Below, piece after piece: positions 1 to 64,000 of a DNA stretch of 64,000 nucleotides (the first letter of the stretch is position 1; every line of letters begins with the position of its first letter). Both the position numbers and the translations under genes were made by a program. The notes under the pieces were generated by a model, which saw nothing but the letters and a program-made list of their open reading frames with translations, had not been told where the DNA came from and did not search any database. Source of the DNA: Mariprofundus ferrinatatus (lineage in GTDB: Bacteria; Pseudomonadota; Zetaproteobacteria; Mariprofundales; Mariprofundaceae); assembly GCF_002795825.1 (NCBI RefSeq), contig NZ_CP018800.1, positions 930,001 to 994,000 on the forward strand. The letters are read 5' to 3'.

Positions 1-858
1 ACCCCAAACGAAAGCGGGTTGCGTCAGCAAGGTGCGAAGAACTTCTGTCAATGAACTGCCCAGCCAGCTGTATCTGCTCATTTGTCCCAGTTCATCACCC
101 AGCATGGCATGAGCTCCAAGCGGTGAGAAATGGGGCATAATCACTGCCAGAACAATTACCAGATGAATTGCACCAAGTGCGAACAGTGTTGTGGGTACTC
201 TCCAGCTTCGATGCAGCCACCACCAGAGTACAGCAAAACCGATTACGGCCAGCCCCATGTGCTCCTTGCATGCCAGAAGTATCAGACATGACAGGGTGAG
301 AGTAACAGGGCGGTTTTTCACAGTGGCCAATAGCGCAAGCGCCATAAAAGGAACGGCAAGTGTTATCGGGTGAAAATCCCAGGCACCGGCACTTATTAGA
401 AAGGGGTTCACAAGATAGATGACAGCCCAGATGAATCCTGATTTCTCAGATTGAAAGATGTGGGTTCCCAGCAGGAAAAGCGGATATGCTGTCAGGGCTA
501 AGGCGGCGGCCTGTGCGATTGCAAACCACTCAACAGAGGGGGTAATCGCATAGAGTGGAACAAACAGAAACAGGATCGGATCAAAGTGAATGCCGAGCCT
601 GACCATTGAGGTTGCAAAGGGGTTGATGGTCGTATGGAGAAGGTTGCCATTGAGGGTGTTCCATACCACCTGATCAAAGGTGCCCAGATCGTTGATGCTT
701 GTCATGAAGCCCCAGTGGCGGCTCAGTCCGATTATGATAAAGAGTGAGAAATGAAAAGAGATGGCCGCCCATAGCGAAGTACGCCAGACGTTGCGATTGT
801 CTGCGACAGCTACTGCCGGCTTCTGATCACGTATGCCTTGATCCTTGGATAGCTTCAA
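1..858 (-). CDS. DUF2079 family multi-pass membrane protein (C-terminus outside window)
   Basis: About 286 N-terminal residues are visible; the frame is open to base 1. Translation gives a soluble head of about 20 residues, a first membrane span, then SINDLGTFDQVVWNTLNG, the signature of DUF2079 proteins, followed by further hydrophobic spans and an LACKEHMGL motif also typical of that family. Such proteins resemble polytopic GT-C glycosyltransferases, but their reaction is not established. The start is chosen as TTG at 858-856 because GAGGTGGG lies just upstream and an in-frame stop (TGA) directly precedes the TTG. It is divergent from a glycosyltransferase operon, which supports a role in surface polysaccharide or lipid-linked sugar transfer (inference). 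Confidence 0.8.
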   Translation of the reverse strand, partial: MKLSKDQGIRDQKPAVAVADNRNVWRTSLWAAISFHFSLFIIIGLSRHWGFMTSINDLGTFDQVVWNTLNGNLLHTTINPFATSMVRLGIHFDPILFLFVPLYAITPSVEWFAIAQAAALALTAYPLFLLGTHIFQSEKSGFIWAVIYLVNPFLISAGAWDFHPITLAVPFMALALLATVKNRPVTLTLSCLILLACKEHMGLAVIGFAVLWWWLHRSWRVPTTLFALGAIHLVIVLAVIMPHFSPLGAHAMLGDELGQMSRYSWLGSSLTEVLRTLLTQPAFVWG

Positions 859-1032
859 TCACCCACCTCGAAGAATTTCATTTATCTGTATCGCCTCTTA
901 TAAAGTTACGTCTGCTTAACATTATCCCAGCCTGTCACAAATTACAGTGTGGATGAAGGGGGGTGTATAAGATGTTTCATGCCCAGGCTGAGTTGCAGAA
1001 GAGTATCACTATGATATTTAAGGACTTTCGAC

Positions 1033-1038
1033 TATACT
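1033..1038 (+). promoter_or_regulatory. -10 box (TATACT) of the glycosyltransferase operon
   Basis: TATACT lies 43 bases before the ATG at 1082, in the 223-base divergent gap between the DUF2079 gene and the GT2 gene. No good -35 hexamer is visible, so only the -10 is called. The rest of the gap shows no other clear signal. Confidence 0.45.
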
Positions 1039-1081
1039 AACAGTAGCTGCTGGAGCTCGTTATTACTATTGTGAGGTGGGC

Positions 1082-2083
1082 ATGGACGCTGAACTGAAGC
1101 GTACAAATAGAGAGATGCAAAATGCTGCCCCAAAGCTGCTTACCGTAGTTGCCCCTGTATTTAATGAGGGTGATGTACTGAGGGAGTTTTATGAGCGCTT
1201 GCTAAAGGTTCTATGTCAGATTGAGATGCGTTATGAAATCCTGTTTGTAAATGATGGCAGTGAAGACGAAACGTTATCGATTATCGATAAACTTCGGGAC
1301 CATGATCCAAACGTTGGTGTGATTGATCTTACCCGTAACTTCGGAAAAGAGATCGCCCTGACCGCCGGGCTCGACCACGCCAGAGGTGATGCGGTCATCA
1401 ATATCGATGCCGACCTTCAGGATCCGCCAGAACTCATTCCTCGGCTGATCGAAAAGTGGCAAGAGGGGTATGATGTTGTATATGCCACCCGTACAGACCG
1501 CCGGGGTGAAAGCTCCCTGCGCAAGTTTTCGGCATCCATTTTTTACCGGCTGATTCACTGGAGCGCGTCCATACGAATTCCAAGAGATACCGGCGATTAC
1601 CGTCTGCTCAGTCGCCGTGCTGTCAATGCACTGATCAAGCTTCGGGAACAACACCGTTTTATGAAAGGTCTGTTCTCCTGGATCGGCTATTCTCAGGTAG
1701 GCATTCCTTTTGAGCGCGAGCCTCGCGAGGCAGGCTCTAGCAAATGGAGTTTCTGGCAGCTCTGGAATTTTGCTCTTGAAGGGTTGACCTCTTTTACAAC
1801 AGTACCTTTGAAGGTGGCGAGTTATGTCGGTGCTTTGACGGCTACTTGTGCGTTTCTGTATGGTATGAAGATTATTATTGCAACACTGCTGTTCGGAGAT
1901 CCGGTTGCCGGTTATCCGACCATCATGGTGACTATGCTGTTTCTGGGTGGCGTGCAGCTGTTATCCATCGGTGTGCTTGGTGAATATATGGCGCGCATCT
2001 TTGATGAGAGCAAGAAAAGGCCTCTCTATCTTGTGAAGACCTACCTCCCGAGTGAAAGTAACACGCCTGATGGCGAGCAATAA
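1082..2083 (+). CDS. Family 2 glycosyltransferase, polyprenyl-phosphate sugar transferase type
   Basis: A 333-residue DPM1/ArnC/GtrB-like enzyme expected to move a sugar from a nucleotide donor to polyprenyl phosphate at the inner membrane. The N-terminal GT-A domain starts with VVAPVFNEGDVL and has the nucleotide/metal motif DADLQDPPE near residue 110. The C-terminal part has a GSSKWSFWQLWNFALEGL segment and two membrane spans, as in this subfamily. A GTG start at 1076 is possible, but GAGGTG at 1073-1078 places the ATG at 1082 at proper spacing. The next gene overlaps its 3' end, so the two are probably translationally coupled. Confidence 0.85.
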   Translation: MDAELKRTNREMQNAAPKLLTVVAPVFNEGDVLREFYERLLKVLCQIEMRYEILFVNDGSEDETLSIIDKLRDHDPNVGVIDLTRNFGKEIALTAGLDHARGDAVINIDADLQDPPELIPRLIEKWQEGYDVVYATRTDRRGESSLRKFSASIFYRLIHWSASIRIPRDTGDYRLLSRRAVNALIKLREQHRFMKGLFSWIGYSQVGIPFEREPREAGSSKWSFWQLWNFALEGLTSFTTVPLKVASYVGALTATCAFLYGMKIIIATLLFGDPVAGYPTIMVTMLFLGGVQLLSIGVLGEYMARIFDESKKRPLYLVKTYLPSESNTPDGEQ

Positions 2084-3620
2084 TCAACCATCTATGAACA
2101 TTATCAGGATTCTCGATATTCCGAGAATGTTACTGCTGATTCTGTTCTTGATACTGGTGACATTTCTTGATCTCTCTGATCCCGACTACTTCTGGCATCT
2201 TAAAACAGGTGAAATGATATTTCTTAACGGTGCCTTGCCCGGTCATGATATCTTTTCATACACATTTGAGGGGCAGCCATGGGTGCTTCATGAGTGGCTT
2301 TTTCAGCTGCTTCTTTATCTTGTTCATGATGCTTTCGGCGACGCTGGCATCAAGGTGATGACGGCACTGATGGTCGTTCTGTTTCTCTATATCGTATTCC
2401 TTGCGACAAGCCAGATTAACAGGAACAGAGGTTTAACAGCGCTGCTGGTATTCGTTGCCAGCGCCCCGATTGCCTCTTTCATTGCACCGCGTCCGCAACT
2501 GATCAGTTATATCTTGTTCTCGCTAGCCATTCTCCTGCTTATACAATTTAAATATCGTCAGCAAACAAGGTTTCTGTTGCTGCTGCCTCTGATGATGGTG
2601 TTATGGGTAAATATGCATGGCGGCTACATCATCGGAATCGCCTTGCTCGTGCTGTTTTCCGGGTGTGAATTTGCATCTCATTGGAAGGCTGGTAGTTTGA
2701 ATGCGGAGGCTCGCCCTCGTCTGCTAAAGCTGGCATTGATCACGTTGCTTACAGTTTTGAGCTCTGCACTTAATCCTGATTATTTCAGCCATTGGCTCTA
2801 TCCGATACAGGTAATGTCCATGGAGGCCGCCAGGAGCCTGATTACAGAGTGGAGTAGTCCTGATTTTCAAACGCTTTCAGCCCAGTGCTATCTGCTGTTA
2901 GTGGTATGCTTCTTTTTCGTTTATTTCTATCGCCGGGCAACCTTGGATATTACTGAACTGGTAGTTCCGGTTGTGTTCATTGTGGCAGGATTTTCAGCTT
3001 ACCGTCATATGCCGTTTGCCATCCTATCAGGGTTGCCGTTTGTGGTGGCCTATCTGGCAAAAGGATCTGCTGTCTCTATTTCAGGGAGTGCTTTGGGGCA
3101 GCTGTACAGGAAACATATTGGCGGCGGTTCTCAGATTGGGTCAGGGGAGTATGTCCTGAACTGGCTGCTTGTAGTGATCGTAGCTGCGGGGATGTGGCTG
3201 TATGCACCGGTAGTCGGGAAGAGTCATCAGCAAGATCGCGATGCCACCATTCCTGTGAAGGCGACCGAGTTTGTCCTCAACACCGGTATATCAGGTCGCA
3301 TGTTCAACACCTATCAGTTTGGCGGATACCTGATCTATCGTTTGTATCCTGACCAGAAGGTGTTCATTGATGGCAGGGCTGATATGTATGGCGACAAATT
3401 TCTCATCGAGTACATGACTATCTACAGCGGTGGCACCGGGTGGGAAGGGGATTTTGATAAGTATGACATCGATTATGTGATCTGTTCGAGAGATGCGCCT
3501 ATCCTGTCGAAACTGATGCGCCGTGGTGATTTCAGGCTGGTTTATGACGATGAATACAATTCTGTATTACTTAAAAACAGACCTCGCCATGCCGCCATCA
3601 TTGCGAGATACGGGAGGTAA
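2070..3620 (+). CDS. Polytopic membrane protein, GT-C/RgtA-like, function unknown
   Basis: About 516 residues with roughly ten hydrophobic spans. Near the N-terminus is a DPDYFWHLKTGE motif followed by FSYT and HEWLFQ, in the position where GT-C glycosyltransferases carry a catalytic loop with acidic residues. The C-terminal 130 residues form a soluble domain (FNTYQFGGYLIYR, VFIDGRADMYG). No sequence feature proves catalysis. It overlaps the preceding GT2 gene by 14 bases and ends two bases before the methyltransferase start. Start codons at GTG 2052, ATG 2070 and ATG 2094 are all possible; none has a strong Shine-Dalgarno. Role in glycan assembly or transfer is inferred from the operon. Confidence 0.7.
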   Translation: MASNNQPSMNIIRILDIPRMLLLILFLILVTFLDLSDPDYFWHLKTGEMIFLNGALPGHDIFSYTFEGQPWVLHEWLFQLLLYLVHDAFGDAGIKVMTALMVVLFLYIVFLATSQINRNRGLTALLVFVASAPIASFIAPRPQLISYILFSLAILLLIQFKYRQQTRFLLLLPLMMVLWVNMHGGYIIGIALLVLFSGCEFASHWKAGSLNAEARPRLLKLALITLLTVLSSALNPDYFSHWLYPIQVMSMEAARSLITEWSSPDFQTLSAQCYLLLVVCFFFVYFYRRATLDITELVVPVVFIVAGFSAYRHMPFAILSGLPFVVAYLAKGSAVSISGSALGQLYRKHIGGGSQIGSGEYVLNWLLVVIVAAGMWLYAPVVGKSHQQDRDATIPVKATEFVLNTGISGRMFNTYQFGGYLIYRLYPDQKVFIDGRADMYGDKFLIEYMTIYSGGTGWEGDFDKYDIDYVICSRDAPILSKLMRRGDFRLVYDDEYNSVLLKNRPRHAAIIARYGR

Positions 3621-3622
3621 CG

Positions 3623-4354
3623 GTGGAGCGAAAAATCTACCAGTTGATGAGGGATGTGGAGGATACACACTGGTGGTTTACCGCGCGCCGGGAAATTGTT
3701 TCAAAGCTTCTGGGTTCGCTCTCGCTATCGCCCGAAATGAAGATACTTGATGTCGGATGTGGAACCGGCGGAAACTTCAACATGCTCTCTAAATTCGGGC
3801 AACTGGAGGGGCTGGAGTGTGATGAAGAAGCCCTGCTGATGGCCCGGAAAAGAGATGTATGCCCTGTGCTGCATGGGTCAATGCCTGAATGTGTTTCCAT
3901 TGAGGGTGAGAGATATCATCTGATTACCATGTTTGATGTGCTTGAGCACATTGAAGATGATCGAGGCACCATACTGAAGGCTTGGGAGCTTCTGCTACCC
4001 GGTGGAAGGTTGATGCTGACTGTACCCGCCTTTCCATTTCTGTGGAGTGAGCATGATACGCAGCATCATCATAAGCGGCGATATAAGAGGGGGCAGTTGG
4101 AACAGTTGCTGATCGATGCAAAGTTTGAGCCTGAATATCTTACCTATTACAACACACTGCTGTTTCCGATTGTTGTGGCTGCCCGGTTAATCAAGCGAGT
4201 AGCTGGAATTCACGGCGATGAAGAAGAACTGCCACCACCTCTGCTGAACCGTGCTCTTAAACAGATCATGGCCAGTGAGCGCCATTTGATGCCTGGCATT
4301 CGACTTCCATTTGGCGTCTCTCTGTTGGCTGTCTGCAGGAAGCCATTGCTGTAA
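3623..4354 (+). CDS. Class I SAM-dependent methyltransferase
   Basis: A 243-residue Rossmann methyltransferase. Motif I is ILDVGCGTGGN near residue 40; the acidic residue after strand 2 lies in LEGLECDEEAL; FDVLEHIEDD is motif IV; LLLPGGRLMLTVPA is the motif VI/strand 6 region. The HWWFTARREIV opening is typical of small-molecule or lipid/glycan methyltransferases found in polysaccharide clusters. The start is GTG 3623, preceded by GGGAGG that overlaps the stop of the upstream gene. Third gene of the 1082-4354 operon; the substrate is not known. Confidence 0.85.
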   Translation: MERKIYQLMRDVEDTHWWFTARREIVSKLLGSLSLSPEMKILDVGCGTGGNFNMLSKFGQLEGLECDEEALLMARKRDVCPVLHGSMPECVSIEGERYHLITMFDVLEHIEDDRGTILKAWELLLPGGRLMLTVPAFPFLWSEHDTQHHHKRRYKRGQLEQLLIDAKFEPEYLTYYNTLLFPIVVAARLIKRVAGIHGDEEELPPPLLNRALKQIMASERHLMPGIRLPFGVSLLAVCRKPLL

Positions 4355-4451
4355 CCTCCGGTTTAAATATCTATATTCACTGAGCAGCCTGTACAGACCG
4401 CCCTGCAGAAGGTGCATGACCAGAAAGGCCTGATCGCGGTTAATGTATAAG

Positions 4452-4479
4452 TTTTTCTAATGGTATTCATAATTATAAT
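4452..4479 (+). promoter_or_regulatory. Candidate promoter for cbbQ-cbbO
   Basis: In the 189-base gap before cbbQ, TATAAT at 4474-4479 follows a weak TTTTTC -35 at 4452-4457 with a 16-base spacer. The -10 is good and the -35 poor. No LysR-type (CbbR) T-N11-A site is obvious to me here. The remainder of the gap shows no other feature. Confidence 0.3.
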
Positions 4480-4543
4480 AAGTTCGCCATCTCTGTTTGA
4501 TAAGCTAGACTGTCCCGACAAGATTTCTTCTGGGGAGTAAATC

Positions 4544-5347
4544 ATGACAGATAAAGATCAGTACAAGATTCACACAGAACCATTTTACCAGGCGCAGGGC
4601 GATGAGGTGGAGCTCTATGAGGCCGCCTATGCCGCCCGCCTTCCTGTAATGGTTAAGGGTCCTACCGGTTGCGGTAAATCACGTTTCGTAGAGTACATGG
4701 CATGGAAGCTTGGAAAGCCGTTGATCACGGTTGCCTGTAATGAAGATATGACTGCCTCCGATCTGGTTGGTCGTTATCTTCTCGATGCTAATGGTACGCG
4801 CTGGCTGGATGGTCCACTGACCACGGCTGCCCGCATTGGCGGTATCTGCTATCTGGATGAGGTTGTGGAAGCGCGCCAGGATACCACTGTGGTGATCCAT
4901 CCGCTGACAGACCACCGCCGCACACTGCCACTGGATAAAAAAGGTGAACTGGTAGAAGCGCACCCTGACTTCCAGCTGGTGATCTCCTATAACCCGGGTT
5001 ACCAGAGCCTGATGAAAGATTTGAAACAGTCGACGAAGCAACGCTTTACCGGTTTTGATTTCGACTATCCGGAAGAGGCACTTGAGGCTGATATTCTTTC
5101 CAAAGAGACAGGCATCGATCTGGATCTTGCTGCCAAACTGGTGACCATCGGAACAGCTGCCCGCAACCTCAAAGGACACGGTCTGGAAGAGGGTATCTCC
5201 ACACGTCTTCTGGTTTATGCTGCAACCCTGATCAAGGGTGGTATTGATCCGAAGCCTGCCTGCCGCATGGCACTGGTTCGCCCCATTACCGACGATGTCG
5301 ATATCCGTGACACACTGGATCATGCTATTGATGCGACCTTCGGGTAA
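4544..5347 (+). CDS. cbbQ: CbbQ, MoxR-type AAA+ RuBisCO activase motor
   Basis: 267 residues, the usual CbbQ/NirQ/NorQ length. Walker A is GPTGCGKS at residues 39-46, Walker B ends in ICYLDE at 101-106, and the C-terminal half carries the helical lid. Known CbbQ forms a hexameric ring that, with one CbbO, removes inhibitory sugar phosphates from RuBisCO. The start ATG 4544 is preceded by a GGGGAG ribosome site. cbbO follows 37 bases later in the same direction, which favours CbbQ over the denitrification paralogue NorQ (usually paired with norD). No RuBisCO large-subunit gene lies in this window, so the partner enzyme is encoded elsewhere. Confidence 0.88.
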   Translation: MTDKDQYKIHTEPFYQAQGDEVELYEAAYAARLPVMVKGPTGCGKSRFVEYMAWKLGKPLITVACNEDMTASDLVGRYLLDANGTRWLDGPLTTAARIGGICYLDEVVEARQDTTVVIHPLTDHRRTLPLDKKGELVEAHPDFQLVISYNPGYQSLMKDLKQSTKQRFTGFDFDYPEEALEADILSKETGIDLDLAAKLVTIGTAARNLKGHGLEEGISTRLLVYAATLIKGGIDPKPACRMALVRPITDDVDIRDTLDHAIDATFG

Positions 5348-5384
5348 CACGGACTGCACGAACAGAGGGGTGGATTGATATACG

Positions 5385-7649
5385 ATGCCTGAATTATCGA
5401 GAAGCATAGAAATAGAGATGTACTGGCAGAAACTGGGCTGCAACTTTGCCCAGGCCGACCGTGTCTTTGATGACTGCATGAAAGAGGCCAAAGCACTGCT
5501 GAGCAAGCAGGGTTTAATGTCCTATATCGAAAATGCACGCTTTCTCGGCAAGATGGGGCGTGGCCCTGAACCCCTGCTAATCTATCTTGAAGAGGCACCG
5601 GGCGTAGCCAAACTGGTTGGTGAAGAGGCACTGTTGGATCTGCGCGAATTTGCGCACTACATGTCCACGCATACCAATTTCAAAGCGATGGTGCCGTTCC
5701 TTCAAAGTAGTGGGGCGGTAGCGCGCCGTTTGCACAGTTATGATCTGTTCAAACAGTATATCGATGTGGTACGCGACATGTTGGACCGAACTTCGGTTTC
5801 CGTACATGGCCACCACACTACATTTCCAAGCCCGGGTCTTCCCAACCTTCTGGAGCAGGCACCCAACCTGCTGGGCGCTTTGTCGCTGGAAGGCTTCCGG
5901 AACTGGGTGGAATACGGCATTAAGTATTACAATGACCATCCTCAACGTCAGGAGGAGTATTTCAGCCTGGAATCCTCTGATGCCATGGCTGTATTGCAGC
6001 GTGAACGCCACGGCACACTGCTGGTAGATAACGAGCGCAAGCTGGATAGTTATTTCCGCGCATTGTGGAATGAGAGCGACTACCTCGTACCCTATTCGGT
6101 CGCCTTTGACGATCTGCGCAAACCGATGCCCTATTTCGACGAGGATGGGATTCGTCTGCCGGATGTCTACGACGATCTTGAGGGTGTGAAGGGAATTGAC
6201 CGCTACCGCGCAGCAATTGCACATATGGCGGCGCATCGTCGCTGGTCGCAGAAAATGATTGTCGACAACTGGAGTCCACCCCAGCGCGTCGGTGTTGAAA
6301 CCTTTGAAGATTCCCGAGTCGATTACCTGGCCTGTCAGCGCTATCCGGGTTTGCGGAAACTTTTTCTGGAACTGCATCCTGTTCCTGATGAAAAAGCTCT
6401 CGAGCTTGATAATATTTCGCTGATTCGCCTTCGTCTGGCTATGGTCTCACGTGCCATTCTTGATCCGGACTACCAGTATGAGAATGAAGTTGTCCGTGAA
6501 TTTGTCGACCGTTTCTTTGCCGAGATGGAGAAAGGCGAGTCCAGCAGCCGTGATATGGCTTCGATTGCGCTCTCCTTTATCGCACGAACACGCAGGCAGT
6601 CAGATGCTTTGCCAACCACATATTTTGAAAATACCGAAGTTGATTATCGCGACGATAACCGTCACCTGTGGATCTATATAGAACAGGGTGATGATGAAGA
6701 AACCACCTTTGAACACCTTGATAAGAAGCAGCAGGAAGAAGAGGAGCTCAAGGGACTTCCGCCGCGCCATTACCACGAATGGGACTATAATACCCAGAGC
6801 TATCGTCCCGACTGGGTTAGCGTTTATGAGGCGCTGCATCCACGAGGAAATCCTCTGTTTATCGATAACCTGCTGGCCAAGCACAGCAGGCTTGCTAAAC
6901 GCCTGAAGCAGATGCTCGATATGCTCAAGCCACAGGAGAAGGAACGTATTCGCTATCAGGAAGAGGGCTCCGAGCTTGATCTGGATGTAGCGATTCGTTC
7001 ACTAATCGATTTCAAGAGCGGCTCATCTCCCGATACGCGTATCAACATGAGCCATCGTACTGCCGGTCGCAATATTGCTGTAACGATTGTGCTGGATCTG
7101 TCGCAGTCGCTCAGTGAGAAGGCGGAGGGTTGCAACCAAACCATTCTGGAGCTCTCTCAGGAGGCGGTATCGCTGCTGGCCTGGTCGATTGATCAGGTAG
7201 GCGACCCGTTTGCAATTTCCGGGTTCCATTCCAATACCCGCCACGATGTCCGTTTTTATCATATCAAGGGATTTGGAGAGAAATGGAGTGATGAGGTCAA
7301 ATCCAGAATTGCCAAAATGGAAGCCGGGTATTCAACGCGTATGGGGGCTGCCATGCGCCATGCAGGGCACTATCTGAAGGCTCAGCAGGCGGATAAGAAG
7401 CTTATGCTGATTCTCACCGATGGCGAACCCGCCGATATTGATGTGAATGATGAACAGTTGTTGATTCAGGATGCTCGTAAGGCAGTAAATGAACTGGATC
7501 TTGATGGCATCTACAGCTACTGCATCAATCTTGACCCCAAGGCCGATGAGTATGTATCGGATATCTTTGGTCGCCAGTACACCATTATCGATCATATCGA
7601 CCGATTACCGGAAAAACTTCCTGAGCTGTTCATTTCACTGACAAAATAA
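5385..7649 (+). CDS. cbbO: CbbO, von Willebrand factor A adaptor of the RuBisCO activase
   Basis: 754 residues. The C-terminal about 190 residues form a VWA domain with MIDAS motif DLSQS (D571, S573, S575), followed by ILTDGEPADID near residue 690. The long N-terminal part matches the substrate-recruiting region of CbbO/NorD proteins. In known CbbQO complexes CbbO binds the CbbQ hexamer and contacts RuBisCO through the VWA domain. The start ATG 5385 has a GGGGTGG sequence upstream. Transcribed with cbbQ and ended by the hairpin at 7655-7679. NorD is the alternative, but no nitric-oxide reductase gene is near. Confidence 0.86.
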   Translation: MPELSRSIEIEMYWQKLGCNFAQADRVFDDCMKEAKALLSKQGLMSYIENARFLGKMGRGPEPLLIYLEEAPGVAKLVGEEALLDLREFAHYMSTHTNFKAMVPFLQSSGAVARRLHSYDLFKQYIDVVRDMLDRTSVSVHGHHTTFPSPGLPNLLEQAPNLLGALSLEGFRNWVEYGIKYYNDHPQRQEEYFSLESSDAMAVLQRERHGTLLVDNERKLDSYFRALWNESDYLVPYSVAFDDLRKPMPYFDEDGIRLPDVYDDLEGVKGIDRYRAAIAHMAAHRRWSQKMIVDNWSPPQRVGVETFEDSRVDYLACQRYPGLRKLFLELHPVPDEKALELDNISLIRLRLAMVSRAILDPDYQYENEVVREFVDRFFAEMEKGESSSRDMASIALSFIARTRRQSDALPTTYFENTEVDYRDDNRHLWIYIEQGDDEETTFEHLDKKQQEEEELKGLPPRHYHEWDYNTQSYRPDWVSVYEALHPRGNPLFIDNLLAKHSRLAKRLKQMLDMLKPQEKERIRYQEEGSELDLDVAIRSLIDFKSGSSPDTRINMSHRTAGRNIAVTIVLDLSQSLSEKAEGCNQTILELSQEAVSLLAWSIDQVGDPFAISGFHSNTRHDVRFYHIKGFGEKWSDEVKSRIAKMEAGYSTRMGAAMRHAGHYLKAQQADKKLMLILTDGEPADIDVNDEQLLIQDARKAVNELDLDGIYSYCINLDPKADEYVSDIFGRQYTIIDHIDRLPEKLPELFISLTK

Positions 7650-7654
7650 TTGCC

Positions 7655-7679
7655 GGGTGCTCTGTTCGTCAGAGCACCC
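7655..7679. terminator. Strong stem-loop between convergent cbbO and PEPCK-like gene
   Basis: GGGTGCTCTG, loop TTCGT, then CAGAGCACCC: a perfect 10-bp stem 5 bases after the cbbO stop. On the plus strand a TTTTT run appears only about 15 bases later; on the minus strand a T-rich stretch follows after 7 or so bases. It can therefore act in both directions. Confidence 0.75.
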
Positions 7680-7696
7680 AGTTCTGCACTACCTTT

Positions 7697-10600
7697 TTAC
7701 TTTTCCCGGTGAATCCAGTCAGCACCGAGCGTACCAAACAGTCGTTGCAGATAGTCATCGCTTGTCACCCGCTCAATCATGCGATCAGCCTTGCTGATAC
7801 GTTCGGCGAGATGTGCGCGTCTCTCATGCTCATCTTCATCAAGCACAGCGATATGAGCATCGAGATTCTCACGATGCTGCAGCCAAACCTGTGTGTCACG
7901 AGCCTGTTTGATGTTCAGACGTTCCTTGTACCAGTCACTCTGCAGCAGGTAGTCGCGGGTGAACATCTGACGGATTGACGGATCGTGAATATCACGGCCC
8001 TGGTAATGACCATGTGCCATGATATGCAGAAGTGCATGCAGTGGCGGACAGGCATCATCAATTGAGCCATCTTCAAAGTAGGAGAGGGCAACACGTTTAT
8101 GCGCCTCGCAGATGTTGTTGATGCCATCGACATAGCTCTCCATATCCTGCGTTTCCGGTTTCAGCATCGCTTTATCAAATACGGCGACCGGCGTATCAAA
8201 CAGCTTGCCGAAATGGTTGCGCACGAAACGTTTGGTGATGCGATAACCGAGACGGCTGGCAAGCACGGGTTTGCCATTGTATTCAAAGTCCTCCAGCTTT
8301 TTCAGATAACCCCATTTGATCATATAGGCGGGTTTCTGAACCTTTGCTGGAAGGCGGCACCAGATCTCAGGAATTAACATGCTGATATCGTGATCAATAC
8401 GCCGTTTAGAGCCGATATAACCGGCAGCGGTTGAGAAGCCGTCATAGCCACACAGGATAAAGGAGACCAGTGCCGTGTTAAGATCGGCTGTGGCGGTAAG
8501 TGGATTGAACGGCCCCTTGGTGAGTGCACCCTCCGAACCGGCACCGGTGGTGGAGGGTGATTTGCCGGTAAGGCTGCAGATGAAATCCATAAACAGTTCA
8601 GGAAGCTCCTGATAATGGATCGGATTGTAGACCGCCAGTGGCCTGATGCCCGGCTCTGCCGGGTTATTGCGCCGCCCGGTCAGTACCGCATTGACCGGGA
8701 AATAGACCGGTTGCTCAGGCGCAAGTCCCCGGCGCAGACGGGTGCTGACTTCAGCGAGGTATTTTGAGCGCGGGTCGGCCAGATCGGGGCGATCCTGCAG
8801 GTAGCGCACATTCAGGCTCGGTTTGCCATCGACAATTCTCGGATGTGCAGTGGAGATAAAGTAGAGCGACTCATCCATCTCTGATGCATTTCGGATCAGC
8901 GCCTGCATGGGTGGGCTGAACTCCTCAAAATGCATCACATCTTCCATCAGTTCACGGGCATCGTCCCGCTGCAATGGTTCAAAGTTGGAGATAAAGCTGT
9001 TGCCGCTGGAGAGGTCACTCTCAGTTTGAATATCCGAACCGCGGTTCACTGCTTCATCCGGGCGCTGGAAGAGTCTCCTTTCACAGTTATCCACCAGTTT
9101 GATGCAGGGGTGGTCATAATCTGGATTGAGGCCGCTGACATAACTTGCAGGGATAACAATCGAGGCACTGATATCATCCTCCATCTGGATTTTATCCGAT
9201 GCGATAAAGTCCTGCCTGAGCTTGAACAGGCGCCAGCTGCCATCATCGGCAAAGCCGACACGCAGATAGCTGGCCATCAGCTTGCGGCCATTGTACCTGA
9301 GTTCATGGCCGGGACTTCCGTTGACCGTATCAACGGAGAAGTGCTCATGCCAGTTCTCACCCCAGGCCGTTCTGTAGAAGCGCTTGATCATGAAGACCAG
9401 CGCAAGAATGTGGCTCGGGATGCTTTTCAGCCACTGGTTGTACGCATCTGTGTAGTCGAGAATCGAAGGGGTCAACAGTTTGATCACCGATCCAAGGCTG
9501 CGCTCCTTGCTAAGCAGCGTTCGCGAATCATGCTTCTCTGCTTCGGGATGGCGGAAGCGGTCACTATAGTCGCGTTCAAAGATGGCCCGTACCTGTTTGA
9601 GATCCTGATCAAAGTTATCTACATAGGTTGGCCCTGAAATGACTGCACCGGCAATCGATTTGGATATCTCCGACTTGCCGCCACCGGATACCGTACTTGG
9701 CTTGTGGCAGAAGGTGCCTTCACCAATGGTGCCAATCAGTCGCCAGCTTGGTGAATGGGCATGACGCCCCATATGTACCCTGAAGCCACTGGGGTAGATA
9801 AAGGTGTTAGAGGCCAGTAGTTTGATCTGCGACGGGCCGTTTGGGCCCTGCCAGAAGACCTGCAGATCATGCATGCTGATCTGGGCATCTTCTGGCAGAT
9901 AGATGATGTCGGGATACTGCTTATCAACGGCATAACCTTCCGGTTTAAGCTCTATCTTGTCGGCCAGTCGCTGACAGAGATCGGCAAATGTGTGGTTGTC
10001 GAGCATATCACTGGCACGTGGAATATAGACCTCACCGAGGTTGTAGCGTGGAAATGCCAGTGCGCCACCGGCATGCTCCTCTTCACAGCCTCCGAAGAGG
10101 TTGGCCGAGTAACTGATCTGGGATTTAATCTCTTTCTTGCTGTAGCCGAAATAGTTGTCGGCAATGATGGTGACGATGACACCCCGTTTATCACGACAGA
10201 CCACTTTAAATGCCTGGCCATCATTGTATAGCTCATCTTCATGTCGCCAGCACATGCCGTCACGCAGCTGTCGGTCACTGGCATCATCTACATGTGGTAA
10301 CCCCAGCTCTTTCTTCTTCAGCTTCACCAGATGCGGGGCGAGAATGATGCAGCCACTCTGGCCGGTCCAGTGCTCGATGTCCGCTGCTGCATCATTTTCA
10401 GTCAAAAACGGGTCGCCGGCATTGCCGAAGATCGACTCTACAAAATCAAGGTTGGAGACCAGGCCGCCTGGGGCAAACATGCGCACCTCCAGACTTTTTT
10501 CCGACAGTAGTCCTGCAACACCGACAACACCCGGCACACCAGGGCGCACTTTCGGACGCAGCAGCAGCGATACCCACACTTCCGCCTTCTTCTCCTCCTC

Positions 10601-11167
10601 ACTGGTAGCCGGCAGTTCAAGCAGGGAGCGGGGGGGATCAAGCGCTTCTTTGAGCAGGGCGCCGAAGGTGGCAACCGGGACCTCAAATTTATCGGCCGGT
10701 ACCGGCAGACCACCTGCAGCAATATGGAATACACCCTTGGTGGTGCGGCGGTCACTTTTCGGGTTGTGCAGCACCCCCTGCAGCAGACGGTAGGAGTCGA
10801 CCAGGTCGGAGTGGAAATGGGTGCCGTTGAGAGGCAGTGATACCTCACGCGCCATGCCGGGGCGATCGAGAATAAATGTGGTTCCGGGCAACTCAACATG
10901 CTGTTCAACACCGTTCTCAGTCAGATAAGCATTAAGAAAATTCTGGATGCGCTGATCTGCAGGGCAGCGATAGGCCGACAGTAATCGCCTCTGTCGTGCG
11001 TAGTGTTTAAGCAGACTGTCAGCGATGGTCAGATAGGAGTGGTCACCACCTTCCAGTTTGCAGGTCGGCTGACCGAGTGCGGCTAGTTTCAGGTTGATAT
11101 GCTGATGCCAGACAAACGGCGGTGCAGCAATATTATTTTTGTTGTTTGGTAGTACACTCTCAGTCAT
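7697..11167 (-). CDS. Probable PPi-type phosphoenolpyruvate carboxykinase (very large, P-loop-like)
   Basis: 1156 residues, no signal peptide or membrane span, so cytosolic. Length and overall character match the PPi-dependent PEP carboxykinases described from Entamoeba and Propionibacterium, about twice as long as ATP/GTP PEPCKs, which interconvert PEP + CO2 + Pi and oxaloacetate + PPi. A PEPCK-like P-loop, STVSGGGKSE (491-500), is followed by GPTYVDNFDQ, which could be the second metal-binding motif. Upstream lie NYFGYSKKEIKSQISYSANL and an HWTGQSGCIILAPH segment. I recognise the family from memory of its length and motifs, without alignment, so this is a moderate call; a PEPCK-like protein of other function is the main alternative. 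Convergent with cbbQO. Start ATG 11167 has only a weak AGG ribosome site. Confidence 0.55.
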   Translation of the reverse strand: MTESVLPNNKNNIAAPPFVWHQHINLKLAALGQPTCKLEGGDHSYLTIADSLLKHYARQRRLLSAYRCPADQRIQNFLNAYLTENGVEQHVELPGTTFILDRPGMAREVSLPLNGTHFHSDLVDSYRLLQGVLHNPKSDRRTTKGVFHIAAGGLPVPADKFEVPVATFGALLKEALDPPRSLLELPATSEEEKKAEVWVSLLLRPKVRPGVPGVVGVAGLLSEKSLEVRMFAPGGLVSNLDFVESIFGNAGDPFLTENDAAADIEHWTGQSGCIILAPHLVKLKKKELGLPHVDDASDRQLRDGMCWRHEDELYNDGQAFKVVCRDKRGVIVTIIADNYFGYSKKEIKSQISYSANLFGGCEEEHAGGALAFPRYNLGEVYIPRASDMLDNHTFADLCQRLADKIELKPEGYAVDKQYPDIIYLPEDAQISMHDLQVFWQGPNGPSQIKLLASNTFIYPSGFRVHMGRHAHSPSWRLIGTIGEGTFCHKPSTVSGGGKSEISKSIAGAVISGPTYVDNFDQDLKQVRAIFERDYSDRFRHPEAEKHDSRTLLSKERSLGSVIKLLTPSILDYTDAYNQWLKSIPSHILALVFMIKRFYRTAWGENWHEHFSVDTVNGSPGHELRYNGRKLMASYLRVGFADDGSWRLFKLRQDFIASDKIQMEDDISASIVIPASYVSGLNPDYDHPCIKLVDNCERRLFQRPDEAVNRGSDIQTESDLSSGNSFISNFEPLQRDDARELMEDVMHFEEFSPPMQALIRNASEMDESLYFISTAHPRIVDGKPSLNVRYLQDRPDLADPRSKYLAEVSTRLRRGLAPEQPVYFPVNAVLTGRRNNPAEPGIRPLAVYNPIHYQELPELFMDFICSLTGKSPSTTGAGSEGALTKGPFNPLTATADLNTALVSFILCGYDGFSTAAGYIGSKRRIDHDISMLIPEIWCRLPAKVQKPAYMIKWGYLKKLEDFEYNGKPVLASRLGYRITKRFVRNHFGKLFDTPVAVFDKAMLKPETQDMESYVDGINNICEAHKRVALSYFEDGSIDDACPPLHALLHIMAHGHYQGRDIHDPSIRQMFTRDYLLQSDWYKERLNIKQARDTQVWLQHRENLDAHIAVLDEDEHERRAHLAERISKADRMIERVTSDDYLQRLFGTLGADWIHREK

Positions 11168-11209
11168 AACCTAGTCCACATGCCTACATTCATTCTTAGG
11201 CTCCGTCTT

Positions 11210-11238
11210 ATTATACCTCTCAAAGAAACCGGAAGCCA
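11210..11238 (-). promoter_or_regulatory. Candidate promoter of the PEPCK-like gene
   Basis: On the minus strand TATAAT (11215-11210) is preceded at 17 bases by TGGCTT (11238-11233). The -10 is perfect, the -35 weak; the implied leader is about 38 bases. The remaining bases up to 11430 show no gene or strong hairpin. Confidence 0.45.
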
Positions 11239-11430
11239 CCCTGTGAATTCCCGGCCATGAGATTAGCTCTGTTTTGGAACGCCTGGCTCTCATTCGTTTT
11301 AATAATCAACCAGAGCGCAGACCATTTTCTCCAATCGTACGCATTGAAGCCTATTGATGGGCTGTTCATTCATGAATCTGGCCTGCTCCTTCTGCCATTA
11401 AGCACACTTATCCGATGATGGCGCATGTCA

Positions 11431-11838
11431 CTACATTTTATCGATATATTGAATTTTCGCACCGTGTTTAATGTATAGTTCGCTCAGTTCTCGAGTCATT
11501 GAGCCGTAAAAGGCAAAATAATAGGGGTAGCACCAGTCAGCATCCTGGATGTTGGGATCGGCTCCGGCTTCCAGGAGAATTCGAATCGCATCGATGTTTT
11601 TTGCAGTAAGATGCAGAGGCGTCGACAGCCTGGAGTTTTGCAAGTTTAAATCAGCGCCATGCTCAATGAGAAAACGCATGACATCCAGATGGGCGCCTTG
11701 GCTAGCATAATGCAGTGCACTGTTGCCATTCTGATCGGTCGAATTGATTTCAAAACCTGATTCCAAGGTTTGCTGAAGTGACTTCAGGTCACCCTCTTTT
11801 GCCGAATTGAACCAGGATTCCTGTTCATTATTTTGCAT
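11431..11838 (-). CDS. Small ankyrin-repeat protein
   Basis: 135 residues consisting almost entirely of about three ankyrin repeats: NGNSALHYASQGAHLDVMRFLIEHGADLN, then STPLHLTAKNIDAIRILLEAGADPN, and a more divergent third copy (quoted here only as recognisable repeat cores). No signal peptide, so cytosolic; such proteins act by binding partners. ATG 11847 and 11838 are both in frame; AGGATGG upstream gives proper spacing only to 11838. It stands alone, with intergenic DNA on both sides. No partner is suggested by neighbours. Confidence 0.75.
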   Translation of the reverse strand: MQNNEQESWFNSAKEGDLKSLQQTLESGFEINSTDQNGNSALHYASQGAHLDVMRFLIEHGADLNLQNSRLSTPLHLTAKNIDAIRILLEAGADPNIQDADWCYPYYFAFYGSMTRELSELYIKHGAKIQYIDKM

Positions 11839-11978
11839 ATTAACCATCCTAATGAATCTTCCTCTAAAGCACTAGTATATGGGTTTGGAATTATATCACT
11901 TTGCTCCTGAATGTGTTGAGATGAATTGAAGTAAATTTCCGGTAACGGGCTGTGGCGGTTTTATGATAATTTTGCCGC

Positions 11979-12578
11979 ATGAAAAAAGAACAACGCAAAC
12001 GGATTGTCGATCGCCATCGTGACAGTCTGAAACGGTTCGGCTACCACCCCAACGCTCTCTACTGGAGCAGCCGGGAGATTCAGGACGTTCGTTTCAGGGT
12101 ATTGGCCGAGGTTGGCATTGAAAGCGGTGATTCAGTACTGGATGTAGGTTGCGGATTTGCTGATTTTAAAAGCTGGATTGAAGGGCAGGGTAAACAGATT
12201 GATTTTACCGGTGTCGATCTCTCTCCTGACCTGATCATGGTTGCAAAGGAGAAACACCCGGATGCCCAACTGTTTTGTGGCGAACTGACCGATTTCGAGT
12301 TCTCTCCCGGCACCTTTGATTGGGTCATTCTCTCCGGCGCACTGAATGAACAGTTGCATGATGATGGCGCCTATGCTCGCAGGATAATTGCAATGATGTA
12401 CGGGTTATGCCGCAAAGGCGTCGCCTTCAACATGCTTGATGCACGCCACATCAAAGCACACGATCTGCAGAGCGTTGATCCGATCCAGATGTTCGACTAC
12501 TGCAAAAACATCGCTTCTGATGCCGAACTGCATGATGGTTACCTTGCCAACGATTTTTCGATTTATATGTACCGTTGA
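11979..12578 (+). CDS. Small class I SAM-dependent methyltransferase
   Basis: 199 residues with motif I SVLDVGCGFADF near residue 49, the acidic residue after strand 2 in FTGVDLSPDL, and the motif IV region FDWVILSGALNE. The basic N-terminus (MKKEQRKRIVDRHRDS) precedes the fold. The substrate is unknown. No Shine-Dalgarno is visible before ATG 11979; instead TATGATAAT ends about 10 bases upstream, so the transcript may be leaderless or nearly so. Convergent with the VOC-like gene, 8 bases apart. Confidence 0.8.
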   Translation: MKKEQRKRIVDRHRDSLKRFGYHPNALYWSSREIQDVRFRVLAEVGIESGDSVLDVGCGFADFKSWIEGQGKQIDFTGVDLSPDLIMVAKEKHPDAQLFCGELTDFEFSPGTFDWVILSGALNEQLHDDGAYARRIIAMMYGLCRKGVAFNMLDARHIKAHDLQSVDPIQMFDYCKNIASDAELHDGYLANDFSIYMYR

Positions 12579-12586
12579 TTGCTTGA

Positions 12587-12898
12587 CTATGCTCCGTATT
12601 CCTCTTCGAAAAAGGAGAAAACCTGACCTGCTGCATCCTCGCAGCTGATCAGCGATCCAACACCCGGAATCGTCAGTTTGGGACGGATCACGTCGCCTCC
12701 ACCGGCAATGAATCGCTCGGCAACATCATCCACAGAACTCACGTTATCGACGCTTTCGCTCTCAGGTGTGTGAATATGCAGGTAATCGAAAGGGGCATCC
12801 ACTTTGTCGATATGCCATCCGGACCTGCGTCGCGGACAAACTGACTTGAGCATCTGAATCTGGTAACTGCTTAACGTGGAGAGAGTCGCCTTCATCAT
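12587..12898 (-). CDS. Short VOC/glyoxalase-like protein
   Basis: 103 residues. The C-terminal half (FIAGGGDVIRPKLTIPGVG, then CEDAAGQVFSFFEEE) resembles the last beta-alpha-beta-beta unit of vicinal-oxygen-chelate proteins; the first half is not clearly recognisable. It is about 20-40 residues shorter than a normal two-module VOC protein. GAGGTG before ATG 12898 supports real translation. It could be a diverged VOC single-domain protein or a decayed one. No catalytic metal ligands can be assigned with confidence. Confidence 0.6.
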   Translation of the reverse strand: MMKATLSTLSSYQIQMLKSVCPRRRSGWHIDKVDAPFDYLHIHTPESESVDNVSSVDDVAERFIAGGGDVIRPKLTIPGVGSLISCEDAAGQVFSFFEEEYGA

Positions 12899-12999
12899 AT
12901 CAGCACCTCAATTCCCCTTCCTCAATCCTATTATAGCAAACAATTTCTTTTTCCGAACTGGTATCAGACATGGGGCCGAGGTGATGGTGAAAGGTGGAA

Positions 13000-13743
13000 C
13001 TATATTTCAAGCGTTGCACCGTTGATTTTAAGCCACTGCTTGGCGCTGCGGAAATCGGGCATGATCGATTCAACCAGGCTCCAGTATGCAGTCGAGTGGT
13101 TGTGATGGATCAGGTGGCACAGTTCATGCACGATGACATAATCGATAATCCGAGCGGGTGCCATGATCAGACGCCAGTTGAAATAAATGCGCCCGTCATG
13201 GTGACAGCTTCCCCAGCGGCTTTTGTAGTGCTTTGTGGCGACTGAAGCAGGGGTCCTGCCAATCAGCTGTGATAGCACTTTGCTCCGTTGCTTGAAGTGG
13301 TTTTCCGCCTGATCCCGAAACCATGTTACCAAAAGTCTCTTGATCGTTTCCTCCCGGCTCTCCGCCTTCAGGCTGGCAGGAAGGGTAACCACTAGTTTAT
13401 CATCAATCAGTTCAACACCCCGCTTACCTGCTCTGGTGGCCAGCCTCAGGGGGGTGTCGAGCAACTTGAATGTTTCTCCAGCCAGAAAAAGTTTGGGGCG
13501 GTATTGTGATCTGATTTCCCGGTTAAAGAGCAGCTTACGTTGAATCCATATCGATTTGCTGGAAACGAACTGATCAATCACAGCAAGTGGCATTCTGCTT
13601 GGGGCCAGAACATCGACATCATTTGTGGCGCGGATAACGATGCTGAGTGTTTTCCGTTTTGGTCTGCGAATCACATTGTATGAAAAGCCGTCATCCATCA
13701 TCAGAGTGATTGGTTCAGTTTCAGGCACCGATTTCCAGCGCAT
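13000..13743 (-). CDS. YgjP-like M48-type zinc metallopeptidase
   Basis: About 247 residues. The C-terminal part has VIVHELCHLIHHNHSTAYW, the HExxH zinc site plus the NHS..YW element of the YgjP/WLM (DUF45) family. The N-terminal part contains a KTLSIVIR beta strand region typical of this family. Substrate unknown; members often sit near DNA-protein crosslink or restriction genes, but here it closes a housekeeping operon. It overlaps the end of hslO; GTG 13755 and ATG 13743 are both possible starts, neither with a strong ribosome site. Confidence 0.82.
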   Translation of the reverse strand: MRWKSVPETEPITLMMDDGFSYNVIRRPKRKTLSIVIRATNDVDVLAPSRMPLAVIDQFVSSKSIWIQRKLLFNREIRSQYRPKLFLAGETFKLLDTPLRLATRAGKRGVELIDDKLVVTLPASLKAESREETIKRLLVTWFRDQAENHFKQRSKVLSQLIGRTPASVATKHYKSRWGSCHHDGRIYFNWRLIMAPARIIDYVIVHELCHLIHHNHSTAYWSLVESIMPDFRSAKQWLKINGATLEI

Positions 13744-14557
13744 AGAAGTTGTCACAATACTGGCAAGAGAGCGTCACTTTACCCTGCTCATCAGCAAGTT
13801 CTTCAAGTTGTTCTTTCGAGATACCATCCAGTGCGGCCTGCATCTTCTCGCGACTGCAATCGCAGCGGTAAGCATAGCTGTCAGAGCCAACCACTTTGCA
13901 GTTGAGCGTTGAGAAGTGCGATAAAATGGATTCGGTTGATTCACGTTCCAGAATGGTGTTCGGAATCTTCGCCATCGCTTCCACGGCCTTGAACCAGTGT
14001 TCTTCATCGCAGCCTGGCATGGCCTCGATCATCAGGCCAAGATCCCCGTGCAATATGATGTCAGCCCTGATCTGTACGGACTGATTCAGATAGTGAATCA
14101 ACTGGTCTGCCAGATGGTCGGAAGCGTGTTCGATCGTGGAGATGTAGGGGTGGCCGACACCCATGTCGCGAACAGTGGAAAGGCGCACCGGAGATCCCAT
14201 CCAGCTACCCAAACCTGAATGTTCGACGTAGCGCAGGGCAGTCTTCTCCTCCTGCCAGCTTACATATCCTCGAACTGCCCCGGGCCTTGCTTCTGACAGC
14301 AGGCGTCGAAGCGGGGCGGCACTATCGACTGCTGCATCGAGTTGCAGAACTTGGCGCATGCCGCCTTTACTGATGCTTAGAAGAAGGATTGAAGCAACCA
14401 AGGTCTGGCCGAAAAGATCGGCTGCAGGCCCGTTGAGGCCGTGAACGCGCATTGCCTCCCGGACGATGCCATCGCCGCGGATAATGGCACCACGCGTAAA
14501 TGCATCGGGGAGCAGAAAGCGGGTAAGTTGATCCGGTTCTGTAGCGATGTGCGTCAT
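13721..14557 (-). CDS. hslO: Hsp33, redox-regulated chaperone
   Basis: 278 residues. The redox switch cysteines are present: C232 and C234 (RCDCS) and C265 and C268 (CQYC), the CxC...CxxC zinc site of Hsp33. Reduced protein binds zinc and is inactive; oxidation with unfolding activates holdase function in the cytosol. The start ATG overlaps the stop of the upstream phosphatase gene by 4 bases, so translation is coupled. Confidence 0.93.
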   Translation of the reverse strand: MTHIATEPDQLTRFLLPDAFTRGAIIRGDGIVREAMRVHGLNGPAADLFGQTLVASILLLSISKGGMRQVLQLDAAVDSAAPLRRLLSEARPGAVRGYVSWQEEKTALRYVEHSGLGSWMGSPVRLSTVRDMGVGHPYISTIEHASDHLADQLIHYLNQSVQIRADIILHGDLGLMIEAMPGCDEEHWFKAVEAMAKIPNTILERESTESILSHFSTLNCKVVGSDSYAYRCDCSREKMQAALDGISKEQLEELADEQGKVTLSCQYCDNFYALEIGA

Positions 14558-15195
14558 GACCGCTCTTTCAGCCAGGCATGTATTTCAACCAGAGAGTCGA
14601 AGCAGAGGAATGCCCCTGCTTCTTCAAGTTCATGCTGCGAAAACGAGTCGCACAGGCCAAGGCCCCGGCTGCCGGCACGTTTTGCAGCCTTCATGTCGGC
14701 CACGCCATCACCGACCATGACAGTATTTGCAACGGGGATGCTAAGTGCTTCACAGGCCAGAAGAACAGGGGTGGGATCCGGTTTTTCCGGTCGACCGTCA
14801 ATCTTGCCGATAACAGCATCAACATGCTGGTGCCAGCCCAGTGCATCAAGTTGTGCCTCGGCCCGCATCTGACTTTTGCTGGTCACGATAGCGCACGGAA
14901 TGCTCTGCTTTCCGAGCCAGTGTAACAGCGTTTCAGCTCCAGCCAGGGGTTTGATATGGTCGAGATAATCTTCATCGTGAATCTCGAGAAAACGCTTGCC
15001 CGCCTCTTCACGCCTGTCGCCGAAAAGGGAGATCATGCTGCAGTCACCGCGGCCTGTATGTCGCTTAACCTCTTCAGGGGTCATCTGCGGAAGTCCATAT
15101 TCAACGAATGTCTGGTTCAACGCACGAATGATCGGAGGGAAGGCATCGACAATTGTGCCATCCATATCCAGTAGTACCGCTTCAATTCTGTTCAC
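14554..15195 (-). CDS. HAD-superfamily phosphatase, phosphoglycolate-phosphatase-like
   Basis: 213 residues. Motif I LLDMDGTIVD (nucleophile Asp near residue 9), motif II AIVTSKS, motif III lysine near the KPDP segment, motif IV VMVGDGVADM are all in place, with a C1 helical cap. Members dephosphorylate phosphoglycolate, pyrophosphate or other small phosphates; sequence alone does not fix the substrate. In a RuBisCO-using organism a phosphoglycolate role is attractive but unproven. Overlaps both neighbours by 4 bases. Confidence 0.85.
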   Translation of the reverse strand: MNRIEAVLLDMDGTIVDAFPPIIRALNQTFVEYGLPQMTPEEVKRHTGRGDCSMISLFGDRREEAGKRFLEIHDEDYLDHIKPLAGAETLLHWLGKQSIPCAIVTSKSQMRAEAQLDALGWHQHVDAVIGKIDGRPEKPDPTPVLLACEALSIPVANTVMVGDGVADMKAAKRAGSRGLGLCDSFSQHELEEAGAFLCFDSLVEIHAWLKERS

Positions 15196-16043
15196 TGTTT
15201 CATGGCCTCGAACTCATCCAGTATCCACTGGCGAAGGTTTGTGCTTATCGGGCCTGCAGCCCCATTACCGATTGTTACTCCATCAATATTGCTGACCGCT
15301 ACGACAGCATTGGTTGTGCTGCTCATCATGCACTCAGACAATCCCGGTTCATCAAGCCTCCAAGGCCGTTCAACGATAGTTATATCGTGTTCGCGTGCAA
15401 CTTTCAGTGCCAGGTGGCGGGTGATGCCACCGAGCACATGATGATCGAGAGGATGGGTGACCAACTCTCCATTGATGACGGCGAAGCAGTTGGTGGCACA
15501 CCCCTCAAGAATATGTCCCTCATCATCAAGCCAGAATGCCTCATCGACACCCTGTCTTGCCGCCTCCTGTTTGCCGATCACGCTGGCCAACAGTGCGATC
15601 GATTTAATATCGCAGCGTTTCCAGCGAATGTCTGGAAGCGTAATTGCTGAAGCACCATGCGTGAGTTTTTCTGCAGACGGGGAGGGAAGCTCGCGTGCGG
15701 TAATGACCAGCGTAGGCTCGACTTCCTGTGTCAGCAGATGGCTGCGAGGTGCAATGCCCCGGGTTGCCTGAATATAGATCATGGCATGATCGAAAGGGTT
15801 GCGATGGTAAGTATCATGGATCAGTTCGATCAGTTCCGGTCGTGACTTCAGCAGCGAGATGCCGATACCTTCGCACGAGTTTTCAAGCCGATCGAGGTGG
15901 GCTTCAAGCTCTAGGAATCTGCCTCCGAAACAGGCGATGACTTCATAAACGCCATCGGCGAACTGGAAGCCGCGATCCTCAATGTGAATGGTGGCCTCTT
16001 CAAGCGGAACAAAGCGACCATTAACCCAGGCCGTCAGCGTCAT
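15192..16043 (-). CDS. dat: Class IV PLP aminotransferase, D-amino-acid transaminase type
   Basis: 283 residues, fold-type IV. It opens with AWVNGRFVPLEEATIHIEDRG, the hallmark of D-alanine transaminase, followed by GFQFADGVYEV. The PLP lysine is in the KRCDIKSIALL segment (around residue 145), and the region HVLGGITRHLAL near residue 220 is typical of the family. It likely makes D-glutamate or D-alanine for peptidoglycan, fitting its place just downstream of a D,D-carboxypeptidase gene (2-base gap). Branched-chain aminotransferase or ADC lyase are less likely alternatives. Confidence 0.85.
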   Translation of the reverse strand: MTLTAWVNGRFVPLEEATIHIEDRGFQFADGVYEVIACFGGRFLELEAHLDRLENSCEGIGISLLKSRPELIELIHDTYHRNPFDHAMIYIQATRGIAPRSHLLTQEVEPTLVITARELPSPSAEKLTHGASAITLPDIRWKRCDIKSIALLASVIGKQEAARQGVDEAFWLDDEGHILEGCATNCFAVINGELVTHPLDHHVLGGITRHLALKVAREHDITIVERPWRLDEPGLSECMMSSTTNAVVAVSNIDGVTIGNGAAGPISTNLRQWILDEFEAMKQ

Positions 16044-16045
16044 GA

Positions 16046-17260
16046 TTATTCGGTTTCCGAAGCGGACCCTTCATCGCCTTCACGCCACCAGAGGCGCAGC
16101 CCATCCCACTGCCTGCTTATCCAGGAGGCACGTTCAACACCGCGAGTGGCTACCATATCTACAGACTTGAGTACTTCCGCATTGTCGCGGTCAGTTCCGA
16201 ATACAGCATCGATAGTGCCAAGTTTTTCACCCTCTTTGATTGGTGCTTTCAGCGGTGCATCATAGCGGAGGCGGAAGGAGAGTGCGGATTCGTTGCCTTT
16301 GGGAACGGTAATCCAGATCGGATCTGCAGGCTTCAACCAGACTTCACCTTCAGTGCCTTCGAACACCTCAACCTGACGGCGAATGTCACGCTCGGAAGGG
16401 CGCAGTGTTACAAAGTTACGGAAGCTGAATTTCAGCAGCGTTTTGGTGTGTGCGGCGCGTGCCCGGTCAGAGCTGGTCCCGAACACAGCAGCCACAAAGC
16501 GGGTGGTGTCCTTTTCGGCAGAGCCGACAAGGCAGTAGCCAGCCTCTTCTGTGTGTCCGGTTTTAATACCATCGGCATCCGGGTAGCTCCAGAGCAGGCG
16601 GTTACGGTTGGGCTGGGTGCGACCATCGTAGGTGTATTCTCTCTCATTGAAGATTTCGTACATATCCGGAAAGTCACGCCAGAGTGCGGCACCCAGCTTT
16701 GCCATATCCATGGCTGAGCTGTAATGGCCCTCTTCAGGGAAGCCGGTGGCATTCACAAAATGACTGTCTTCGAGGCCCAGTTTCTTCGCCTTCTCGTTCA
16801 TGCGCTGGGCAAAGCCCGCTTCCGAGCCATCGATATGTTCCGCCAGAGCGATGCAGGCATCGTTTCCGGAAAGGGTGGCGATACCGTGTAAGACCTCTTT
16901 CACGGTTGGTGTCAGGCGCGGCTCAAGGAACATGGTGCTGCCACCGATCTTCCACGCTTTTTGACTGACAGTAATGCGGGTGTTCAGGTCCAGGCGTCCG
17001 AGTTTGATCTCTTCAAAGGCGAGGTAGAGTGTCATCATCTTGGTCAGGCTTGCCGGTGGCAACTCCTGGTTGGCATTGTTGGCAGAGACCACCTGTCCCG
17101 AGCGTGCATCAATCACAGCCCAGGAGGTGGCATCAACTTGCGGTGCTTTTGGCCATGATACCGAAGCTGCCTCGGAGGCTGAGATCATCAGTACTGATGC
17201 TGCCAATATGGCGATCAATCCGTACACTCCTGTGATACGAAATAGAGTTCTGTTTACCAT
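16046..17260 (-). CDS. dacC: D-alanyl-D-alanine carboxypeptidase (PBP5/6 type)
   Basis: 404 residues from ATG 17260, which has GAGGAGA upstream (a longer frame from 17290 lacks this). Signal peptide of about 30 residues. Catalytic motifs: SLTK (S71, K74), SGN (129-131), and KTG in DGIKTGHTEEAG. A C-terminal PBP5-type beta domain and a terminal amphipathic/basic segment (near WDGLRLWWREGDEG) follow. It trims pentapeptides in periplasmic peptidoglycan. Whether the paralogue is dacA or dacC cannot be told from sequence. Its start overlaps the end of the pseudouridine synthase gene. Confidence 0.9.
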   Translation of the reverse strand: MVNRTLFRITGVYGLIAILAASVLMISASEAASVSWPKAPQVDATSWAVIDARSGQVVSANNANQELPPASLTKMMTLYLAFEEIKLGRLDLNTRITVSQKAWKIGGSTMFLEPRLTPTVKEVLHGIATLSGNDACIALAEHIDGSEAGFAQRMNEKAKKLGLEDSHFVNATGFPEEGHYSSAMDMAKLGAALWRDFPDMYEIFNEREYTYDGRTQPNRNRLLWSYPDADGIKTGHTEEAGYCLVGSAEKDTTRFVAAVFGTSSDRARAAHTKTLLKFSFRNFVTLRPSERDIRRQVEVFEGTEGEVWLKPADPIWITVPKGNESALSFRLRYDAPLKAPIKEGEKLGTIDAVFGTDRDNAEVLKSVDMVATRGVERASWISRQWDGLRLWWREGDEGSASETE

Positions 17261-18135
17261 TGCCAATTCTCCTCGGGTTGAGCTTCCCACGCTTCACTAC
17301 TTTTAAGGGCCGGTGCATCCAGGCGCAAATAGCGGGCGTGAAGCATAAGGCGTTTGTGTGCTTTGCCGCCGTAACGGACATCACCAAGAATGGGGCATCC
17401 TAATGCGGAAAGGTGGACACGCAATTGGTGAGTTCTACCAGTAACAGGGATCAGTTCAAGCAGCGCCCGGTTTCCGCGTCTTTCAATCACGCGTGCCTCA
17501 CTTTCACATGGGCGGCCTGATTCGGAAACATGGTAACATCCTCTGCTGTCCCTTTTTTTGTCGATGGCGAGTGTGATTGTCTTCTTATCCCAATCCGGAG
17601 CCGGTTCAGTGACTGCAAGATAGTGTTTGAAGGCCGCATCTTTCCAGTGTGACTGGATATGGTTGAGTTGACCGGGGTCGGACGAGAAAAGCATCAGGCC
17701 TGATGTGCCCCGATCGAGACGGTGAACAGGCCTGAGGTTTTCCGCCTCTCTGGGAGGCAAATTGAGGTGGCGGGCAAGCTCATCGGGCAGTGTGCCACGG
17801 CTACGGTGCAGGGCCTCCTGCGCATATTGCCCGCTCTTTTTGTTGATAAGATAGAGCGGCGGCCTCTGCCAGATCAGTTGCAAGGCTTCAAAAGGAACAA
17901 GCTGTTCATTCTCAAGCAGAACCACCCTGACAGTATCACCCGGTTTCAGAGTGCGTCCGGCCGTGCGGCAGCGCTTGCGATTGAGATATACACCACCCTC
18001 ATCAATGGCCCTGCGAATTCTGCGCCGTGAAAGGGGGAAGCATTCAGCCAGCGCCTGATCCAGTCGTTTACCCCGATGTTCGCTTCCAATAGTGGCGCGA
18101 AGATCCTGATAGTCGGATTGTGATGAATCCTTCAA
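17254..18135 (-). CDS. RluA-family pseudouridine synthase with S4 domain
   Basis: 293 residues. N-terminal S4 RNA-binding domain (RLDQALAECFPLSRRRIRRAI), then the catalytic domain with VHRLDRGTSGLMLF containing the nucleophilic Asp. GRTHQLRVHLSALGCPILGD is the conserved C-terminal motif. Target could be 23S rRNA (RluC/RluD-like) or tRNA; not distinguishable here. Overlaps LOG and dacC genes at its two ends. Confidence 0.9.
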   Translation of the reverse strand: MKDSSQSDYQDLRATIGSEHRGKRLDQALAECFPLSRRRIRRAIDEGGVYLNRKRCRTAGRTLKPGDTVRVVLLENEQLVPFEALQLIWQRPPLYLINKKSGQYAQEALHRSRGTLPDELARHLNLPPREAENLRPVHRLDRGTSGLMLFSSDPGQLNHIQSHWKDAAFKHYLAVTEPAPDWDKKTITLAIDKKRDSRGCYHVSESGRPCESEARVIERRGNRALLELIPVTGRTHQLRVHLSALGCPILGDVRYGGKAHKRLMLHARYLRLDAPALKSSEAWEAQPEENWQW

Positions 18136-18662
18136 CTGAACTGTTTCAGTGCCAGTAGCACATCCTCATGGTTATCGCAGATGCGAATGGATTCGAAGGC
18201 CCTGTCGGCAGAGAGAATCAGATTGTCCGACAGAGTGTCGATCACTGGTCTCCACATATCGCCGTATAGCAGCAGGGGACGTGGCTCAAGCACCCGGATG
18301 GCAAGCAGGTCCCAGGTCATGGCAACCTCCGCCAGTGTTCCCAGTCCACCCGGCAGCACAAGCCATGCCTGCGCCTCCTCGATGAGGGTTCCCATACGAT
18401 CGAAAAAGTTCCGGGACCTGATCTCTTCACTCAGGGTGTTGTTTGGCGGGGTAGGGAAACGTTCCAGCGTGATGCCGCGGATATGGCCACCGCCGGCATG
18501 AATGCCTTCAGAGAAGGCCGCCATCATACCCTGATGCCCGCCTGTCATCCCATCCCACCCTGATTCAGCGATGGATTTCGAGAGCCTAAGGACATCACCA
18601 TATTCGGTGCTGTCAGGGCCGAGGCGTGATGAGCCGAATGCGGTCAGGCGAGGTCTGGCCAT
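18132..18662 (-). CDS. LOG-family protein (TIGR00730-like Rossmann fold)
   Basis: About 176 residues from ATG 18662, one base from the stop of rlpA; an in-frame ATG at 18689 would overlap that gene. Motifs: TGGHQGMM and LPGGLGTLAEVAMTWDL, which contain the PGGxGTxxE signature. Family members include cytokinin-nucleotide phosphoribohydrolases and nucleotide 5'-monophosphate nucleosidases such as PpnN; whether this one is catalytic is not known. Cytosolic. Confidence 0.85.
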   Translation of the reverse strand: MARPRLTAFGSSRLGPDSTEYGDVLRLSKSIAESGWDGMTGGHQGMMAAFSEGIHAGGGHIRGITLERFPTPPNNTLSEEIRSRNFFDRMGTLIEEAQAWLVLPGGLGTLAEVAMTWDLLAIRVLEPRPLLLYGDMWRPVIDTLSDNLILSADRAFESIRICDNHEDVLLALKQFS

Positions 18663-18663
18663 G

Positions 18664-19512
18664 CTATTCAATGACCACCACAGCTTCACTGTAGCCGTTT
18701 TTCTGAAGGGAGATCATGGTTTCTTCAATTTGCTGCATGTCTATGAAAGGGCCAATACGAACCCGGTAGAGTTTTTGGTCCGCCACCTGTTTGGGGGCCA
18801 GGAATACAGAGGGGTACTTCGTCAGCAGGGAGTCACGCATGCGGTTGGCATTATCCTCGGAGCCGAAGGCGCCGAGCTGCACAAAGATGCCGGCACTGTT
18901 TTGTACAGCCGCTGCTTCATTTTTTTCCGCTGCTGGCGGTGTAAAAACGGGTGGCGGCGTAAGGGGAGGCGCCGCGACTACCGATGTGTCGGCTTGTGGA
19001 GGGGTGTTTGCCTCAATAACCGGACTCTGGTCCAGTGTCTGTACGCGCACCCTCGCAGTACCATTATGCATGTATCCAAGTGAGTTGGCAGCAGCATAGG
19101 AGAGATCGATCAGTCTATCTTTAACGAACGGGCCACGGTCGTTAACCCGTACGATGACGCTGCGGCCATTTTCCAGGTTGGTGACTCTTACCAGTGTCGG
19201 CAGCGGCAGTGTTTTATGGGCAGCCGAGAGTGTGTACATATCGTACCATTCCCCATTGGCTGTGCGCTTGCCGTGAAACGCATCCCCATACCATGAAGCG
19301 ATACCGGTTTCATCATATGCCGATACACTTTTCATCGGCGTGTACCAGCGGCCGGACACCTTGTAAGGGTTGCCGGTTTTATGAATGCCGCCTTTTCCAT
19401 CAGGCAGGGCAGGGGTGTCAGTCCTTGGGGACGGCGGGGCACCATCCGCTTTCTGTTTAGAGCAGCCTGAAACAACAGCTATCAGCAAGAGCGACAGAAT
19501 AAAGCTAATCAA
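18664..19512 (-). CDS. rlpA: RlpA septal-ring lipoprotein with SPOR domain
   Basis: 282 residues. Lipobox VVSGC near residue 17 marks a lipoprotein. The double-psi beta-barrel has ASWYGDAFHGKRTANGE and VRVNDRGPFVKDRLIDLSYAA, which carry the catalytic region of RlpA transglycosylases. A proline-rich linker precedes a C-terminal SPOR domain (IFVQLGAFGSEDNANR to VRIGPF) that binds denuded septal glycan. It starts 4 bases inside mltB, so two murein enzymes are coupled. Confidence 0.93.
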   Translation of the reverse strand: MISFILSLLLIAVVSGCSKQKADGAPPSPRTDTPALPDGKGGIHKTGNPYKVSGRWYTPMKSVSAYDETGIASWYGDAFHGKRTANGEWYDMYTLSAAHKTLPLPTLVRVTNLENGRSVIVRVNDRGPFVKDRLIDLSYAAANSLGYMHNGTARVRVQTLDQSPVIEANTPPQADTSVVAAPPLTPPPVFTPPAAEKNEAAAVQNSAGIFVQLGAFGSEDNANRMRDSLLTKYPSVFLAPKQVADQKLYRVRIGPFIDMQQIEETMISLQKNGYSEAVVVIE

Positions 19513-20579
19513 TCGACGGCGAATTTCTTTCTCTCCAGCATGGCAGCAATTTCTGTCACGGCCATGGCGTAATTATAGGATGAATTGTAGCGCATGATGA
19601 CCTGAAAATTGTAATGCACCAGCGCAAATTGCTTTCCATGCTTCGTCTGCATTTCAATAATGCTGACCTTGTCATCATCCTGCCAGGGCAACGGAATCGG
19701 ATCGAAGAGCTTTGGCATGGTTTTGCGCAATTCTGCCAGAGTGACCCACTTCTCCAGTTTGCCTTTCGCCTGTTTGCGCCACTCTGTTGTCAGCTTTGTG
19801 CCGGCAGGCAGCCAGTAAGCCGAGGGTCGTCCATGCTGCCAGCCATGCTCCCTGAAGTAGTTGGCAACACTGGCAATAATGTCGGGCTTGGAATCGAATA
19901 CATTTCGAACACCATCGCCATCCTCATCCACGGCATAATCGCGGAATGATGTCGGGATAAACTGAATGGCACCGAAGGCACCAGCGTAGGATCCCTTCAG
20001 CTCATCCAGTTTGAGATGATCCTGAAGACTTATCTGGATGATGGCGCCCAGCTGTTGGCGGAAGAACTTGGCACGACGCGGGAAACCGGTGGAGAGGGTG
20101 TATAGGGAGTCGAGCACAGGTCGGCTGCCGTGTATTTCTCCGAACTTGGTCTCAATACCCAGAATGGCGGCAACAATGACAGAATCCACCCGGTATTTAT
20201 TCTCTATGGCAGTGAAGTGTTTGTGATTCTCTTTAAGATAAGCCCGCCCTTTTTCCTGCATGCTCTCTTTGACGAATAGGGGGCGGTACTTCAGGTAGGG
20301 TTCTGCTTCCCATTGGCGATTCATTCGTTCAATGATTTGCGGACGGAACGTGGCCGGTGCAATGATTGAACGTATGACATCGGCTTTGATGCCGGTTTCA
20401 GACGCAAGTTGGAGTGCCAGTTCTTCCCTGGATGTGTGTTGCTTGCCATCCGGCTTTTTGTCTGCGGCCTGTAGCTGAAACGGAAGCATAAGAATCGTGA
20501 GCCAAACCAGCATGAGTGACCTGATCAGGCACTTAAACGGGTGGCTCTGAAGTGTTGCGCAGGAGTGTCTGGAGTTCAT
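19509..20579 (-). CDS. mltB: Lytic murein transglycosylase B
   Basis: 356 residues with an N-terminal hydrophobic signal segment ending near LQAAD and no clear lipobox, so probably a soluble periplasmic form. The catalytic Glu lies in AILGIETKFGE; AGAFGAIQFIPTSF and DEDGDGVRNVFD are the typical following motifs, with GWQHGRP after. It cleaves the MurNAc-GlcNAc bond forming 1,6-anhydro ends. The ATG (20579) is only a few bases from the right end of the IS element, and no good ribosome site precedes it, so the insertion may have changed its expression. Confidence 0.9.
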   Translation of the reverse strand: MNSRHSCATLQSHPFKCLIRSLMLVWLTILMLPFQLQAADKKPDGKQHTSREELALQLASETGIKADVIRSIIAPATFRPQIIERMNRQWEAEPYLKYRPLFVKESMQEKGRAYLKENHKHFTAIENKYRVDSVIVAAILGIETKFGEIHGSRPVLDSLYTLSTGFPRRAKFFRQQLGAIIQISLQDHLKLDELKGSYAGAFGAIQFIPTSFRDYAVDEDGDGVRNVFDSKPDIIASVANYFREHGWQHGRPSAYWLPAGTKLTTEWRKQAKGKLEKWVTLAELRKTMPKLFDPIPLPWQDDDKVSIIEMQTKHGKQFALVHYNFQVIMRYNSSYNYAMAVTEIAAMLERKKFAVD

Positions 20580-20581
20580 GC

Positions 20582-20780
20582 ATGAATGGTAGCGGTAAAT
20601 AACCCCTGACTAAAGTCAGAGGCTTTATTCTCAAGCGTCAATGCCACTTGGAACATCAGGCGTATTTACGAACGCCTTCGATAGCGGGATGCCACTACCG
20701 ATCCGGGCAAGGTTTCGACTTGCATTCAAGTCGGCATGCGCCCGGAGACCACACAAGCACTCGAAACGATGTCGATCTCT
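20582..20780 (-). ncRNA. Candidate omega RNA (reRNA) of TnpB
   Basis: In IS605 elements the guide RNA spans the 3' end of tnpB and the right end and runs into flanking DNA. By position it would come from about 20780 down to 20582 on the minus strand and include the right-end hairpin. The guide would be the flank just beyond 20582, which contains the mltB start codon. This is inferred from family rules; the RNA fold was not computed and the 5' limit is a guess. Confidence 0.35.
20606..20619. repeat. Right-end subterminal hairpin of the IS605 element
   Basis: CTGAC, loop TAAA, GTCAG: a 5-bp stem beyond the tnpB stop. The matching left-end hairpin at 22222-22235 is related in loop layout. Confidence 0.65.
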
Positions 20781-21755
20781 ATTACCAAGCGATCCACATG
20801 CTGAGCAGGTTTGACTGGTGTATGCTGGGTTGACGAACTCCACTGTTATGCCAACCGCTTCGGCCTTATACTGGATAAAGGTTTGAAGCTGTCGGAATGC
20901 CCATCGATGTAGCCTGGTGCGCACACGTTTTCCTGCTTTGATGTTATCCCTGATGTGGTTGAGATCTTCCATCGTGATTTTGGATGCGCCAGTTTTCTGC
21001 GCTTCCTGGACGATGGATTTACTTGTTTCGTGATTGATGTGCTTCACACGCCGCTGTTCTTTGCCAGAGACCTGCCGGAGCTTCTGTTTGGCGCTCCGAC
21101 TGCCGTTGGACTGCAAACGACGACGCAAGGCAAGGTGCTTGTCGCGCCTGTGGCGCAAATCTCCGCCGCCATAGACCTTGCCAATACTGGTGGCGGCGAG
21201 ATTGTTTTCACCGACATCGACCCCCACGACTGGGCCGGATGTCAGTTTTTCAGTGTCCTCCTTTTCAACAACGAGGTTGAAGTACCATTTGCCTTTCCGG
21301 CAGATAAGCTCTGCTTCTTTCGGCATTCCACTGCGTAGCATCTCGTGCTGGTGTTGCCCCATAATCATTGGGACGGAAATCCTGCCTCCGAGAGTATATA
21401 GAGATACCATGTCACCCTTAATCGTATAGGTTCGCTTATCGAAGTGGATACTGGATTTCTTGAATCCGATGATCGGAACCGGCTTATCCTTGCGGATGCG
21501 GCCAAGCTCTTTCTGGGCCTTGTATGCTTTGCAGACCGAATAGATCGCGTTACACACCATCTGTGACCCCAGTGGCGTCGTTGATCTCAACAACGTATAT
21601 GCAAGAGCGTGAAGAGCTACCCGGTTCCAGCAACGGTGATCAGAAGCCACAGGGACGAGCTTATTGCATGCATCCACGTATGCGCTCTGCAGATCGCGAA
21701 GCGAGGCCGACTGTTCTGCTGTCACGTCCAGTTTAATTGATGCAGTGCGCATCAT
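20631..21755 (-). CDS. tnpB: TnpB, RNA-guided RuvC-like nuclease of IS605 element
   Basis: 374 residues, a usual TnpB length. The RuvC-like triad is complete: D180 (GVDVGENN), E263 (TMEDL) and D342 (HADLNASRN). The zinc ribbon has C317, C320, C333 and C335, split by the usual variable loop. An N-terminal helix-turn-helix/OB-like region precedes it. Known TnpB proteins cut DNA next to a target-adjacent motif using a guide from the right end, and help keep the element after excision. It starts 3 bases after tnpA ends, so it is probably co-transcribed. Confidence 0.92.
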   Translation of the reverse strand: MMRTASIKLDVTAEQSASLRDLQSAYVDACNKLVPVASDHRCWNRVALHALAYTLLRSTTPLGSQMVCNAIYSVCKAYKAQKELGRIRKDKPVPIIGFKKSSIHFDKRTYTIKGDMVSLYTLGGRISVPMIMGQHQHEMLRSGMPKEAELICRKGKWYFNLVVEKEDTEKLTSGPVVGVDVGENNLAATSIGKVYGGGDLRHRRDKHLALRRRLQSNGSRSAKQKLRQVSGKEQRRVKHINHETSKSIVQEAQKTGASKITMEDLNHIRDNIKAGKRVRTRLHRWAFRQLQTFIQYKAEAVGITVEFVNPAYTSQTCSACGSLGNRDRHRFECLCGLRAHADLNASRNLARIGSGIPLSKAFVNTPDVPSGIDA

Positions 21756-21758
21756 GAT

Positions 21759-22172
21759 TCAGCGCCTTTTGGTGACATGCTCTGTGCGCTCAATGTAGTG
21801 ACGTATGGTTTCAGCACTGACATTGCCTGCTGTTCCAACATAGTAGGATGGAGACCATAGGCTGCCTCCCCATAGCCGTTGTTTTAATTCGGGAAACTCG
21901 GTGAAAAGCTTTCGCGCCGATGCCCCTTTGAGAATCTTGATGGCGTCAGCTACGGCGACGGCCGGCGGAATCGTCAAAAACAGATGGATGTGATCAGGCT
22001 GTATTTCCTTTGCGATGACGGACCAACCTCGATCCTGGCATATCGCATCCAGAATACGCTCTGCTCCTGCTGCAACATCACCCACAAGAACATCATGACG
22101 GTACTTTGGGCACCACACCGCATGGTATGCAATTTGATAGACACAATTCCTGCTAAATAAGATATCAACCAC
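21759..22172 (-). CDS. tnpA: TnpA, HUH Y1 transposase of IS200/IS605 element
   Basis: 137 residues. The HUH motif is H61-I62-H63 (DHIHLF) and the catalytic tyrosine is Y126 in ETIRHYIERT, both present. Such enzymes cut and join single-stranded DNA at the ends recognised through hairpins, often during replication. The reading frame is full length, starting with a GTG at 22172. No frameshift or internal stop is visible. Confidence 0.93.
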   Translation of the reverse strand: MVDILFSRNCVYQIAYHAVWCPKYRHDVLVGDVAAGAERILDAICQDRGWSVIAKEIQPDHIHLFLTIPPAVAVADAIKILKGASARKLFTEFPELKQRLWGGSLWSPSYYVGTAGNVSAETIRHYIERTEHVTKRR

Positions 22173-22221
22173 AAGTCACATGGTATTAAAAACACCACTC
22201 AGCGCAAGTGCAATTCCTCCC

Positions 22222-22235
22222 GCGACTGAAGTCGC
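22222..22235. repeat. Left-end subterminal hairpin of the IS605 element
   Basis: GCGAC, loop TGAA, GTCGC: a 5-bp stem about 20 bases inside the inferred left boundary, between it and tnpA. Confidence 0.65.
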
Positions 22236-22396
22236 AGGTTTCCTTGCACAGTTCTATGAATGGTGGCAACAGGTAGTGGTAATCCGGAGCGTTGCTGACA
22301 ACTGATTAAGGCTCTCAGGGTTCACTGAGAACAAAGGTTAAAACAGTTTGGTGTATTGAATCATTCCGGATTTGTTTGCATTGAATCCGCCCGACT

Positions 22397-23074
22397 TTAA
22401 AAAACGAATTCGCGTTTTACCGGAACACCTTCCATATCCTGCAGCAGGGTTTCGAACATGGTGGTTTCCTGCCAGGCCAGGCCTGCCTTACGGCGATGCA
22501 CCAGCGAGACAACCGGATTGCTGCCGATGAAGGCCATGATCTGGCCGCCCTCTTTTAGCAGAGCTTCGATATGGGGAGGTATCTCTTTAACAGCAGCTCC
22601 CAGTACAATGGCATCAAATGGCTGCTTCATTTCGGCAAGCGAAGCAATGGCTTCAGCATCCATTGCATTGACCTGCACGATGGTGGCGTTGTTAATGCCG
22701 TGGTTGCTGATATTTTCCTGTGAGAGATCAGCAAGGGGGGCGTGGATTTCACAGCCGACCACTTCAGCAGCCTGCATGGCCAGCATCGTGGTCAGAAAAC
22801 CGGTGCCTGTTCCAATCTCAAGAACGCGTTCCCCACCTTCAAGCATCAGGGTTTGCATAATCATCGCTTCCTGAAGTGGCGTTAACATCTCCTGATCACA
22901 TGGAAGGGGGACATGTCCCTCCATGTAGGCAAGGCTGCGCACCTCCTTGGGCACGAAGTTTTCTCTCGGCATGGATTCGATCAGATCAAGTGTAGCCGGA
23001 TCAAGCACCTTGCAGCAGCGGATCTGGTACTCGACCATGTTACGTCGTGCGGACTGGAAGTCTGTGGCGGTCAT
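22397..23074 (-). CDS. pcm: Protein-L-isoaspartate O-methyltransferase
   Basis: 225 residues from ATG 23074, chosen because GAGGGGAG lies just upstream; an N-terminal extension to 23284 lacks support and reads like random sequence. SAM fold with VLEIGTGTGFLTTMLA (motif I), preceded by ENFVPKEV and HVPLPCDQEMLTPLQEAMIMQ, which fit Pcm. It repairs or marks isoaspartyl residues in the cytosol. Last gene before the IS insertion in a minus-strand series that begins at rlmN. Confidence 0.88.
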   Translation of the reverse strand: MTATDFQSARRNMVEYQIRCCKVLDPATLDLIESMPRENFVPKEVRSLAYMEGHVPLPCDQEMLTPLQEAMIMQTLMLEGGERVLEIGTGTGFLTTMLAMQAAEVVGCEIHAPLADLSQENISNHGINNATIVQVNAMDAEAIASLAEMKQPFDAIVLGAAVKEIPPHIEALLKEGGQIMAFIGSNPVVSLVHRRKAGLAWQETTMFETLLQDMEGVPVKREFVF

Positions 23075-23160
23075 AAAAGCTCCCCTCGTAGCGTTTATCG
23101 AAGGTCCAGCAATATGCAGCAGGCGGGTAAAAATGGCAAGGTTGTTTTGATGCTGTTTTC

Positions 23161-24060
23161 TTACCTGATATTGAAGTGATAGTCGCGCAGAACCTTTTTT
23201 CCGGCACCAAGAGTTCCTGTTTCTGCGGTCACATTGCCATCCACGGAGATGCGAAGGGCCGGAGCATTTCCGCAGGTGATCCATACCGATTCAGAAGCCA
23301 CCTCTATGCTCGTATGGTGCCCCTGCTTGAGTAGCACCTCTTTGCGCAGAGATCCTTTCTTAAGGCCGGTCTCATCGGGTGCATAAACCTGAAGCCAGAC
23401 ATCGCCATTGACCGCCTCAAAGCGGTAGATGTGCACTGCAACAGGCTGTACAGGTGCCTTCCCGGCAGCCGTGGATTCACTACCCTTACTGGCCACCAGA
23501 TTTACAATAATGGCGGGGGTCTCTGTTTTTTCGCCTTCCGGAAGCATGGCAACATTGCCAGCAGACTCATCCTGTCCGACATTCGGCAGGTGATCGGTGG
23601 CCGGCTGTTCTCTCTGTTCGGGGTAGAGAGGAATATCTTCAGCGATGTCAAAGTCCGCCTTGCTGCTGTTTAGAATATTAAAAAGGATAAATAGCAGGAT
23701 GAACGCGATGCCGGCTACCCATGCCCATTTCCTTGATGGGGCAACGGCCGGGTCAGGAAAGGTGAGCGGCTTGGTCAGCTTATACTGGTCGTTTTTAAGC
23801 AGTTCGAGTTCATGGCTGATATCGACCTGAAGGTATTTGCTGTACTGGCGCAAAAAACCCAATGCATAGACTTCATCAGGGAGCTGTTGCCAGTTGCCCG
23901 ATTCAAGTGCTTGCAGATTGTTTTTGCTCAGCTTCAGAATGCGGGCTGGCGCATCAATGCCATCTCCACGGGCCTCCCTTGCTTCGTAGAGTTTCCTGCC
24001 AATCCTGTCGAGCAGATCCTGACGTTGCATGTTGCCGCTTTCGGTTGCTGTGTCGTCCAT
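23161..24060 (-). CDS. rodZ: RodZ-like cytoskeletal membrane protein with HTH and DUF4115
   Basis: 299 residues from ATG 24060 (a start at 24096 has no ribosome site). N-terminal HTH_25-type helix-turn-helix (residues about 12-80), a basic stretch, one membrane span (WVAGIAFILLFILFNIL, near residue 140), then a linker and a C-terminal DUF4115 beta domain. RodZ links MreB to the wall-synthesis machinery for rod shape. Order rlmN, (mtnP), pilF, rodZ follows the well-known gammaproteobacterial arrangement, which supports the name. Confidence 0.85.
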   Translation of the reverse strand: MDDTATESGNMQRQDLLDRIGRKLYEAREARGDGIDAPARILKLSKNNLQALESGNWQQLPDEVYALGFLRQYSKYLQVDISHELELLKNDQYKLTKPLTFPDPAVAPSRKWAWVAGIAFILLFILFNILNSSKADFDIAEDIPLYPEQREQPATDHLPNVGQDESAGNVAMLPEGEKTETPAIIVNLVASKGSESTAAGKAPVQPVAVHIYRFEAVNGDVWLQVYAPDETGLKKGSLRKEVLLKQGHHTSIEVASESVWITCGNAPALRISVDGNVTAETGTLGAGKKVLRDYHFNIR

Positions 24061-24062
24061 GA

Positions 24063-24839
24063 TTACTTCAGCTGAGCCAACTCGTCCATTGCCCATGCTT
24101 TATCTAGAGCGGAAGTGGCATTGTGGTTGAACTCTTTGAGCATGAGGCGTGCCTGGGTGGTTTCACCCTGTTGTTTCAGAAGGGCAAGCAAGCCTTCAAC
24201 GATAGCCCGGTTGCTGTTGTTTCTGCTGTAGAGGGCCCGATACAGTAATATCGCTTCATTGGTGCGATTCTCTTTCGCATAGGCCTTGGCGATACGCATT
24301 TCAGGCAGGATGCTGCCCGGGCTGAATATCTGTGCCTGACGGTATGCCTGTATTGCCAAGGAATATTTATTCTGGCCGAGCAGGGCATCGCCGAGATTAA
24401 TGAAGGCCAGGTCCTGATTAGGGTAGCGGGGGTCTTCGAGTGCCCCGATTGCCATCTTCTCTGCTTCAGGGAAACGCTGAAGTTTATTCAGCAGGTTAGC
24501 GTAATTGTTTTTTGTTGCCGATCCGGCGCCATATCTCAGGGCGCGCTTGTAATGTGCCTCTGCTTTGTCCAAATCCCCGCGCAGCAACCATGCGTAGGCA
24601 AGCACATCCAGAACCTCGGGCTGGTTGGGATGAAGCTTGTCCGCTTTCATCAGCTCTTCAAACGCCTTGGGCAGCATTCCCTTGATCAGCGCATCTTTAC
24701 CCAGCTGATAGTGAGTCGCGGCCAGTTTGTGCTCTTGGGCCTCATGCTTCTGACTGCTGGCGCAACCACTCAGGAGGATTGCAAACAGGCAGAACAGGAT
24801 TACCGTGAATCCGTTTCGAATATAACCTGCGCAATTCAT
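24063..24839 (-). CDS. pilF: PilF/PilW type IV pilus assembly lipoprotein with TPR repeats
   Basis: 258 residues. Lipobox LLSGC near residue 26, then six or so tetratricopeptide repeats beginning with HYQLGKDALIKGMLPKAFEEL. PilF is the pilotin that brings the secretin PilQ to the outer membrane. Placement between rlmN/mtnP and rodZ is the usual neighbourhood of pilF. Starts 4 bases inside the mtnP stop. No other pilus gene occurs in the window. Confidence 0.85.
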   Translation of the reverse strand: MNCAGYIRNGFTVILFCLFAILLSGCASSQKHEAQEHKLAATHYQLGKDALIKGMLPKAFEELMKADKLHPNQPEVLDVLAYAWLLRGDLDKAEAHYKRALRYGAGSATKNNYANLLNKLQRFPEAEKMAIGALEDPRYPNQDLAFINLGDALLGQNKYSLAIQAYRQAQIFSPGSILPEMRIAKAYAKENRTNEAILLYRALYSRNNSNRAIVEGLLALLKQQGETTQARLMLKEFNHNATSALDKAWAMDELAQLK

Positions 24840-25699
24840 AATAGCCTCTCCACCAGCACATGTACGGGGCGAAGAGCCTCATCACTCTGCGCTTTAAGGT
24901 CAGCGAAAATACCATGTTCAAGCGCGGATGGGCAACCACTGCTGCAGGAGAATCCTTCAGTAAGCGTGTTGAAATAGTGCTGCAGCATTAATTGTGCTTT
25001 GGTCACATTGCCATGCATGGTTTCAACAATAGAGGATACTGAAACATTCTCCTCCTCTTCATGCCAGCAGTCATAATCGGTGCTCATGGCAACCGTTGCG
25101 TAGCATATCTCAGCCTCTCGGGCGAGTTTGGCTTCCGGCATATTGGTCATGCCTATCACATCCATGCCCCAGCTGCGGTAGAGCTCAGATTCTGCACGGC
25201 TAGAGAACTGCGGTCCCTGCATGACCATATAGTTTCCGGTGGGGTGGGTGGTAATGGATGCACTTGTGCATGCAGCCAGCAGCTTCGACTTCAGGCATGC
25301 GCAGACCGGGTCTGCCATGGAGACATGGGCAACAATCGGGCCGTCGAAAAAGGTGCTTTCCCTGCTGTGGGTGCGGTCGACAAACTGATCGACAAGAACA
25401 AAGTGGCCCGGTTCAATCTCCTGGCGCAATGAGCCAACAGCAGAGACGGATATAATGCGATTCACACCCGCCACCTTCATGGCATAAATGTTGGCGCGGT
25501 AATTTATCTTATGCGGTGGAATGCTGTGGGTGCGCCCGTGGCGGGGCAGAAACACCACCTCGTGACCATTGATTCTGGCCAGCAATAACTTGTCGGAGGG
25601 TTTGCCGTAAGGCGTGTCTATGTCGAGGGAGTCGATCTTCTCAATACCCTGGATATCGTATAATCCGCTGCCGCCGATAATGCCCGTGCGCGCTTGCAT
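24836..25699 (-). CDS. mtnP: 5'-methylthioadenosine phosphorylase
   Basis: 287 residues of the PNP/MTAP family. GIIGGSGLYDI, then FLPRHGRTHSIPPHKINYRANI and ISVSAVGSL are the phosphate and base binding regions of MTAP; QGPQFSSRAES and MTNMPEAKLAREAE follow. It phosphorolyses MTA from polyamine or quorum-signal synthesis to adenine and methylthioribose-1-phosphate. Inserted between rlmN and pilF with an 11-base gap to rlmN, an uncommon position compared with the classic order. Confidence 0.92.
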   Translation of the reverse strand: MQARTGIIGGSGLYDIQGIEKIDSLDIDTPYGKPSDKLLLARINGHEVVFLPRHGRTHSIPPHKINYRANIYAMKVAGVNRIISVSAVGSLRQEIEPGHFVLVDQFVDRTHSRESTFFDGPIVAHVSMADPVCACLKSKLLAACTSASITTHPTGNYMVMQGPQFSSRAESELYRSWGMDVIGMTNMPEAKLAREAEICYATVAMSTDYDCWHEEEENVSVSSIVETMHGNVTKAQLMLQHYFNTLTEGFSCSSGCPSALEHGIFADLKAQSDEALRPVHVLVERLL

Positions 25700-25710
25700 C
25701 TGTACTCCCT

Positions 25711-26820
25711 TTACTGGTCTGAGGTTTCCGCTTTCAGTTGGCCGCAGGCAGCCATGATATCCTCGCCCCTTGATCGCCTTACCGTGGCACGAATCCCTTT
25801 TGAAATCAAGTTTTGCGCAAACTTGCTCATGTGTTCCTTTGAACTTCCCTCGTAGGGGCTGCCCGGGTAGGGGTTGAACTGGATCAGGTTGACCCTCTCG
25901 CGTTCCGGATTCACAAAGTCGATCAGGGCCTGCAGGTCCTCATCCCTGTCGTTGGTCTCATGCAGCAGTACGTATTCGAGCGTGATGTGGCGCTGTTTGC
26001 CCATCGGGAAATGATTCAGGCAGTTGCGCAGTTGCTTCAGGGGGTATTTCCTGTTGATCGGAACAAGTGAATCGCGAAGCTCGTCGATCGCCGAATGCAG
26101 TGAAATAGCAAGATTTACCTGAAATAGCTCACCCAGCCTTTTAATCTGGGGAACCAGCCCTGAAGTGGAAACGGTAATCCTGCGGCGTGATAACTTCAGC
26201 CCCTCATCAGAAAGCAGTGCGGCAAGGCTGCCGTGCACCCCATCCTCGTTAGCCAGCGGTTCACCCATGCCCATGTAGACAATGTGGGTGATGTCGTTAT
26301 GCAGGTCTCCGCTCATCGGCTCGCTGCGCAGGTCAGACTTGATTGCAAGTACCTGGGCTACAATTTCACCAGCTGTCAGATTGGCTTCGAAAGCCTGTGT
26401 GCCGGTATGGCAGAAGGGGCAGTCGAGCACACAACCCACCTGTGAGGAGATGCAGACCGTTCCGCGTTTCTCCTCAGGGATGAGGACACTTTCGACCATC
26501 TTTCCGGATACGCGCGGTCGATTCAGAGCGAAGAGATATTTGCGTGTACCATCGCTGGATAACTGGCGTCGAATAAGGCGCAGCGGTTCGCAGAGCAGTT
26601 CATCTTTCAGAATGGCGCGAAGCTCGCCCGGGATGTTTTTCATCTCATCGGGATTGAGCACCCCCTTGTTGCGCCAGTCGATTATCTGTTTTGCACGGAA
26701 TGCAGGTTGCCCCAGGTTTTTGAGCAGCGACTGCAACTCTGCAAGAGAGATAACAGGAAGCTGGGGCTTATCAGGGCTGTTGCGATTGGAGGTGGGGGTT
26801 GAGGTTGGCATGCGGCGCAT
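25711..26820 (-). CDS. rlmN: RlmN, dual-specificity 23S rRNA/tRNA adenine C2-methyltransferase
   Basis: Radical SAM enzyme. The CxxxCxxC cluster motif is in VGCVLDCPFCHTG; HIVYMGMGEPLAN is the following SAM-binding region, and the resolving cysteine lies in the C-terminal IMAACGQL. It methylates A2503 of 23S rRNA and A37 of some tRNAs. The start is uncertain: ATG 26820 gives about the usual length (369 residues), while ATG 26859 or 26937 would overlap the divergent ATP-grasp gene. No strong ribosome site marks any of them. Confidence 0.92.
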   Translation of the reverse strand: MRRMPTSTPTSNRNSPDKPQLPVISLAELQSLLKNLGQPAFRAKQIIDWRNKGVLNPDEMKNIPGELRAILKDELLCEPLRLIRRQLSSDGTRKYLFALNRPRVSGKMVESVLIPEEKRGTVCISSQVGCVLDCPFCHTGTQAFEANLTAGEIVAQVLAIKSDLRSEPMSGDLHNDITHIVYMGMGEPLANEDGVHGSLAALLSDEGLKLSRRRITVSTSGLVPQIKRLGELFQVNLAISLHSAIDELRDSLVPINRKYPLKQLRNCLNHFPMGKQRHITLEYVLLHETNDRDEDLQALIDFVNPERERVNLIQFNPYPGSPYEGSSKEHMSKFAQNLISKGIRATVRRSRGEDIMAACGQLKAETSDQ

Positions 26821-26857
26821 TGTGACAGAGTACCTGTTTCTGAGATAGCCTTCGGTC

Positions 26858-27925
26858 ATGGCGACATCTATGGCAAGTGAAACTCCTGTATCTATCCCTT
26901 CGCATGACTTCCATATCATGCTCGCGTTTGCGCGCACCGTGTTCGCGCTGAAAGATAATCAGGCATATCTCGAGCAACTGGAGAGATATCTGCCTGATGC
27001 TGCGAAGATCAGAACGACATGGCCGAGTGTGTTGATGGGGTTTGATTTCCATCTGACGCCGGAGGGGCCGAAGCTGATTGAGATCAATAACAATGCCGGT
27101 GGCCTGTATATCGGAGAAGATTGCTGGTTCCCCCAGCCGGATATCGTGGAGCTGAAAGGGTCGCTTGAGGAGCGGCTGGTTGGGATGTTTCGTGAAGAGT
27201 GGATGAGCATTGCCATCATGGATGAGAATGTTACCGAGCAGTTCATGTATCCGGAGATGCTGGCCTATGCCGAGCTTTTCGAGCGACACGGACGCCACGC
27301 GGTTGTTGTGAGTCCTGAAGATTTGCAATTGACTGATAACGGGCTTTCAGTTGACGGAAGAGCCATCGATGCGATCTATAACCGGCACACTGATTTCTAT
27401 CTTGAGGAAGCGGACATAAGACATATTCGGCAGGCCTATGAGCGAGGCCAGGTGGTGATCAACCCGCATCCGCGCAGTTATGCCCTGATTGGCGACAAAT
27501 CGCGCATGGTGGACTGGTGGCGACCAGGCTTACTTGAGGCTTGTGTAGATGATGATTCACTGGCTTTGATCAGGGCAGTGACTCCGGAAACCATTCATCT
27601 TGCCGAGACCGATTCCGACAAGGCCTGGTCTGAGCGCAAGGATTACGTATTCAAACCGGCTGCACGCCATGGCGGCAAGGGAGTGGTGATAGGGCGTGGC
27701 ATGAGTCGTAAGCGCTTCGATTCTTTTGACTTAAACGAAACCATTATGCAAAAGCTTGTCCCGCCAAGTGTGGTTGATGTGGAGGGTGTTGAGATGAAGC
27801 TCGATATTCGTCTCTTTATGCATGGCAGAAACCTGATTGCTCTGGCAGGTCGCGTCTGGCGAGGGCAGGTAACCAATTTCCGGGAACCCGGAAGTGGCTG
27901 GGTGGCTCTTTCGATTGAGGGGTGA
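26858..27925 (+). CDS. ATP-grasp superfamily protein, uncharacterised
   Basis: 355 residues. Near the N-terminus GPKLIEINNNAGG resembles a metal-binding ENxN-type ATP-grasp strand, while VFKPAARHGGKGVVIG near residue 265 resembles the Gly-rich ATP loop. This order fits a circularly permuted ATP-grasp fold (as in glutathionylspermidine-synthase-like or CP-ATP-grasp proteins). The substrate is unknown; the family ligates carboxylates to amines or thiols. It overlaps the next glycosyltransferase gene by about 30 bases, suggesting a shared pathway. The start is ATG 26858 or 26873; neither has a clear ribosome site. Confidence 0.75.
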   Translation: MATSMASETPVSIPSHDFHIMLAFARTVFALKDNQAYLEQLERYLPDAAKIRTTWPSVLMGFDFHLTPEGPKLIEINNNAGGLYIGEDCWFPQPDIVELKGSLEERLVGMFREEWMSIAIMDENVTEQFMYPEMLAYAELFERHGRHAVVVSPEDLQLTDNGLSVDGRAIDAIYNRHTDFYLEEADIRHIRQAYERGQVVINPHPRSYALIGDKSRMVDWWRPGLLEACVDDDSLALIRAVTPETIHLAETDSDKAWSERKDYVFKPAARHGGKGVVIGRGMSRKRFDSFDLNETIMQKLVPPSVVDVEGVEMKLDIRLFMHGRNLIALAGRVWRGQVTNFREPGSGWVALSIEG

Positions 27926-28604
27926 ACTTACCGTTGCAGCAGTTGTGCCTGTACTTAACGAGGCGGCACTCCTGTCTGTGCTGATTGACCGGCTGAGGTC
28001 TCTTAATCTGGATGAGTGTGTGATTGTTGATGGGGGCTCCAGTGATTCAACATGCACAATGCTCGAAAAGTCAGGTCTGACATGGATCAGCTCCGAGGCG
28101 GGAAGGGCAAAGCAGATGAATGCCGGATCAGCCATGTGCAAGGCAGACATAATCCTTTTTATTCATGCAGATACATTTCTTAGTTCAAGTTGTCTGGAGG
28201 CATTGAGGGAGGTTTGCAAACGGTCGGAGGTGATAGCTGGCCGGTTCAATCTTCGGCTCTCGGGAAAACAGTCTATTTACCGGGTAATCGAGTCGATGAT
28301 CAACCTGCGATCGCGAATTTCAAAAATCAGTACGGGAGATCAGTGCATCTTTGTGCGGCGCGCACAGTTTGAGGCAATGGGCGGTTTTACTGATATACCT
28401 CTGATGGAGGATGTGGAGCTTTCAATGCGTCTGAAACGGCAGGGAGAAATTGCCTGCCTGCGAGAACAGGTGGTTACCAGCAGTCGGCGATGGGAACAGT
28501 TCGGTCCGATGAACACCCTTTTGCTGATGTGGAAGCTCCGTATTCTTTTCTGGATGGGAGTTGCTCCGGATAAATTGGCGGTTATGTATCGGGATGCCCG
28601 GTGA
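27894..28604 (+). CDS. Family 2 glycosyltransferase, TIGR04283-like
   Basis: 236 residues. AAVVPVLNEAALL opens the GT-A fold; VDGGSSDST, then AGRAKQMNAGS and the LFIHADTFL metal-site region match the short glycosyltransferases that TIGR04283 calls arsenosugar-related. FTDIPLMEDVELSMRLKRQG is the acceptor-side motif. No membrane anchor. GTG 27894 or TTG 27915 may be the start; both overlap the ATP-grasp gene. The arsenosugar label rests only on family name; no arsM or arsS-type gene is in the window. Confidence 0.8.
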   Translation: MAGWLFRLRGELTVAAVVPVLNEAALLSVLIDRLRSLNLDECVIVDGGSSDSTCTMLEKSGLTWISSEAGRAKQMNAGSAMCKADIILFIHADTFLSSSCLEALREVCKRSEVIAGRFNLRLSGKQSIYRVIESMINLRSRISKISTGDQCIFVRRAQFEAMGGFTDIPLMEDVELSMRLKRQGEIACLREQVVTSSRRWEQFGPMNTLLLMWKLRILFWMGVAPDKLAVMYRDAR

Positions 28605-29200
28605 AGGGAGTCTCGAACGTTCACGTGATCATCATGTGCAAGGCACCGGTTGCTGGCAGGGTAAAGACCCGCCTGATCGGCCGCTATAGCGCTGACCAGG
28701 CGGCAACACTGCATGCGGAGATGGCAGAGGAGGTTGTGTCGCGGGCTGCCAGGCTGTTTGATAATGTGTTGATCTCTGCTGACGACCCCGGCCACCCATT
28801 TTTTTCACGTTTTAATCTTCCCGTTATTTCGCAGGGAGAAGGCAATCTTGGCGACCGCATGCACCGCATGATGGTTGGCACCTTTGCTGATGGCGCCGAA
28901 GGCGCAATGTTTCTGGGAACCGATTCGCCACACATGCAGGATGAGAGATTGATTGCTGCTGCAGAAATGCTGCAGTCGCATGATGTCGTGCTCGGGCCGG
29001 TCGAGGACGGAGGCTATGATCTGATTGCTATGGCCAGTGCTTATCCTCTGTTTGACCAGATCAACTGGTCTTCCCCGGAGGTGTTGGCGCAGACGCTGAA
29101 GCATGTGCAAAAGTTCAACCTCTCTTGCGCGATTCTCGATACGGAATTTGATATCGATTATCCCGAAGATTTGGAGAGAGCAGGGTGGCGTTACGCCTGA
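28601..29200 (+). CDS. TIGR04282-like (DUF2064) glycosyltransferase
   Basis: 199 residues, nucleotide-diphosphate-sugar transferase-like. IIMCKAPVAGRVKTRL is the N-terminal nucleotide-binding loop; FLGTDSPHM and LGPVEDGGYDLIAM are the typical motifs. Begins with GTG that overlaps the upstream stop (GTGA). Members are commonly adjacent to a TIGR04283 gene, as here, which supports a shared small-molecule pathway. Function has not been settled for most homologues. Confidence 0.85.
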   Translation: MKGVSNVHVIIMCKAPVAGRVKTRLIGRYSADQAATLHAEMAEEVVSRAARLFDNVLISADDPGHPFFSRFNLPVISQGEGNLGDRMHRMMVGTFADGAEGAMFLGTDSPHMQDERLIAAAEMLQSHDVVLGPVEDGGYDLIAMASAYPLFDQINWSSPEVLAQTLKHVQKFNLSCAILDTEFDIDYPEDLERAGWRYA

Positions 29201-29220
29201 TCAATGCTCCGCAACTTGTT

Positions 29221-29248
29221 TTGCAGCGTTCATAATAGCGGCTATAAT
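29221..29248 (+). promoter_or_regulatory. Sigma-70 type promoter of the GGDEF-EAL gene
   Basis: TTGCAG at 29221-29226, 16-base spacer, TATAAT at 29243-29248, about 50 bases before the ATG. Confidence 0.65.
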
Positions 29249-29299
29249 AGTAGAAGAGACGGTCTAACTGACTAAGCTGATCTCAAAGCGGGTGGGACT

Positions 29300-30568
29300 A
29301 TGGCGGAAAGTGGTGTTGATTCTCAACTCTATGATGCACTGACTGGGCTTCCAAACAGGACACTTCTGTATGACCGCCTGAAACACGAGATAGATGTCGC
29401 CGACAGAGCCCGAACATCGCTGGCGTTGATGCACATTGATCCATTCCCGTTCTCAGATATCAACAGTACCCTCGGTTTTGATGTGGGTGATGAGTTGCTG
29501 ATTCAGTTTGCCGGCCGTTTGCAGACCATTGTCAGGAGGGCAGATACTGTTGCCCACCTCTCGAGTGATGAGTTTGCTATTCTCCTGCCAACGGTTAGCG
29601 ATGAGTTGATAGCGACCGTTGTATCAAAGCTGTTAAGTTGCTTCGAGTTGCCATTCATGATTCATGGGGAATCCATCTTTCTCGGCTTGAATGTTGGCGT
29701 GGCAACTTATCCACTGAATTGTGCTTCGCCGGATGAGATGGTTCACGGTGCCATGATGGCCACGAAAGAAGCCAAGGCGAGAAAGGAGCCTGTTGTCAGT
29801 TATAGCGGTGATATGGCCCAGCAGGCGAGCGAAAACCTGCAGATGTTCGGTGCGCTGCGGAGAGCCATTCATTCCGAGATGTTAGAACTTAATTTTCAGC
29901 CTCAGGTGGATATAAAAAGTGGGAAGGTGGTCGGTGTTGAGGCGCTGACCCGCTGGGATACTGCTGAGATTCCACCTGCCAAGTTTATTCCTCTGGCGGA
30001 AACAACAGGTCTGATCTGTGACCTGACGGAGTGGATGCTCAATGCCAGCATCAGACAGGTTGGCATCTGGCAGCGGAGCGGCGTGAATCGCAATCTTTCG
30101 GTCAATATCTCAACACATGATCTTCTCAACCCCAAGTTCGTCTCCTCTGTTCTGAAGCGGATTGATGAGCATGGTATATCCTCTTCTCCCATCACTTTTG
30201 AAGTGACAGAGAATTCGGTAATGAGGCATGTGCATCACGCTATTAAAACACTGCACCAGCTCAATGAGGCTGGATTCAGGGTTTCAATCGACAATTTCGG
30301 CACCGGCTACTCCTCGCTCGCCTATCTGAAAAATATTCCCGCTCATGAATTGAAGATTGATCGCAGCTTTGTCATCGGTCTGAACAGTAATCCGAGCAAT
30401 CAGAAAGTGGTTCGCGCAGTTATCAGCCTGGCCCATGAGTTTGAACTCAGCGTGGTGGCAGAAGGGGTGCAAACTACCGAAGAGCTCGAATTGTTGAGCT
30501 CCTACGGTTGCGATATCGCACAGGGATTTCTGACCGGAAAACCGGTACCAGCCAGCGAGATTTCTTGA
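29300..30568 (+). CDS. GGDEF-EAL protein with degenerate GGDEF site
   Basis: 422 residues with no sensor or membrane region before the GGDEF domain. The GGDEF signature is replaced by SSDEF (88-92), so diguanylate cyclase activity is probably lost. The EAL domain has EAL (214-216), N269 in VNIS, E304 in TEN, K352 and AEGV, while the usual DD metal pair is D331-N332. It may still hydrolyse cyclic-di-GMP, or act as a binding protein with the GGDEF half as regulator. Start ATG 29300 has a GGGTGGG sequence before it. Single-gene unit with its own promoter. Confidence 0.88.
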   Translation: MAESGVDSQLYDALTGLPNRTLLYDRLKHEIDVADRARTSLALMHIDPFPFSDINSTLGFDVGDELLIQFAGRLQTIVRRADTVAHLSSDEFAILLPTVSDELIATVVSKLLSCFELPFMIHGESIFLGLNVGVATYPLNCASPDEMVHGAMMATKEAKARKEPVVSYSGDMAQQASENLQMFGALRRAIHSEMLELNFQPQVDIKSGKVVGVEALTRWDTAEIPPAKFIPLAETTGLICDLTEWMLNASIRQVGIWQRSGVNRNLSVNISTHDLLNPKFVSSVLKRIDEHGISSSPITFEVTENSVMRHVHHAIKTLHQLNEAGFRVSIDNFGTGYSSLAYLKNIPAHELKIDRSFVIGLNSNPSNQKVVRAVISLAHEFELSVVAEGVQTTEELELLSSYGCDIAQGFLTGKPVPASEIS

Positions 30569-30702
30569 GATAAACCCGGGGGCATACCAAGTACAGTTCT
30601 GATCTGCTGTCGCCTGCCGGGCGGTAGTGTTCTCTGCATCGCGAAATACCCCTGCTTGCACCTTTTCCGACGGCTGCTGCTGCGCTAGGGTTGGCGCACT
30701 GG

Positions 30703-30729
30703 CGGGTAGGCCGTACGCTTACCCGTTTT
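30703..30729 (+). promoter_or_regulatory. Stem-loop with short T-run in the carB leader, possible attenuator
   Basis: CGGGTAGGC pairs with GCTTACCCG around a five-base loop (one G-T pair), followed by TTTTC, 45 bases before the carB start. It may end the upstream GGDEF-EAL transcript or attenuate carB. The short T-run makes strong termination doubtful. Confidence 0.4.
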
Positions 30730-30773
30730 CTGTGTCTGGAGCCGAAGGTTCCGCTCAAGGAGAAGCCAAGCAG

Positions 30774-33700
30774 ATGCCACGTCGAAATGATATTCAGTCC
30801 ATCATGATTCTGGGAGCAGGCCCGATTGTAATCGGCCAAGCCTGCGAGTTTGACTATTCCGGGGTTCAAGCCTGTAAGGCGCTCAAGGAGGAGGGGTTCC
30901 GGGTTATTCTGGTAAACTCCAATCCGGCCACCATCATGACCGATCCCGAGTTTGCCGATGCCACCTACATTGAGCCGGTTACCTGGGAGGTTGTCGCCAA
31001 GATTATCGAGAAGGAGCGCCCTGATGCGATTCTTCCGACCATGGGTGGCCAGACGGCACTGAACTGCGCACTGTCCCTGAACAAACACGGCATTCTTGAG
31101 AAATTCGATGTTAAGCTGATCGGTGCTCAGCCTGATGCAATTGATAAGGCAGAAGATCGCGAGCGTTTCAAAGCTGCGATGGATCATATCGGGCTGGAAA
31201 TGGCGCGCGGCGGTTTTGCTCACGATATGGCTGAGGCGAGGGCGCTGGCTGAAGAGATCGGCTATCCGATCATTATCCGTCCCTCATTTACGCTCGGCGG
31301 CTCCGGTGGCGGTATCGCCTACAATCCGGAAGAGTTTGAGCAGATTGCACACTCGGGTCTTGATGCTTCACCAACTGACGAAATCCTCGTCGAAGAGTCG
31401 ATTATCGGCTGGAAAGAGTTCGAGATGGAGGTGATGAGGGACTGCGCCGATAACTGCGTGATCATCTGTTCAATCGAAAACTTTGATCCGATGGGTGTGC
31501 ATACCGGTGACTCGATTACCGTGGCGCCTGCCCAGACCCTGACCGACAAAGAGTACCAGCGCATGCGTGATGCCTCGATTGCCATCCTGCGAGAGATTGG
31601 CGTCGAGACGGGCGGTTCCAATGTACAGTTTGCAGTCAATCCGAAAGACGGACGCCTGATTGTGATCGAGATGAATCCGCGTGTATCCCGCTCCTCAGCA
31701 CTGGCATCCAAGGCAACCGGATTCCCGATTGCCAAGATCGCAGCAAAACTGGCCGTGGGTTACACGCTGGATGAGATCCGCAATGATATTACCGGCGAAA
31801 CTTATGCGGCATTCGAGCCGACCATCGATTATGTGGTCACCAAGCTGCCGCGTTTTGCATTTGAGAAGTTCCCAGGTGCCGATGTGCGCCTGACCACGCA
31901 GATGAAGTCGGTGGGCGAGGTGATGGCGATCGGTCGTTCATTTACCGAATCACTCGGCAAAGCCATGCGCGGCCTGGAAACCGGTTCGTGTGGTTTCGAC
32001 AAGAGCATTCCCGATGATGTCGATGAGGAGCGCTTCCTGCAGGAGAAGCTTGCCGTTCCGGGCGCCGAACGGCTCTGGTGGGTTGGAGAAGCCTTGCGTG
32101 CAGGGTGGTCCGAGCAGCGTGTGTTTGAAGTAACCAATATCGATCCATGGTTTATCCGTGAACTGACTTCGGTGATTCTGCTGGAGGCCGCACTTTGCGG
32201 CCGGGATGTGGATTCGCTGACCCGCGAGCAGTGGCTTGAAGCCAAGCGTGAGGGTATTTCGGATATGCGTCTGGCCGAACTGCTGGTCAGCGATGAGTTG
32301 ACGGTACGCAAGGCACGTCAGGCAGCCGGTGTGAATCCAGTATTCAAACGCGTTGATACCTGTGCGGCAGAATTTGAGGCGCATACCCCGTATCTCTACT
32401 CTACTTACGAGGATGAGTGTGAGGCGCGCCCGAGTAGCAAGAAGAAGATCATGGTGCTTGGCGGTGGCCCCAACCGAATAGGTCAGGGTATCGAGTTCGA
32501 CTACTGCTGCGTACATGCGGCATTTGCCCTCTCCGAAGACGGGTTTGAGACGATCATGGTCAATTGCAACCCTGAAACCGTTTCCACCGATTACGATACC
32601 TCCGACCGCCTCTATTTTGAGCCTCTCACCTATGAGGACGTGATGGCGATTGTCGATACCGAGAAACCGGACGGCGTGATTGTACAGTTTGGCGGCCAGA
32701 CGCCGTTGAAACTGGCCGAATCACTTGAGGCTGCAGGCGTGCCGATTATCGGCACCAGCCCGGACATGATCGATCTTGCCGAGGATCGCGAGCGGTTCCA
32801 GAAGCTGTTGCACAAACTTGGGCTCAGGCAGCCTGAGAACGGAACAGCACGCTCCACTGAAGAGGCTGTACAGGTCGCAGCAGAGATTGGCTATCCGGTC
32901 GTGGTTCGCCCATCCTATGTGCTGGGTGGCCGTGCCATGCAGATCGTTCATGATGAGAAGGGCCTGCTTCGTTACATGAACGAGGCTGTACAGGCTTCTC
33001 CTGATCATCCGGTGCTTCTGGATCGTTTCCTGAACAGCGCTATCGAGCTTGATGTCGATGCTCTGGCCGATGACACGCGAGTCGTTATAGGCGGTATCAT
33101 GGAGCATATCGAAGAGGCGGGTGTTCACTCGGGCGATTCAGCCTGCTGCCTGCCTCCGCACTCGATCGGCGAAGACATTATTGCTGAAGTCCGGCGTCAG
33201 ACAGTTGAACTTGGACTTGCGCTGCATGTGAAGGGTCTGCTCAATATCCAGTTCGCTATTCAGGGCGACACCATCTATGTGCTGGAAGTGAATCCGCGTG
33301 CATCGCGTACAGTTCCGTTTGTTTCGAAGGCGACCGGTAAGCCGCTGGCCAAGATTGCTGCACGAATCATGTCCGGCCAGTCGCTGGATGATCTTGGCAT
33401 CGACGAAATTGCGCAGCCGACCTCGTTCCGTGCTGTTAAAGAAGCCGTATTCCCGTTTGTGAAGTTCCGCGGTGTTGATCCGCTGCTTAGTCCTGAGATG
33501 AAATCTACAGGTGAAGTGATGGGTATTGCACCGGACTTTGCTGCTGCCTTCTCCAAAGCACAGCTTGGAGGCGGACTTCGCCTTCCGGATTCGGGGACAG
33601 CCTTTGTCTCCGTGCGTGACGCAGATAAACATGGCCTCGTGCAGTTGGGCAGAACACTGGTGGATGCAGGTTTCAAACTTCTTGCGACAAGCGGCAGCTG

Positions 33701-33989
33701 GCAGGTCTTGAATGACGCAGATATCGCTGCTGAAAAAGTTGCTAAGGTAACCGATGGCGTTCGTCCGCACATTGTGGACCGGCTTCTCAATGACGAGATT
33801 GACCTGATTGTGAATACCACCGAAGGCCTGCAGGCGGTGAAGGACTCGAAATCAATCCGTCAGGCAACACTTGAGCGTGGTATTGCCTATTTCACGACGC
33901 TGGCTGGCGGACTTGCCGCAGCTCAGGCAATCGCAGGACATTCGGATGTAACGGTCGTGAAGAGCATTCAGGAATATCATAAGGGGTAA
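30774..33989 (+). CDS. carB: Carbamoyl-phosphate synthase large subunit
   Basis: 1071 residues from ATG 30774, which is preceded by AAGGAGA; the family length is about 1073. A longer frame upstream (from 30627) is unsupported. Two homologous ATP-grasp halves: the first begins [21 protein letters not shown], the second [21 protein letters not shown], and the MGS-like allosteric domain follows near residue 935. It makes carbamoyl phosphate from bicarbonate, ATP and ammonia for pyrimidine and arginine synthesis. carA is not adjacent, and the preceding gene is unrelated. greA follows 6 bases later. Confidence 0.97.
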
Positions 33990-33995
33990 CAGAAA

Positions 33996-34469
33996 TTGGA
34001 ACGTGTACCGATGACAAAACAGGGTGCTGAAGCACTGCGTGAGACCCTCGCATACCTGAAAGGTGAGAACCGCCACAGGATCGTAAGAACGATTGAAGAG
34101 GCGCGTGCACATGGTGATCTATCCGAGAATGCGGAATACCATGCTGCCAAAGAAGAGCAGGGTATGAACGAGGGTAAGATCAAGTCGCTGGAGGACAAAC
34201 TGGCGCGTGCACATGTCATTGATCCGGCCACAATTACTGTGGACAGGATTGTTTTTGGTGCCACGGTCGATCTGATCGATCTTGATGAGGGAACCGAGGT
34301 GACCTATCAGGTTGTTGGCGTTGACGAGGCCGATATTGAGCATGGCAAGGTTTCCATTACCTCGCCAATTGCACGTGCAATGATCGGCAAGGAGGAGGGC
34401 GATGTGATTAATGTACAGGCGCCAAGTGGTCTCCGTGAGTATGAGGTTCAGGAGATCCGATACGAGTAG
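33996..34469 (+). CDS. greA: Transcription elongation factor GreA
   Basis: 157 residues. Family start pattern M-x-x-x-PMT is obtained only from the TTG at 33996 (AAGGGG upstream), rather than ATG 34011. The N-terminal coiled coil has EEARAHGDLSENAEYHAAKEEQ with the basic and acidic tip residues; the C-terminal FKBP-like domain ends with GLREYEVQEIRY. It rescues backtracked RNA polymerase by stimulating transcript cleavage. carB-greA adjacency is common in proteobacteria. Confidence 0.96.
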   Translation: MERVPMTKQGAEALRETLAYLKGENRHRIVRTIEEARAHGDLSENAEYHAAKEEQGMNEGKIKSLEDKLARAHVIDPATITVDRIVFGATVDLIDLDEGTEVTYQVVGVDEADIEHGKVSITSPIARAMIGKEEGDVINVQAPSGLREYEVQEIRYE

Positions 34470-34513
34470 TTACCTGAGCCCGGTTGCGGATATCCTGTCC
34501 TCAATCATGGACA

Positions 34514-34573
34514 CCGGACAACAGCCCGGTTTTGTCCGGCTCATGTACTTCGTCCGCCGCACCTCCTGTGCGG
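34514..34573 (+). promoter_or_regulatory. Two stem-loops in the leader of the DUF4149 gene
   Basis: First: CCGGACAA ... TTGTCCGG (34514-34539), 8-bp perfect stem. Second: CCGCAC, loop CTCCT, GTGCGG (34557-34573); its loop is complementary to the GGAGG ribosome site near 34589. This could mask or expose the ribosome site. No terminator T-run follows. Function is inferred. Confidence 0.4.
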
Positions 34574-34598
34574 GAGAGCCAGTTGTTGGAGGAGATAG

Positions 34599-35090
34599 AT
34601 GAGCGTTGAGTGCATTCGTATCGGTTCAGTCAGGCTCTGTCTTGCCCTGATGCTCGGTCTTCTTGCTGTTCCCGGGTATCTGGTTGCCCCTGTTCTCTTC
34701 TCCAAGGCAGGCAGTGTATCAATGGCTGGCATGCTGGCTGGAGAAACCTTTCATATTGCTAATCTGGTTCTGTTGCTGCTCGCAGCCGTTGTCGTCGTAA
34801 TCTGGTTCCAGATGAGAGCAACTGAATGGAAAACCGGAGCTGTTCGCTGGTATTTGCTGCTGGCGCTGGTTCTGCTGGTTTCTGTCAATCAGTTTGCCGT
34901 TTCACCGGTTCTGGCAGGTCTGAAAGCAGAGATAGGCTCAATGGATCTGGTGTCAGCGGATCATCCGCTGCGCAAGGAGTTCGGCATGTGGCACGGCGTT
35001 AGTGCTGTGATCCACCTTCTTGCTGTAGCAGCTGCGGCTGCCATGGTTGCCTTGGGACCTTGCAAACGCAGGCAAACATGTCCGTCATAA
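34599..35090 (+). CDS. DUF4149 (TMEM205-like) membrane protein
   Basis: 163 residues with four hydrophobic spans; contains the AGETFHIAN and WHGVSAVIHLLA segments seen in DUF4149 proteins. Inner-membrane location; no biochemical function is known for the family in bacteria. Start ATG 34599 has a strong GGAGGAGA ribosome site. Its 3' end overlaps the start of the AI-2E-family gene by 13 bases, so both are likely one operon. Two hairpins in the leader may control it. Confidence 0.75.
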   Translation: MSVECIRIGSVRLCLALMLGLLAVPGYLVAPVLFSKAGSVSMAGMLAGETFHIANLVLLLLAAVVVVIWFQMRATEWKTGAVRWYLLLALVLLVSVNQFAVSPVLAGLKAEIGSMDLVSADHPLRKEFGMWHGVSAVIHLLAVAAAAAMVALGPCKRRQTCPS

Positions 35091-36145
35091 CTGCATGGTT
35101 AAAGAGGTGGATGGCAGACACCGAACTGGTGATGCTGCTCTCCTCCCTGCTTGTTATATTCGTTCTTCTGGTACTGCTGGTGCCCGTTCTGGCTCCAGTG
35201 CTGCTGGCTATTGCGCTGGCTTATGTGCTTGATGGCGTTGTCGATCTTCTGGAGCGCTGCAAAATTCCGCGAACGCTTGCTATCGCTATTGCAGGTGGTG
35301 GCGCTCTCCTGCTGATTCTCTTTGCCCTGCTGGCTGTTCTGCCACTACTTACCGAGCAGATTGGGAGGCTTGTTAGCCAGGCTCCGCAATATGTGCAGTC
35401 GATCAGGGAAACGTTGCAGCAGTTGCAGAGCAACCATGCCGAGTGGATCAATCCGGACTTTCTGCAGAAGGTGATTGCAGCCATTGCACTTAAACTTCAG
35501 GAGTGGGGCGGGGCGCTGCTTACCTTCTCGATTGCTTCGATTCCAGGCATGATCACGCTGCTGGTTTATGCCGTACTGGTGCCTGTGATGGTCTTCTTTT
35601 TTCTCAAGGACAAGCATGCAGTCATCAGCTGGATGCAGCAGTTTCTGCCCAAAGAGCGCTCACTGCTGCAGCGGGTCTGGCATGAACTTGATATCCAGAT
35701 AGGTAACTACATCCGCGGCAAGTTCTGGGAAGCGTTCATAGTAGGCTTGGCCATGTGGGTGGTCTTCTGGTGGATGGGGCATGAATATGCAGTGCTGCTT
35801 GGCGTGCTGACGGGTATTTCAGTCTGGATTCCGTTCGTTGGCGCGGCAGTGGTGACTATTCCGGTGATTCTGCTCTCATTTTTCCAGTGGGGATGGACTG
35901 ATACCATGGCCTACAGTGTTCTGGCATATGGCGTAGTTCAGGCGATCGATGCCAATGTGATCGTGCCATGGCTCTTTTCCGAGATCGTGAACCTGCATCC
36001 GATTGCCATTATTGTGGCGATACTTCTCTTTGGCAGCCTGTGGGGAATTGTCGGCGTCGTGATAGCCATCCCGATGGCAGCACTGGTGAAAAGCGTGGTG
36101 TCCATTGTACTGGAACGGCGGCAGCGGTCATCGACTGCAGAATAA
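35078..36145 (+). CDS. AI-2E/PerM family transporter
   Basis: About 356 residues, eight or so membrane spans. LLSSLLVIFVLLVLLVPVL... opens span 1; VPVMVFFFLKDK and the glycine-rich KFWEAFIVGL region are typical of PerM/YdiK/AI-2E proteins. Function is export of small molecules or Na+/H+ exchange in different members; AI-2 transport should not be assumed. Start ATG 35078 has GCAGG before it; TTG 35060 is an alternative. It overlaps the preceding gene. Confidence 0.85.
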   Translation: MSVITAWLKRWMADTELVMLLSSLLVIFVLLVLLVPVLAPVLLAIALAYVLDGVVDLLERCKIPRTLAIAIAGGGALLLILFALLAVLPLLTEQIGRLVSQAPQYVQSIRETLQQLQSNHAEWINPDFLQKVIAAIALKLQEWGGALLTFSIASIPGMITLLVYAVLVPVMVFFFLKDKHAVISWMQQFLPKERSLLQRVWHELDIQIGNYIRGKFWEAFIVGLAMWVVFWWMGHEYAVLLGVLTGISVWIPFVGAAVVTIPVILLSFFQWGWTDTMAYSVLAYGVVQAIDANVIVPWLFSEIVNLHPIAIIVAILLFGSLWGIVGVVIAIPMAALVKSVVSIVLERRQRSSTAE

Positions 36146-36230
36146 CTGACATTGACACCGGATGGGTGCCTTTTAGGGTGCACCAGCTTTATGTGTGTGC
36201 TGTTCGTTGATGTGAAATGGGGTTAAACTG

Positions 36231-36863
36231 ATGAGTGATAATATACCGGTGAAAGATTCCGACCTGGATGAACTGAAGAAGGAGATGCGTTCGGCCCAGT
36301 GGATTGACTGGGTTGAGAAAAACCAGAAATCGCTGATTGGTGCAGCTGCCGCAGTAGTGGTTGTACTGATGGCAGTCGGACTCTGGCTTGAAAATGAGCA
36401 ATCCCAGCGTGCAACAGCCGCAACCATTTACCAGCAGGCGATGAATGAAGGCGACTCGGCCAAAAAGCTGGCGTTGCTGCAGAGTATTAACAGGGACTTC
36501 TCCAGCAGCAGCTATTCCGCCCTTGCACTGATGCAGCTGGCATCTGTGGACAGTAAAAATGCCGAATTGCACCTGAATGCCCTGATGGCACATGGCAAAG
36601 CCATGGATGAGTGGATCTGGCAGGCAAGGCTTGATCTCGCTGAAATCAAACTGGCAGAAGGAGACGCTGCCGCCGCCAAATCCCTGCTCGATCAGCAGGT
36701 CGGGGGGCAGTACCTTCAGCTTCGATACTATTTGATGGCTCAGGCCTCCGGTGATGAGGCTGAGAAGCAGGATTACCTGCAAAAAGCAATGGATGCACCA
36801 TCTTCGACCGATGCGGAACTGTTGCGTAAAATTGAATCACAGATCAACAAGAAAGCTTCCTGA
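36231..36863 (+). CDS. yfgM: YfgM-like TPR protein, membrane-anchored
   Basis: 210 residues. Short cytosolic N-terminus (YfgM-like with LDELKKE) followed by one membrane span (LIGAAAAVVVVLMAVGLWL, about 36-54), then periplasmic TPR repeats. In E. coli YfgM works with PpiD near the Sec translocon. It directly precedes bamB (stop and start overlap TGATG) and then der, the gammaproteobacterial order, supporting the name. Paralogue-level function is not tested here. Confidence 0.88.
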   Translation: MSDNIPVKDSDLDELKKEMRSAQWIDWVEKNQKSLIGAAAAVVVVLMAVGLWLENEQSQRATAATIYQQAMNEGDSAKKLALLQSINRDFSSSSYSALALMQLASVDSKNAELHLNALMAHGKAMDEWIWQARLDLAEIKLAEGDAAAAKSLLDQQVGGQYLQLRYYLMAQASGDEAEKQDYLQKAMDAPSSTDAELLRKIESQINKKAS

Positions 36864-38050
36864 TGAAACAGTATATGATGAAGCTACTGTTGGCCGCCAC
36901 TGCACTTCTCCTTTCGGCCTGCTCGACCGATTTATTCAGTTGGGGTGAGGCGGATACAAAAGTAGAAAAAGCAGAAGAGAGATTTGTTGTCTCTGCTCCC
37001 GCAGAGATATCGGTTGCGTGGCGTGCTGATCTCGACCAGCGCCGTCCAGCCTCACCTTCAGGTTTCAGTAACCCGGCTGTGGTTCAGGGAAAAAGTGGTG
37101 AGCTTATTGTTGCAGGGGCGCAGGACAGACGTGTCAGGGTGTTCAGTTCGCATGGCAGTGAAGTTCAGCGTGTAGCCATGACAGCTGCCGGAGAGTCCGG
37201 TGCACTGCAACTCTCGAATGGATTGGTTGTCGTGGCCGATGTGGACGGCATGCTGTTCGGAGTCGATATCAATCAGGGTAGTGTCGCATGGAGCGTTGAA
37301 CTCCCTTCAGCGCTTATGAGCAGGCCGGTTCCCGCAGGAAACGACTTTGTTTTTCAAACCGAGAACAATCAAGTGTTCCGCTTTACTGCAGAGGGGAAAA
37401 AGGTGTGGAGTTACTCCGGTCCAGCCAGTGTTCTCGGTATTCAGTATACGCCATCGCCAGTGGTCCACAGGGATCGCATCTATATCTCCATGAAAAGCGG
37501 AGATGTTGTCGCGCTGAAGGCGGACAGTGGAAGTTTTCTTTGGCAGCGCCAGCTGTTGCTGAGCAATGAGGCGGCAGTATTGAGCGAACTGAAGGTGCCT
37601 GCTGCAGCCCCCGTGCTGATTCCTGCCGAGTTTTCCGGCAGAAGTGAGGATATGCTTGCAGTACCTGTTTTTCAGGGCGAGCTGTTTTTCCTGTCGTTGC
37701 TTGATGGAAGTACACTGGCAAGCCGTAAGATTTCAACGAAATCTTCGCCACTCCATGTTGGCAAACGGCTCTATGTTGCCGGTGCGGATGGCGCACTCAG
37801 TGCACTTGATGCATCTGGAGGCGAAACCCTTTGGAAGCAGCGGCTCTCCAGCGGCGAACTGGTTGGGCCGATTCTTTGGCAGCAGAACCTTTGGCTTGCC
37901 GATGAGTTCGGTATGGTGTTCCGCCTTGATCTGGAGGGTAAGTTGCTTGCCAGCGCGGAACTAGATGGTCGTATCGATGTGGCTCCCGTAGCATCATCTG
38001 ACGGGGTGCTGGTTAGAAATAACCTCGGAACTCTGTTCAAACTGCGCTAA
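36863..38050 (+). CDS. bamB: BamB, outer-membrane assembly lipoprotein
   Basis: 395 residues. Lipobox LLSAC near residue 20, then an eight-bladed PQQ-type beta-propeller: blades recognisable by repeated hydrophobic-D-x-x-x-G-x-x-W patterns such as GSVAWSVELP, KKVWSYSG and GSFLWQRQL. BamB assists BamA in inserting beta-barrel proteins. Gene starts in the yfgM stop. The third complex lipoprotein BamE is encoded at 52010-52327. Confidence 0.93.
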   Translation: MKQYMMKLLLAATALLLSACSTDLFSWGEADTKVEKAEERFVVSAPAEISVAWRADLDQRRPASPSGFSNPAVVQGKSGELIVAGAQDRRVRVFSSHGSEVQRVAMTAAGESGALQLSNGLVVVADVDGMLFGVDINQGSVAWSVELPSALMSRPVPAGNDFVFQTENNQVFRFTAEGKKVWSYSGPASVLGIQYTPSPVVHRDRIYISMKSGDVVALKADSGSFLWQRQLLLSNEAAVLSELKVPAAAPVLIPAEFSGRSEDMLAVPVFQGELFFLSLLDGSTLASRKISTKSSPLHVGKRLYVAGADGALSALDASGGETLWKQRLSSGELVGPILWQQNLWLADEFGMVFRLDLEGKLLASAELDGRIDVAPVASSDGVLVRNNLGTLFKLR

Positions 38051-38071
38051 GCGCCAAAGCAGGTAACCTCA

Positions 38072-39439
38072 TTGAATCAGAGAACCAATACACTACAGAT
38101 ATCCGGACGGTTGCCGGTTATTGCCATCGTCGGACGCCCGAACGTAGGAAAATCAACACTGTTCAATCGTCTGCTTGGTAAACGTAAGGCGATTGTTGGT
38201 GACAGGCCAGGTGTAACCGTTGACCGCCTGGAGACCGAGTGCCTGATCGGAGCGCGTGATGTGGTCCTTGTTGATACCGGCGGTATCGGTGAAGGGACGC
38301 ATGATGTGATGCAGCCAGCGATCGACACCCAGGTTGAGGCTGCTCTGGCGATTGCTGATGTCGTCCTGTTTGTCGTGGATGGACAGGCGGGATCAACGCC
38401 TGTGGATGCTGCCATTGCCTCCAAACTTCGCCGTCACCAGATTCCTGTTCTGCTTGTTGTGAATAAAGCCGAGAAACCGAACAGTGAAGTGGAGTTTTTT
38501 GGACTGGGCATGGGTGATCCTGTGGCTGTTTCTGCCGCGCACGGACAGGGTATTCGTGATTTTACCGATCAGCTTGAGATGTTGATTCCTGAGGTTGTTG
38601 AAGTTGCGGATGAAGAGCAGCAGCAACCAATTGCCAGCATCGCAGTGATCGGACGTCCCAATGTAGGAAAATCGACCCTGATCAATGCCTGGCTTGGCAA
38701 AGAGCGTATGGTGGTCAGCGATATATCGGGCACTACGCGCGATGCTATCGACAGCGATCTTGTATACGGCAATGGCTTTATCCGCCTGGTGGATACGGCA
38801 GGACAGAGAAAACATGGCCGCATCAGCGATATCATCGAGTTTGTTGCACGCGTCAAGGCGGTTCAGGCATTCCGACGCGCTGATTCGATCGTTATGGTTC
38901 TGGATGGCTCGGAAGGTGTGGTTGAACAGGACATGCGCCTGATGCAACTGGCACAGGATGAGGGATGTGCACTGATTGTTGCCGTAAATAAGCTTGACCT
39001 GCTGACAGAGGATGACTGGAAGCACTATGTTGAACGGCTTGATTTCCGTATGCGTGGATTCACCGATATACCGGTCTACCGCATTACCGCAAAAAGCAGT
39101 AAAGGCGTGAAACGACTGCTTGATGAGGCTGTAAAGGCAGCTGAGAGAAATCGATTTGAACTGGGAACCGGTGAACTCAACCGCTGGTTACAGTCAGCTC
39201 AGGAAGCTCAGCATCCCCCCAGCGATAACGGTGCCGTCGTAAAGCTTAAATACGCCTCCCAGATCGCCACATCGCCACCAACCATCAAGATTTTCTGCAA
39301 TCGCCCTAAAGGCTTGAAAGTAAGTTACCGCCGTTATCTGGAACAGTCGTTCCGCAAGACTTTCAATCTGACCGGCGTGCCTGTCCGTTTTAACTTTGCA
39401 GGGGGCAAGAATCCTTACGCGCCTGAGCATAAACGCTGA
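38072..39439 (+). CDS. der: Ribosome-biogenesis GTPase Der (EngA)
   Basis: 455 residues with two consecutive Ras-like GTPase domains: G1 GRPNVGKST occurs near residues 22-30 and again near 193-201, each followed by DTGG or DTAG (G3) and NKAE/NKLD (G4), then a C-terminal KH-like domain. Der acts in 50S subunit assembly. The start is TTG: 38072 or the TTG at 38111, which would begin M-PVIAIVGRPNVG and resembles other family starts; AGG before 38072 favours the longer form weakly. Confidence 0.95.
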   Translation: MNQRTNTLQISGRLPVIAIVGRPNVGKSTLFNRLLGKRKAIVGDRPGVTVDRLETECLIGARDVVLVDTGGIGEGTHDVMQPAIDTQVEAALAIADVVLFVVDGQAGSTPVDAAIASKLRRHQIPVLLVVNKAEKPNSEVEFFGLGMGDPVAVSAAHGQGIRDFTDQLEMLIPEVVEVADEEQQQPIASIAVIGRPNVGKSTLINAWLGKERMVVSDISGTTRDAIDSDLVYGNGFIRLVDTAGQRKHGRISDIIEFVARVKAVQAFRRADSIVMVLDGSEGVVEQDMRLMQLAQDEGCALIVAVNKLDLLTEDDWKHYVERLDFRMRGFTDIPVYRITAKSSKGVKRLLDEAVKAAERNRFELGTGELNRWLQSAQEAQHPPSDNGAVVKLKYASQIATSPPTIKIFCNRPKGLKVSYRRYLEQSFRKTFNLTGVPVRFNFAGGKNPYAPEHKR

Positions 39440-39442
39440 TCC

Positions 39443-39877
39443 ATGCGCAGCTTTGAGGAGACCAGGGTCATCGGCTGCAGTGCCGAGAAGATGTTCGATG
39501 TCGTTATGGATATCGAAGCATATCCTCAGTTCCTTCCCTGGGTGGCTGGTGCATCGATCCTCACGATGGATGAGGGGGAGCTGACAGCTGAACTGGTGGC
39601 CGATCTGGCCGGTTCCCGCCACAGTTTTAAAACAGTTGATCGTTTTGTTTCCGGAAAGCTGGTTGAGATTCGCCTGCTGGATGGACCGTTCCGGTTTCTC
39701 GAGAGCGTGTGGACATTCGAAGCGATGGAAGGGGAGAGATGCCGGGTCCATTTCTCGATTGAATTTGAGTTTCGCAGCATGATGCTCGATATTGTGGCCA
39801 GTCCAATCTTCTCCACGGCATGCAAATCAATGGTACAGGCGTTTGAGAAGCGGGCGATGGAGCTTAAGAAGTACTAA
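39443..39877 (+). CDS. ratA: RatA/COQ10-like START-domain protein
   Basis: 144 residues, single START fold: SAEKMFDVVMDIEAYPQFLPW, then FRFLESVWTFEA and FEFRSMMLDIVASPIFSTA. Members bind ubiquinone or associate with the 50S subunit (E. coli RatA); which function applies is unclear. It follows der by 3 bases and is itself followed by rnfH, the usual ratA-ratB pairing. Confidence 0.88.
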   Translation: MRSFEETRVIGCSAEKMFDVVMDIEAYPQFLPWVAGASILTMDEGELTAELVADLAGSRHSFKTVDRFVSGKLVEIRLLDGPFRFLESVWTFEAMEGERCRVHFSIEFEFRSMMLDIVASPIFSTACKSMVQAFEKRAMELKKY

Positions 39878-39963
39878 CAACTTTTTGGCGTTTTATTCAG
39901 GCCCTGGATGGCCTGCATGGATACTTGGTTTTTTCAGCGTATCCTTATTTATAGGGGTCTAGA

Positions 39964-40278
39964 ATGCATGTCAGTGTCGTTTATGCGCTACCACATCAGC
40001 AGTTTATCGAGGAGCTGGATGTTCCAGAGGGTACAACGGCAGAAGATGCGGTTCGCAGCAGTGGCTTGCTGGAGAAGTGCCCTGAGATTGATCTGAAGAC
40101 AAATAAGCTTGGTATCTATGCCAAGCTGGTGCAGGCAAGCCAGGAGCTTTATGACGGTGATCGTGTCGAGATCTACCGTTCACTGCCGAGAAAGCCTCGT
40201 GATGCGCATGCAGTAGACGATAAGAAGGCCCGCATTCGTGCAAAAAAGGAGCGGGTTTCGGAAGAGCATTCCGAGTGA
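39964..40278 (+). CDS. rnfH: RnfH/RatB-family ubiquitin-like protein
   Basis: 104 residues with an ubiquitin-like beta-grasp fold (VSVVYALPHQQFIEELDVPEG, then TTAEDAV; DGDRVEIYRSL at the end) followed by a charged lysine-rich tail. Family members are near ratA or rnf genes; function is not established. Start ATG 39964, with TAGGGG ahead. The 86-base gap from ratA contains CAGGCC...GGCCTG (39898-39915) followed 17 bases later by six Ts, possibly a weak terminator. Confidence 0.85.
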   Translation: MHVSVVYALPHQQFIEELDVPEGTTAEDAVRSSGLLEKCPEIDLKTNKLGIYAKLVQASQELYDGDRVEIYRSLPRKPRDAHAVDDKKARIRAKKERVSEEHSE

Positions 40279-40283
40279 TGACG

Positions 40284-40311
40284 TTGTATATCACCTTAAC
40301 ATTCGTATATT
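40284..40311 (+). promoter_or_regulatory. Candidate promoter of the peroxiredoxin-like gene
   Basis: TTGTAT at 40284-40289, 16-base spacer, TATATT at 40306-40311, about 40 bases before ATG 40351. Confidence 0.45.
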
Positions 40312-40350
40312 AGACTTTACTTATTTTCGATCATATGGCATAAAGCGGGA

Positions 40351-40941
40351 ATGACAGAGCGATACGTTCCGGCCAATCATGAACTGGCAAAGAAGGTGCA
40401 GCGGGCCATTGCGATGGCTGTAGCCGGCATGATTGCAGTTGTGATCGTACCTGCTGTTGTGATTATCGGGGTAATTGTCAATAACGGTAAACCGATTCAG
40501 GTTGGTAAAGAGGTGCCTGAATTCATTCTTCCGAATCAGAACAATGCCAATGTTTCCGTGAAGGATTATCTGGGCCACTGGTGTCTTGTCTATTTCTATA
40601 ATGAGGGACGGCCCGAAGGGTTGGTTCAGGCCAGACGTTTCAGGGAAAGCTACGAGAGCTTTCAACAACTTGATTTGCAGCTGATCGGAATCAGTTACGA
40701 CTCCGTTCCTTCGCATCGGGAGTTTGCCGAGAAGCTGAATATAACCCATCCGCTTCTATCGGATCCCGACGGCGAAGTGATTGAAGAGTATTCAGCCCAC
40801 AGTTCGATGAACCATCTGGCCAGAAACCTGAGTTACCTGATCGATGGCGATGGGATCGTCAAAAAGGTATATCTGGATATCTCGCCTGATGAGCATGTGC
40901 GAGCACTCACCGAAGATATCCGTCAGTTGACCCAGCTCTAA
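40351..40941 (+). CDS. Membrane-anchored peroxiredoxin/Bcp-like protein lacking catalytic cysteines
   Basis: 196 residues: a cytosolic N-terminus, one membrane span (about 22-44), then a thioredoxin-fold domain of the AhpC/TSA Bcp type (VGKEVPEFIL, YFYNEGRPEGLVQARRFRES, then LIGISYDSVPSH). Where Bcp has PGCTxxAC, this protein has PEGLVQAR: the peroxidatic Cys position is G90 and the resolving Cys R95. The single Cys in the protein is C78. It is therefore unlikely to act as a normal peroxidase; it may bind or scaffold in the periplasm or cytosol. Single gene with its own promoter. Confidence 0.82.
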   Translation: MTERYVPANHELAKKVQRAIAMAVAGMIAVVIVPAVVIIGVIVNNGKPIQVGKEVPEFILPNQNNANVSVKDYLGHWCLVYFYNEGRPEGLVQARRFRESYESFQQLDLQLIGISYDSVPSHREFAEKLNITHPLLSDPDGEVIEEYSAHSSMNHLARNLSYLIDGDGIVKKVYLDISPDEHVRALTEDIRQLTQL

Positions 40942-40961
40942 ACGCTTCTGATCGGTTTTCC

Positions 40962-40980
40962 TGTGATCGTTGCGTGATCA
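40962..40980 (+). promoter_or_regulatory. Direct repeat GTGATC upstream of ald promoter, possible operator
   Basis: Two copies of GTGATC start 11 bases apart (about one helical turn), immediately upstream of the ald -10 region. This could be an activator site such as an Lrp-type protein's; no match to a known consensus was established. Confidence 0.25.
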
Positions 40981-40993
40981 TAAAGAGAATCTC

Positions 40994-41002
40994 TGCTATA
41001 TT
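40994..41002 (+). promoter_or_regulatory. Extended -10 promoter (TGCTATATT) of ald
   Basis: TG plus TATATT, 50 bases before the ald ATG. No convincing -35, as expected for an extended -10 promoter. Confidence 0.6.
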
Positions 41003-41051
41003 CATACACAAGGTTGCAGATAATCAGCCGTATCTGTGACGGGGAATGTTC

Positions 41052-42152
41052 ATGCGTATAGGCGTACCTAAAGAGATAAAAAATCGTGAACACAGGGTGG
41101 CAGTTACCCCCGAAGGTGTGGCGCTACTGGTGGGTGCCGGGCACAAAGTTGTTGTTGAATCCCGGGCGGGCATAGACAGTGCTTTTACCGATCAGGCCTA
41201 CCGGAAAGCCGGGGCGTTTGTGACTGACTCAGCAGATGAGATATGGCGTTGCGAACTGGTTATTAAGGTCAAGGAGCCGCTGCCTGACGAATATCGCCAC
41301 TTCAGAAAAGGAGTGATTCTTTTTACTTATCTTCATCTGGCGGCCGTGCCGGAGCTTGCCCGGGAACTGATGGCCAGTGGTGTATGCGCGATCGGTTATG
41401 AGACGGTTCAGCTTGAGTCGGGTCGATTGCCGTTGCTGGCGCCGATGAGTCAGGTGGCCGGAAAAGTGGCAGCTCAACTGGGTGTTCAGTATCTGCAGAA
41501 AGAGAACGGCTCTCCTTTTCAAGGTACGGGCCGGCTGCTGGGAGGCATGGGGAGTCTGAATGCTGCCCGGGTTGTGATTCTCGGTGCGGGAAATGTAGGC
41601 ATCAATGCTGCCGAAACGGTTGCCTGTCTTGGCGCCGAGGTGCTTCTTCTTGAGGCCAATGAGACGCGCATTCATACCCTGCAGCAGAAGACGCATAAGA
41701 ACATTCAAGTGCATCACTACACCCATAAGAATCTGATCGGGCTGCTGCCGACCTGTGACCTTCTGATCGGTGCAGCATTGATTCCGGGTAAGCATGCCCC
41801 GATGCTGCTGCAGCGTTCAGATATCGCATTGATGAAAGCGGGAAGTGTCTTTGTCGATGTTGCTATTGATCAGGGGGGGATGAGCGAGACAAGCCGTCCG
41901 ACCAGTTATGAGGATCCGGTTTATCTGGAAGAGGGGGTGATTCACTGCTGCCTGCCGAACCTGCCTGCTGCCGTGCCGCAGACCAGTACGGCGGCACTGA
42001 CCCATGCCACGTTACCCTATGTTCGGAAAATCGCGGATATGGGTCTGGATGCTGCAGTAGCTTCTGATCCCTCCTTGAAGCTGGGTATCAATATCAGGGA
42101 TGGAAACATTGTTCACGAAGGGGTCAGGTCGGCGCTGGCTGGCCAGGTTTAA
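41052..42152 (+). CDS. ald: Alanine dehydrogenase
   Basis: 366 residues from ATG 41052 (GGGGA six bases upstream; an ATG at 41046 is less well spaced). MRIGVPKEIKNREHRVA is the family start; the pyruvate-site lysine and histidine lie in VIKVKEPL and in LFTYLHLA. The NAD Rossmann motif is VVILGAGNVGINAAE. It interconverts alanine and pyruvate plus ammonia. Saccharopine/transhydrogenase relatives are excluded by length and by the N-terminal signature. Convergent with the Roadblock gene; the two stops overlap by 4 bases. Confidence 0.93.
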   Translation: MRIGVPKEIKNREHRVAVTPEGVALLVGAGHKVVVESRAGIDSAFTDQAYRKAGAFVTDSADEIWRCELVIKVKEPLPDEYRHFRKGVILFTYLHLAAVPELARELMASGVCAIGYETVQLESGRLPLLAPMSQVAGKVAAQLGVQYLQKENGSPFQGTGRLLGGMGSLNAARVVILGAGNVGINAAETVACLGAEVLLLEANETRIHTLQQKTHKNIQVHHYTHKNLIGLLPTCDLLIGAALIPGKHAPMLLQRSDIALMKAGSVFVDVAIDQGGMSETSRPTSYEDPVYLEEGVIHCCLPNLPAAVPQTSTAALTHATLPYVRKIADMGLDAAVASDPSLKLGINIRDGNIVHEGVRSALAGQV

Positions 42153-42577
42153 GGCAGTTCGTTCTCCGCAACCATTGCTGTGATGTGCTGCAGCAGTGCC
42201 AGAAGCCCCTCTGGCACCTTTTTCCTGCATAACAACGATAGATAGATCACCCGGCCGTTCACAACCTCCTGATGCGTGATCAGGATGCGGCCGCTATTGA
42301 GGATCACGCCATTACAGACAGGCTCTCCGAAGCCACCGCATCTGGCCATGGTGCGCGTTGTCTCCATGACCATCGGGGAGTAGAGCGCAAACTCATCACC
42401 CTTGGGATGATCACCCACCTGCGCGATCAGTTTACCGTCACCATCAATGACGATAATGCAGGAAAGATTGTGCTGCATGCGAATGTGTTCAAGCTCCCCG
42501 GTGATCGCAGAAGCCAGTGCGCCATCTTCAGGGACGCGTTGAGGGTTGAAACCGGTTCTATTGCTGTGTTGCATCAT
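42149..42577 (-). CDS. Roadblock/LC7 domain protein (GTPase partner)
   Basis: 142 residues with a profilin-like Roadblock fold: strand NLSCIIVIDGDGKLIAQVGD, then a helix (LYSPMVMETTRTMARCGG) and strand GRILITHQEVVNGRVIYLSLL. Such proteins (MglB) bind and regulate small GTPases of the MglA/Arf type. AGAGG precedes ATG 42577. It closes a minus-strand operon whose second gene is a small GTPase, the expected partner. A 54-base gap separates it from the binding-protein gene. Confidence 0.75.
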   Translation of the reverse strand: MMQHSNRTGFNPQRVPEDGALASAITGELEHIRMQHNLSCIIVIDGDGKLIAQVGDHPKGDEFALYSPMVMETTRTMARCGGFGEPVCNGVILNSGRILITHQEVVNGRVIYLSLLCRKKVPEGLLALLQHITAMVAENELP

Positions 42578-42631
42578 ATATTGCCTCTTCAGTCGGTAGT
42601 GACAAAACCGATTGTGGATGCAACTAAAGGT

Positions 42632-44311
42632 TTATGGCGTGACTGCCGTCACTTTGTATTGCTGTAGCGCTTCGGGAACATACCACTTTTCACTGTTGTA
42701 ACCGATACCGGCCGGTGCAGGCTTGATGCCGTGGAAGCGTTTGTGCATCACCGGCAGCGAGTAGGGAGCAAAGAGAAAGACCATCGGAACATCACTGTAT
42801 ATCTCCTCCTGCATACGATCGTAATGCGCTTTACGTTCGTTGCGGTCGAAGGTTCTGCGCGCCGCATCGAGTGCTGCATCCACCTTTTCATTGTTGTAGG
42901 AGAGGAAATTGAACTGGCGAGGGCCGGTCTGGGATGAGTGCCAGATGGTGTACTGATCCGGATCAGGTGAGAGGGACCAGCCCAGAATGACGGCATCGAA
43001 GTTGCGAGTGTTGATAAAGTTCTGGATAAAGGCGGACCACTCAACCAGCCGCACTTTCATGTCGATACCTACCGTTTTAAGCCGTTGCTGCATAATCGTG
43101 GCTGCATCAGCACGCTGTTTATTACCGTTGTTGGTGAGTACGGTGAAAGAGAGCGATTCGCCGCCTTTATCGACAATGCCATCGCCATCGGAATCTCTCC
43201 AGCCTGCCTCAGCCAGCAGAGCCCTGGCCCTTTCGGGATCATAGCTTCGTGGTTTGAGGTTTTCGTTCACCCAGAAGGTGCCCGGTTTATAGGGGCTGGC
43301 GATGGTTTCGCCCAATCCCAACTGAACTCCGTCGAGAATCTCCTGCCGGTCGATGGCATAAGCGATCGCCCTGCGAATGCGGATATCGCTGAATGGTTTG
43401 CGGCTGAGGTTGAAGCCGAGGTAGGTGTAGACGAAGTCGAGATATTTGTAGCGATTGAAATTGTTTTTCAGCGCCTCGCGCGTTTGAAACAGGCGGGCAT
43501 ACTGCATCGGGCTTAAGCCCACCGAATCAAGGCGTCCGGCTGAGAGTTCAAGAAACTGGGTGGCGCGATCAGGGATAATGCGGGTCAGTCTTTCGCTGAT
43601 CCATACCGGGCCATCGAAGTAGCTCTCATTGGCGCGCATCAGGATTGACTGCTGCGATTGCCACTCGGCAAGCGTGTATGGACCGATGGAGGCTTTGGGG
43701 GAGCGCGAGAGCGGTGTGTCCATGATGTTTTCACCTTCAAAGACATGTTTCGGCAGAATCGCCAGCGATGACCAGGATGAGAGAGCGGGTGAAAAGGGTT
43801 CATCGTAGTGCACGATAAAGGTGTGCGGATCAGGTGCCTCAGCGCGCTTAACCAGAATATAATCTGCCTTGTATGCACTCTGGGTTGAATCGGCCTGAAT
43901 TAAATTGAGGGTGAATAGGCAGTCATCTGAAGTCAGAGGTTTGCCATCGGTCCACTGCAACGTTTTGCGCAGATGAAAGATGATGGTGCGATTGTCTGGC
44001 GAAACATCCCATGATTCGGCCAACTGGCCGGTAAGGTCGAGGTTTTTGTCGTACTTCAGTAGAGAGAGGTAGAGTTGCCCGGCAATGGCATGGCTTGATG
44101 CATCGCCTGCAATCATCGGGATCAGGTTGCTGGCATCACCGATCGAGGCATCAACCAGCCGGTCTCCGCGCGCAGGGATATCCTCGTACTGGCCAAGTGC
44201 GGTTTTTGCAGATGAGGCGTCGGATGGCGTATCACTGTTGCCGCAAGCGATGAGCAGCAGGGCAGCAAGCCCGGCTGCGATCAGCCTGGGCGAATGCGGG
44301 CGAGAACCCAT
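42632..44311 (-). CDS. Oligopeptide-type ABC substrate-binding lipoprotein (SBP_bac_5)
   Basis: 559 residues. Lipobox LLLIACGN near residue 20. The fold signature is YLSLLKYDKNLDLTGQLAESWDVSPDN, then TFKLRKTLQW-like HLRKTLQWTDGKPLTSDD, and RRAIAYAIDRQ near residue 320, the peptide/nickel-binding cluster. No permease or ATPase gene is adjacent, so it may feed a distant importer or act as a sensor. MppA-like murein-peptide binding is one option given the neighbouring transglycosylase. Overlaps the MltD gene by 31 bases. Confidence 0.88.
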   Translation of the reverse strand: MGSRPHSPRLIAAGLAALLLIACGNSDTPSDASSAKTALGQYEDIPARGDRLVDASIGDASNLIPMIAGDASSHAIAGQLYLSLLKYDKNLDLTGQLAESWDVSPDNRTIIFHLRKTLQWTDGKPLTSDDCLFTLNLIQADSTQSAYKADYILVKRAEAPDPHTFIVHYDEPFSPALSSWSSLAILPKHVFEGENIMDTPLSRSPKASIGPYTLAEWQSQQSILMRANESYFDGPVWISERLTRIIPDRATQFLELSAGRLDSVGLSPMQYARLFQTREALKNNFNRYKYLDFVYTYLGFNLSRKPFSDIRIRRAIAYAIDRQEILDGVQLGLGETIASPYKPGTFWVNENLKPRSYDPERARALLAEAGWRDSDGDGIVDKGGESLSFTVLTNNGNKQRADAATIMQQRLKTVGIDMKVRLVEWSAFIQNFINTRNFDAVILGWSLSPDPDQYTIWHSSQTGPRQFNFLSYNNEKVDAALDAARRTFDRNERKAHYDRMQEEIYSDVPMVFLFAPYSLPVMHKRFHGIKPAPAGIGYNSEKWYVPEALQQYKVTAVTP

Positions 44312-45582
44312 AGTGTGTCTCCGGCGCGAATAATGCTTTTACTGGAAAGGTTGTTGATCTTGGTGATCGCTTTGACTGTCGTGCCGAAACGGCTGGCGAT
44401 GCGCCAGAGAGAATCACCACTGCGCACACGGTAGCGAATGCGGCGGTCGCTATTAAGCAGCGGATTGATGTTGGCGCTTGCCCTGGCCAGCTGGTTGGCC
44501 GGCACTTTCAGCTTTTGACCGATGCGAAGCACCTTGGAACTTCCCCTGTTCAGCTGTTTAAGGCTCTCCACGCTGCAGCTGTGCGTTTTGGCAATACTCC
44601 AGAGCGAATCACCCTTCTTTACTGTGGCATAAACAAATTTAGGCCCTGCCTTGGCCGCACTCTCCTGCACCTGCGCGTGCAGTGACTCGGGCACATGGAT
44701 AGTGACCGGACGGCTAAGATACTGGGCCTGATTGAGCGATGGATTGAAATGGAAAATCTCATCCTTCTCCATGCCGCTAAGGCCTGCCAGAAGGTGAAGG
44801 TCAACCGGCGGTTGCAGGTTGACGGGGAGTGTTTTGATCGGATCGGGAAATGCGAGAGCTCCCTCCTCAAGAAGGGCCACCAGCCCGATAATATGGATGA
44901 CATAATCTCTCGTCTCTTCCGGCACCGGCAGCTTCTCAAGTGGATTGCCGATATCCCACGGCTCTTTTCTCAGGCGTGCAGCGACCGCATTGGGGCCGAG
45001 ATTGTAGGCGGCAATGGCGAGTGGCCAGTTATCAAAGCGGTCATAAAGGTCGATCAGATATTGCACTGCAACCGTAGTTGATTTCTCGACACTGCGTCGC
45101 CCATCGATCTTTCTGTCCGGACTGATGCCGAGGCTCATTGCAGTTTTCGGCATCAGCTGCCATAGACCCACTGCACCGGAACGCGAGAGGGCATAGGGGT
45201 TGTAGGTGGACTCCACGATCGGAATCACCTGCAGTGCATCTGGCACATGCTTAGCTCTGAGGCTCTCTACAAGGCGGTGGCGTACATAGCGGGAACGCTC
45301 AGATACCATCTCCCAGCGATCTGAGTAGCGGATGCTGGATCTGTTTTTAGCCATCTCCAGGTCATTTTCATTGATGCCGTAGAGCAGGGGTCTGAGTATT
45401 GGCCTGTGGGCGTTGCCAGCCTGTGTCTGTGCCGGATCGAGAGAGGCCAGCAACTCCACAGCCGAAGCCGGGTATGAGGCAAGCATCATCATCCCGGCTG
45501 CGAGAAGCGGCTGTATCAGAAAATACGCTTTAAGGCGTCTGTGTTGTTGATGTCCTGTAATACGGGCTGTCATGACAGGCAT
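44281..45582 (-). CDS. mltD: MltD-type lytic transglycosylase with two LysM repeats
   Basis: 433 residues. N-terminal signal segment to about residue 41. SLT domain: catalytic Glu E124 in IPIVESTYNPYA, GAVGLWQLMPKTA, and IAAYNLGPNAVA. Two C-terminal LysM repeats (YATVKKGDSLWSIAKTH and YRVRSGDSLWRIASRFG) bind peptidoglycan. It cuts MurNAc-GlcNAc bonds in the periplasm or outer membrane. A 12-base palindrome CTGTCATGACAG covers its start region (45573). The start is ATG 45582 or 45573; the gap to the GTPase gene is 5 bases. Confidence 0.9.
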   Translation of the reverse strand: MPVMTARITGHQQHRRLKAYFLIQPLLAAGMMMLASYPASAVELLASLDPAQTQAGNAHRPILRPLLYGINENDLEMAKNRSSIRYSDRWEMVSERSRYVRHRLVESLRAKHVPDALQVIPIVESTYNPYALSRSGAVGLWQLMPKTAMSLGISPDRKIDGRRSVEKSTTVAVQYLIDLYDRFDNWPLAIAAYNLGPNAVAARLRKEPWDIGNPLEKLPVPEETRDYVIHIIGLVALLEEGALAFPDPIKTLPVNLQPPVDLHLLAGLSGMEKDEIFHFNPSLNQAQYLSRPVTIHVPESLHAQVQESAAKAGPKFVYATVKKGDSLWSIAKTHSCSVESLKQLNRGSSKVLRIGQKLKVPANQLARASANINPLLNSDRRIRYRVRSGDSLWRIASRFGTTVKAITKINNLSSKSIIRAGDTLWVLARIRPG

Positions 45583-45587
45583 AAAGA

Positions 45588-46163
45588 TTAGAAGAGATCG
45601 CCATAATTGCCATCATTATTCTCATCCTCTGCACTTGCCTCGACCAGTGCATTACCGAGTACGGTGAGCGCAAGCATCTTGCTGGCCTCTTTTTCGCGCG
45701 CATCGACCGGAATCACCATGATCTCACCGAGGTTTAGCTGTGAGGCGATCTCTTCAACACTTTTGGCCCCGGGTAGGTCCTGTTTGGTTGCCCCGACAAT
45801 CGCCGGCAGCCCGACCTGCTCGCGGTAATATTTGTACATCTTGCGCATCTCATTAAGTGAATCATCACATGTGGAATCGATCAGGAAAATGGCTGCAATC
45901 GCCCCCTTGGAGAGGATATTCCACATGAAATTAAAGCGTGCCTGACCGGGGGTTCCAAAAAGATGCAGCTCAAGTTGTTCATCGATCTTGAGAATGCCGA
46001 AATCGAGCCCGACCGTGGTCATGCTTTTCAGCTTTGCCACCTGATCGCTCGGCACCACATCCGTAGCCGTCACCTGAGAATCGCTGAGATTCTGTACCAT
46101 CGTGGTTTTGCCGGAGTTCACAGGCCCTGTGATCACCAGTTTTACAACCTGTTTGTCAATCAT
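45588..46163 (-). CDS. MglA/CvnD-like small GTPase
   Basis: 191 residues from ATG 46163, overlapping the upstream stop as TGATG. P-loop GPVNSGKT (13-20), switch-I Thr in MTTVGLDFG, a FGTPGQARF switch-II that has Gly instead of the usual Asp but matches CvnD-type bacterial GTPases, and TKQD as G4. No lipid or membrane anchor. In MglA systems and streptomycete conservons such GTPases set polarity or transduce signals with a Roadblock partner. Genes for two Roadblock proteins lie within 6 kb on each side. Confidence 0.85.
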   Translation of the reverse strand: MIDKQVVKLVITGPVNSGKTTMVQNLSDSQVTATDVVPSDQVAKLKSMTTVGLDFGILKIDEQLELHLFGTPGQARFNFMWNILSKGAIAAIFLIDSTCDDSLNEMRKMYKYYREQVGLPAIVGATKQDLPGAKSVEEIASQLNLGEIMVIPVDAREKEASKMLALTVLGNALVEASAEDENNDGNYGDLF

Positions 46164-46843
46164 CACAGACCCCTGATTCGATCGATGATCCGGCTCAGAA
46201 TGGATACCCTGCTGTTACGGTTTACAACCTCTCTGGAAGGGGTTTCCGTCCGGCCCGCTTCACTTCTCGTGCTGTTTGATCTTTCCGGGGCTGGTCTGCT
46301 CATCCTGCGCTCGGTTGTTGATTCCACTTTCAGTGGGGCGATAAGGCCGAGCAGATAGGTGGCGATCATCACCCTCAGGCGGCTCGCTTCATCAAATTCA
46401 TGGTCGGCCTGGGAGATGAAATCCTGAATCTTCAGCGATCCGTTCTGCTGATAACTCCTGTGCATGTTGATATATGTAGGGTGATCGGCAAATGCGTAGC
46501 GCTGCATCGGATAGAGCCTGACAATCAGTGGCGGCATACGCATGGCGAAGCTGAGCAGGGCGGCGCGAAGCTCAGCACTGAACGAGAAGCCTCTCAATGC
46601 ATCTGCGACTGCCTGTGGTGCAAAGGTGCGCTGCTCCGTGACTGGTGCACAGTTGATACCGCTGCTCACTTTGACCGAGTCGGAGGCTAAGATCTCTCTG
46701 AGTTTATGGACGACATCGTCATGGTTGCCGGCAAAACCGGAGCGATCGTAAAAGAGGCTGTTGGTCTCTGAGCCGAATCGGTAGTCGACCCGTGCAGGTT
46801 TCTGCTGGATGATCATGCGGCGAAGGGGAATAAGCGAGTTCAT
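46163..46843 (-). CDS. Unknown protein, first gene of the GTPase operon
   Basis: About 226 residues from ATG 46843, which has AGGA upstream; the earlier ATG at 46897 is unsupported. No signal peptide or clear membrane span. The central part (SAELRAALLSFAMRMPPLIVRLY, LRVMIATYLLGLIAPL) is helical and hydrophobic in places; the last about 50 residues are Arg/Ser-rich and low complexity (MSRPAPERSNSTRS, ending ILSRIIDRIRGL). I recognise no family. Tight coupling to the GTPase gene suggests a regulator or effector of it. Confidence 0.6.
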   Translation of the reverse strand: MNSLIPLRRMIIQQKPARVDYRFGSETNSLFYDRSGFAGNHDDVVHKLREILASDSVKVSSGINCAPVTEQRTFAPQAVADALRGFSFSAELRAALLSFAMRMPPLIVRLYPMQRYAFADHPTYINMHRSYQQNGSLKIQDFISQADHEFDEASRLRVMIATYLLGLIAPLKVESTTERRMSRPAPERSNSTRSEAGRTETPSREVVNRNSRVSILSRIIDRIRGL

Positions 46844-46891
46844 GGGGTAATCCTGTTCAGAACCATGAGTTCCTGATCCCTGGGTGGTGAC

Positions 46892-47119
46892 GCACATGTA
46901 TGCTGTGCCCGGATATCTCTGCCATTGCGCGCTCCTTTTTCTGTTACGTTACAAAAATACATGTGCTGATCTTCCCTGTATCCCGCCTCGTTACCGTGAG
47001 TTGGAGCACTTTTCGTTCAAATCTGCTCTCGGAATGCCGTTCTGTTGATGCTCAGGCCTACTACACAAACCGTGAGTTTCGACTATAATAATTAAGCAGA
47101 GCATTGAGTGGACATGTAT
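46892..47119. promoter_or_regulatory. Three ACATGTAT sites in the divergent promoter region
   Basis: GCACATGTAT at 46892-46901, its exact inverse ATACATGTGC at 46957-46966, and ACATGTAT at 47112-47119, within the 311-base gap between the GTPase operon and the MEDS gene. Two are near the GTPase operon start and one is just downstream of the MEDS -10 box. Candidate operator for one shared regulator. The rest of the gap has no gene. Confidence 0.4.
47084..47089 (+). promoter_or_regulatory. -10 box (TATAAT) of the MEDS gene
   Basis: Perfect TATAAT 66 bases before ATG 47155; no -35 of good quality was found. Confidence 0.5.
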
Positions 47120-47154
47120 CTATTGTTTCGACTCAGAGACTAAGGGGGTGCCGG

Positions 47155-47781
47155 ATGTGTAGCAGTGAGCTGAAGGTTAATCTCGGATTTACCAGTGAAA
47201 GGTTCCCGCCGGGTACCCATATGTGCCTGATTTACAGTAATGAAGAAGAGAGACGTGAAACCATCTCCAAGTTTCTCGATAGTGGATTGAAGGGCGGGGA
47301 GCGCGTCGGATACTTTGCAGATGAGATGAGCCCGGTTGAGGTTAAGGAGTGGCTCGGAAGTTATGACCTGGTACTGCCGGACCGGGAAGAAAGTGGACAG
47401 TTCATCTGCTCGAATGCACTGGAGGTCTACTGCCCAGAGGGAAAATTTGAGCCTGATGACATGATCCATACGCTGAAGAGTAGTTATCAGGCGTCGTGTG
47501 ATGACGGTTATCCGGGTTTAAGGGTCAGTGGTGAGATGAGTTGGGCGCTTAGAGGAGTTCCGGGTTCCGACCGCCTGATGGAGTATGAGGCCAAAGTAAA
47601 TATTGCGTTCAGAACCCACCCTGTCATTGCAATCTGCCAGTACGATGCTCGCAGATTTGATGGTTCTACAATTCTGGATGTGCTCAGGGTGCACCCGGTG
47701 ATGGTTGTTCAGGGTCGGGTAGTTCACAACCCATATTTTATTCAGCCGGAAGCGTTCCTGGCATCTCTCTCAGGAGCCTGA
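47155..47781 (+). CDS. MEDS (DcmR-type sensory) domain protein
   Basis: 208 residues from ATG 47155, preceded by GGGGGTG at 47143-47149; a longer TTG frame from 47104 is unsupported. FPPGTHMCLIYSNEEERRETISKFLDSGLKGGERVGYF is recognisable as the MEDS domain opening, and CQYDARRFDGSTILDVLRVHPVMVV its end. MEDS domains are RecA-fold-like sensory modules, often joined to histidine kinases or anti-sigma-type proteins; here the protein stands alone. It may pair with the kinase system encoded next to it. Confidence 0.75.
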   Translation: MCSSELKVNLGFTSERFPPGTHMCLIYSNEEERRETISKFLDSGLKGGERVGYFADEMSPVEVKEWLGSYDLVLPDREESGQFICSNALEVYCPEGKFEPDDMIHTLKSSYQASCDDGYPGLRVSGEMSWALRGVPGSDRLMEYEAKVNIAFRTHPVIAICQYDARRFDGSTILDVLRVHPVMVVQGRVVHNPYFIQPEAFLASLSGA

Positions 47782-47898
47782 TCATTCGCCTAGGCGACTG
47801 CTGCAGGGCAGGGGCCGATCGAAAATATTCACCCGGTTTTTAACTGATATGGTGATATCGAAAGCCCATACATTTCAGGGCAGGCAGGGCTTTTCGCT

Positions 47899-47909
47899 CC
47901 CCCCCCCCC
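47899..47909 (+). repeat. Homopolymer tract of 11 C
   Basis: An uninterrupted C11 run in the 236-base gap, ending 3 bases before the candidate -35 of the binding-protein/kinase operon. Such tracts vary in length by slipped-strand pairing in many bacteria; whether this one does is unknown. Confidence 0.9.
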
Positions 47910-47912
47910 AGA

Positions 47913-47943
47913 TTGTCAAAAGCTTGGAAAAATTTGCTATACT
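47913..47943 (+). promoter_or_regulatory. Extended -10 promoter of the binding-protein/kinase operon
   Basis: TTGTCA (47913-47918), 19-base spacer, TGC then TATACT (47938-47943). The spacer is long, so the TG extension probably matters. The C11 tract lies just upstream. Confidence 0.6.
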
Positions 47944-48017
47944 AATAGAGAAGAAATGCAGAACTATAGATAGCAGTGTCCCGCTTGGATGATCCGGAAT
48001 GCTTAGAGGAGAGCCCT

Positions 48018-49028
48018 ATGAAAATGAAATCAGTTTGGATCGGGTTAGCTGCTGTTGCCGCTGTAATTGCAGCGGTTATGTTTTTTTCTGGAGGAATCGC
48101 GGAGAAAGGTGATGTCAGGCAGGGCGTTCCCTTGGCGGTCGGAACCAATATCTGGCCCGGTTATGAGCCTCTCTACCTGGCGCGAGAACTGGGCTACTAT
48201 GATGGCAAAGGTGTTCGGCTGATTGAGTTCGCCTCAGCAACCCAGGTGCTGCATGCATTTCGGAACAAAGTAATTGCAGCTGCTGCCCTCACCCTTGATG
48301 AGGTGCTGTTGCTGAAGGACTACGGTCTCGACCCCAGGGTTGTTCTTGTGTTCGACACCTCTGATGGTGCCGATGTGATTCTGTCCAAGAGGGAGTTTTC
48401 TGATATGAAAGCCCTCAAAGGCAAACGCATTGGAGTTGAAAATACTGCGTTGGGGGCATTTATGCTGATGCGGGCACTGCAGCTTAACGGCATGCAACTT
48501 TCAGATGTTGAAATTGTTTCGCTGCCAATCAACGAGCATGATACAGCATTTAAAACGGGCAAGGTCGATGCACTGGTCACATTCGATCCTGTGCGTAGTC
48601 GCCTGATGGCAGAAGGGTATCATGAGCTCTTCACCAGCAAAGATATTCCTGATGAAGTTGTGGATGTATTGGTGGTCAGTGAGGAGTCACTGCTGTCCCA
48701 TAACAAAGAACTCAACGCACTGTTCAGCGGCTGGTTTCGGGGGCTTGATTATCTTGATGATTATCCTGAGAAAGCTGCCGGGATCATGGCTGCACGACAG
48801 AAAATATCAACTGCCGAGCTTTTGGAAGCATATAAGGGGCTGCATCTTCCTGATCTGGATGAGAACATCAGCATGATGGATCCACCACCATCGCCACTGT
48901 ATCTGACTGCAACACGGATGAGTGAGCTCATGTATAAATCCAAGCTGTTAAAGAGCCGGCTTAATCTGAAACAGATGATTGCTGTCGAACCGCTTAAGCA
49001 ATTCAAGCAAGGCGATGCTCAGAGGTAA
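48018..49028 (+). CDS. NMT1/SsuA-type ABC substrate-binding protein
   Basis: 336 residues from ATG 48018 with AGAGGAGA upstream. N-terminal hydrophobic segment (about residues 4-24) without a lipobox, so a membrane-anchored or cleaved periplasmic protein. VPLAVGTNIWPGYEPLYLARELGYYD is the classical NMT1/SsuA/taurine-binding opening; VDALVTFDPVRSRL follows. No transport permease is next to it; the downstream hybrid histidine kinase starts 3 bases later, so it may present a ligand to that sensor rather than feed an importer. Ligand unknown (sulfonate, nitrate or thiamine-precursor type). Confidence 0.85.
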   Translation: MKMKSVWIGLAAVAAVIAAVMFFSGGIAEKGDVRQGVPLAVGTNIWPGYEPLYLARELGYYDGKGVRLIEFASATQVLHAFRNKVIAAAALTLDEVLLLKDYGLDPRVVLVFDTSDGADVILSKREFSDMKALKGKRIGVENTALGAFMLMRALQLNGMQLSDVEIVSLPINEHDTAFKTGKVDALVTFDPVRSRLMAEGYHELFTSKDIPDEVVDVLVVSEESLLSHNKELNALFSGWFRGLDYLDDYPEKAAGIMAARQKISTAELLEAYKGLHLPDLDENISMMDPPPSPLYLTATRMSELMYKSKLLKSRLNLKQMIAVEPLKQFKQGDAQR

Positions 49029-49031
49029 CTG

Positions 49032-51320
49032 ATGAAACTCTCTCTGCGTTGGCTTCTGCCATCTCTTCTGGTCGCCTGTACAGTGATCCTCTCTGTCTGG
49101 AGCTATCAGACCAACGGCAGGATTGCCGAGTTAAATGTGGAGCAAGACCAACTTCAGCATATCACTTTGGAGATGGATCAGCTGCAGAGGCATATCGAAC
49201 TTCAACTGAGGGAGGGGATGATTGCATCGGTTCAGGAGGAGATCAGCACATTGGGTGTTGATCCTGATGTGGAGATCGCTTTTTTAAGTGATCATCACGA
49301 TGAAATTGTTGCCTCGATTTTTTTTGCAACTGTTGGAAATACAGTTGAAGAGATGGCCAATCAACACCTTGGCAATAGCCGTGATATTCGACTTGAGCAG
49401 TTCGAGAAGACAAAAAACAGCCTGAGTAGCACTGTTTTTGTCGAAGGAGAAGGTGTGAATCAGAAGGTGATTGGCATCTACCCAGTTGTCATGGGACGTA
49501 AGGAGGGCGAATTAAGGCCGACTCTCATTGGAATACTTTATTCCCAGCGAAGCATGGCAAGAGTTAAAGAGGCTGCAATGCAGGGCGTTACGCGCCAGAT
49601 CATCCAGTTTGTCGCCATGCTGAGCCTGTTTACGATTCTGCTTTCGATGACCCTCCATTTCCTGGTGACGGCAAGAATACGCAGGATAGTCGACACAACC
49701 CGCCTTGTTTCGGAAGGCAACCTGAATGCACAGACCAATGTTGCAGGAGAGGATGAGGTCGGGCAAGTTGCTTCTGCGATCGATTCGATGGTAATGCAGT
49801 GGGGCAAGGCTGAGGCAAGGCTCGTTAAGCTGTCGCAGGGGGTCGAACAGTCCAGTGAGGCCATGATTATTATGGATTATCAGGGGTGTGTAGAGTATGT
49901 GAATCCTGCATTTTGCCGCATTTCAGGTTACGCCAGTGAAGAGATAGTGGGAGATCTGGCGCTCTGGTTTAGAAACAGGGCTGATCCAGCCGGCAGAGCA
50001 CTGTGGGAGACCATGATCCTGGGCAATATCTGGCACGGACGAATCATGAGTGAGAGAAAGGATGGATCACAATATCCGTGCATGCTGACCGTGTCTCCGG
50101 TTAAGGGTGATGACGGTAAAATCGTCAACTTTGTTGGGGTCCAGCAGGACCTTACGGAACATGAAAACCTGGAAGAGCAGTTGCGGCAGTCTCAGAAACT
50201 GGAGGCGCTCGGGACACTCGTTGGAGGCATTGCACACGAGTTCAATAACGCACTGGCTGGCATGACCGGCAACCTATATCTGGCAAAGAGAGAGGCATCA
50301 GCGCTTCCGGGGGTTGTTAAGCGACTGGAATCGGTAGAGAAGCTCTCATTTCGAAGTGCCGAACTGATTAAAAACCTGCTCTCGTTTGCCCGCAAAGGAA
50401 TTGTCCAGAAAACAGATATTCCCTTAGCCCCGTTTTTGAAAGAGATCATCAAGATATATAAAACCTCGCTGCCTGAGAATATCAAGTTGAATACAGATAT
50501 TACTCTGCCTATGGTGGTTTATGGGGATGCAACCCTTCTTCAGCAGACGGTGATGAATATTATAAACAATGCGCGAGATGCTGTTCTGAAAAGTGAAGAC
50601 CCCGTCATATCGATTAAACTGGGAGAGTTTGTTGCAGATAAGGAGTTTCTGGAAATGCATCCTGAGCTCAAATCTGGTGACTATGCAATCATATCCATCA
50701 GAGACAGTGGCTGCGGCATCAGACACGAGGATATGCCACATATTTTTGAACCGTTTTATACGACCAAGGAAGTCGGTAAGGGTTCTGGCCTGGGGCTCTC
50801 CCAGGTGTACGGTGCCATGCAGACCCATGGTGGTGCTGTGGAAATCGAGTCGGTCCCCGAGGTTGGTACTCTGGTTCGCCTATACCTGCCTGCAGTGGAC
50901 AGAAGTATTGAGAATGAATTCGCCACCCAACAGCAGGAACAGGTTGAGAATGGCAATGGGGAGACGATCATGCTGGTTGATGATGACAGCAATGTTCTCT
51001 CGACAGCATCGGATGTTCTGGAGAGTTTGAACTACAAGGTATTAACGGCAACAAACGGGCAGGAGGCAATCGCTCAATTCAATATAAACAGGGAAGCAAT
51101 TGATCTTGTGATTATCGATGTGGTGATGCCTGTCATGGGCGGTATCGAAGCCGTGCAACATCTTCGTGAGATAGAACCCGGAATAAAAATTATTTTCTCA
51201 ACCGGTTATGATCGGGACAGCCTGAGAGAGGCTGGGAGTATCGATTCAGCGTTGGTTATCTCGAAACCCTTCAATGTGGCAGAACTGAGCCGTGCTATAA
51301 AGAATAAACTGGCTCATTGA
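49032..51320 (+). CDS. Hybrid histidine kinase: TM-sensor, HAMP, PAS, HisKA, HATPase, REC
   Basis: 762 residues. Two membrane spans (about 8-25 and 196-216) enclose a periplasmic sensor; HAMP (about 217-270), PAS (283-390), phospho-acceptor His H402 in GGIAHEFNNALAG, N-box in IINNARDAV, G1 box RDSGCGI, G2 box GSGLGLSQVYGA, and a C-terminal receiver with D696 in VIIDVVMP and SKPF. All key residues seem present. It is coupled to the binding protein upstream; the output domain or response regulator is not in the window. A stem-loop overlaps its stop codon. Confidence 0.9.
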   Translation: MKLSLRWLLPSLLVACTVILSVWSYQTNGRIAELNVEQDQLQHITLEMDQLQRHIELQLREGMIASVQEEISTLGVDPDVEIAFLSDHHDEIVASIFFATVGNTVEEMANQHLGNSRDIRLEQFEKTKNSLSSTVFVEGEGVNQKVIGIYPVVMGRKEGELRPTLIGILYSQRSMARVKEAAMQGVTRQIIQFVAMLSLFTILLSMTLHFLVTARIRRIVDTTRLVSEGNLNAQTNVAGEDEVGQVASAIDSMVMQWGKAEARLVKLSQGVEQSSEAMIIMDYQGCVEYVNPAFCRISGYASEEIVGDLALWFRNRADPAGRALWETMILGNIWHGRIMSERKDGSQYPCMLTVSPVKGDDGKIVNFVGVQQDLTEHENLEEQLRQSQKLEALGTLVGGIAHEFNNALAGMTGNLYLAKREASALPGVVKRLESVEKLSFRSAELIKNLLSFARKGIVQKTDIPLAPFLKEIIKIYKTSLPENIKLNTDITLPMVVYGDATLLQQTVMNIINNARDAVLKSEDPVISIKLGEFVADKEFLEMHPELKSGDYAIISIRDSGCGIRHEDMPHIFEPFYTTKEVGKGSGLGLSQVYGAMQTHGGAVEIESVPEVGTLVRLYLPAVDRSIENEFATQQQEQVENGNGETIMLVDDDSNVLSTASDVLESLNYKVLTATNGQEAIAQFNINREAIDLVIIDVVMPVMGGIEAVQHLREIEPGIKIIFSTGYDRDSLREAGSIDSALVISKPFNVAELSRAIKNKLAH

Positions 51321-51338
51321 TGCCAGCTAAATGGCATC
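51319..51338 (+). terminator. Stem-loop after the hybrid kinase
   Basis: GATGCCA, loop GCTAAA, TGGCATC, overlapping the stop codon, followed by TGTTTCC. A short T-run only, so termination is uncertain. Confidence 0.5.
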
Positions 51339-51440
51339 TGTTTCCTGGCGTTTCAGCTTGTCATTTGTCGGTATGATTACTCCGGCGGCACTCCGGGTTT
51401 CCTGGTCAGAGAGAAATTCAGGGCCACCCCGGAGATTCAT

Positions 51441-51914
51441 CTATACATGGTGCTCCTGTATGTCATGTACGGCCTGGCTGACAATATTGCCGAGTGCTGA
51501 TGTGGAGAGGGGGTGCTGTTCCTCCTGGATTTCACGGTAGTGCGCATTGATCAGGCTGCTGATAATAGCCACCTCCTTGGCAGCATGAGCCAGTAGTCTG
51601 TTAAACTCCAGCTGGCTGTTGCCGATCAGTGCCAGCAGAGCATCTTCTCCGGCATGGACGAGGAGAACAGTCTGGTTGTTGGATTGGCTGATTAACTGAC
51701 CGGCACCTTTATCGCCACTCTGGATGGCAAGCGCATCGGCCAGTGAGAGCATGGAGGAGGAGATTGCCGAGAGCGAATCGGCTTCGATATCAGTTGTGGC
51801 TGCATAACCGATGGGAAGTCCGTCCGAACTGCAGAGCAGGGCGGCTTCAAGATTTGGCTCCCTTTGCAAAAGGAGTTCAAGTTCCCTGTGGCAGGCTTGT
51901 TTATAAAAACTCAA
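51441..51914 (-). CDS. Second Roadblock/LC7 domain protein
   Basis: 157 residues. Roadblock pattern: NLEAALLCSSDGLPIGYAATT, a helix SLSAISSSMLSLADAL, and QTVLLVHAGEDALLALIG. Expected to bind a small GTPase of the MglA/CvnD kind, such as the one at 45588-46163. Start is the TTG at 51914 with GGGGG about 8 bases upstream; an in-frame stop sits just before. Located between the kinase and bamE, on the opposite strand from the kinase. Confidence 0.72.
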   Translation of the reverse strand: MSFYKQACHRELELLLQREPNLEAALLCSSDGLPIGYAATTDIEADSLSAISSSMLSLADALAIQSGDKGAGQLISQSNNQTVLLVHAGEDALLALIGNSQLEFNRLLAHAAKEVAIISSLINAHYREIQEEQHPLSTSALGNIVSQAVHDIQEHHV

Positions 51915-52009
51915 TGTTGCGGCCCCCGATCATGCATCAGCGGTTAAAGCCCACGGATGCGATTTTCGGCAACCCTAGGGGAGCAACGACTCCTGAACCG
52001 TGACCTGGA

Positions 52010-52327
52010 CTACTGTTTGTCCTCGAAGCCGAATTCGCGGATCGATTTTACACGCAGGGCCTCGTCATAGACGATTTCAACACCACGCTTGACCATATCT
52101 CCGCTCTCTTCATCTTCGAACTCTTCGTAGTAGGTAACGCGGTTGGGATGCAGAGTGCTGTCGAGCATCGGGCTGCCCAGCATCTGTTCCACGCGGAATT
52201 TGGAGTCACCTTCCTGAATCTGCAGGACTTTACCATACGCCAGCCGGTTGCCCTGATGGATGGGCTGCTGCATGCAGCCGCCAAGAAGCAGGGTGCCCAT
52301 AGTCAGGGCTGCGATTAGATGTTTCAT
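52010..52327 (-). CDS. bamE: BamE, outer-membrane assembly lipoprotein
   Basis: 105 residues. Lipobox LLLGGC near residue 18. SmpA/OmlA-like fold with a GKVLQIQEGDSKFRVEQMLGSPML and RVTYYEEFEDEE pattern. BamE stabilises the BamA-BamD module of the barrel assembly machinery. Starts in the hldD stop (TGATG overlap), an unusual neighbour for bamE. Confidence 0.88.
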   Translation of the reverse strand: MKHLIAALTMGTLLLGGCMQQPIHQGNRLAYGKVLQIQEGDSKFRVEQMLGSPMLDSTLHPNRVTYYEEFEDEESGDMVKRGVEIVYDEALRVKSIREFGFEDKQ

Positions 52328-53286
52328 CAGGCGATCTCCGCGGGGCCACGATGGCCGTTTTCCAGAAGTGAAATGTAGTCTTGCATCCCTTTTTCCAGTG
52401 TCCAGGCAGGCTTCCAGTTCAGAAGCATTTTGCTGTCGGAAAGATCAGCCTCGGTATGCTCCTGATAGAATGTAAAAGGGTTATCAAAGTATTCGACATC
52501 GATCTGTCTGCCGAGCAGGTCGGAGAGATTGGATACAATATCATTAAAGCTGCGCGCTTCACCCGAGCCTACATTGCAGACGCCGGAGCGGGGAGCATCA
52601 AGGGCTGCGAGGTTGGCTGAAACCACATCACGGATATAGACGAAATCGCGCTTCTGCTCTCCATACTTGAAGAGGCGAACCTGTTTGCCTGCTTTTACCT
52701 GCTCGTATAGCTGCAGGATCATGGAAGCGGTTTTGTTGCCATCCCGCTCATTCTTGTGTGTTTCGCCCGGCCCGAAAACATTGAAGTAACGCAGTCCGAT
52801 AATCGGTGCAGGATGCCTGTCGTACCAGCGGCAGGCGACACGATCCATGGCAAGTTTGGAGAACCCATAGATATTTTCAGGCTCTTCGCCATGGCCTATC
52901 CGATTGGGAGCTGGGGAGTTGCCGTAGGTGCCGGCAGAGGAGGCGTAGGTGACACGTGTGCCTGAAAGACTGCTGGCAGCAAGAATCCCGGCAAATGCAT
53001 TGGTGTTGACCTCAACCATCAGGCGCTGGTCCATGACAGTGGTGTCGGTAATCGCAGCCTGATGAAAGATGGCGGAGAAAGCGCCGTCGGCGATCTCTTC
53101 AAGCAGGAGCGGGTCATCGCAATCGGCAGCACGCACCTCACAATCAACATGGATCAGGTTGCGCCAGTCTCCGGATGAGAAGTCGTCTACCACCACCACA
53201 TCGGTAGCAGGGCGCTTCAGAAGCGCTGCAGCGATATTGGAGCCGATATAACCGGCACCGCCGGTGACCAGAATACGTTCACTCAT
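52327..53286 (-). CDS. hldD: ADP-L-glycero-D-manno-heptose 6-epimerase
   Basis: 319 residues from ATG 53286 with GAAGGAT upstream; a frame to 53478 has no support. Extended SDR: GGAGYIGSN near residue 9, catalytic YxxxK in IYGFSKLAMD, and a PGETHKNERDGNKTASMI region typical of HldD. It epimerises the heptose of ADP-heptose for the lipopolysaccharide core. The C-terminal motif EADLSDSKMLLNWKPAW is also family-like. Confidence 0.92.
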   Translation of the reverse strand: MSERILVTGGAGYIGSNIAAALLKRPATDVVVVDDFSSGDWRNLIHVDCEVRAADCDDPLLLEEIADGAFSAIFHQAAITDTTVMDQRLMVEVNTNAFAGILAASSLSGTRVTYASSAGTYGNSPAPNRIGHGEEPENIYGFSKLAMDRVACRWYDRHPAPIIGLRYFNVFGPGETHKNERDGNKTASMILQLYEQVKAGKQVRLFKYGEQKRDFVYIRDVVSANLAALDAPRSGVCNVGSGEARSFNDIVSNLSDLLGRQIDVEYFDNPFTFYQEHTEADLSDSKMLLNWKPAWTLEKGMQDYISLLENGHRGPAEIA

Positions 53287-53290
53287 AGTA

Positions 53291-53698
53291 TTATCCTTCC
53301 GCCTCTTCGCCTTTCCACTGCAGTTGCAGCGCTGCCAGAGCACGGGTCGTGGCCTCGTTGCAGATATTGTATCCCGCTTTGGTGTTGACACGAGCGGTGA
53401 TTTCATCGGCAGGCAGGGTGCGAACATCGGTATCGCTGAGGCCAGCTTCGGCAAACAGGCGGGAGATCCAGGAGCCAAGCCCCGACAGCTGATGAATGCG
53501 CACGATACGAATCAACTCGCCACAGCGCTCTTTGGTCACCTGGTGGCCGGTAGCAGCAGAGAGCTCCTCGGGATTGTCGTCAGCAATGGCGTCGATAGGT
53601 CGGCAGAGCAGTTTGAAAATTACCCATTCACTCTCAGAGATGAAGTTGCGATCTTCGTGGAGGGGGAATGCGCCGGGAAGGGCTTGAATATTGTTCAT
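53291..53698 (-). CDS. Hypothetical small cytosolic protein upstream of hldD
   Basis: 135 residues, no signal peptide or membrane span. A leucine/isoleucine-rich helical segment (LIRIVRIHQLSGLGSWISRLFAEAGLS) followed by DVRTLPADEITARVN could be a helix-hairpin-helix-like or DUF4332-type region, but I cannot place it firmly. It lies 4 bases before hldD and is probably co-transcribed with hldD and bamE. Start ATG 53698 has no strong ribosome site. Confidence 0.6.
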   Translation of the reverse strand: MNNIQALPGAFPLHEDRNFISESEWVIFKLLCRPIDAIADDNPEELSAATGHQVTKERCGELIRIVRIHQLSGLGSWISRLFAEAGLSDTDVRTLPADEITARVNTKAGYNICNEATTRALAALQLQWKGEEAEG

Positions 53699-53851
53699 AT
53701 CGTGACTCTGTATCCTTGGTTGAAGGCTTATTCCTGACGAATTCCGGTCAGTTTCTTCGGGCGCTCGATGTTACGTTACCTGAGAAGCAGTGCAAGCCAA
53801 GCTTTGGCCATTGGCATGTTGCATCTCACTCTCCAGTATAGGGAGTATTGC

Positions 53852-53860
53852 TGCTATAGT
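53852..53860 (+). promoter_or_regulatory. Extended -10 promoter (TGCTATAGT) of mdh
   Basis: TG plus TATAGT, about 32 bases before the mdh ATG 53892, which has GGAGG upstream. Confidence 0.6.
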
Positions 53861-53864
53861 ATGA

Positions 53865-54872
<1,008 letters not shown>

Positions 54873-54935
54873 AGATTTAACAGCTGCAGTACATCCTTGG
54901 CGATCTGAAGTTTCCAGTCTCACAAGGAGTCAGCC

Positions 54936-56102
54936 TTGAACATTCATGAATATCAGGCCAAAGCGATGCTGGCGGAGTTCGGCGTACCCGTTCCGCGCGG
55001 CAAACTGGCATTGTCGGTGGCAGAAGCGGTAACTGCAGCCGAATCGCTGAATGGCTCCGTATGGGTTGTAAAAGCGCAGATTCATGCCGGTGGACGCGGC
55101 AAGGCAGGTGGTGTTCGAATCTGCAAAAGCATCGGTGAAGTGAAGGCGGCAGCAACTGATCTTCTCGGTTCAGTGCTGGTCACCAAGCAGACAGGCGAGG
55201 CTGGTAAACAGGTAAACCGTCTCTATATCGAAGAGGGGCTGAATATTGCCCGCGAATTCTATCTGAGCCTGCTGGTCGACCGTGAAACCGAACGTGTGGC
55301 CTTTGTGGCCAGTCCTGCCGGTGGTATGGATATTGAAGAGGTGGCCGCATCGTCACCAGAGAAAATTCTTACGCTCTCTATAGCTGGAGATGAGGTCTCG
55401 GAAAACGAGGCGCAGAAGATTGCCGCCTTCCTCGGCCTTGAAGGGGAGCAGGAAAAGGCGTGCGCCGACCTGCTTGAGAAGCTGTACCGCGCTTTTACTG
55501 AAAAGGATGGCTCGATGCTGGAGCTCAATCCGCTGATTCTGACCGGAGGCGGCAAGCTGATGGCGCTTGATGCCAAGTTTGTTGCCGACAGTAATGCACT
55601 CTACCGTCATGCCGAAATTGTCGGGCTGCGCGATCTGAGTGAGGAGGATCCGCGCGAAATTGAAGCGTCACAGTTTGGTCTTAATTACATCGCGCTGGAC
55701 GGCCATATCGGCTGTATGGTTAACGGTGCAGGACTTGCCATGGCGACCATGGATATTATCCAGCTCAAGGGGGACAGGCCTGCCAACTTCCTCGATGTGG
55801 GTGGCGGCGTAACGGTCGATGCGGTATGCGAGGCCTTTAAACTACTCTTCTCCGACGATCATGTGAAAGCGGTACTTGTGAATATTTTCGGCGGCATTGT
55901 ACGCTGCGATATCATTGCCGGGGGGCTGCTTGAAGCGATCAAAACGCATCCGATGCGTGTTCCGGTGGTGATGCGGCTGGTTGGTACCAACGAGGAAGAG
56001 GGGAGAAGGATGGTAAAGGATGCCAGGCTTGATGTGCGCTGGGCGAACGACCTTGATCAGGCCGCAGAGCTGGCTGTTGCTGCTGCCAGGGAGGTTGCGT
56101 AA
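54936..56102 (+). CDS. sucC: Succinyl-CoA synthetase beta subunit
   Basis: 388 residues, starting at TTG 54936; AAGGAG sits 9 bases upstream and the family opening MNIHEYQAKAMLAEFGVP is obtained only from this TTG. ATP-grasp domain with HAGGRGKAGGVRI, then the C-terminal CoA-ligase domain with NIFGGIVRCDIIAGG. Forms the ATP/GTP- and succinate-binding half of the alpha2beta2 enzyme. sucD follows directly. Confidence 0.96.
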   Translation: MNIHEYQAKAMLAEFGVPVPRGKLALSVAEAVTAAESLNGSVWVVKAQIHAGGRGKAGGVRICKSIGEVKAAATDLLGSVLVTKQTGEAGKQVNRLYIEEGLNIAREFYLSLLVDRETERVAFVASPAGGMDIEEVAASSPEKILTLSIAGDEVSENEAQKIAAFLGLEGEQEKACADLLEKLYRAFTEKDGSMLELNPLILTGGGKLMALDAKFVADSNALYRHAEIVGLRDLSEEDPREIEASQFGLNYIALDGHIGCMVNGAGLAMATMDIIQLKGDRPANFLDVGGGVTVDAVCEAFKLLFSDDHVKAVLVNIFGGIVRCDIIAGGLLEAIKTHPMRVPVVMRLVGTNEEEGRRMVKDARLDVRWANDLDQAAELAVAAAREVA

Positions 56103-56972
56103 ATGGGTGTTCTGCTTGATCGAAATACACGCGTCATCTGCCAGGGTTTTACCGGCAAACAGGGAAGCTTTCACTCCGGTCAGATGATCGATTACGGCAC
56201 CTGTTTTGTCGGTGGCGTAACTCCCGGCAAGGGTGGCCAGAGCCATCTTGATCGCCCTGTATTCAATTCGGTTGCCGATGCGGTCAGGGAGGAGGGGGCG
56301 GAGGCTACGGTGATCTTTGTGCCGCCCCGTTTTGCAGCCGATGCGATTATCGAGGCAGCGGACGCCGGTATCAGGCTGATCTGCTGTATTACCGAGGGTA
56401 TTCCTGTTCTCGATATGCTGCGTGTTAAAAAAGAGATCGCAGGCAAGCCGTGTACGCTGATCGGCCCCAACTGTCCGGGTATTATCACACCGGGCGAAGC
56501 AAAGATCGGTATCATGCCCGGCCATATTCACAGGCCGGGGCGGGTGGGCGTGATTTCCCGTTCCGGAACGCTCACCTATGAGGCGGTTGCCCAGTTGACT
56601 GAAACAGGTCTGGGGCAGAGCAGCTGTATCGGTATGGGCGGAGACCCGATTCACGGGCTCGATTTTATCGATGCCCTGAAGCTGTTCGAAGCGGATGAGC
56701 AGACCGAAGGTGTGATCATGATTGGCGAGATCGGCGGCAGTGATGAAGAGAGTGCCGCTGAATTTATTCGCAATCATATCCAAAAACCAGTCGTGGCATT
56801 TATCGCCGGCGCAACTGCTCCGAAGGGTAAGCGCATGGGCCATGCCGGAGCTATTATCTCCGGTGGCAAGGGAACGGCAGAAGCCAAGTTTGCGGCGCTG
56901 AATGCGGCTGGCGTGACCGTTGAGCGTAATCCGACTCTGCTCGGAAAGCGCATGCAGGATCTGCTCACCTGA
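56103..56972 (+). CDS. sucD: Succinyl-CoA synthetase alpha subunit
   Basis: 289 residues. CoA-binding Rossmann start [33 protein letters not shown], and the phosphorylated His in [17 protein letters not shown]. Starts directly at the base after the sucC stop. Together with mdh forms a small TCA operon. A long antisense frame over sucCD is a shadow. Confidence 0.97.
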
Positions 56973-57007
56973 GTTAATCAACGCCAAATCTGGCCGAATT
57001 CGTTTTG

Positions 57008-57016
57008 TGCTATACT
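57008..57016 (+). promoter_or_regulatory. Extended -10 promoter (TGCTATACT) of the 67-residue protein gene
   Basis: TG plus TATACT, 19 bases before ATG 57035; the leader would be only about 12 bases, with GAGGTG within it. Confidence 0.6.
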
Positions 57017-57034
57017 CATATCAGAGGTGCCGAG

Positions 57035-57238
57035 ATGGGTGGTGCAAAATCGATCTTTCCCAGGGGTGATATGATTCGTCAGGCCATTCGCTGGATTTCG
57101 GATATACACCAGTACGATGTCGAGACTATAGAGGAGGCATGCCGTCGGTATGACCTTTCCCCCTGCGAGGAGGAGTTCCTGCTCAAACACTTTTTACATG
57201 CAGATCAGAAGCGGGTATCCGGAAACGCAAAGCACTGA
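57035..57238 (+). CDS. Small conserved-looking hypothetical protein (67 aa)
   Basis: ATG 57035 has GAGGTG upstream and its own extended -10 promoter just before. Sequence is charged and probably helical: AIRWISDIHQYDVETIEEACRRYDLSP then CEEEFLLKHFL. No signal or membrane segment. No family recognised. Convergent with the following kinase gene with a 33-base gap that shows no terminator. Confidence 0.6.
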   Translation: MGGAKSIFPRGDMIRQAIRWISDIHQYDVETIEEACRRYDLSPCEEEFLLKHFLHADQKRVSGNAKH

Positions 57239-57271
57239 CCTTTCACCACTATAGCAGTTCTTTGGAAAAGT

Positions 57272-59029
57272 CTATTTCCCTATTTTGAGAAGCTTGGTTA
57301 CACGGCCAATCAACTCTTCAGATTTAAAGGGTTTGTTGAGAAGCAGGGAGGTTTCATCATCGACAAGGTGACTGGTCCTCTCTCTGGATGCATCGTAGCC
57401 GGTTATAAAAATAACAGGCAGTTCCGGGTTGGCTTTTCTCATCTCAAGCGCGCTGTCCAGCCCATCCTTCTTTGGCATGACGATATCGGTGATGAGCAGA
57501 GATATGTCGCGCTGATGGGCACAAAATTTCTCGAGCGCATCGACACCATCACAGGCCTGAACAACCTGATAGCCGAAGCTTTCAAGAATGGAAGCTATAG
57601 TCTGTCGAACCTCGGCAGCATCATCTGCAACCAGAATCGTGGCTGATTGACTGGCTTTGACAGTGCTGCGTTTTGTACTCTCTTTTTTATTCTCTTCAGT
57701 CTCTACAAGCGGCAGACATATCCTGAATGTAGTACCTTTGGAGAAGGTGCTGCTGACATGAATGGTGCCATTGTGGGATGCGATGATGCCATGGGCCGTG
57801 GATAGTCCGAGCCCTGTCCCTTTGCCAACATCTTTGGTAGTAAAGAAGGGTTCAAATACCTTTTCAATATCTGCCGAATTGATGCCGCTGCCGTGGATCT
57901 CCAGACGCGCCATGTTTTTACAATGAATGTTGCAGCTGCCATTATCATCACAGCTGCTGGGGATGGTTCGTGAGAGGCGAATGCAAATCTCTTTCTTTTC
58001 ACTATCAATGACGGCATCACGGGCGTTGTTGATGATATTGATGATCGCCTGTTTGATGTGTGCCTGATCGGCGAATATGGTCATCGGCTCATCGGAAAGG
58101 TCCAGCTCCACCTCCACATCTTCTGGGATGCCAATCTGCGCGGTCGTCAATGCACTCATAACCAGCGCCTTCAAGTCAGTATTCTCTTTGTCGTGCTGTG
58201 ACTCGCGGGAGAATGCTAGAAGCTGCTTGATCAGATGTGATGCCTCGAACGAGAGCGACTGAATATCATCCAGATGACCAGTAATTTCAGCTGGTACGCC
58301 ATTTTTCTTCGCCTTCATCTGGGTTATATAGGCCTTGCCTGAGATCGCAGCCAGAAGGTTGTTGAAATTGTGGGCAACACCGCCGACCAGTGTTCCGATC
58401 GCTTCCAGTTTCTGGCTATGAAGCAGGGCATTCTCCACGCGTTTCTGTTCGGTCAGGTCAGAGAAGACACCAACCAGGAATTTTGTTTTGCCTGCATCAT
58501 CAGGAATCGCTCTGACATCAAGTGCTTCCGGGTAGAGTTCACCATTCTTACGCTTGTTCCAGAGTTCGCCTTTCCACTGTCCGTTACGTCTGATCGAGCC
58601 CCACATGCGTTCGTAGAAATTACGATCCTGCTTGCCTGATTGCAGAATCCTCGGGTTTTTTCCGATCACCTCTTCCTGTGAATAGCCGGTAATCTCAGAG
58701 AAGGCCTGATTAACGTAAATGATTGTCCCGTCAGGGCGGGTAATGATGACGCTCTCGCCAGCACCCTGCAGCGCCTCGGCGAGCATTTCGATCTGCTGCT
58801 GGCTCTTCCTGAATCGTTGCAGGATGGGTGTGTAGACAAAGAGGTAGAGGGGGTAAATAGACAGGATGATGAGCAGCAGGCCATCCAGGATGGCTTCAGT
58901 AAACGGGTGGAGGGTGCCGTGGATGGTTGCTTCGAAGATCATCATATCGATTACTTCAGCAACCAGAATGATTATCGTCAGGCGGGCAACGCAGTGAAGA
59001 TAAAAATATGACGTATCTTTGTTGCTCAT
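57272..59029 (-). CDS. Hybrid histidine kinase (PAS-HisKA-HATPase-REC) with altered ATP-binding box
   Basis: 585 residues from ATG 59029 (GGGG upstream; a start at 59086 lacks this). Two membrane spans near the N-terminus (about 14-30 and 48-68), PAS domain (about 80-190), His H220 in GGVAHNFNNLLA, N-box INIINNARDAV, and a REC domain with ADD, ITDIVMP and NKPF. The G1 box, normally D-x-G-x-G, reads EIHGSGI: the Asp is missing and one residue is gone. An inserted segment with CX5CX3C precedes it. G2 GTGLGLSTAHG is intact. Sensor kinase of unknown ligand; its kinase activity may be changed. Confidence 0.88.
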   Translation of the reverse strand: MSNKDTSYFYLHCVARLTIIILVAEVIDMMIFEATIHGTLHPFTEAILDGLLLIILSIYPLYLFVYTPILQRFRKSQQQIEMLAEALQGAGESVIITRPDGTIIYVNQAFSEITGYSQEEVIGKNPRILQSGKQDRNFYERMWGSIRRNGQWKGELWNKRKNGELYPEALDVRAIPDDAGKTKFLVGVFSDLTEQKRVENALLHSQKLEAIGTLVGGVAHNFNNLLAAISGKAYITQMKAKKNGVPAEITGHLDDIQSLSFEASHLIKQLLAFSRESQHDKENTDLKALVMSALTTAQIGIPEDVEVELDLSDEPMTIFADQAHIKQAIINIINNARDAVIDSEKKEICIRLSRTIPSSCDDNGSCNIHCKNMARLEIHGSGINSADIEKVFEPFFTTKDVGKGTGLGLSTAHGIIASHNGTIHVSSTFSKGTTFRICLPLVETEENKKESTKRSTVKASQSATILVADDAAEVRQTIASILESFGYQVVQACDGVDALEKFCAHQRDISLLITDIVMPKKDGLDSALEMRKANPELPVIFITGYDASRERTSHLVDDETSLLLNKPFKSEELIGRVTKLLKIGK

Positions 59030-59108
59030 TATGACCCCGTTCCTGACCAGAAAATGTACAATCCTATAACTATCGCCGCTGCTCAAATAAACTTTAGGCA
59101 GGGAAGTA

Positions 59109-59117
59109 TGCTATACT
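59109..59117 (+). promoter_or_regulatory. Extended -10 promoter (TGCTATACT) of the AsmA-like gene
   Basis: TG plus TATACT, about 35 bases before ATG 59152, which has an AGGAGG ribosome site at 59141-59146. Confidence 0.65.
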
Positions 59118-59151
59118 TGCTCTATTATCCTAACATGAACAGGAGGTATGC

Positions 59152-59916
59152 ATGAAAAAGGTGTTGATTGGTATTGTGGGCCTGCTTGTGGTTGTGGCGG
59201 GTGCGTTCGTATTCGTCTGGTCCAACCTGGATAGTATCGTCAAAGAGGCGATCCAGACTTACGGTTCCGAGGCTGTGAAAACAGAGGTGAGTGTGGCTGA
59301 TGTGAAGCTGCAGCTGGAAACCGGATCAGGCACAATTAAGGGGCTGAAAGTTGGAAACCCGCCCGGATTCAGTAATCCGAATATTTTCGAACTCGGCATG
59401 ATCAGCACGAAAATCGATACATCCACGGTGACAGAAAACCCGGTTGTGATTGATGAAATCATTATCTCTGCACCGGCAGTGGTCTATGAGATCAACAAGT
59501 CAGGCGTTTCCAATGTCGATGTGCTGAAGAAGAGTCTTGGAAAGAGCGCCGGCGAATCCGGCAGCAAGGGTGGAGATGAAGTGAAGATGGTCATCCGCAA
59601 GCTTGTGGTGGAGGGCGGTCAGGCAACGGTCCGCATTGCAGCCCTTGGCGACAAAAACCAGATTGTGAAACTGCCGAGGATTCAGCTGACCGATGTCGGC
59701 AAGAAGAGTGGTGGGGCAACGGCTGCCGAAGTGGCCCAGATTCTCTCGTCGAAGCTGCTGAATAACGTTCAGGGATCGGTAATGAAACTCGGTGTGAACC
59801 AGTATCTCGGCAAGTCAGCCGATGCAGTGACGGGCGGTGCACTGCAGAAAGCGACGGGTGGCATCGGCGGAGCCGGAGGGGCAGACAAAGCGCTTAAAGG
59901 GTTGCTTGGCAACTGA
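59152..59916 (+). CDS. AsmA-like/DUF748-like inner-membrane-anchored protein
   Basis: 254 residues: one N-terminal hydrophobic segment (about 4-22), then a beta-rich periplasmic part with SGTIKGLKVGNPPGFSN and IFELGMISTKIDT, typical of short AsmA-like domains that resemble lipid-transfer or envelope-maintenance proteins. It ends in a Gly/Ala-rich segment. Own promoter and a good ribosome site. Function is inferred only from fold resemblance. Confidence 0.72.
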   Translation: MKKVLIGIVGLLVVVAGAFVFVWSNLDSIVKEAIQTYGSEAVKTEVSVADVKLQLETGSGTIKGLKVGNPPGFSNPNIFELGMISTKIDTSTVTENPVVIDEIIISAPAVVYEINKSGVSNVDVLKKSLGKSAGESGSKGGDEVKMVIRKLVVEGGQATVRIAALGDKNQIVKLPRIQLTDVGKKSGGATAAEVAQILSSKLLNNVQGSVMKLGVNQYLGKSADAVTGGALQKATGGIGGAGGADKALKGLLGN

Positions 59917-60062
59917 TCTGTTTAAGGCAGCTGAACAGAAGGCGGATATCAGGCGCGGGGGCAGGTTCTGGCTCTCCCCTCTCAATGGCCCAGGTGAATA
60001 ATGCGCGTTTATCCTTGCCATGAACGTGTTACAGTTTCCCGGCATGAGAACAGGGAGCTAGC

Positions 60063-60509
60063 ATGAGTGAAGAGAACGGTCCGAGTCGCGAGCAGCTCAG
60101 GGCGCATCGGCAGATATTCTGGGATGCATGGCACAAGGCGCAGGCGGGATTACCGATTAATGCGCTGGAGGTGCGCATCGCGCGTGTCATTGAGATGCAC
60201 CCCGAATACCATCATCTCTTCGATGATATGGAAGATTTTCTCGATCGCGATTTTCAGGTGGATGACGGCATGAACCCCTATCTCCACCTATCCTTGCATC
60301 TTGCCCTTGAGGAGCAGTTGGCGACCAAGCATCCGCCCGAGGCCGCGAACGCCATGGATCAGATGGTGGCGGTGAAAAAGATGGATCGCCACGATGCACT
60401 GCATAAACTGCTCGAGGTGCTTGCCGAAACGGTATATTACGCACAGCGCGCCGGCCAGGAGCCCGATGTTGAGGCTTATGCACGGCGTATGAAGGAGCTG
60501 GCGGCCTGA
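60063..60509 (+). CDS. DUF1841 family protein
   Basis: 148 residues; RQIFWDAWHKAQAGLPINALE and HPEYHHLFDD, then NPYLHLSLHLALEEQLA and HDALHKLLEVLAE are typical of DUF1841, rich in helices and histidines. Cytosolic; function unknown. AGGGAGC precedes ATG 60063. The stop overlaps the next gene's start by one base (TGATG). Confidence 0.85.
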   Translation: MSEENGPSREQLRAHRQIFWDAWHKAQAGLPINALEVRIARVIEMHPEYHHLFDDMEDFLDRDFQVDDGMNPYLHLSLHLALEEQLATKHPPEAANAMDQMVAVKKMDRHDALHKLLEVLAETVYYAQRAGQEPDVEAYARRMKELAA

Positions 60510-60856
60510 TGTTCAGAAACATACTTGTTTCGATCTTCTTTTTTGTTGGCCCTGCGCTGCTAATGTTTCTGGCCCGTAATCTGACAGTAATGGGAATGAT
60601 CTGGCTGAAAAACCGCCAACGCAGGGCACGCCAGCAACAGGTTATCGATATTACGCCGATCCATAAACACAGTCATCCGAACTGGTATGTCATTATCGTT
60701 GTCATTGTCAGTCTGACATGTGCAGTGACTGTTTTTTTAGAGCTTCAGAAGAAAGATGAGGTTGTGCCACAGGAGTATGTGCCGGCCTATACCGATGAGA
60801 CGGGTAGTATCGTGCCCGGTCACTGGCGGCCGAAGGCTCCGGAAACCGATCAGTGA
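60509..60856 (+). CDS. Small membrane protein of unknown function
   Basis: 115 residues with two hydrophobic segments (about 5-30 and 60-80) joined by a basic Arg/Gln-rich loop, then a short C-terminal tail ending with SIVPGHWRPKAPE. No family recognised. Coupled to the DUF1841 gene by overlapping stop and start; 17 bases before the nuclease gene. Confidence 0.6.
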   Translation: MFRNILVSIFFFVGPALLMFLARNLTVMGMIWLKNRQRRARQQQVIDITPIHKHSHPNWYVIIVVIVSLTCAVTVFLELQKKDEVVPQEYVPAYTDETGSIVPGHWRPKAPETDQ

Positions 60857-60873
60857 TTATTCGTTCATAACAA

Positions 60874-63519
60874 GTGCAACCCTTCCTGTTTGACAACTTT
60901 CTGAAAATCGAAGCAATCAATGAAACCGATGTAGCTGCCGCACTGGCAGAAGGTTCTCTCTTGCTCACTGCAACGCCGCAACTGGCCACAGACTGGAAGC
61001 GTCGCCTGGTCAGTGCTTCTGCGGCCCGGGTGGTAGCTACCCCTGCCGTGGAGGAGTGGCGCCACTGGCTGGCCGCTTTGTCACGCGATTTAACGGATGT
61101 ACCTGTTCCGCTGAGCCGGATGCAGGAGCTGTTGCTCTGGGAAGGTGTCATACGTGCTGATCATGCCGGTCATGGTGCATCTGCACGCGGACTCGCGCGG
61201 CATGCATCAGCGGCTTATGCTCTGATAAGGGAATACTGCATCGACAGGGGCGAGCTCAATGGCTGTGGCGATGAGGCTGAAGCGCTTGAGCGTTGGATAT
61301 CTTCCATGCAACGGGAGCTTACAAAGCGGGGGCGGATCCTCAGCGCAGAGCTTCCCGATCTCCTGATTAGGAAAGTCGGTTCGCTTGTGCAGCACCGAAC
61401 ACTGCTGCTGGATGGTTTCAATACCCATACACCGCTTCAGCTGGCACTACTTCAGGCTCTGGATTCGGCAGGGGTTGTGTTGCGATCTGTTGTATCAGAT
61501 CCTGAAAAAGTGGAGATGACACTGACCAGCTGTGCCGATGCCGAAAGTGAGTACCTGCACGTTGCGGTAGCGATTGCCGGGATGCTGAAAGAGACTCCAG
61601 ATGCCCGAATCGGTGTGGTGACCAGTCGCCAGGTGACTGATAGTGAACTGTTGCGACGTATCCTCAATCAGGTGCTGCTTCCGGATTCGTCAGGGTTTGA
61701 AGAGATGCAGGCGGTAACCATGGCCGGCTTGCCGCTAACTGAGGCACCGGTGATCAGTCAGTTAATGCATCTGCTACAGATGGTCGGCAAACAGGGCGCT
61801 TCCTTTGCCGATCTGTCACACCTGCTGTTTTCACCGGGTCTGAAAGGGTATGCCGAGGAGCGACTTATCAGGGCAGCTTTTGATGCGCACTTGCGCGAAA
61901 ATAATCGCCATTATCTGACATTCAAATCGCTGCTGGTGATGCAAGAGATGCAGCAGTTGCCTCTATTCTCTTCAGTGCTTAAAAGTCTGCTGCTCTGGAG
62001 CAGTAGCGCGAGGTCAGCCGCTGAATGGGTAAAAGCGGTACATCAGCTGTTACAGACAACCGGTTTTCTACAGGCTGACACGGCCAGCGGATCCAACAGC
62101 GAGGTTCGGCAACTCAATGCTTTCAAGGACTGCCTTGCATCGCTTGTTGCCGTCGACTCAGTTAGCGAAAAGGTGGAGTGGTCCACCTTCCTGACGCTTT
62201 TGCGTACGAGTTGTAACGAGGCCACGGTTCAGCTGCCGGCTCATTACCGGCAGGTGGCTGTTGTGCCGCTGGAAAGTGTGCCTGGTCTGAAGTTCGACAT
62301 CCTGTTTGCAGTCGGATTTGATGAGGATGCGCTGCCGCAACCAGCTTCTCCGGCCTCTCTGCTACCACTCTCGCTGCAGCGGAAACACCGGCTGCCAGGC
62401 GCTACGGCAGCACAGGCCTATGCCGATTCATGTTTCCTCTGGCAGCAGGTACAACAAGCTGCACCGGTAGTTAGCTGCTCTTTTGCCTGCAGCAGGGAAG
62501 AGAGGCAACTGCGTGCTTCGCCGATGCTGGCAGATGTTCGAATAAAGCCGTGTAATGCACCGGAGAAAACTGCGACTGTCGTGCCGACTGAGGTGTTTGA
62601 CGATGCACCAGCCGTGCCGCTGAGCGCGGAGGAGAGGATACGCGGGGGCGCAGCTATCATCAAAAACCAGTCTGCCTGTCCGTTTCGGGCCTTTGCCACG
62701 CATCGCTTGAATATCAGGCCGCTCGGCGAACCGGAACCCGGTATCGATGCCGCCAGCAAGGGCTCGCTGATACATCTGGCGCTGGAGTTCATCTGGACTC
62801 ATTTGCACTCACATCGTGAACTGCTGGCGCTGGATGATGCCCAGACACGGAGCCTGATCGACGAGGCGATTGAGCATGCATGGAGCAACGGCAAGGTCAC
62901 TGTCACGGATGCTGCACGCAGTTTTGAAACATCGCGTATGGCAAATGTTCTGCTGGCATGGCTGGAGACGGAGCGGGCCAGGCCTCCGTTCGAGGTGGCG
63001 TGCTGTGAAAAAGAGTATTGCCTGAGGCTGCCGGAGACCGGCACAGTGGATTTTCCAGTCCGCCTCAAAGCTGACCGTATCGACCGGGATGGTGACGGGC
63101 ACAAGATCCTTATCGATTATAAAAGTGGCCAGAAGCAGAGCATTGGAAAATGGATCGGTGAGCGCATGGCTGAACCGCAGTTACCGCTTTACAGCATGGC
63201 AGAATCGCTGAGCGAGGCTGATGCGGTCTGTTTTGCGCGTGTACGCAGTGGTGATATGGGCTTTGAGGGTCTAAGCGGTGAGAAGACCGGCATCAATGGC
63301 ATTGCCGTATACAGCGGCAAGGATGAGGCGGCGGAAGAGTGGGAGGATCTGCTGGATCTGTGGCGACAGAGAATCAATTTGCTTGCTGCCGAGTTCGTTG
63401 CAGGTCGCTCGGAGGTGTCACCGAGGAGTGTTGCGGCTTGTGACTACTGTTACCTTGAAGCGGTTTGCCGTATTGATGAGATCGGTTTTGAGCCGGATGC
63501 AGGGGAGGGGGAGGCGTGA
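60874..63519 (+). CDS. AddB-like / TIGR03623-like nuclease with C-terminal Fe-S PD-(D/E)XK domain
   Basis: 881 residues. An N-terminal inactive-helicase-like region is followed by a C-terminal RecB-type nuclease domain: GSLIHLALEF, D in FPVRLKADRIDRDGDG, and the D-x-K motif IDYKSG. Four cysteines (C in QSACPFRAF and CDYC..C near the end) resemble the Fe-S cluster of AddB, DNA2 and Cas4. It probably pairs with the helicase next door for double-strand-break processing. Start is GTG 60874 with no clear ribosome site; other starts are not obvious. Confidence 0.8.
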   Translation: MQPFLFDNFLKIEAINETDVAAALAEGSLLLTATPQLATDWKRRLVSASAARVVATPAVEEWRHWLAALSRDLTDVPVPLSRMQELLLWEGVIRADHAGHGASARGLARHASAAYALIREYCIDRGELNGCGDEAEALERWISSMQRELTKRGRILSAELPDLLIRKVGSLVQHRTLLLDGFNTHTPLQLALLQALDSAGVVLRSVVSDPEKVEMTLTSCADAESEYLHVAVAIAGMLKETPDARIGVVTSRQVTDSELLRRILNQVLLPDSSGFEEMQAVTMAGLPLTEAPVISQLMHLLQMVGKQGASFADLSHLLFSPGLKGYAEERLIRAAFDAHLRENNRHYLTFKSLLVMQEMQQLPLFSSVLKSLLLWSSSARSAAEWVKAVHQLLQTTGFLQADTASGSNSEVRQLNAFKDCLASLVAVDSVSEKVEWSTFLTLLRTSCNEATVQLPAHYRQVAVVPLESVPGLKFDILFAVGFDEDALPQPASPASLLPLSLQRKHRLPGATAAQAYADSCFLWQQVQQAAPVVSCSFACSREERQLRASPMLADVRIKPCNAPEKTATVVPTEVFDDAPAVPLSAEERIRGGAAIIKNQSACPFRAFATHRLNIRPLGEPEPGIDAASKGSLIHLALEFIWTHLHSHRELLALDDAQTRSLIDEAIEHAWSNGKVTVTDAARSFETSRMANVLLAWLETERARPPFEVACCEKEYCLRLPETGTVDFPVRLKADRIDRDGDGHKILIDYKSGQKQSIGKWIGERMAEPQLPLYSMAESLSEADAVCFARVRSGDMGFEGLSGEKTGINGIAVYSGKDEAAEEWEDLLDLWRQRINLLAAEFVAGRSEVSPRSVAACDYCYLEAVCRIDEIGFEPDAGEGEA

Positions 63520-64000
63520 GTGCAGAAGTCCGTCTGAGGGCCATCGATCCCTCGGCCTCGTATCTGGTGCAGGCACCGGCAGGATCCGGTAAGACGGAAC
63601 TGCTGACCCGCAGGATCCTGAAACTGCTGGCTATCGTGGATGAGCCTGAGGAGATCCTGGCGCTTACCTTTACACGCAAGGCTGCAGCTGAGATGCGCGG
63701 GCGCGTCATAGAGGCACTGACCATGGGTAAGCCGGATGATCCGGCTTCGCACAGAATGGAGACATGGCAACTCGCCTGCGAAGCCAATGCCCGTTCCGAA
63801 CAGCGCGGCTGGCATCTTTCCGAGCATCCATCGCGACTTCGTATGATGACGCTGGACAGCTTTACGCATGCCCTGGCAAGGCAAATGCCACTGCTATCCG
63901 GCCTTGGTGATATGCCAACGCCATCAACACATGTTGCCCCTCTCTATCGCGAGGCATCGGAAGCGGCAGTGGCAAAGCTTGTGCGGCGAAACCCCGGGCA
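63516..64000 (+). CDS. UvrD/AddA-like superfamily I helicase (partial, runs off the window)
   Basis: About 161 N-terminal residues are visible. GTG 63516 overlaps the upstream stop as GTGA and follows GGGGAGGGGGAGG. The Q-motif region and Walker A QAPAGSGKTELLTRR appear, then motif Ia TFTRKAAAEMRGRV and MTLDSFTHALARQM. This matches AddA/RecB N-termini, which act with AddB-like partners. The motor and any nuclease part lie beyond base 64000. Confidence 0.88.
   Translation, partial: MSAEVRLRAIDPSASYLVQAPAGSGKTELLTRRILKLLAIVDEPEEILALTFTRKAAAEMRGRVIEALTMGKPDDPASHRMETWQLACEANARSEQRGWHLSEHPSRLRMMTLDSFTHALARQMPLLSGLGDMPTPSTHVAPLYREASEAAVAKLVRRNPG

What the first reader, a model, noticed from the sequence alone, without database searches (positions are those of the whole stretch)
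20582..22255. IS605 element whose guide RNA would match the start of mltB
Both tnpA and tnpB keep all catalytic residues. By family rules the guide is the flank beyond the right end, here the sequence over the mltB start codon. TnpB would then cut an empty copy of this site next to a TTCAT motif, favouring retention of the element.
Basis: inference. Interest (0 to 1): 0.5.

Follow-up and report, generated by a model that had tools for sequence, protein, structure and literature searches.

The report
IS605 transposon with its guide RNA

Summary
A complete IS200/IS605 element (tnpA + tnpB, minus strand) is present. Its ends are 20595-22255, not 20582-22255. The left end and TTCAT are confirmed: TTCAT precedes the left end in 7 of 8 elements examined. 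The predicted guide is CGCTACCATTCATGCA(TGAAC), the mltB leader running onto its start codon (guide bases 16-18). A structured omega RNA is strongly supported: z -5.7; 23 of 37 pairs with two-sided changes over nine sequences. TnpA and TnpB catalytic residues are intact. The IS-bearing copy has TTTAC, not TTCAT, beside the guide, so it should be spared. Cutting and retention are inferred from tested relatives; no expression data. A new member of a known kind. One curiosity: any mltB transcript begun upstream of the scaffold must carry the whole omega RNA as its leader.

The parts
20595..22255 (-). Whole IS200/IS605 element, 1661 bp, left end at 22255, right end at 20595
   Evidence: Homology with three related elements ends at 20595; empty site in L004; family RE and LE
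21759..22172 (-). tnpA, 137 aa Y1 HUH transposase (GTG start); H61, H63, Y126
   Evidence: Pfam PF01797 3.5e-40, NCBIfam transpos_IS200; aligned to 2xm3; positions
20631..21755 (-). tnpB, 374 aa; RuvC D180, E263, D342; zinc ribbon C317, C320, C333, C335
   Evidence: NF040570 2.1e-59; alignment with 8 homologs; positions
20595..20724 (-). Predicted omega RNA scaffold. The minimum-energy fold has five stem-loops: a small one at 20723-20707, then 20701-20678, 20677-20658, 20655-20626 and 20624-20601. The stems at 20701-20678, 20677-20658 (both inside the 3' end of tnpB) and 20624-20601 are in the family consensus; the one at 20655-20626 is not
   Evidence: RNA fold z -5.72; covariation; 5' limit of the RNA is arbitrary; model R1 finds 950595-950728 but was trained on it
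20575..20594 (-). Predicted guide, CGCTACCATTCATGCATGAA (20 nt shown; 12-16 nt expected to matter by analogy with ISDra2)
   Evidence: Right flank after the corrected end; guide length from PMC8612924 and PMC10278001
22256..22260 (-). TTCAT, left-flank target motif / predicted TAM
   Evidence: Same motif before the left end in 7 of 8 elements examined, CTCAT in the eighth, L033
20582..20586 (-).
   Evidence: Aligned with TTCAG in the IS-free L004
22202..22255 (-). Left end with subterminal hairpin
   Evidence: DNA fold of 22202-22275 shows it, z only -1.6; same shape by eye in L033, L034, L113
19509..20579 (-). mltB, lytic murein transglycosylase B, codirectional, ATG 15 nt beyond the right end
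   Evidence: SLT_2 5.8e-81, TIGR02282 2.1e-76 though under its curated cut-off

Best explanation
An intact, single-copy IS200/IS605-family element inserted 3' of TTCAT in the pcm-mltB intergenic region of one lineage. TnpA moves it by single-strand peel-and-paste. The transcript of the 3' end of tnpB plus the right end folds into an omega RNA whose 3' extension, CGCTACCATTCATGCA..., is copied from the mltB leader. TnpB loaded with it would recognise TTCAT followed by that sequence, which is expected only in an element-free copy of this site, cut it, and so favour re-copying of the element from a sister chromosome. Shown by sequence: both genes with catalytic residues, the ends, the target motif, the RNA fold with covariation, the IS-free site of a congener. 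Inferred: expression, RNA processing, cutting, retention.
For: Gene identities and residues. Right end: blastn homology to L033, L034 and L113 stops at query base 1721 = window 20595 in all three; L039/L040 are 99.88% identical over 836 nt up to TTTAC, then different. RE GTT[AG]TTTAC in own and 8 of 9 homologs read, GTAGTTAC in L036. Empty site: L004 26/30 left and 21/24 right, gapless, only at end 20595 of 50 ends tried (next best 10/24); best other 24-mer of the window, both strands, 16/24. TTCAT before the left end in 7 of 8. omega RNA: z -5.72, 0 of 200 shuffles as stable; 94.3% of cells paired, 23 of 37 pairs with two-sided changes, covariation 0.648 against 0.226 shuffled and at most 0.138 slid. 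TTCAT plus the first 15 guide bases not found in the genome with fewer than two mismatches. ISDra2 precedent: RNA from the RE with about 16 nt of flank, TTGAT TAM equal to the TnpA target (PMC8612924, passages).
Against: No RNA or cleavage data. Rfam gave no relevant match, which only means the family is not curated. The structure was derived from the alignment on which it was counted. As single-stranded DNA, the right end with flank (20580-20640) does not show the full subterminal hairpin in its minimum-energy fold (only 5 pairs in the centroid; z -1.5), and the left-end fold is only modestly better than shuffles (z -1.6). The element is single-copy and no close tnpB (E<=1e-20) was found in 60 relatives, so current mobility is not demonstrated. 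Of 22 relatives' loci compared by blastn (L004-L025) only L004 keeps an alignable empty site, and it reads TTCAA with guide mismatches at bases 6 and 13, so it is not itself a clean target. In one in-vitro survey only 27 of 59 TnpBs showed TAM activity (PMC10278001).
Confidence: 0.85

Rival explanations
1. One reading: the element ends at the second TTCAT (20582) and the guide starts GCATGAACTCC, almost wholly inside mltB.
For: ATTCAT occurs both left of the element and at 20582-20587, preceded by similar bases.
Against: Homology to other copies ends 13 nt earlier; the empty site matches only 9/24 with this end; it would place TAM plus target in the element-bearing chromosome itself.
Confidence: 0.02
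2. The element is a dead passenger: genes look intact but nothing is expressed, and the guide is never made.
For: Single copy; no sigma-70-like site on the element's strand in 20500-22420 (a crude scan; two found, both on the other strand, 1.8 expected by chance); no expression data.
Against: Both frames open, catalytic residues kept, RNA helices kept; codirectional with the upstream gene, so read-through is possible.
Confidence: 0.13
3. The RNA and TnpB have been taken over by the host to control mltB (TldR-like repression).
For: The guide lies over the mltB leader and start codon.
Against: RuvC residues intact, unlike nuclease-dead TldR as I recall it; the chromosomal guide copy has TTTAC in place of the TAM, so TnpB should not bind there; a flank guide is expected for any insertion here; no close tnpB in 60 relatives.
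Confidence: 0.02

Closest known systems
ISDra2 (Deinococcus radiodurans) TnpA / TnpB-reRNA
   Same: tnpA then tnpB, subterminal hairpins, target motif at the left end serving as TAM, RNA from the 3' end of tnpB and RE with a flank guide (PMC8612924, passages); TnpA aligns over residues 7-129 with a solved transposase chain 2xm3 (that 2xm3 is ISDra2 TnpA is recalled)
   Different: TTCAT in place of TTGAT; TnpB 374 aa against 408; activity was measured there, only predicted here
'Derived' TnpBs of Nety et al. 2023
   Same: omega RNA with two 5' stem-loops plus a 3' stem-loop, RuvC-III of the type xADxN (PMC10278001, Results)
   Different: H where their motif has N, in own and all 8 homologs aligned (HADxN, or HSDxN in L033 and L039); I did not place it on their tree
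IS200/IS605 element of Methylomarinovum tepidoasis plasmid IN45P (L113)
   Same: 65% TnpB identity, TTCAT left flank, TTGTTTAC right end, codirectional gene annotated from 31 nt beyond the right end
   Different: An IS4-family transposase gene separates its left end from tnpA

Membership tests
IS200/IS605 insertion sequence | Y1 HUH transposase TnpA with HUH and Tyr | tested here: met
IS200/IS605 insertion sequence | Insertion 3' of a fixed short motif at the left end, no target duplication | tested here: met
   TTCAT in 7 of 8 elements; gapless empty site without duplication in the congener L004
IS200/IS605 insertion sequence | Subterminal hairpins in place of terminal inverted repeats | tested here: met
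   RE stem with covariation as RNA (helix 6) but not the best fold as DNA with flank; LE stem present (z -1.6) and seen by eye in homologs
TnpB RNA-guided nuclease | RuvC D-E-D and zinc ribbon | tested here: met
   the second cysteine pair is C-x-C, shared with L035-L038 and L113 (5 of 8 homologs)
TnpB RNA-guided nuclease | Structured omega RNA over the tnpB 3' end and RE | tested here: met
TnpB RNA-guided nuclease | RNA made with a flank-derived guide of about 16 nt | not testable with these tools
   no RNA data
TnpB RNA-guided nuclease | TAM-dependent cutting of the empty site | not testable with these tools
   no biochemical data
TldR (nuclease-dead TnpB regulator) | Loss of RuvC residues | tested here: not met
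   D180, E263, D342 present; the TldR definition is recalled

The most novel reading that the evidence does not exclude
The mltB messenger doubles as the guide RNA. With only 15 nt between the element and the ATG there is little room for a promoter, so any mltB transcript that begins upstream of about 20724 carries the complete omega RNA scaffold as its leader, with the start codon in the guide. Since AmaTnpB was shown to process its RNA at the 5' side only and to tolerate a 3' extension (PMC10278001), this TnpB could cut 5' of the scaffold and ride on the mltB mRNA, linking site surveillance to expression of a cell-wall hydrolase and perhaps damping its translation.
Probability: 0.12. Interest if true: 0.5.

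Novelty: new member of a known kind. Interest (0 to 1): 0.2.

Why it matters
It shows how the guide of a natural TnpB element can be mis-assigned when a copy of the target motif happens to lie in the flank, and how a congener's empty site plus other copies corrects it. The family (TTCAT motif, TTTAC end, covarying RNA in nine sequences) is a small, well-bounded set for TnpB work. A search for papers holding 'TnpB', 'TTCAT' and 'TAM' found none; that library holds open-licence papers only, so a description elsewhere is not excluded.

Tried and rejected
Rfam search of 20400-22500: one sub-threshold snoRNA match (E 0.044, 18.5 bits against a cut-off of 40), taken as chance. More copies in the phylum: none at E<=1e-75 in the other 397 of 398 genomes. 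DNA search of plasmids: only the Methylomarinovum element; of phages: one match over 12% of the query. Viral contigs: two distant TnpB matches, no help for the ends. R1 model in 61 genomes (own and 60 relatives): own locus plus one weak match in G052 with no tnpB or tnpA match in that locus, taken as chance or relic. GC skew to judge strand of insertion: weak (0.03-0.10), no conclusion. DNA fold of the right end: did not reproduce the full hairpin. RNA fold with the guide added (146 nt) keeps the stems (z -5.0), with three pairs engaging the last scaffold base and first two guide bases. Host regulation (TldR-like): rejected on intact RuvC residues and missing TAM. Structure prediction was not used. 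Literature search on Mariprofundus and IS gave nothing used here; a search with 'downstream gene' was seen as a listing only and gave nothing used here. Rows dropped: L087 (tnpB cut by the contig end) from the RE, LE and protein comparisons; L040 from the protein and RNA alignments as a near-duplicate of L039; L041-L086, L088-L112 and L114-L115 (distant or partial matches) were not aligned; L026-L032 were not compared for the empty site.

Full report
WHAT IS THERE. On the minus strand lie tnpA (21759-22172, 137 aa, GTG start) and tnpB (20631-21755, 374 aa). tnpA matches Y1_Tnp (3.5e-40) and transpos_IS200; tnpB matches OrfB_IS605, Cas12f1-like_TNB and guided_TnpB (2.1e-59). TnpA aligns over residues 7-129 with a solved transposase chain (2xm3), with H61/H63 and Y126 (positions). 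TnpB keeps D180, E263 and D342, present in own and all eight homologs aligned, and a zinc ribbon; its second cysteine pair is C-x-C, which five of the eight homologs share (L035-L038, L113), so it is a family trait rather than damage.

THE ENDS. The finding puts the element at 20582-22255. The left end holds, the right end does not. (a) A blastn of the element with 60-nt flanks against three related elements (L033, L034, L113; 67-69% DNA identity) stops in all three at query base 1721, i.e. window 20595, the C of TTTAC. (b) The two Thermomonas copies L039 and L040 are 99.88% identical over 836 nt, ending at the C of TTTAC, and differ beyond it. (c) Nine homologs with a right end were read: eight end GTT[AG]TTTAC, L036 ends GTAGTTAC. 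(d) The congener G011 has pcm and mltB next to each other without the element (locus L004). L004 was the only one of 22 relatives' loci (L004-L025) in which blastn found the pre-insertion site. The element is 1661 bp, 20595-22255.

TARGET MOTIF. TTCAT precedes the left end in own, L034, L035, L036, L037, L038 and L113; L033 has CTCAT: 7 of 8 examined. L035-L038 gave no tnpA match in the DNA held (L036 starts only 157 nt before tnpB), and I set their left ends by eye, from a TTCAT 15-20 nt before the conserved hairpin. L039 and L040 begin inside tnpB and could not be read; L087's left end was not examined.

GUIDE. Beyond TTTAC the minus strand reads CGCTACCATTCATGCATGAA. The mltB ATG (20579-20577) falls at guide bases 16-18. 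In ISDra2 the flank-derived part is about 16 nt (PMC8612924, passages), and Nety et al. state that ISDra2 TnpB uses only the proximal 12 nt (PMC10278001, Results); by analogy the effective target here is the mltB leader, ending at or just before the start codon. TTCAT plus the first 15 guide bases does not occur in the 2.30-Mb genome with fewer than two mismatches; the element's own locus has TTTAC (two mismatches, both in the TAM).

RNA. The 130 nt before the right end fold into five stem-loops at -53.1 kcal/mol against -33.1 (sd 3.5) for shuffles (z -5.72, 0 of 200 as stable). Across own and eight homologs (A2) RNAalifold gives 37 pairs, 23 with two-sided compensatory changes. In the count 94.3% of cells pair (72.2% in shuffles; 37.9-43.8% when partners are slid), and covariation is 0.648 (0.226 shuffled; at most 0.138 slid). 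The structure came from the same alignment, which favours it, but two-sided changes in 8 of 10 pairs of the 10-bp stem and 5 of 10 of the terminal stem are hard to explain otherwise. Consensus and single-sequence fold agree on three stems (20701-20678, 20677-20658, 20624-20601); they differ at the 5' end and at 20655-20626. The first two of those stems lie inside tnpB. Two 5' stem-loops plus a 3' stem-loop match the 'Derived' TnpB RNA described by Nety et al.. Rfam has no relevant match.

DISTRIBUTION. One copy in the genome; no tnpB relative at E<=1e-20 in 60 relatives or at E<=1e-75 in the other 397 of 398 phylum genomes. The nearest homologs (56-74% in the matched part) are in Nitrospirae, gammaproteobacterial, Acidithiobacillus, Chlamydiae and Verrucomicrobia assemblies, Thermomonas and a Methylomarinovum plasmid: horizontal spread is the natural reading. 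The host genus is unnamed in the tools; Mariprofundus is my guess, untested.

MECHANISM. Inferred from ISDra2: the donor joint left by excision, TTGAT plus flank there, becomes the target of TnpB, and repair can reinstate the element (PMC8612924, passages); in plasmids TnpB was reported to act as a gene drive for IS200/605 elements (PMC11870625, abstract). Nothing here shows that this TnpB is made or active, and in one survey 27 of 59 TnpBs were active in vitro (PMC10278001).

NOVELTY. A new member of a known kind. The one unusual aspect is geometric: 15 nt separate the element from the mltB ATG, the two are codirectional, and a crude scan found no sigma-70-like site on that strand in 20500-22420, so mltB may well be read through the element, with the omega RNA as its leader. 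This is inference from position only.

Noticed in passing
G000:C1:1122480-1122680 (L122:1393-2655, -): A second, distant TnpB-like protein (420-aa ORF; 30% identity over residues 123-353 of the element's TnpB) in the same genome; the only Y1 transposase found in the genome is the element's own tnpA.
   Followed up: partly
G000:C1:1835002-1835021 (L117): TTCAT followed by a guide match with two mismatches (guide bases 4 and 12), inside a gene that I take for the ATP synthase gamma subunit (name recalled from its sequence); probably chance, but a natural off-target candidate.
   Followed up: partly
L120 (G052:C4:3662489-3662617): A weak omega-RNA-model match (E 4e-5) ending in a hairpin and CTTTTTAC with no tnpB or tnpA match in the locus: relic right end or a terminator.
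   Followed up: partly
L113:1020-1072 and 2581-4173: In the Methylomarinovum plasmid element an IS4-family transposase gene lies between the left end and tnpA, i.e. one IS appears inserted into another.
   Followed up: partly
L034:3740-3994: In this homolog only residues 89-137 of tnpA match and the left end lies close by: tnpA looks truncated by an internal deletion while tnpB is full length.
   Followed up: no
L005 and L009 (G001, G015), between pcm and mltB: In two congeners roughly 700 bases lie between pcm and mltB where L004 has about 170; the extra stretch was not examined.
   Followed up: no
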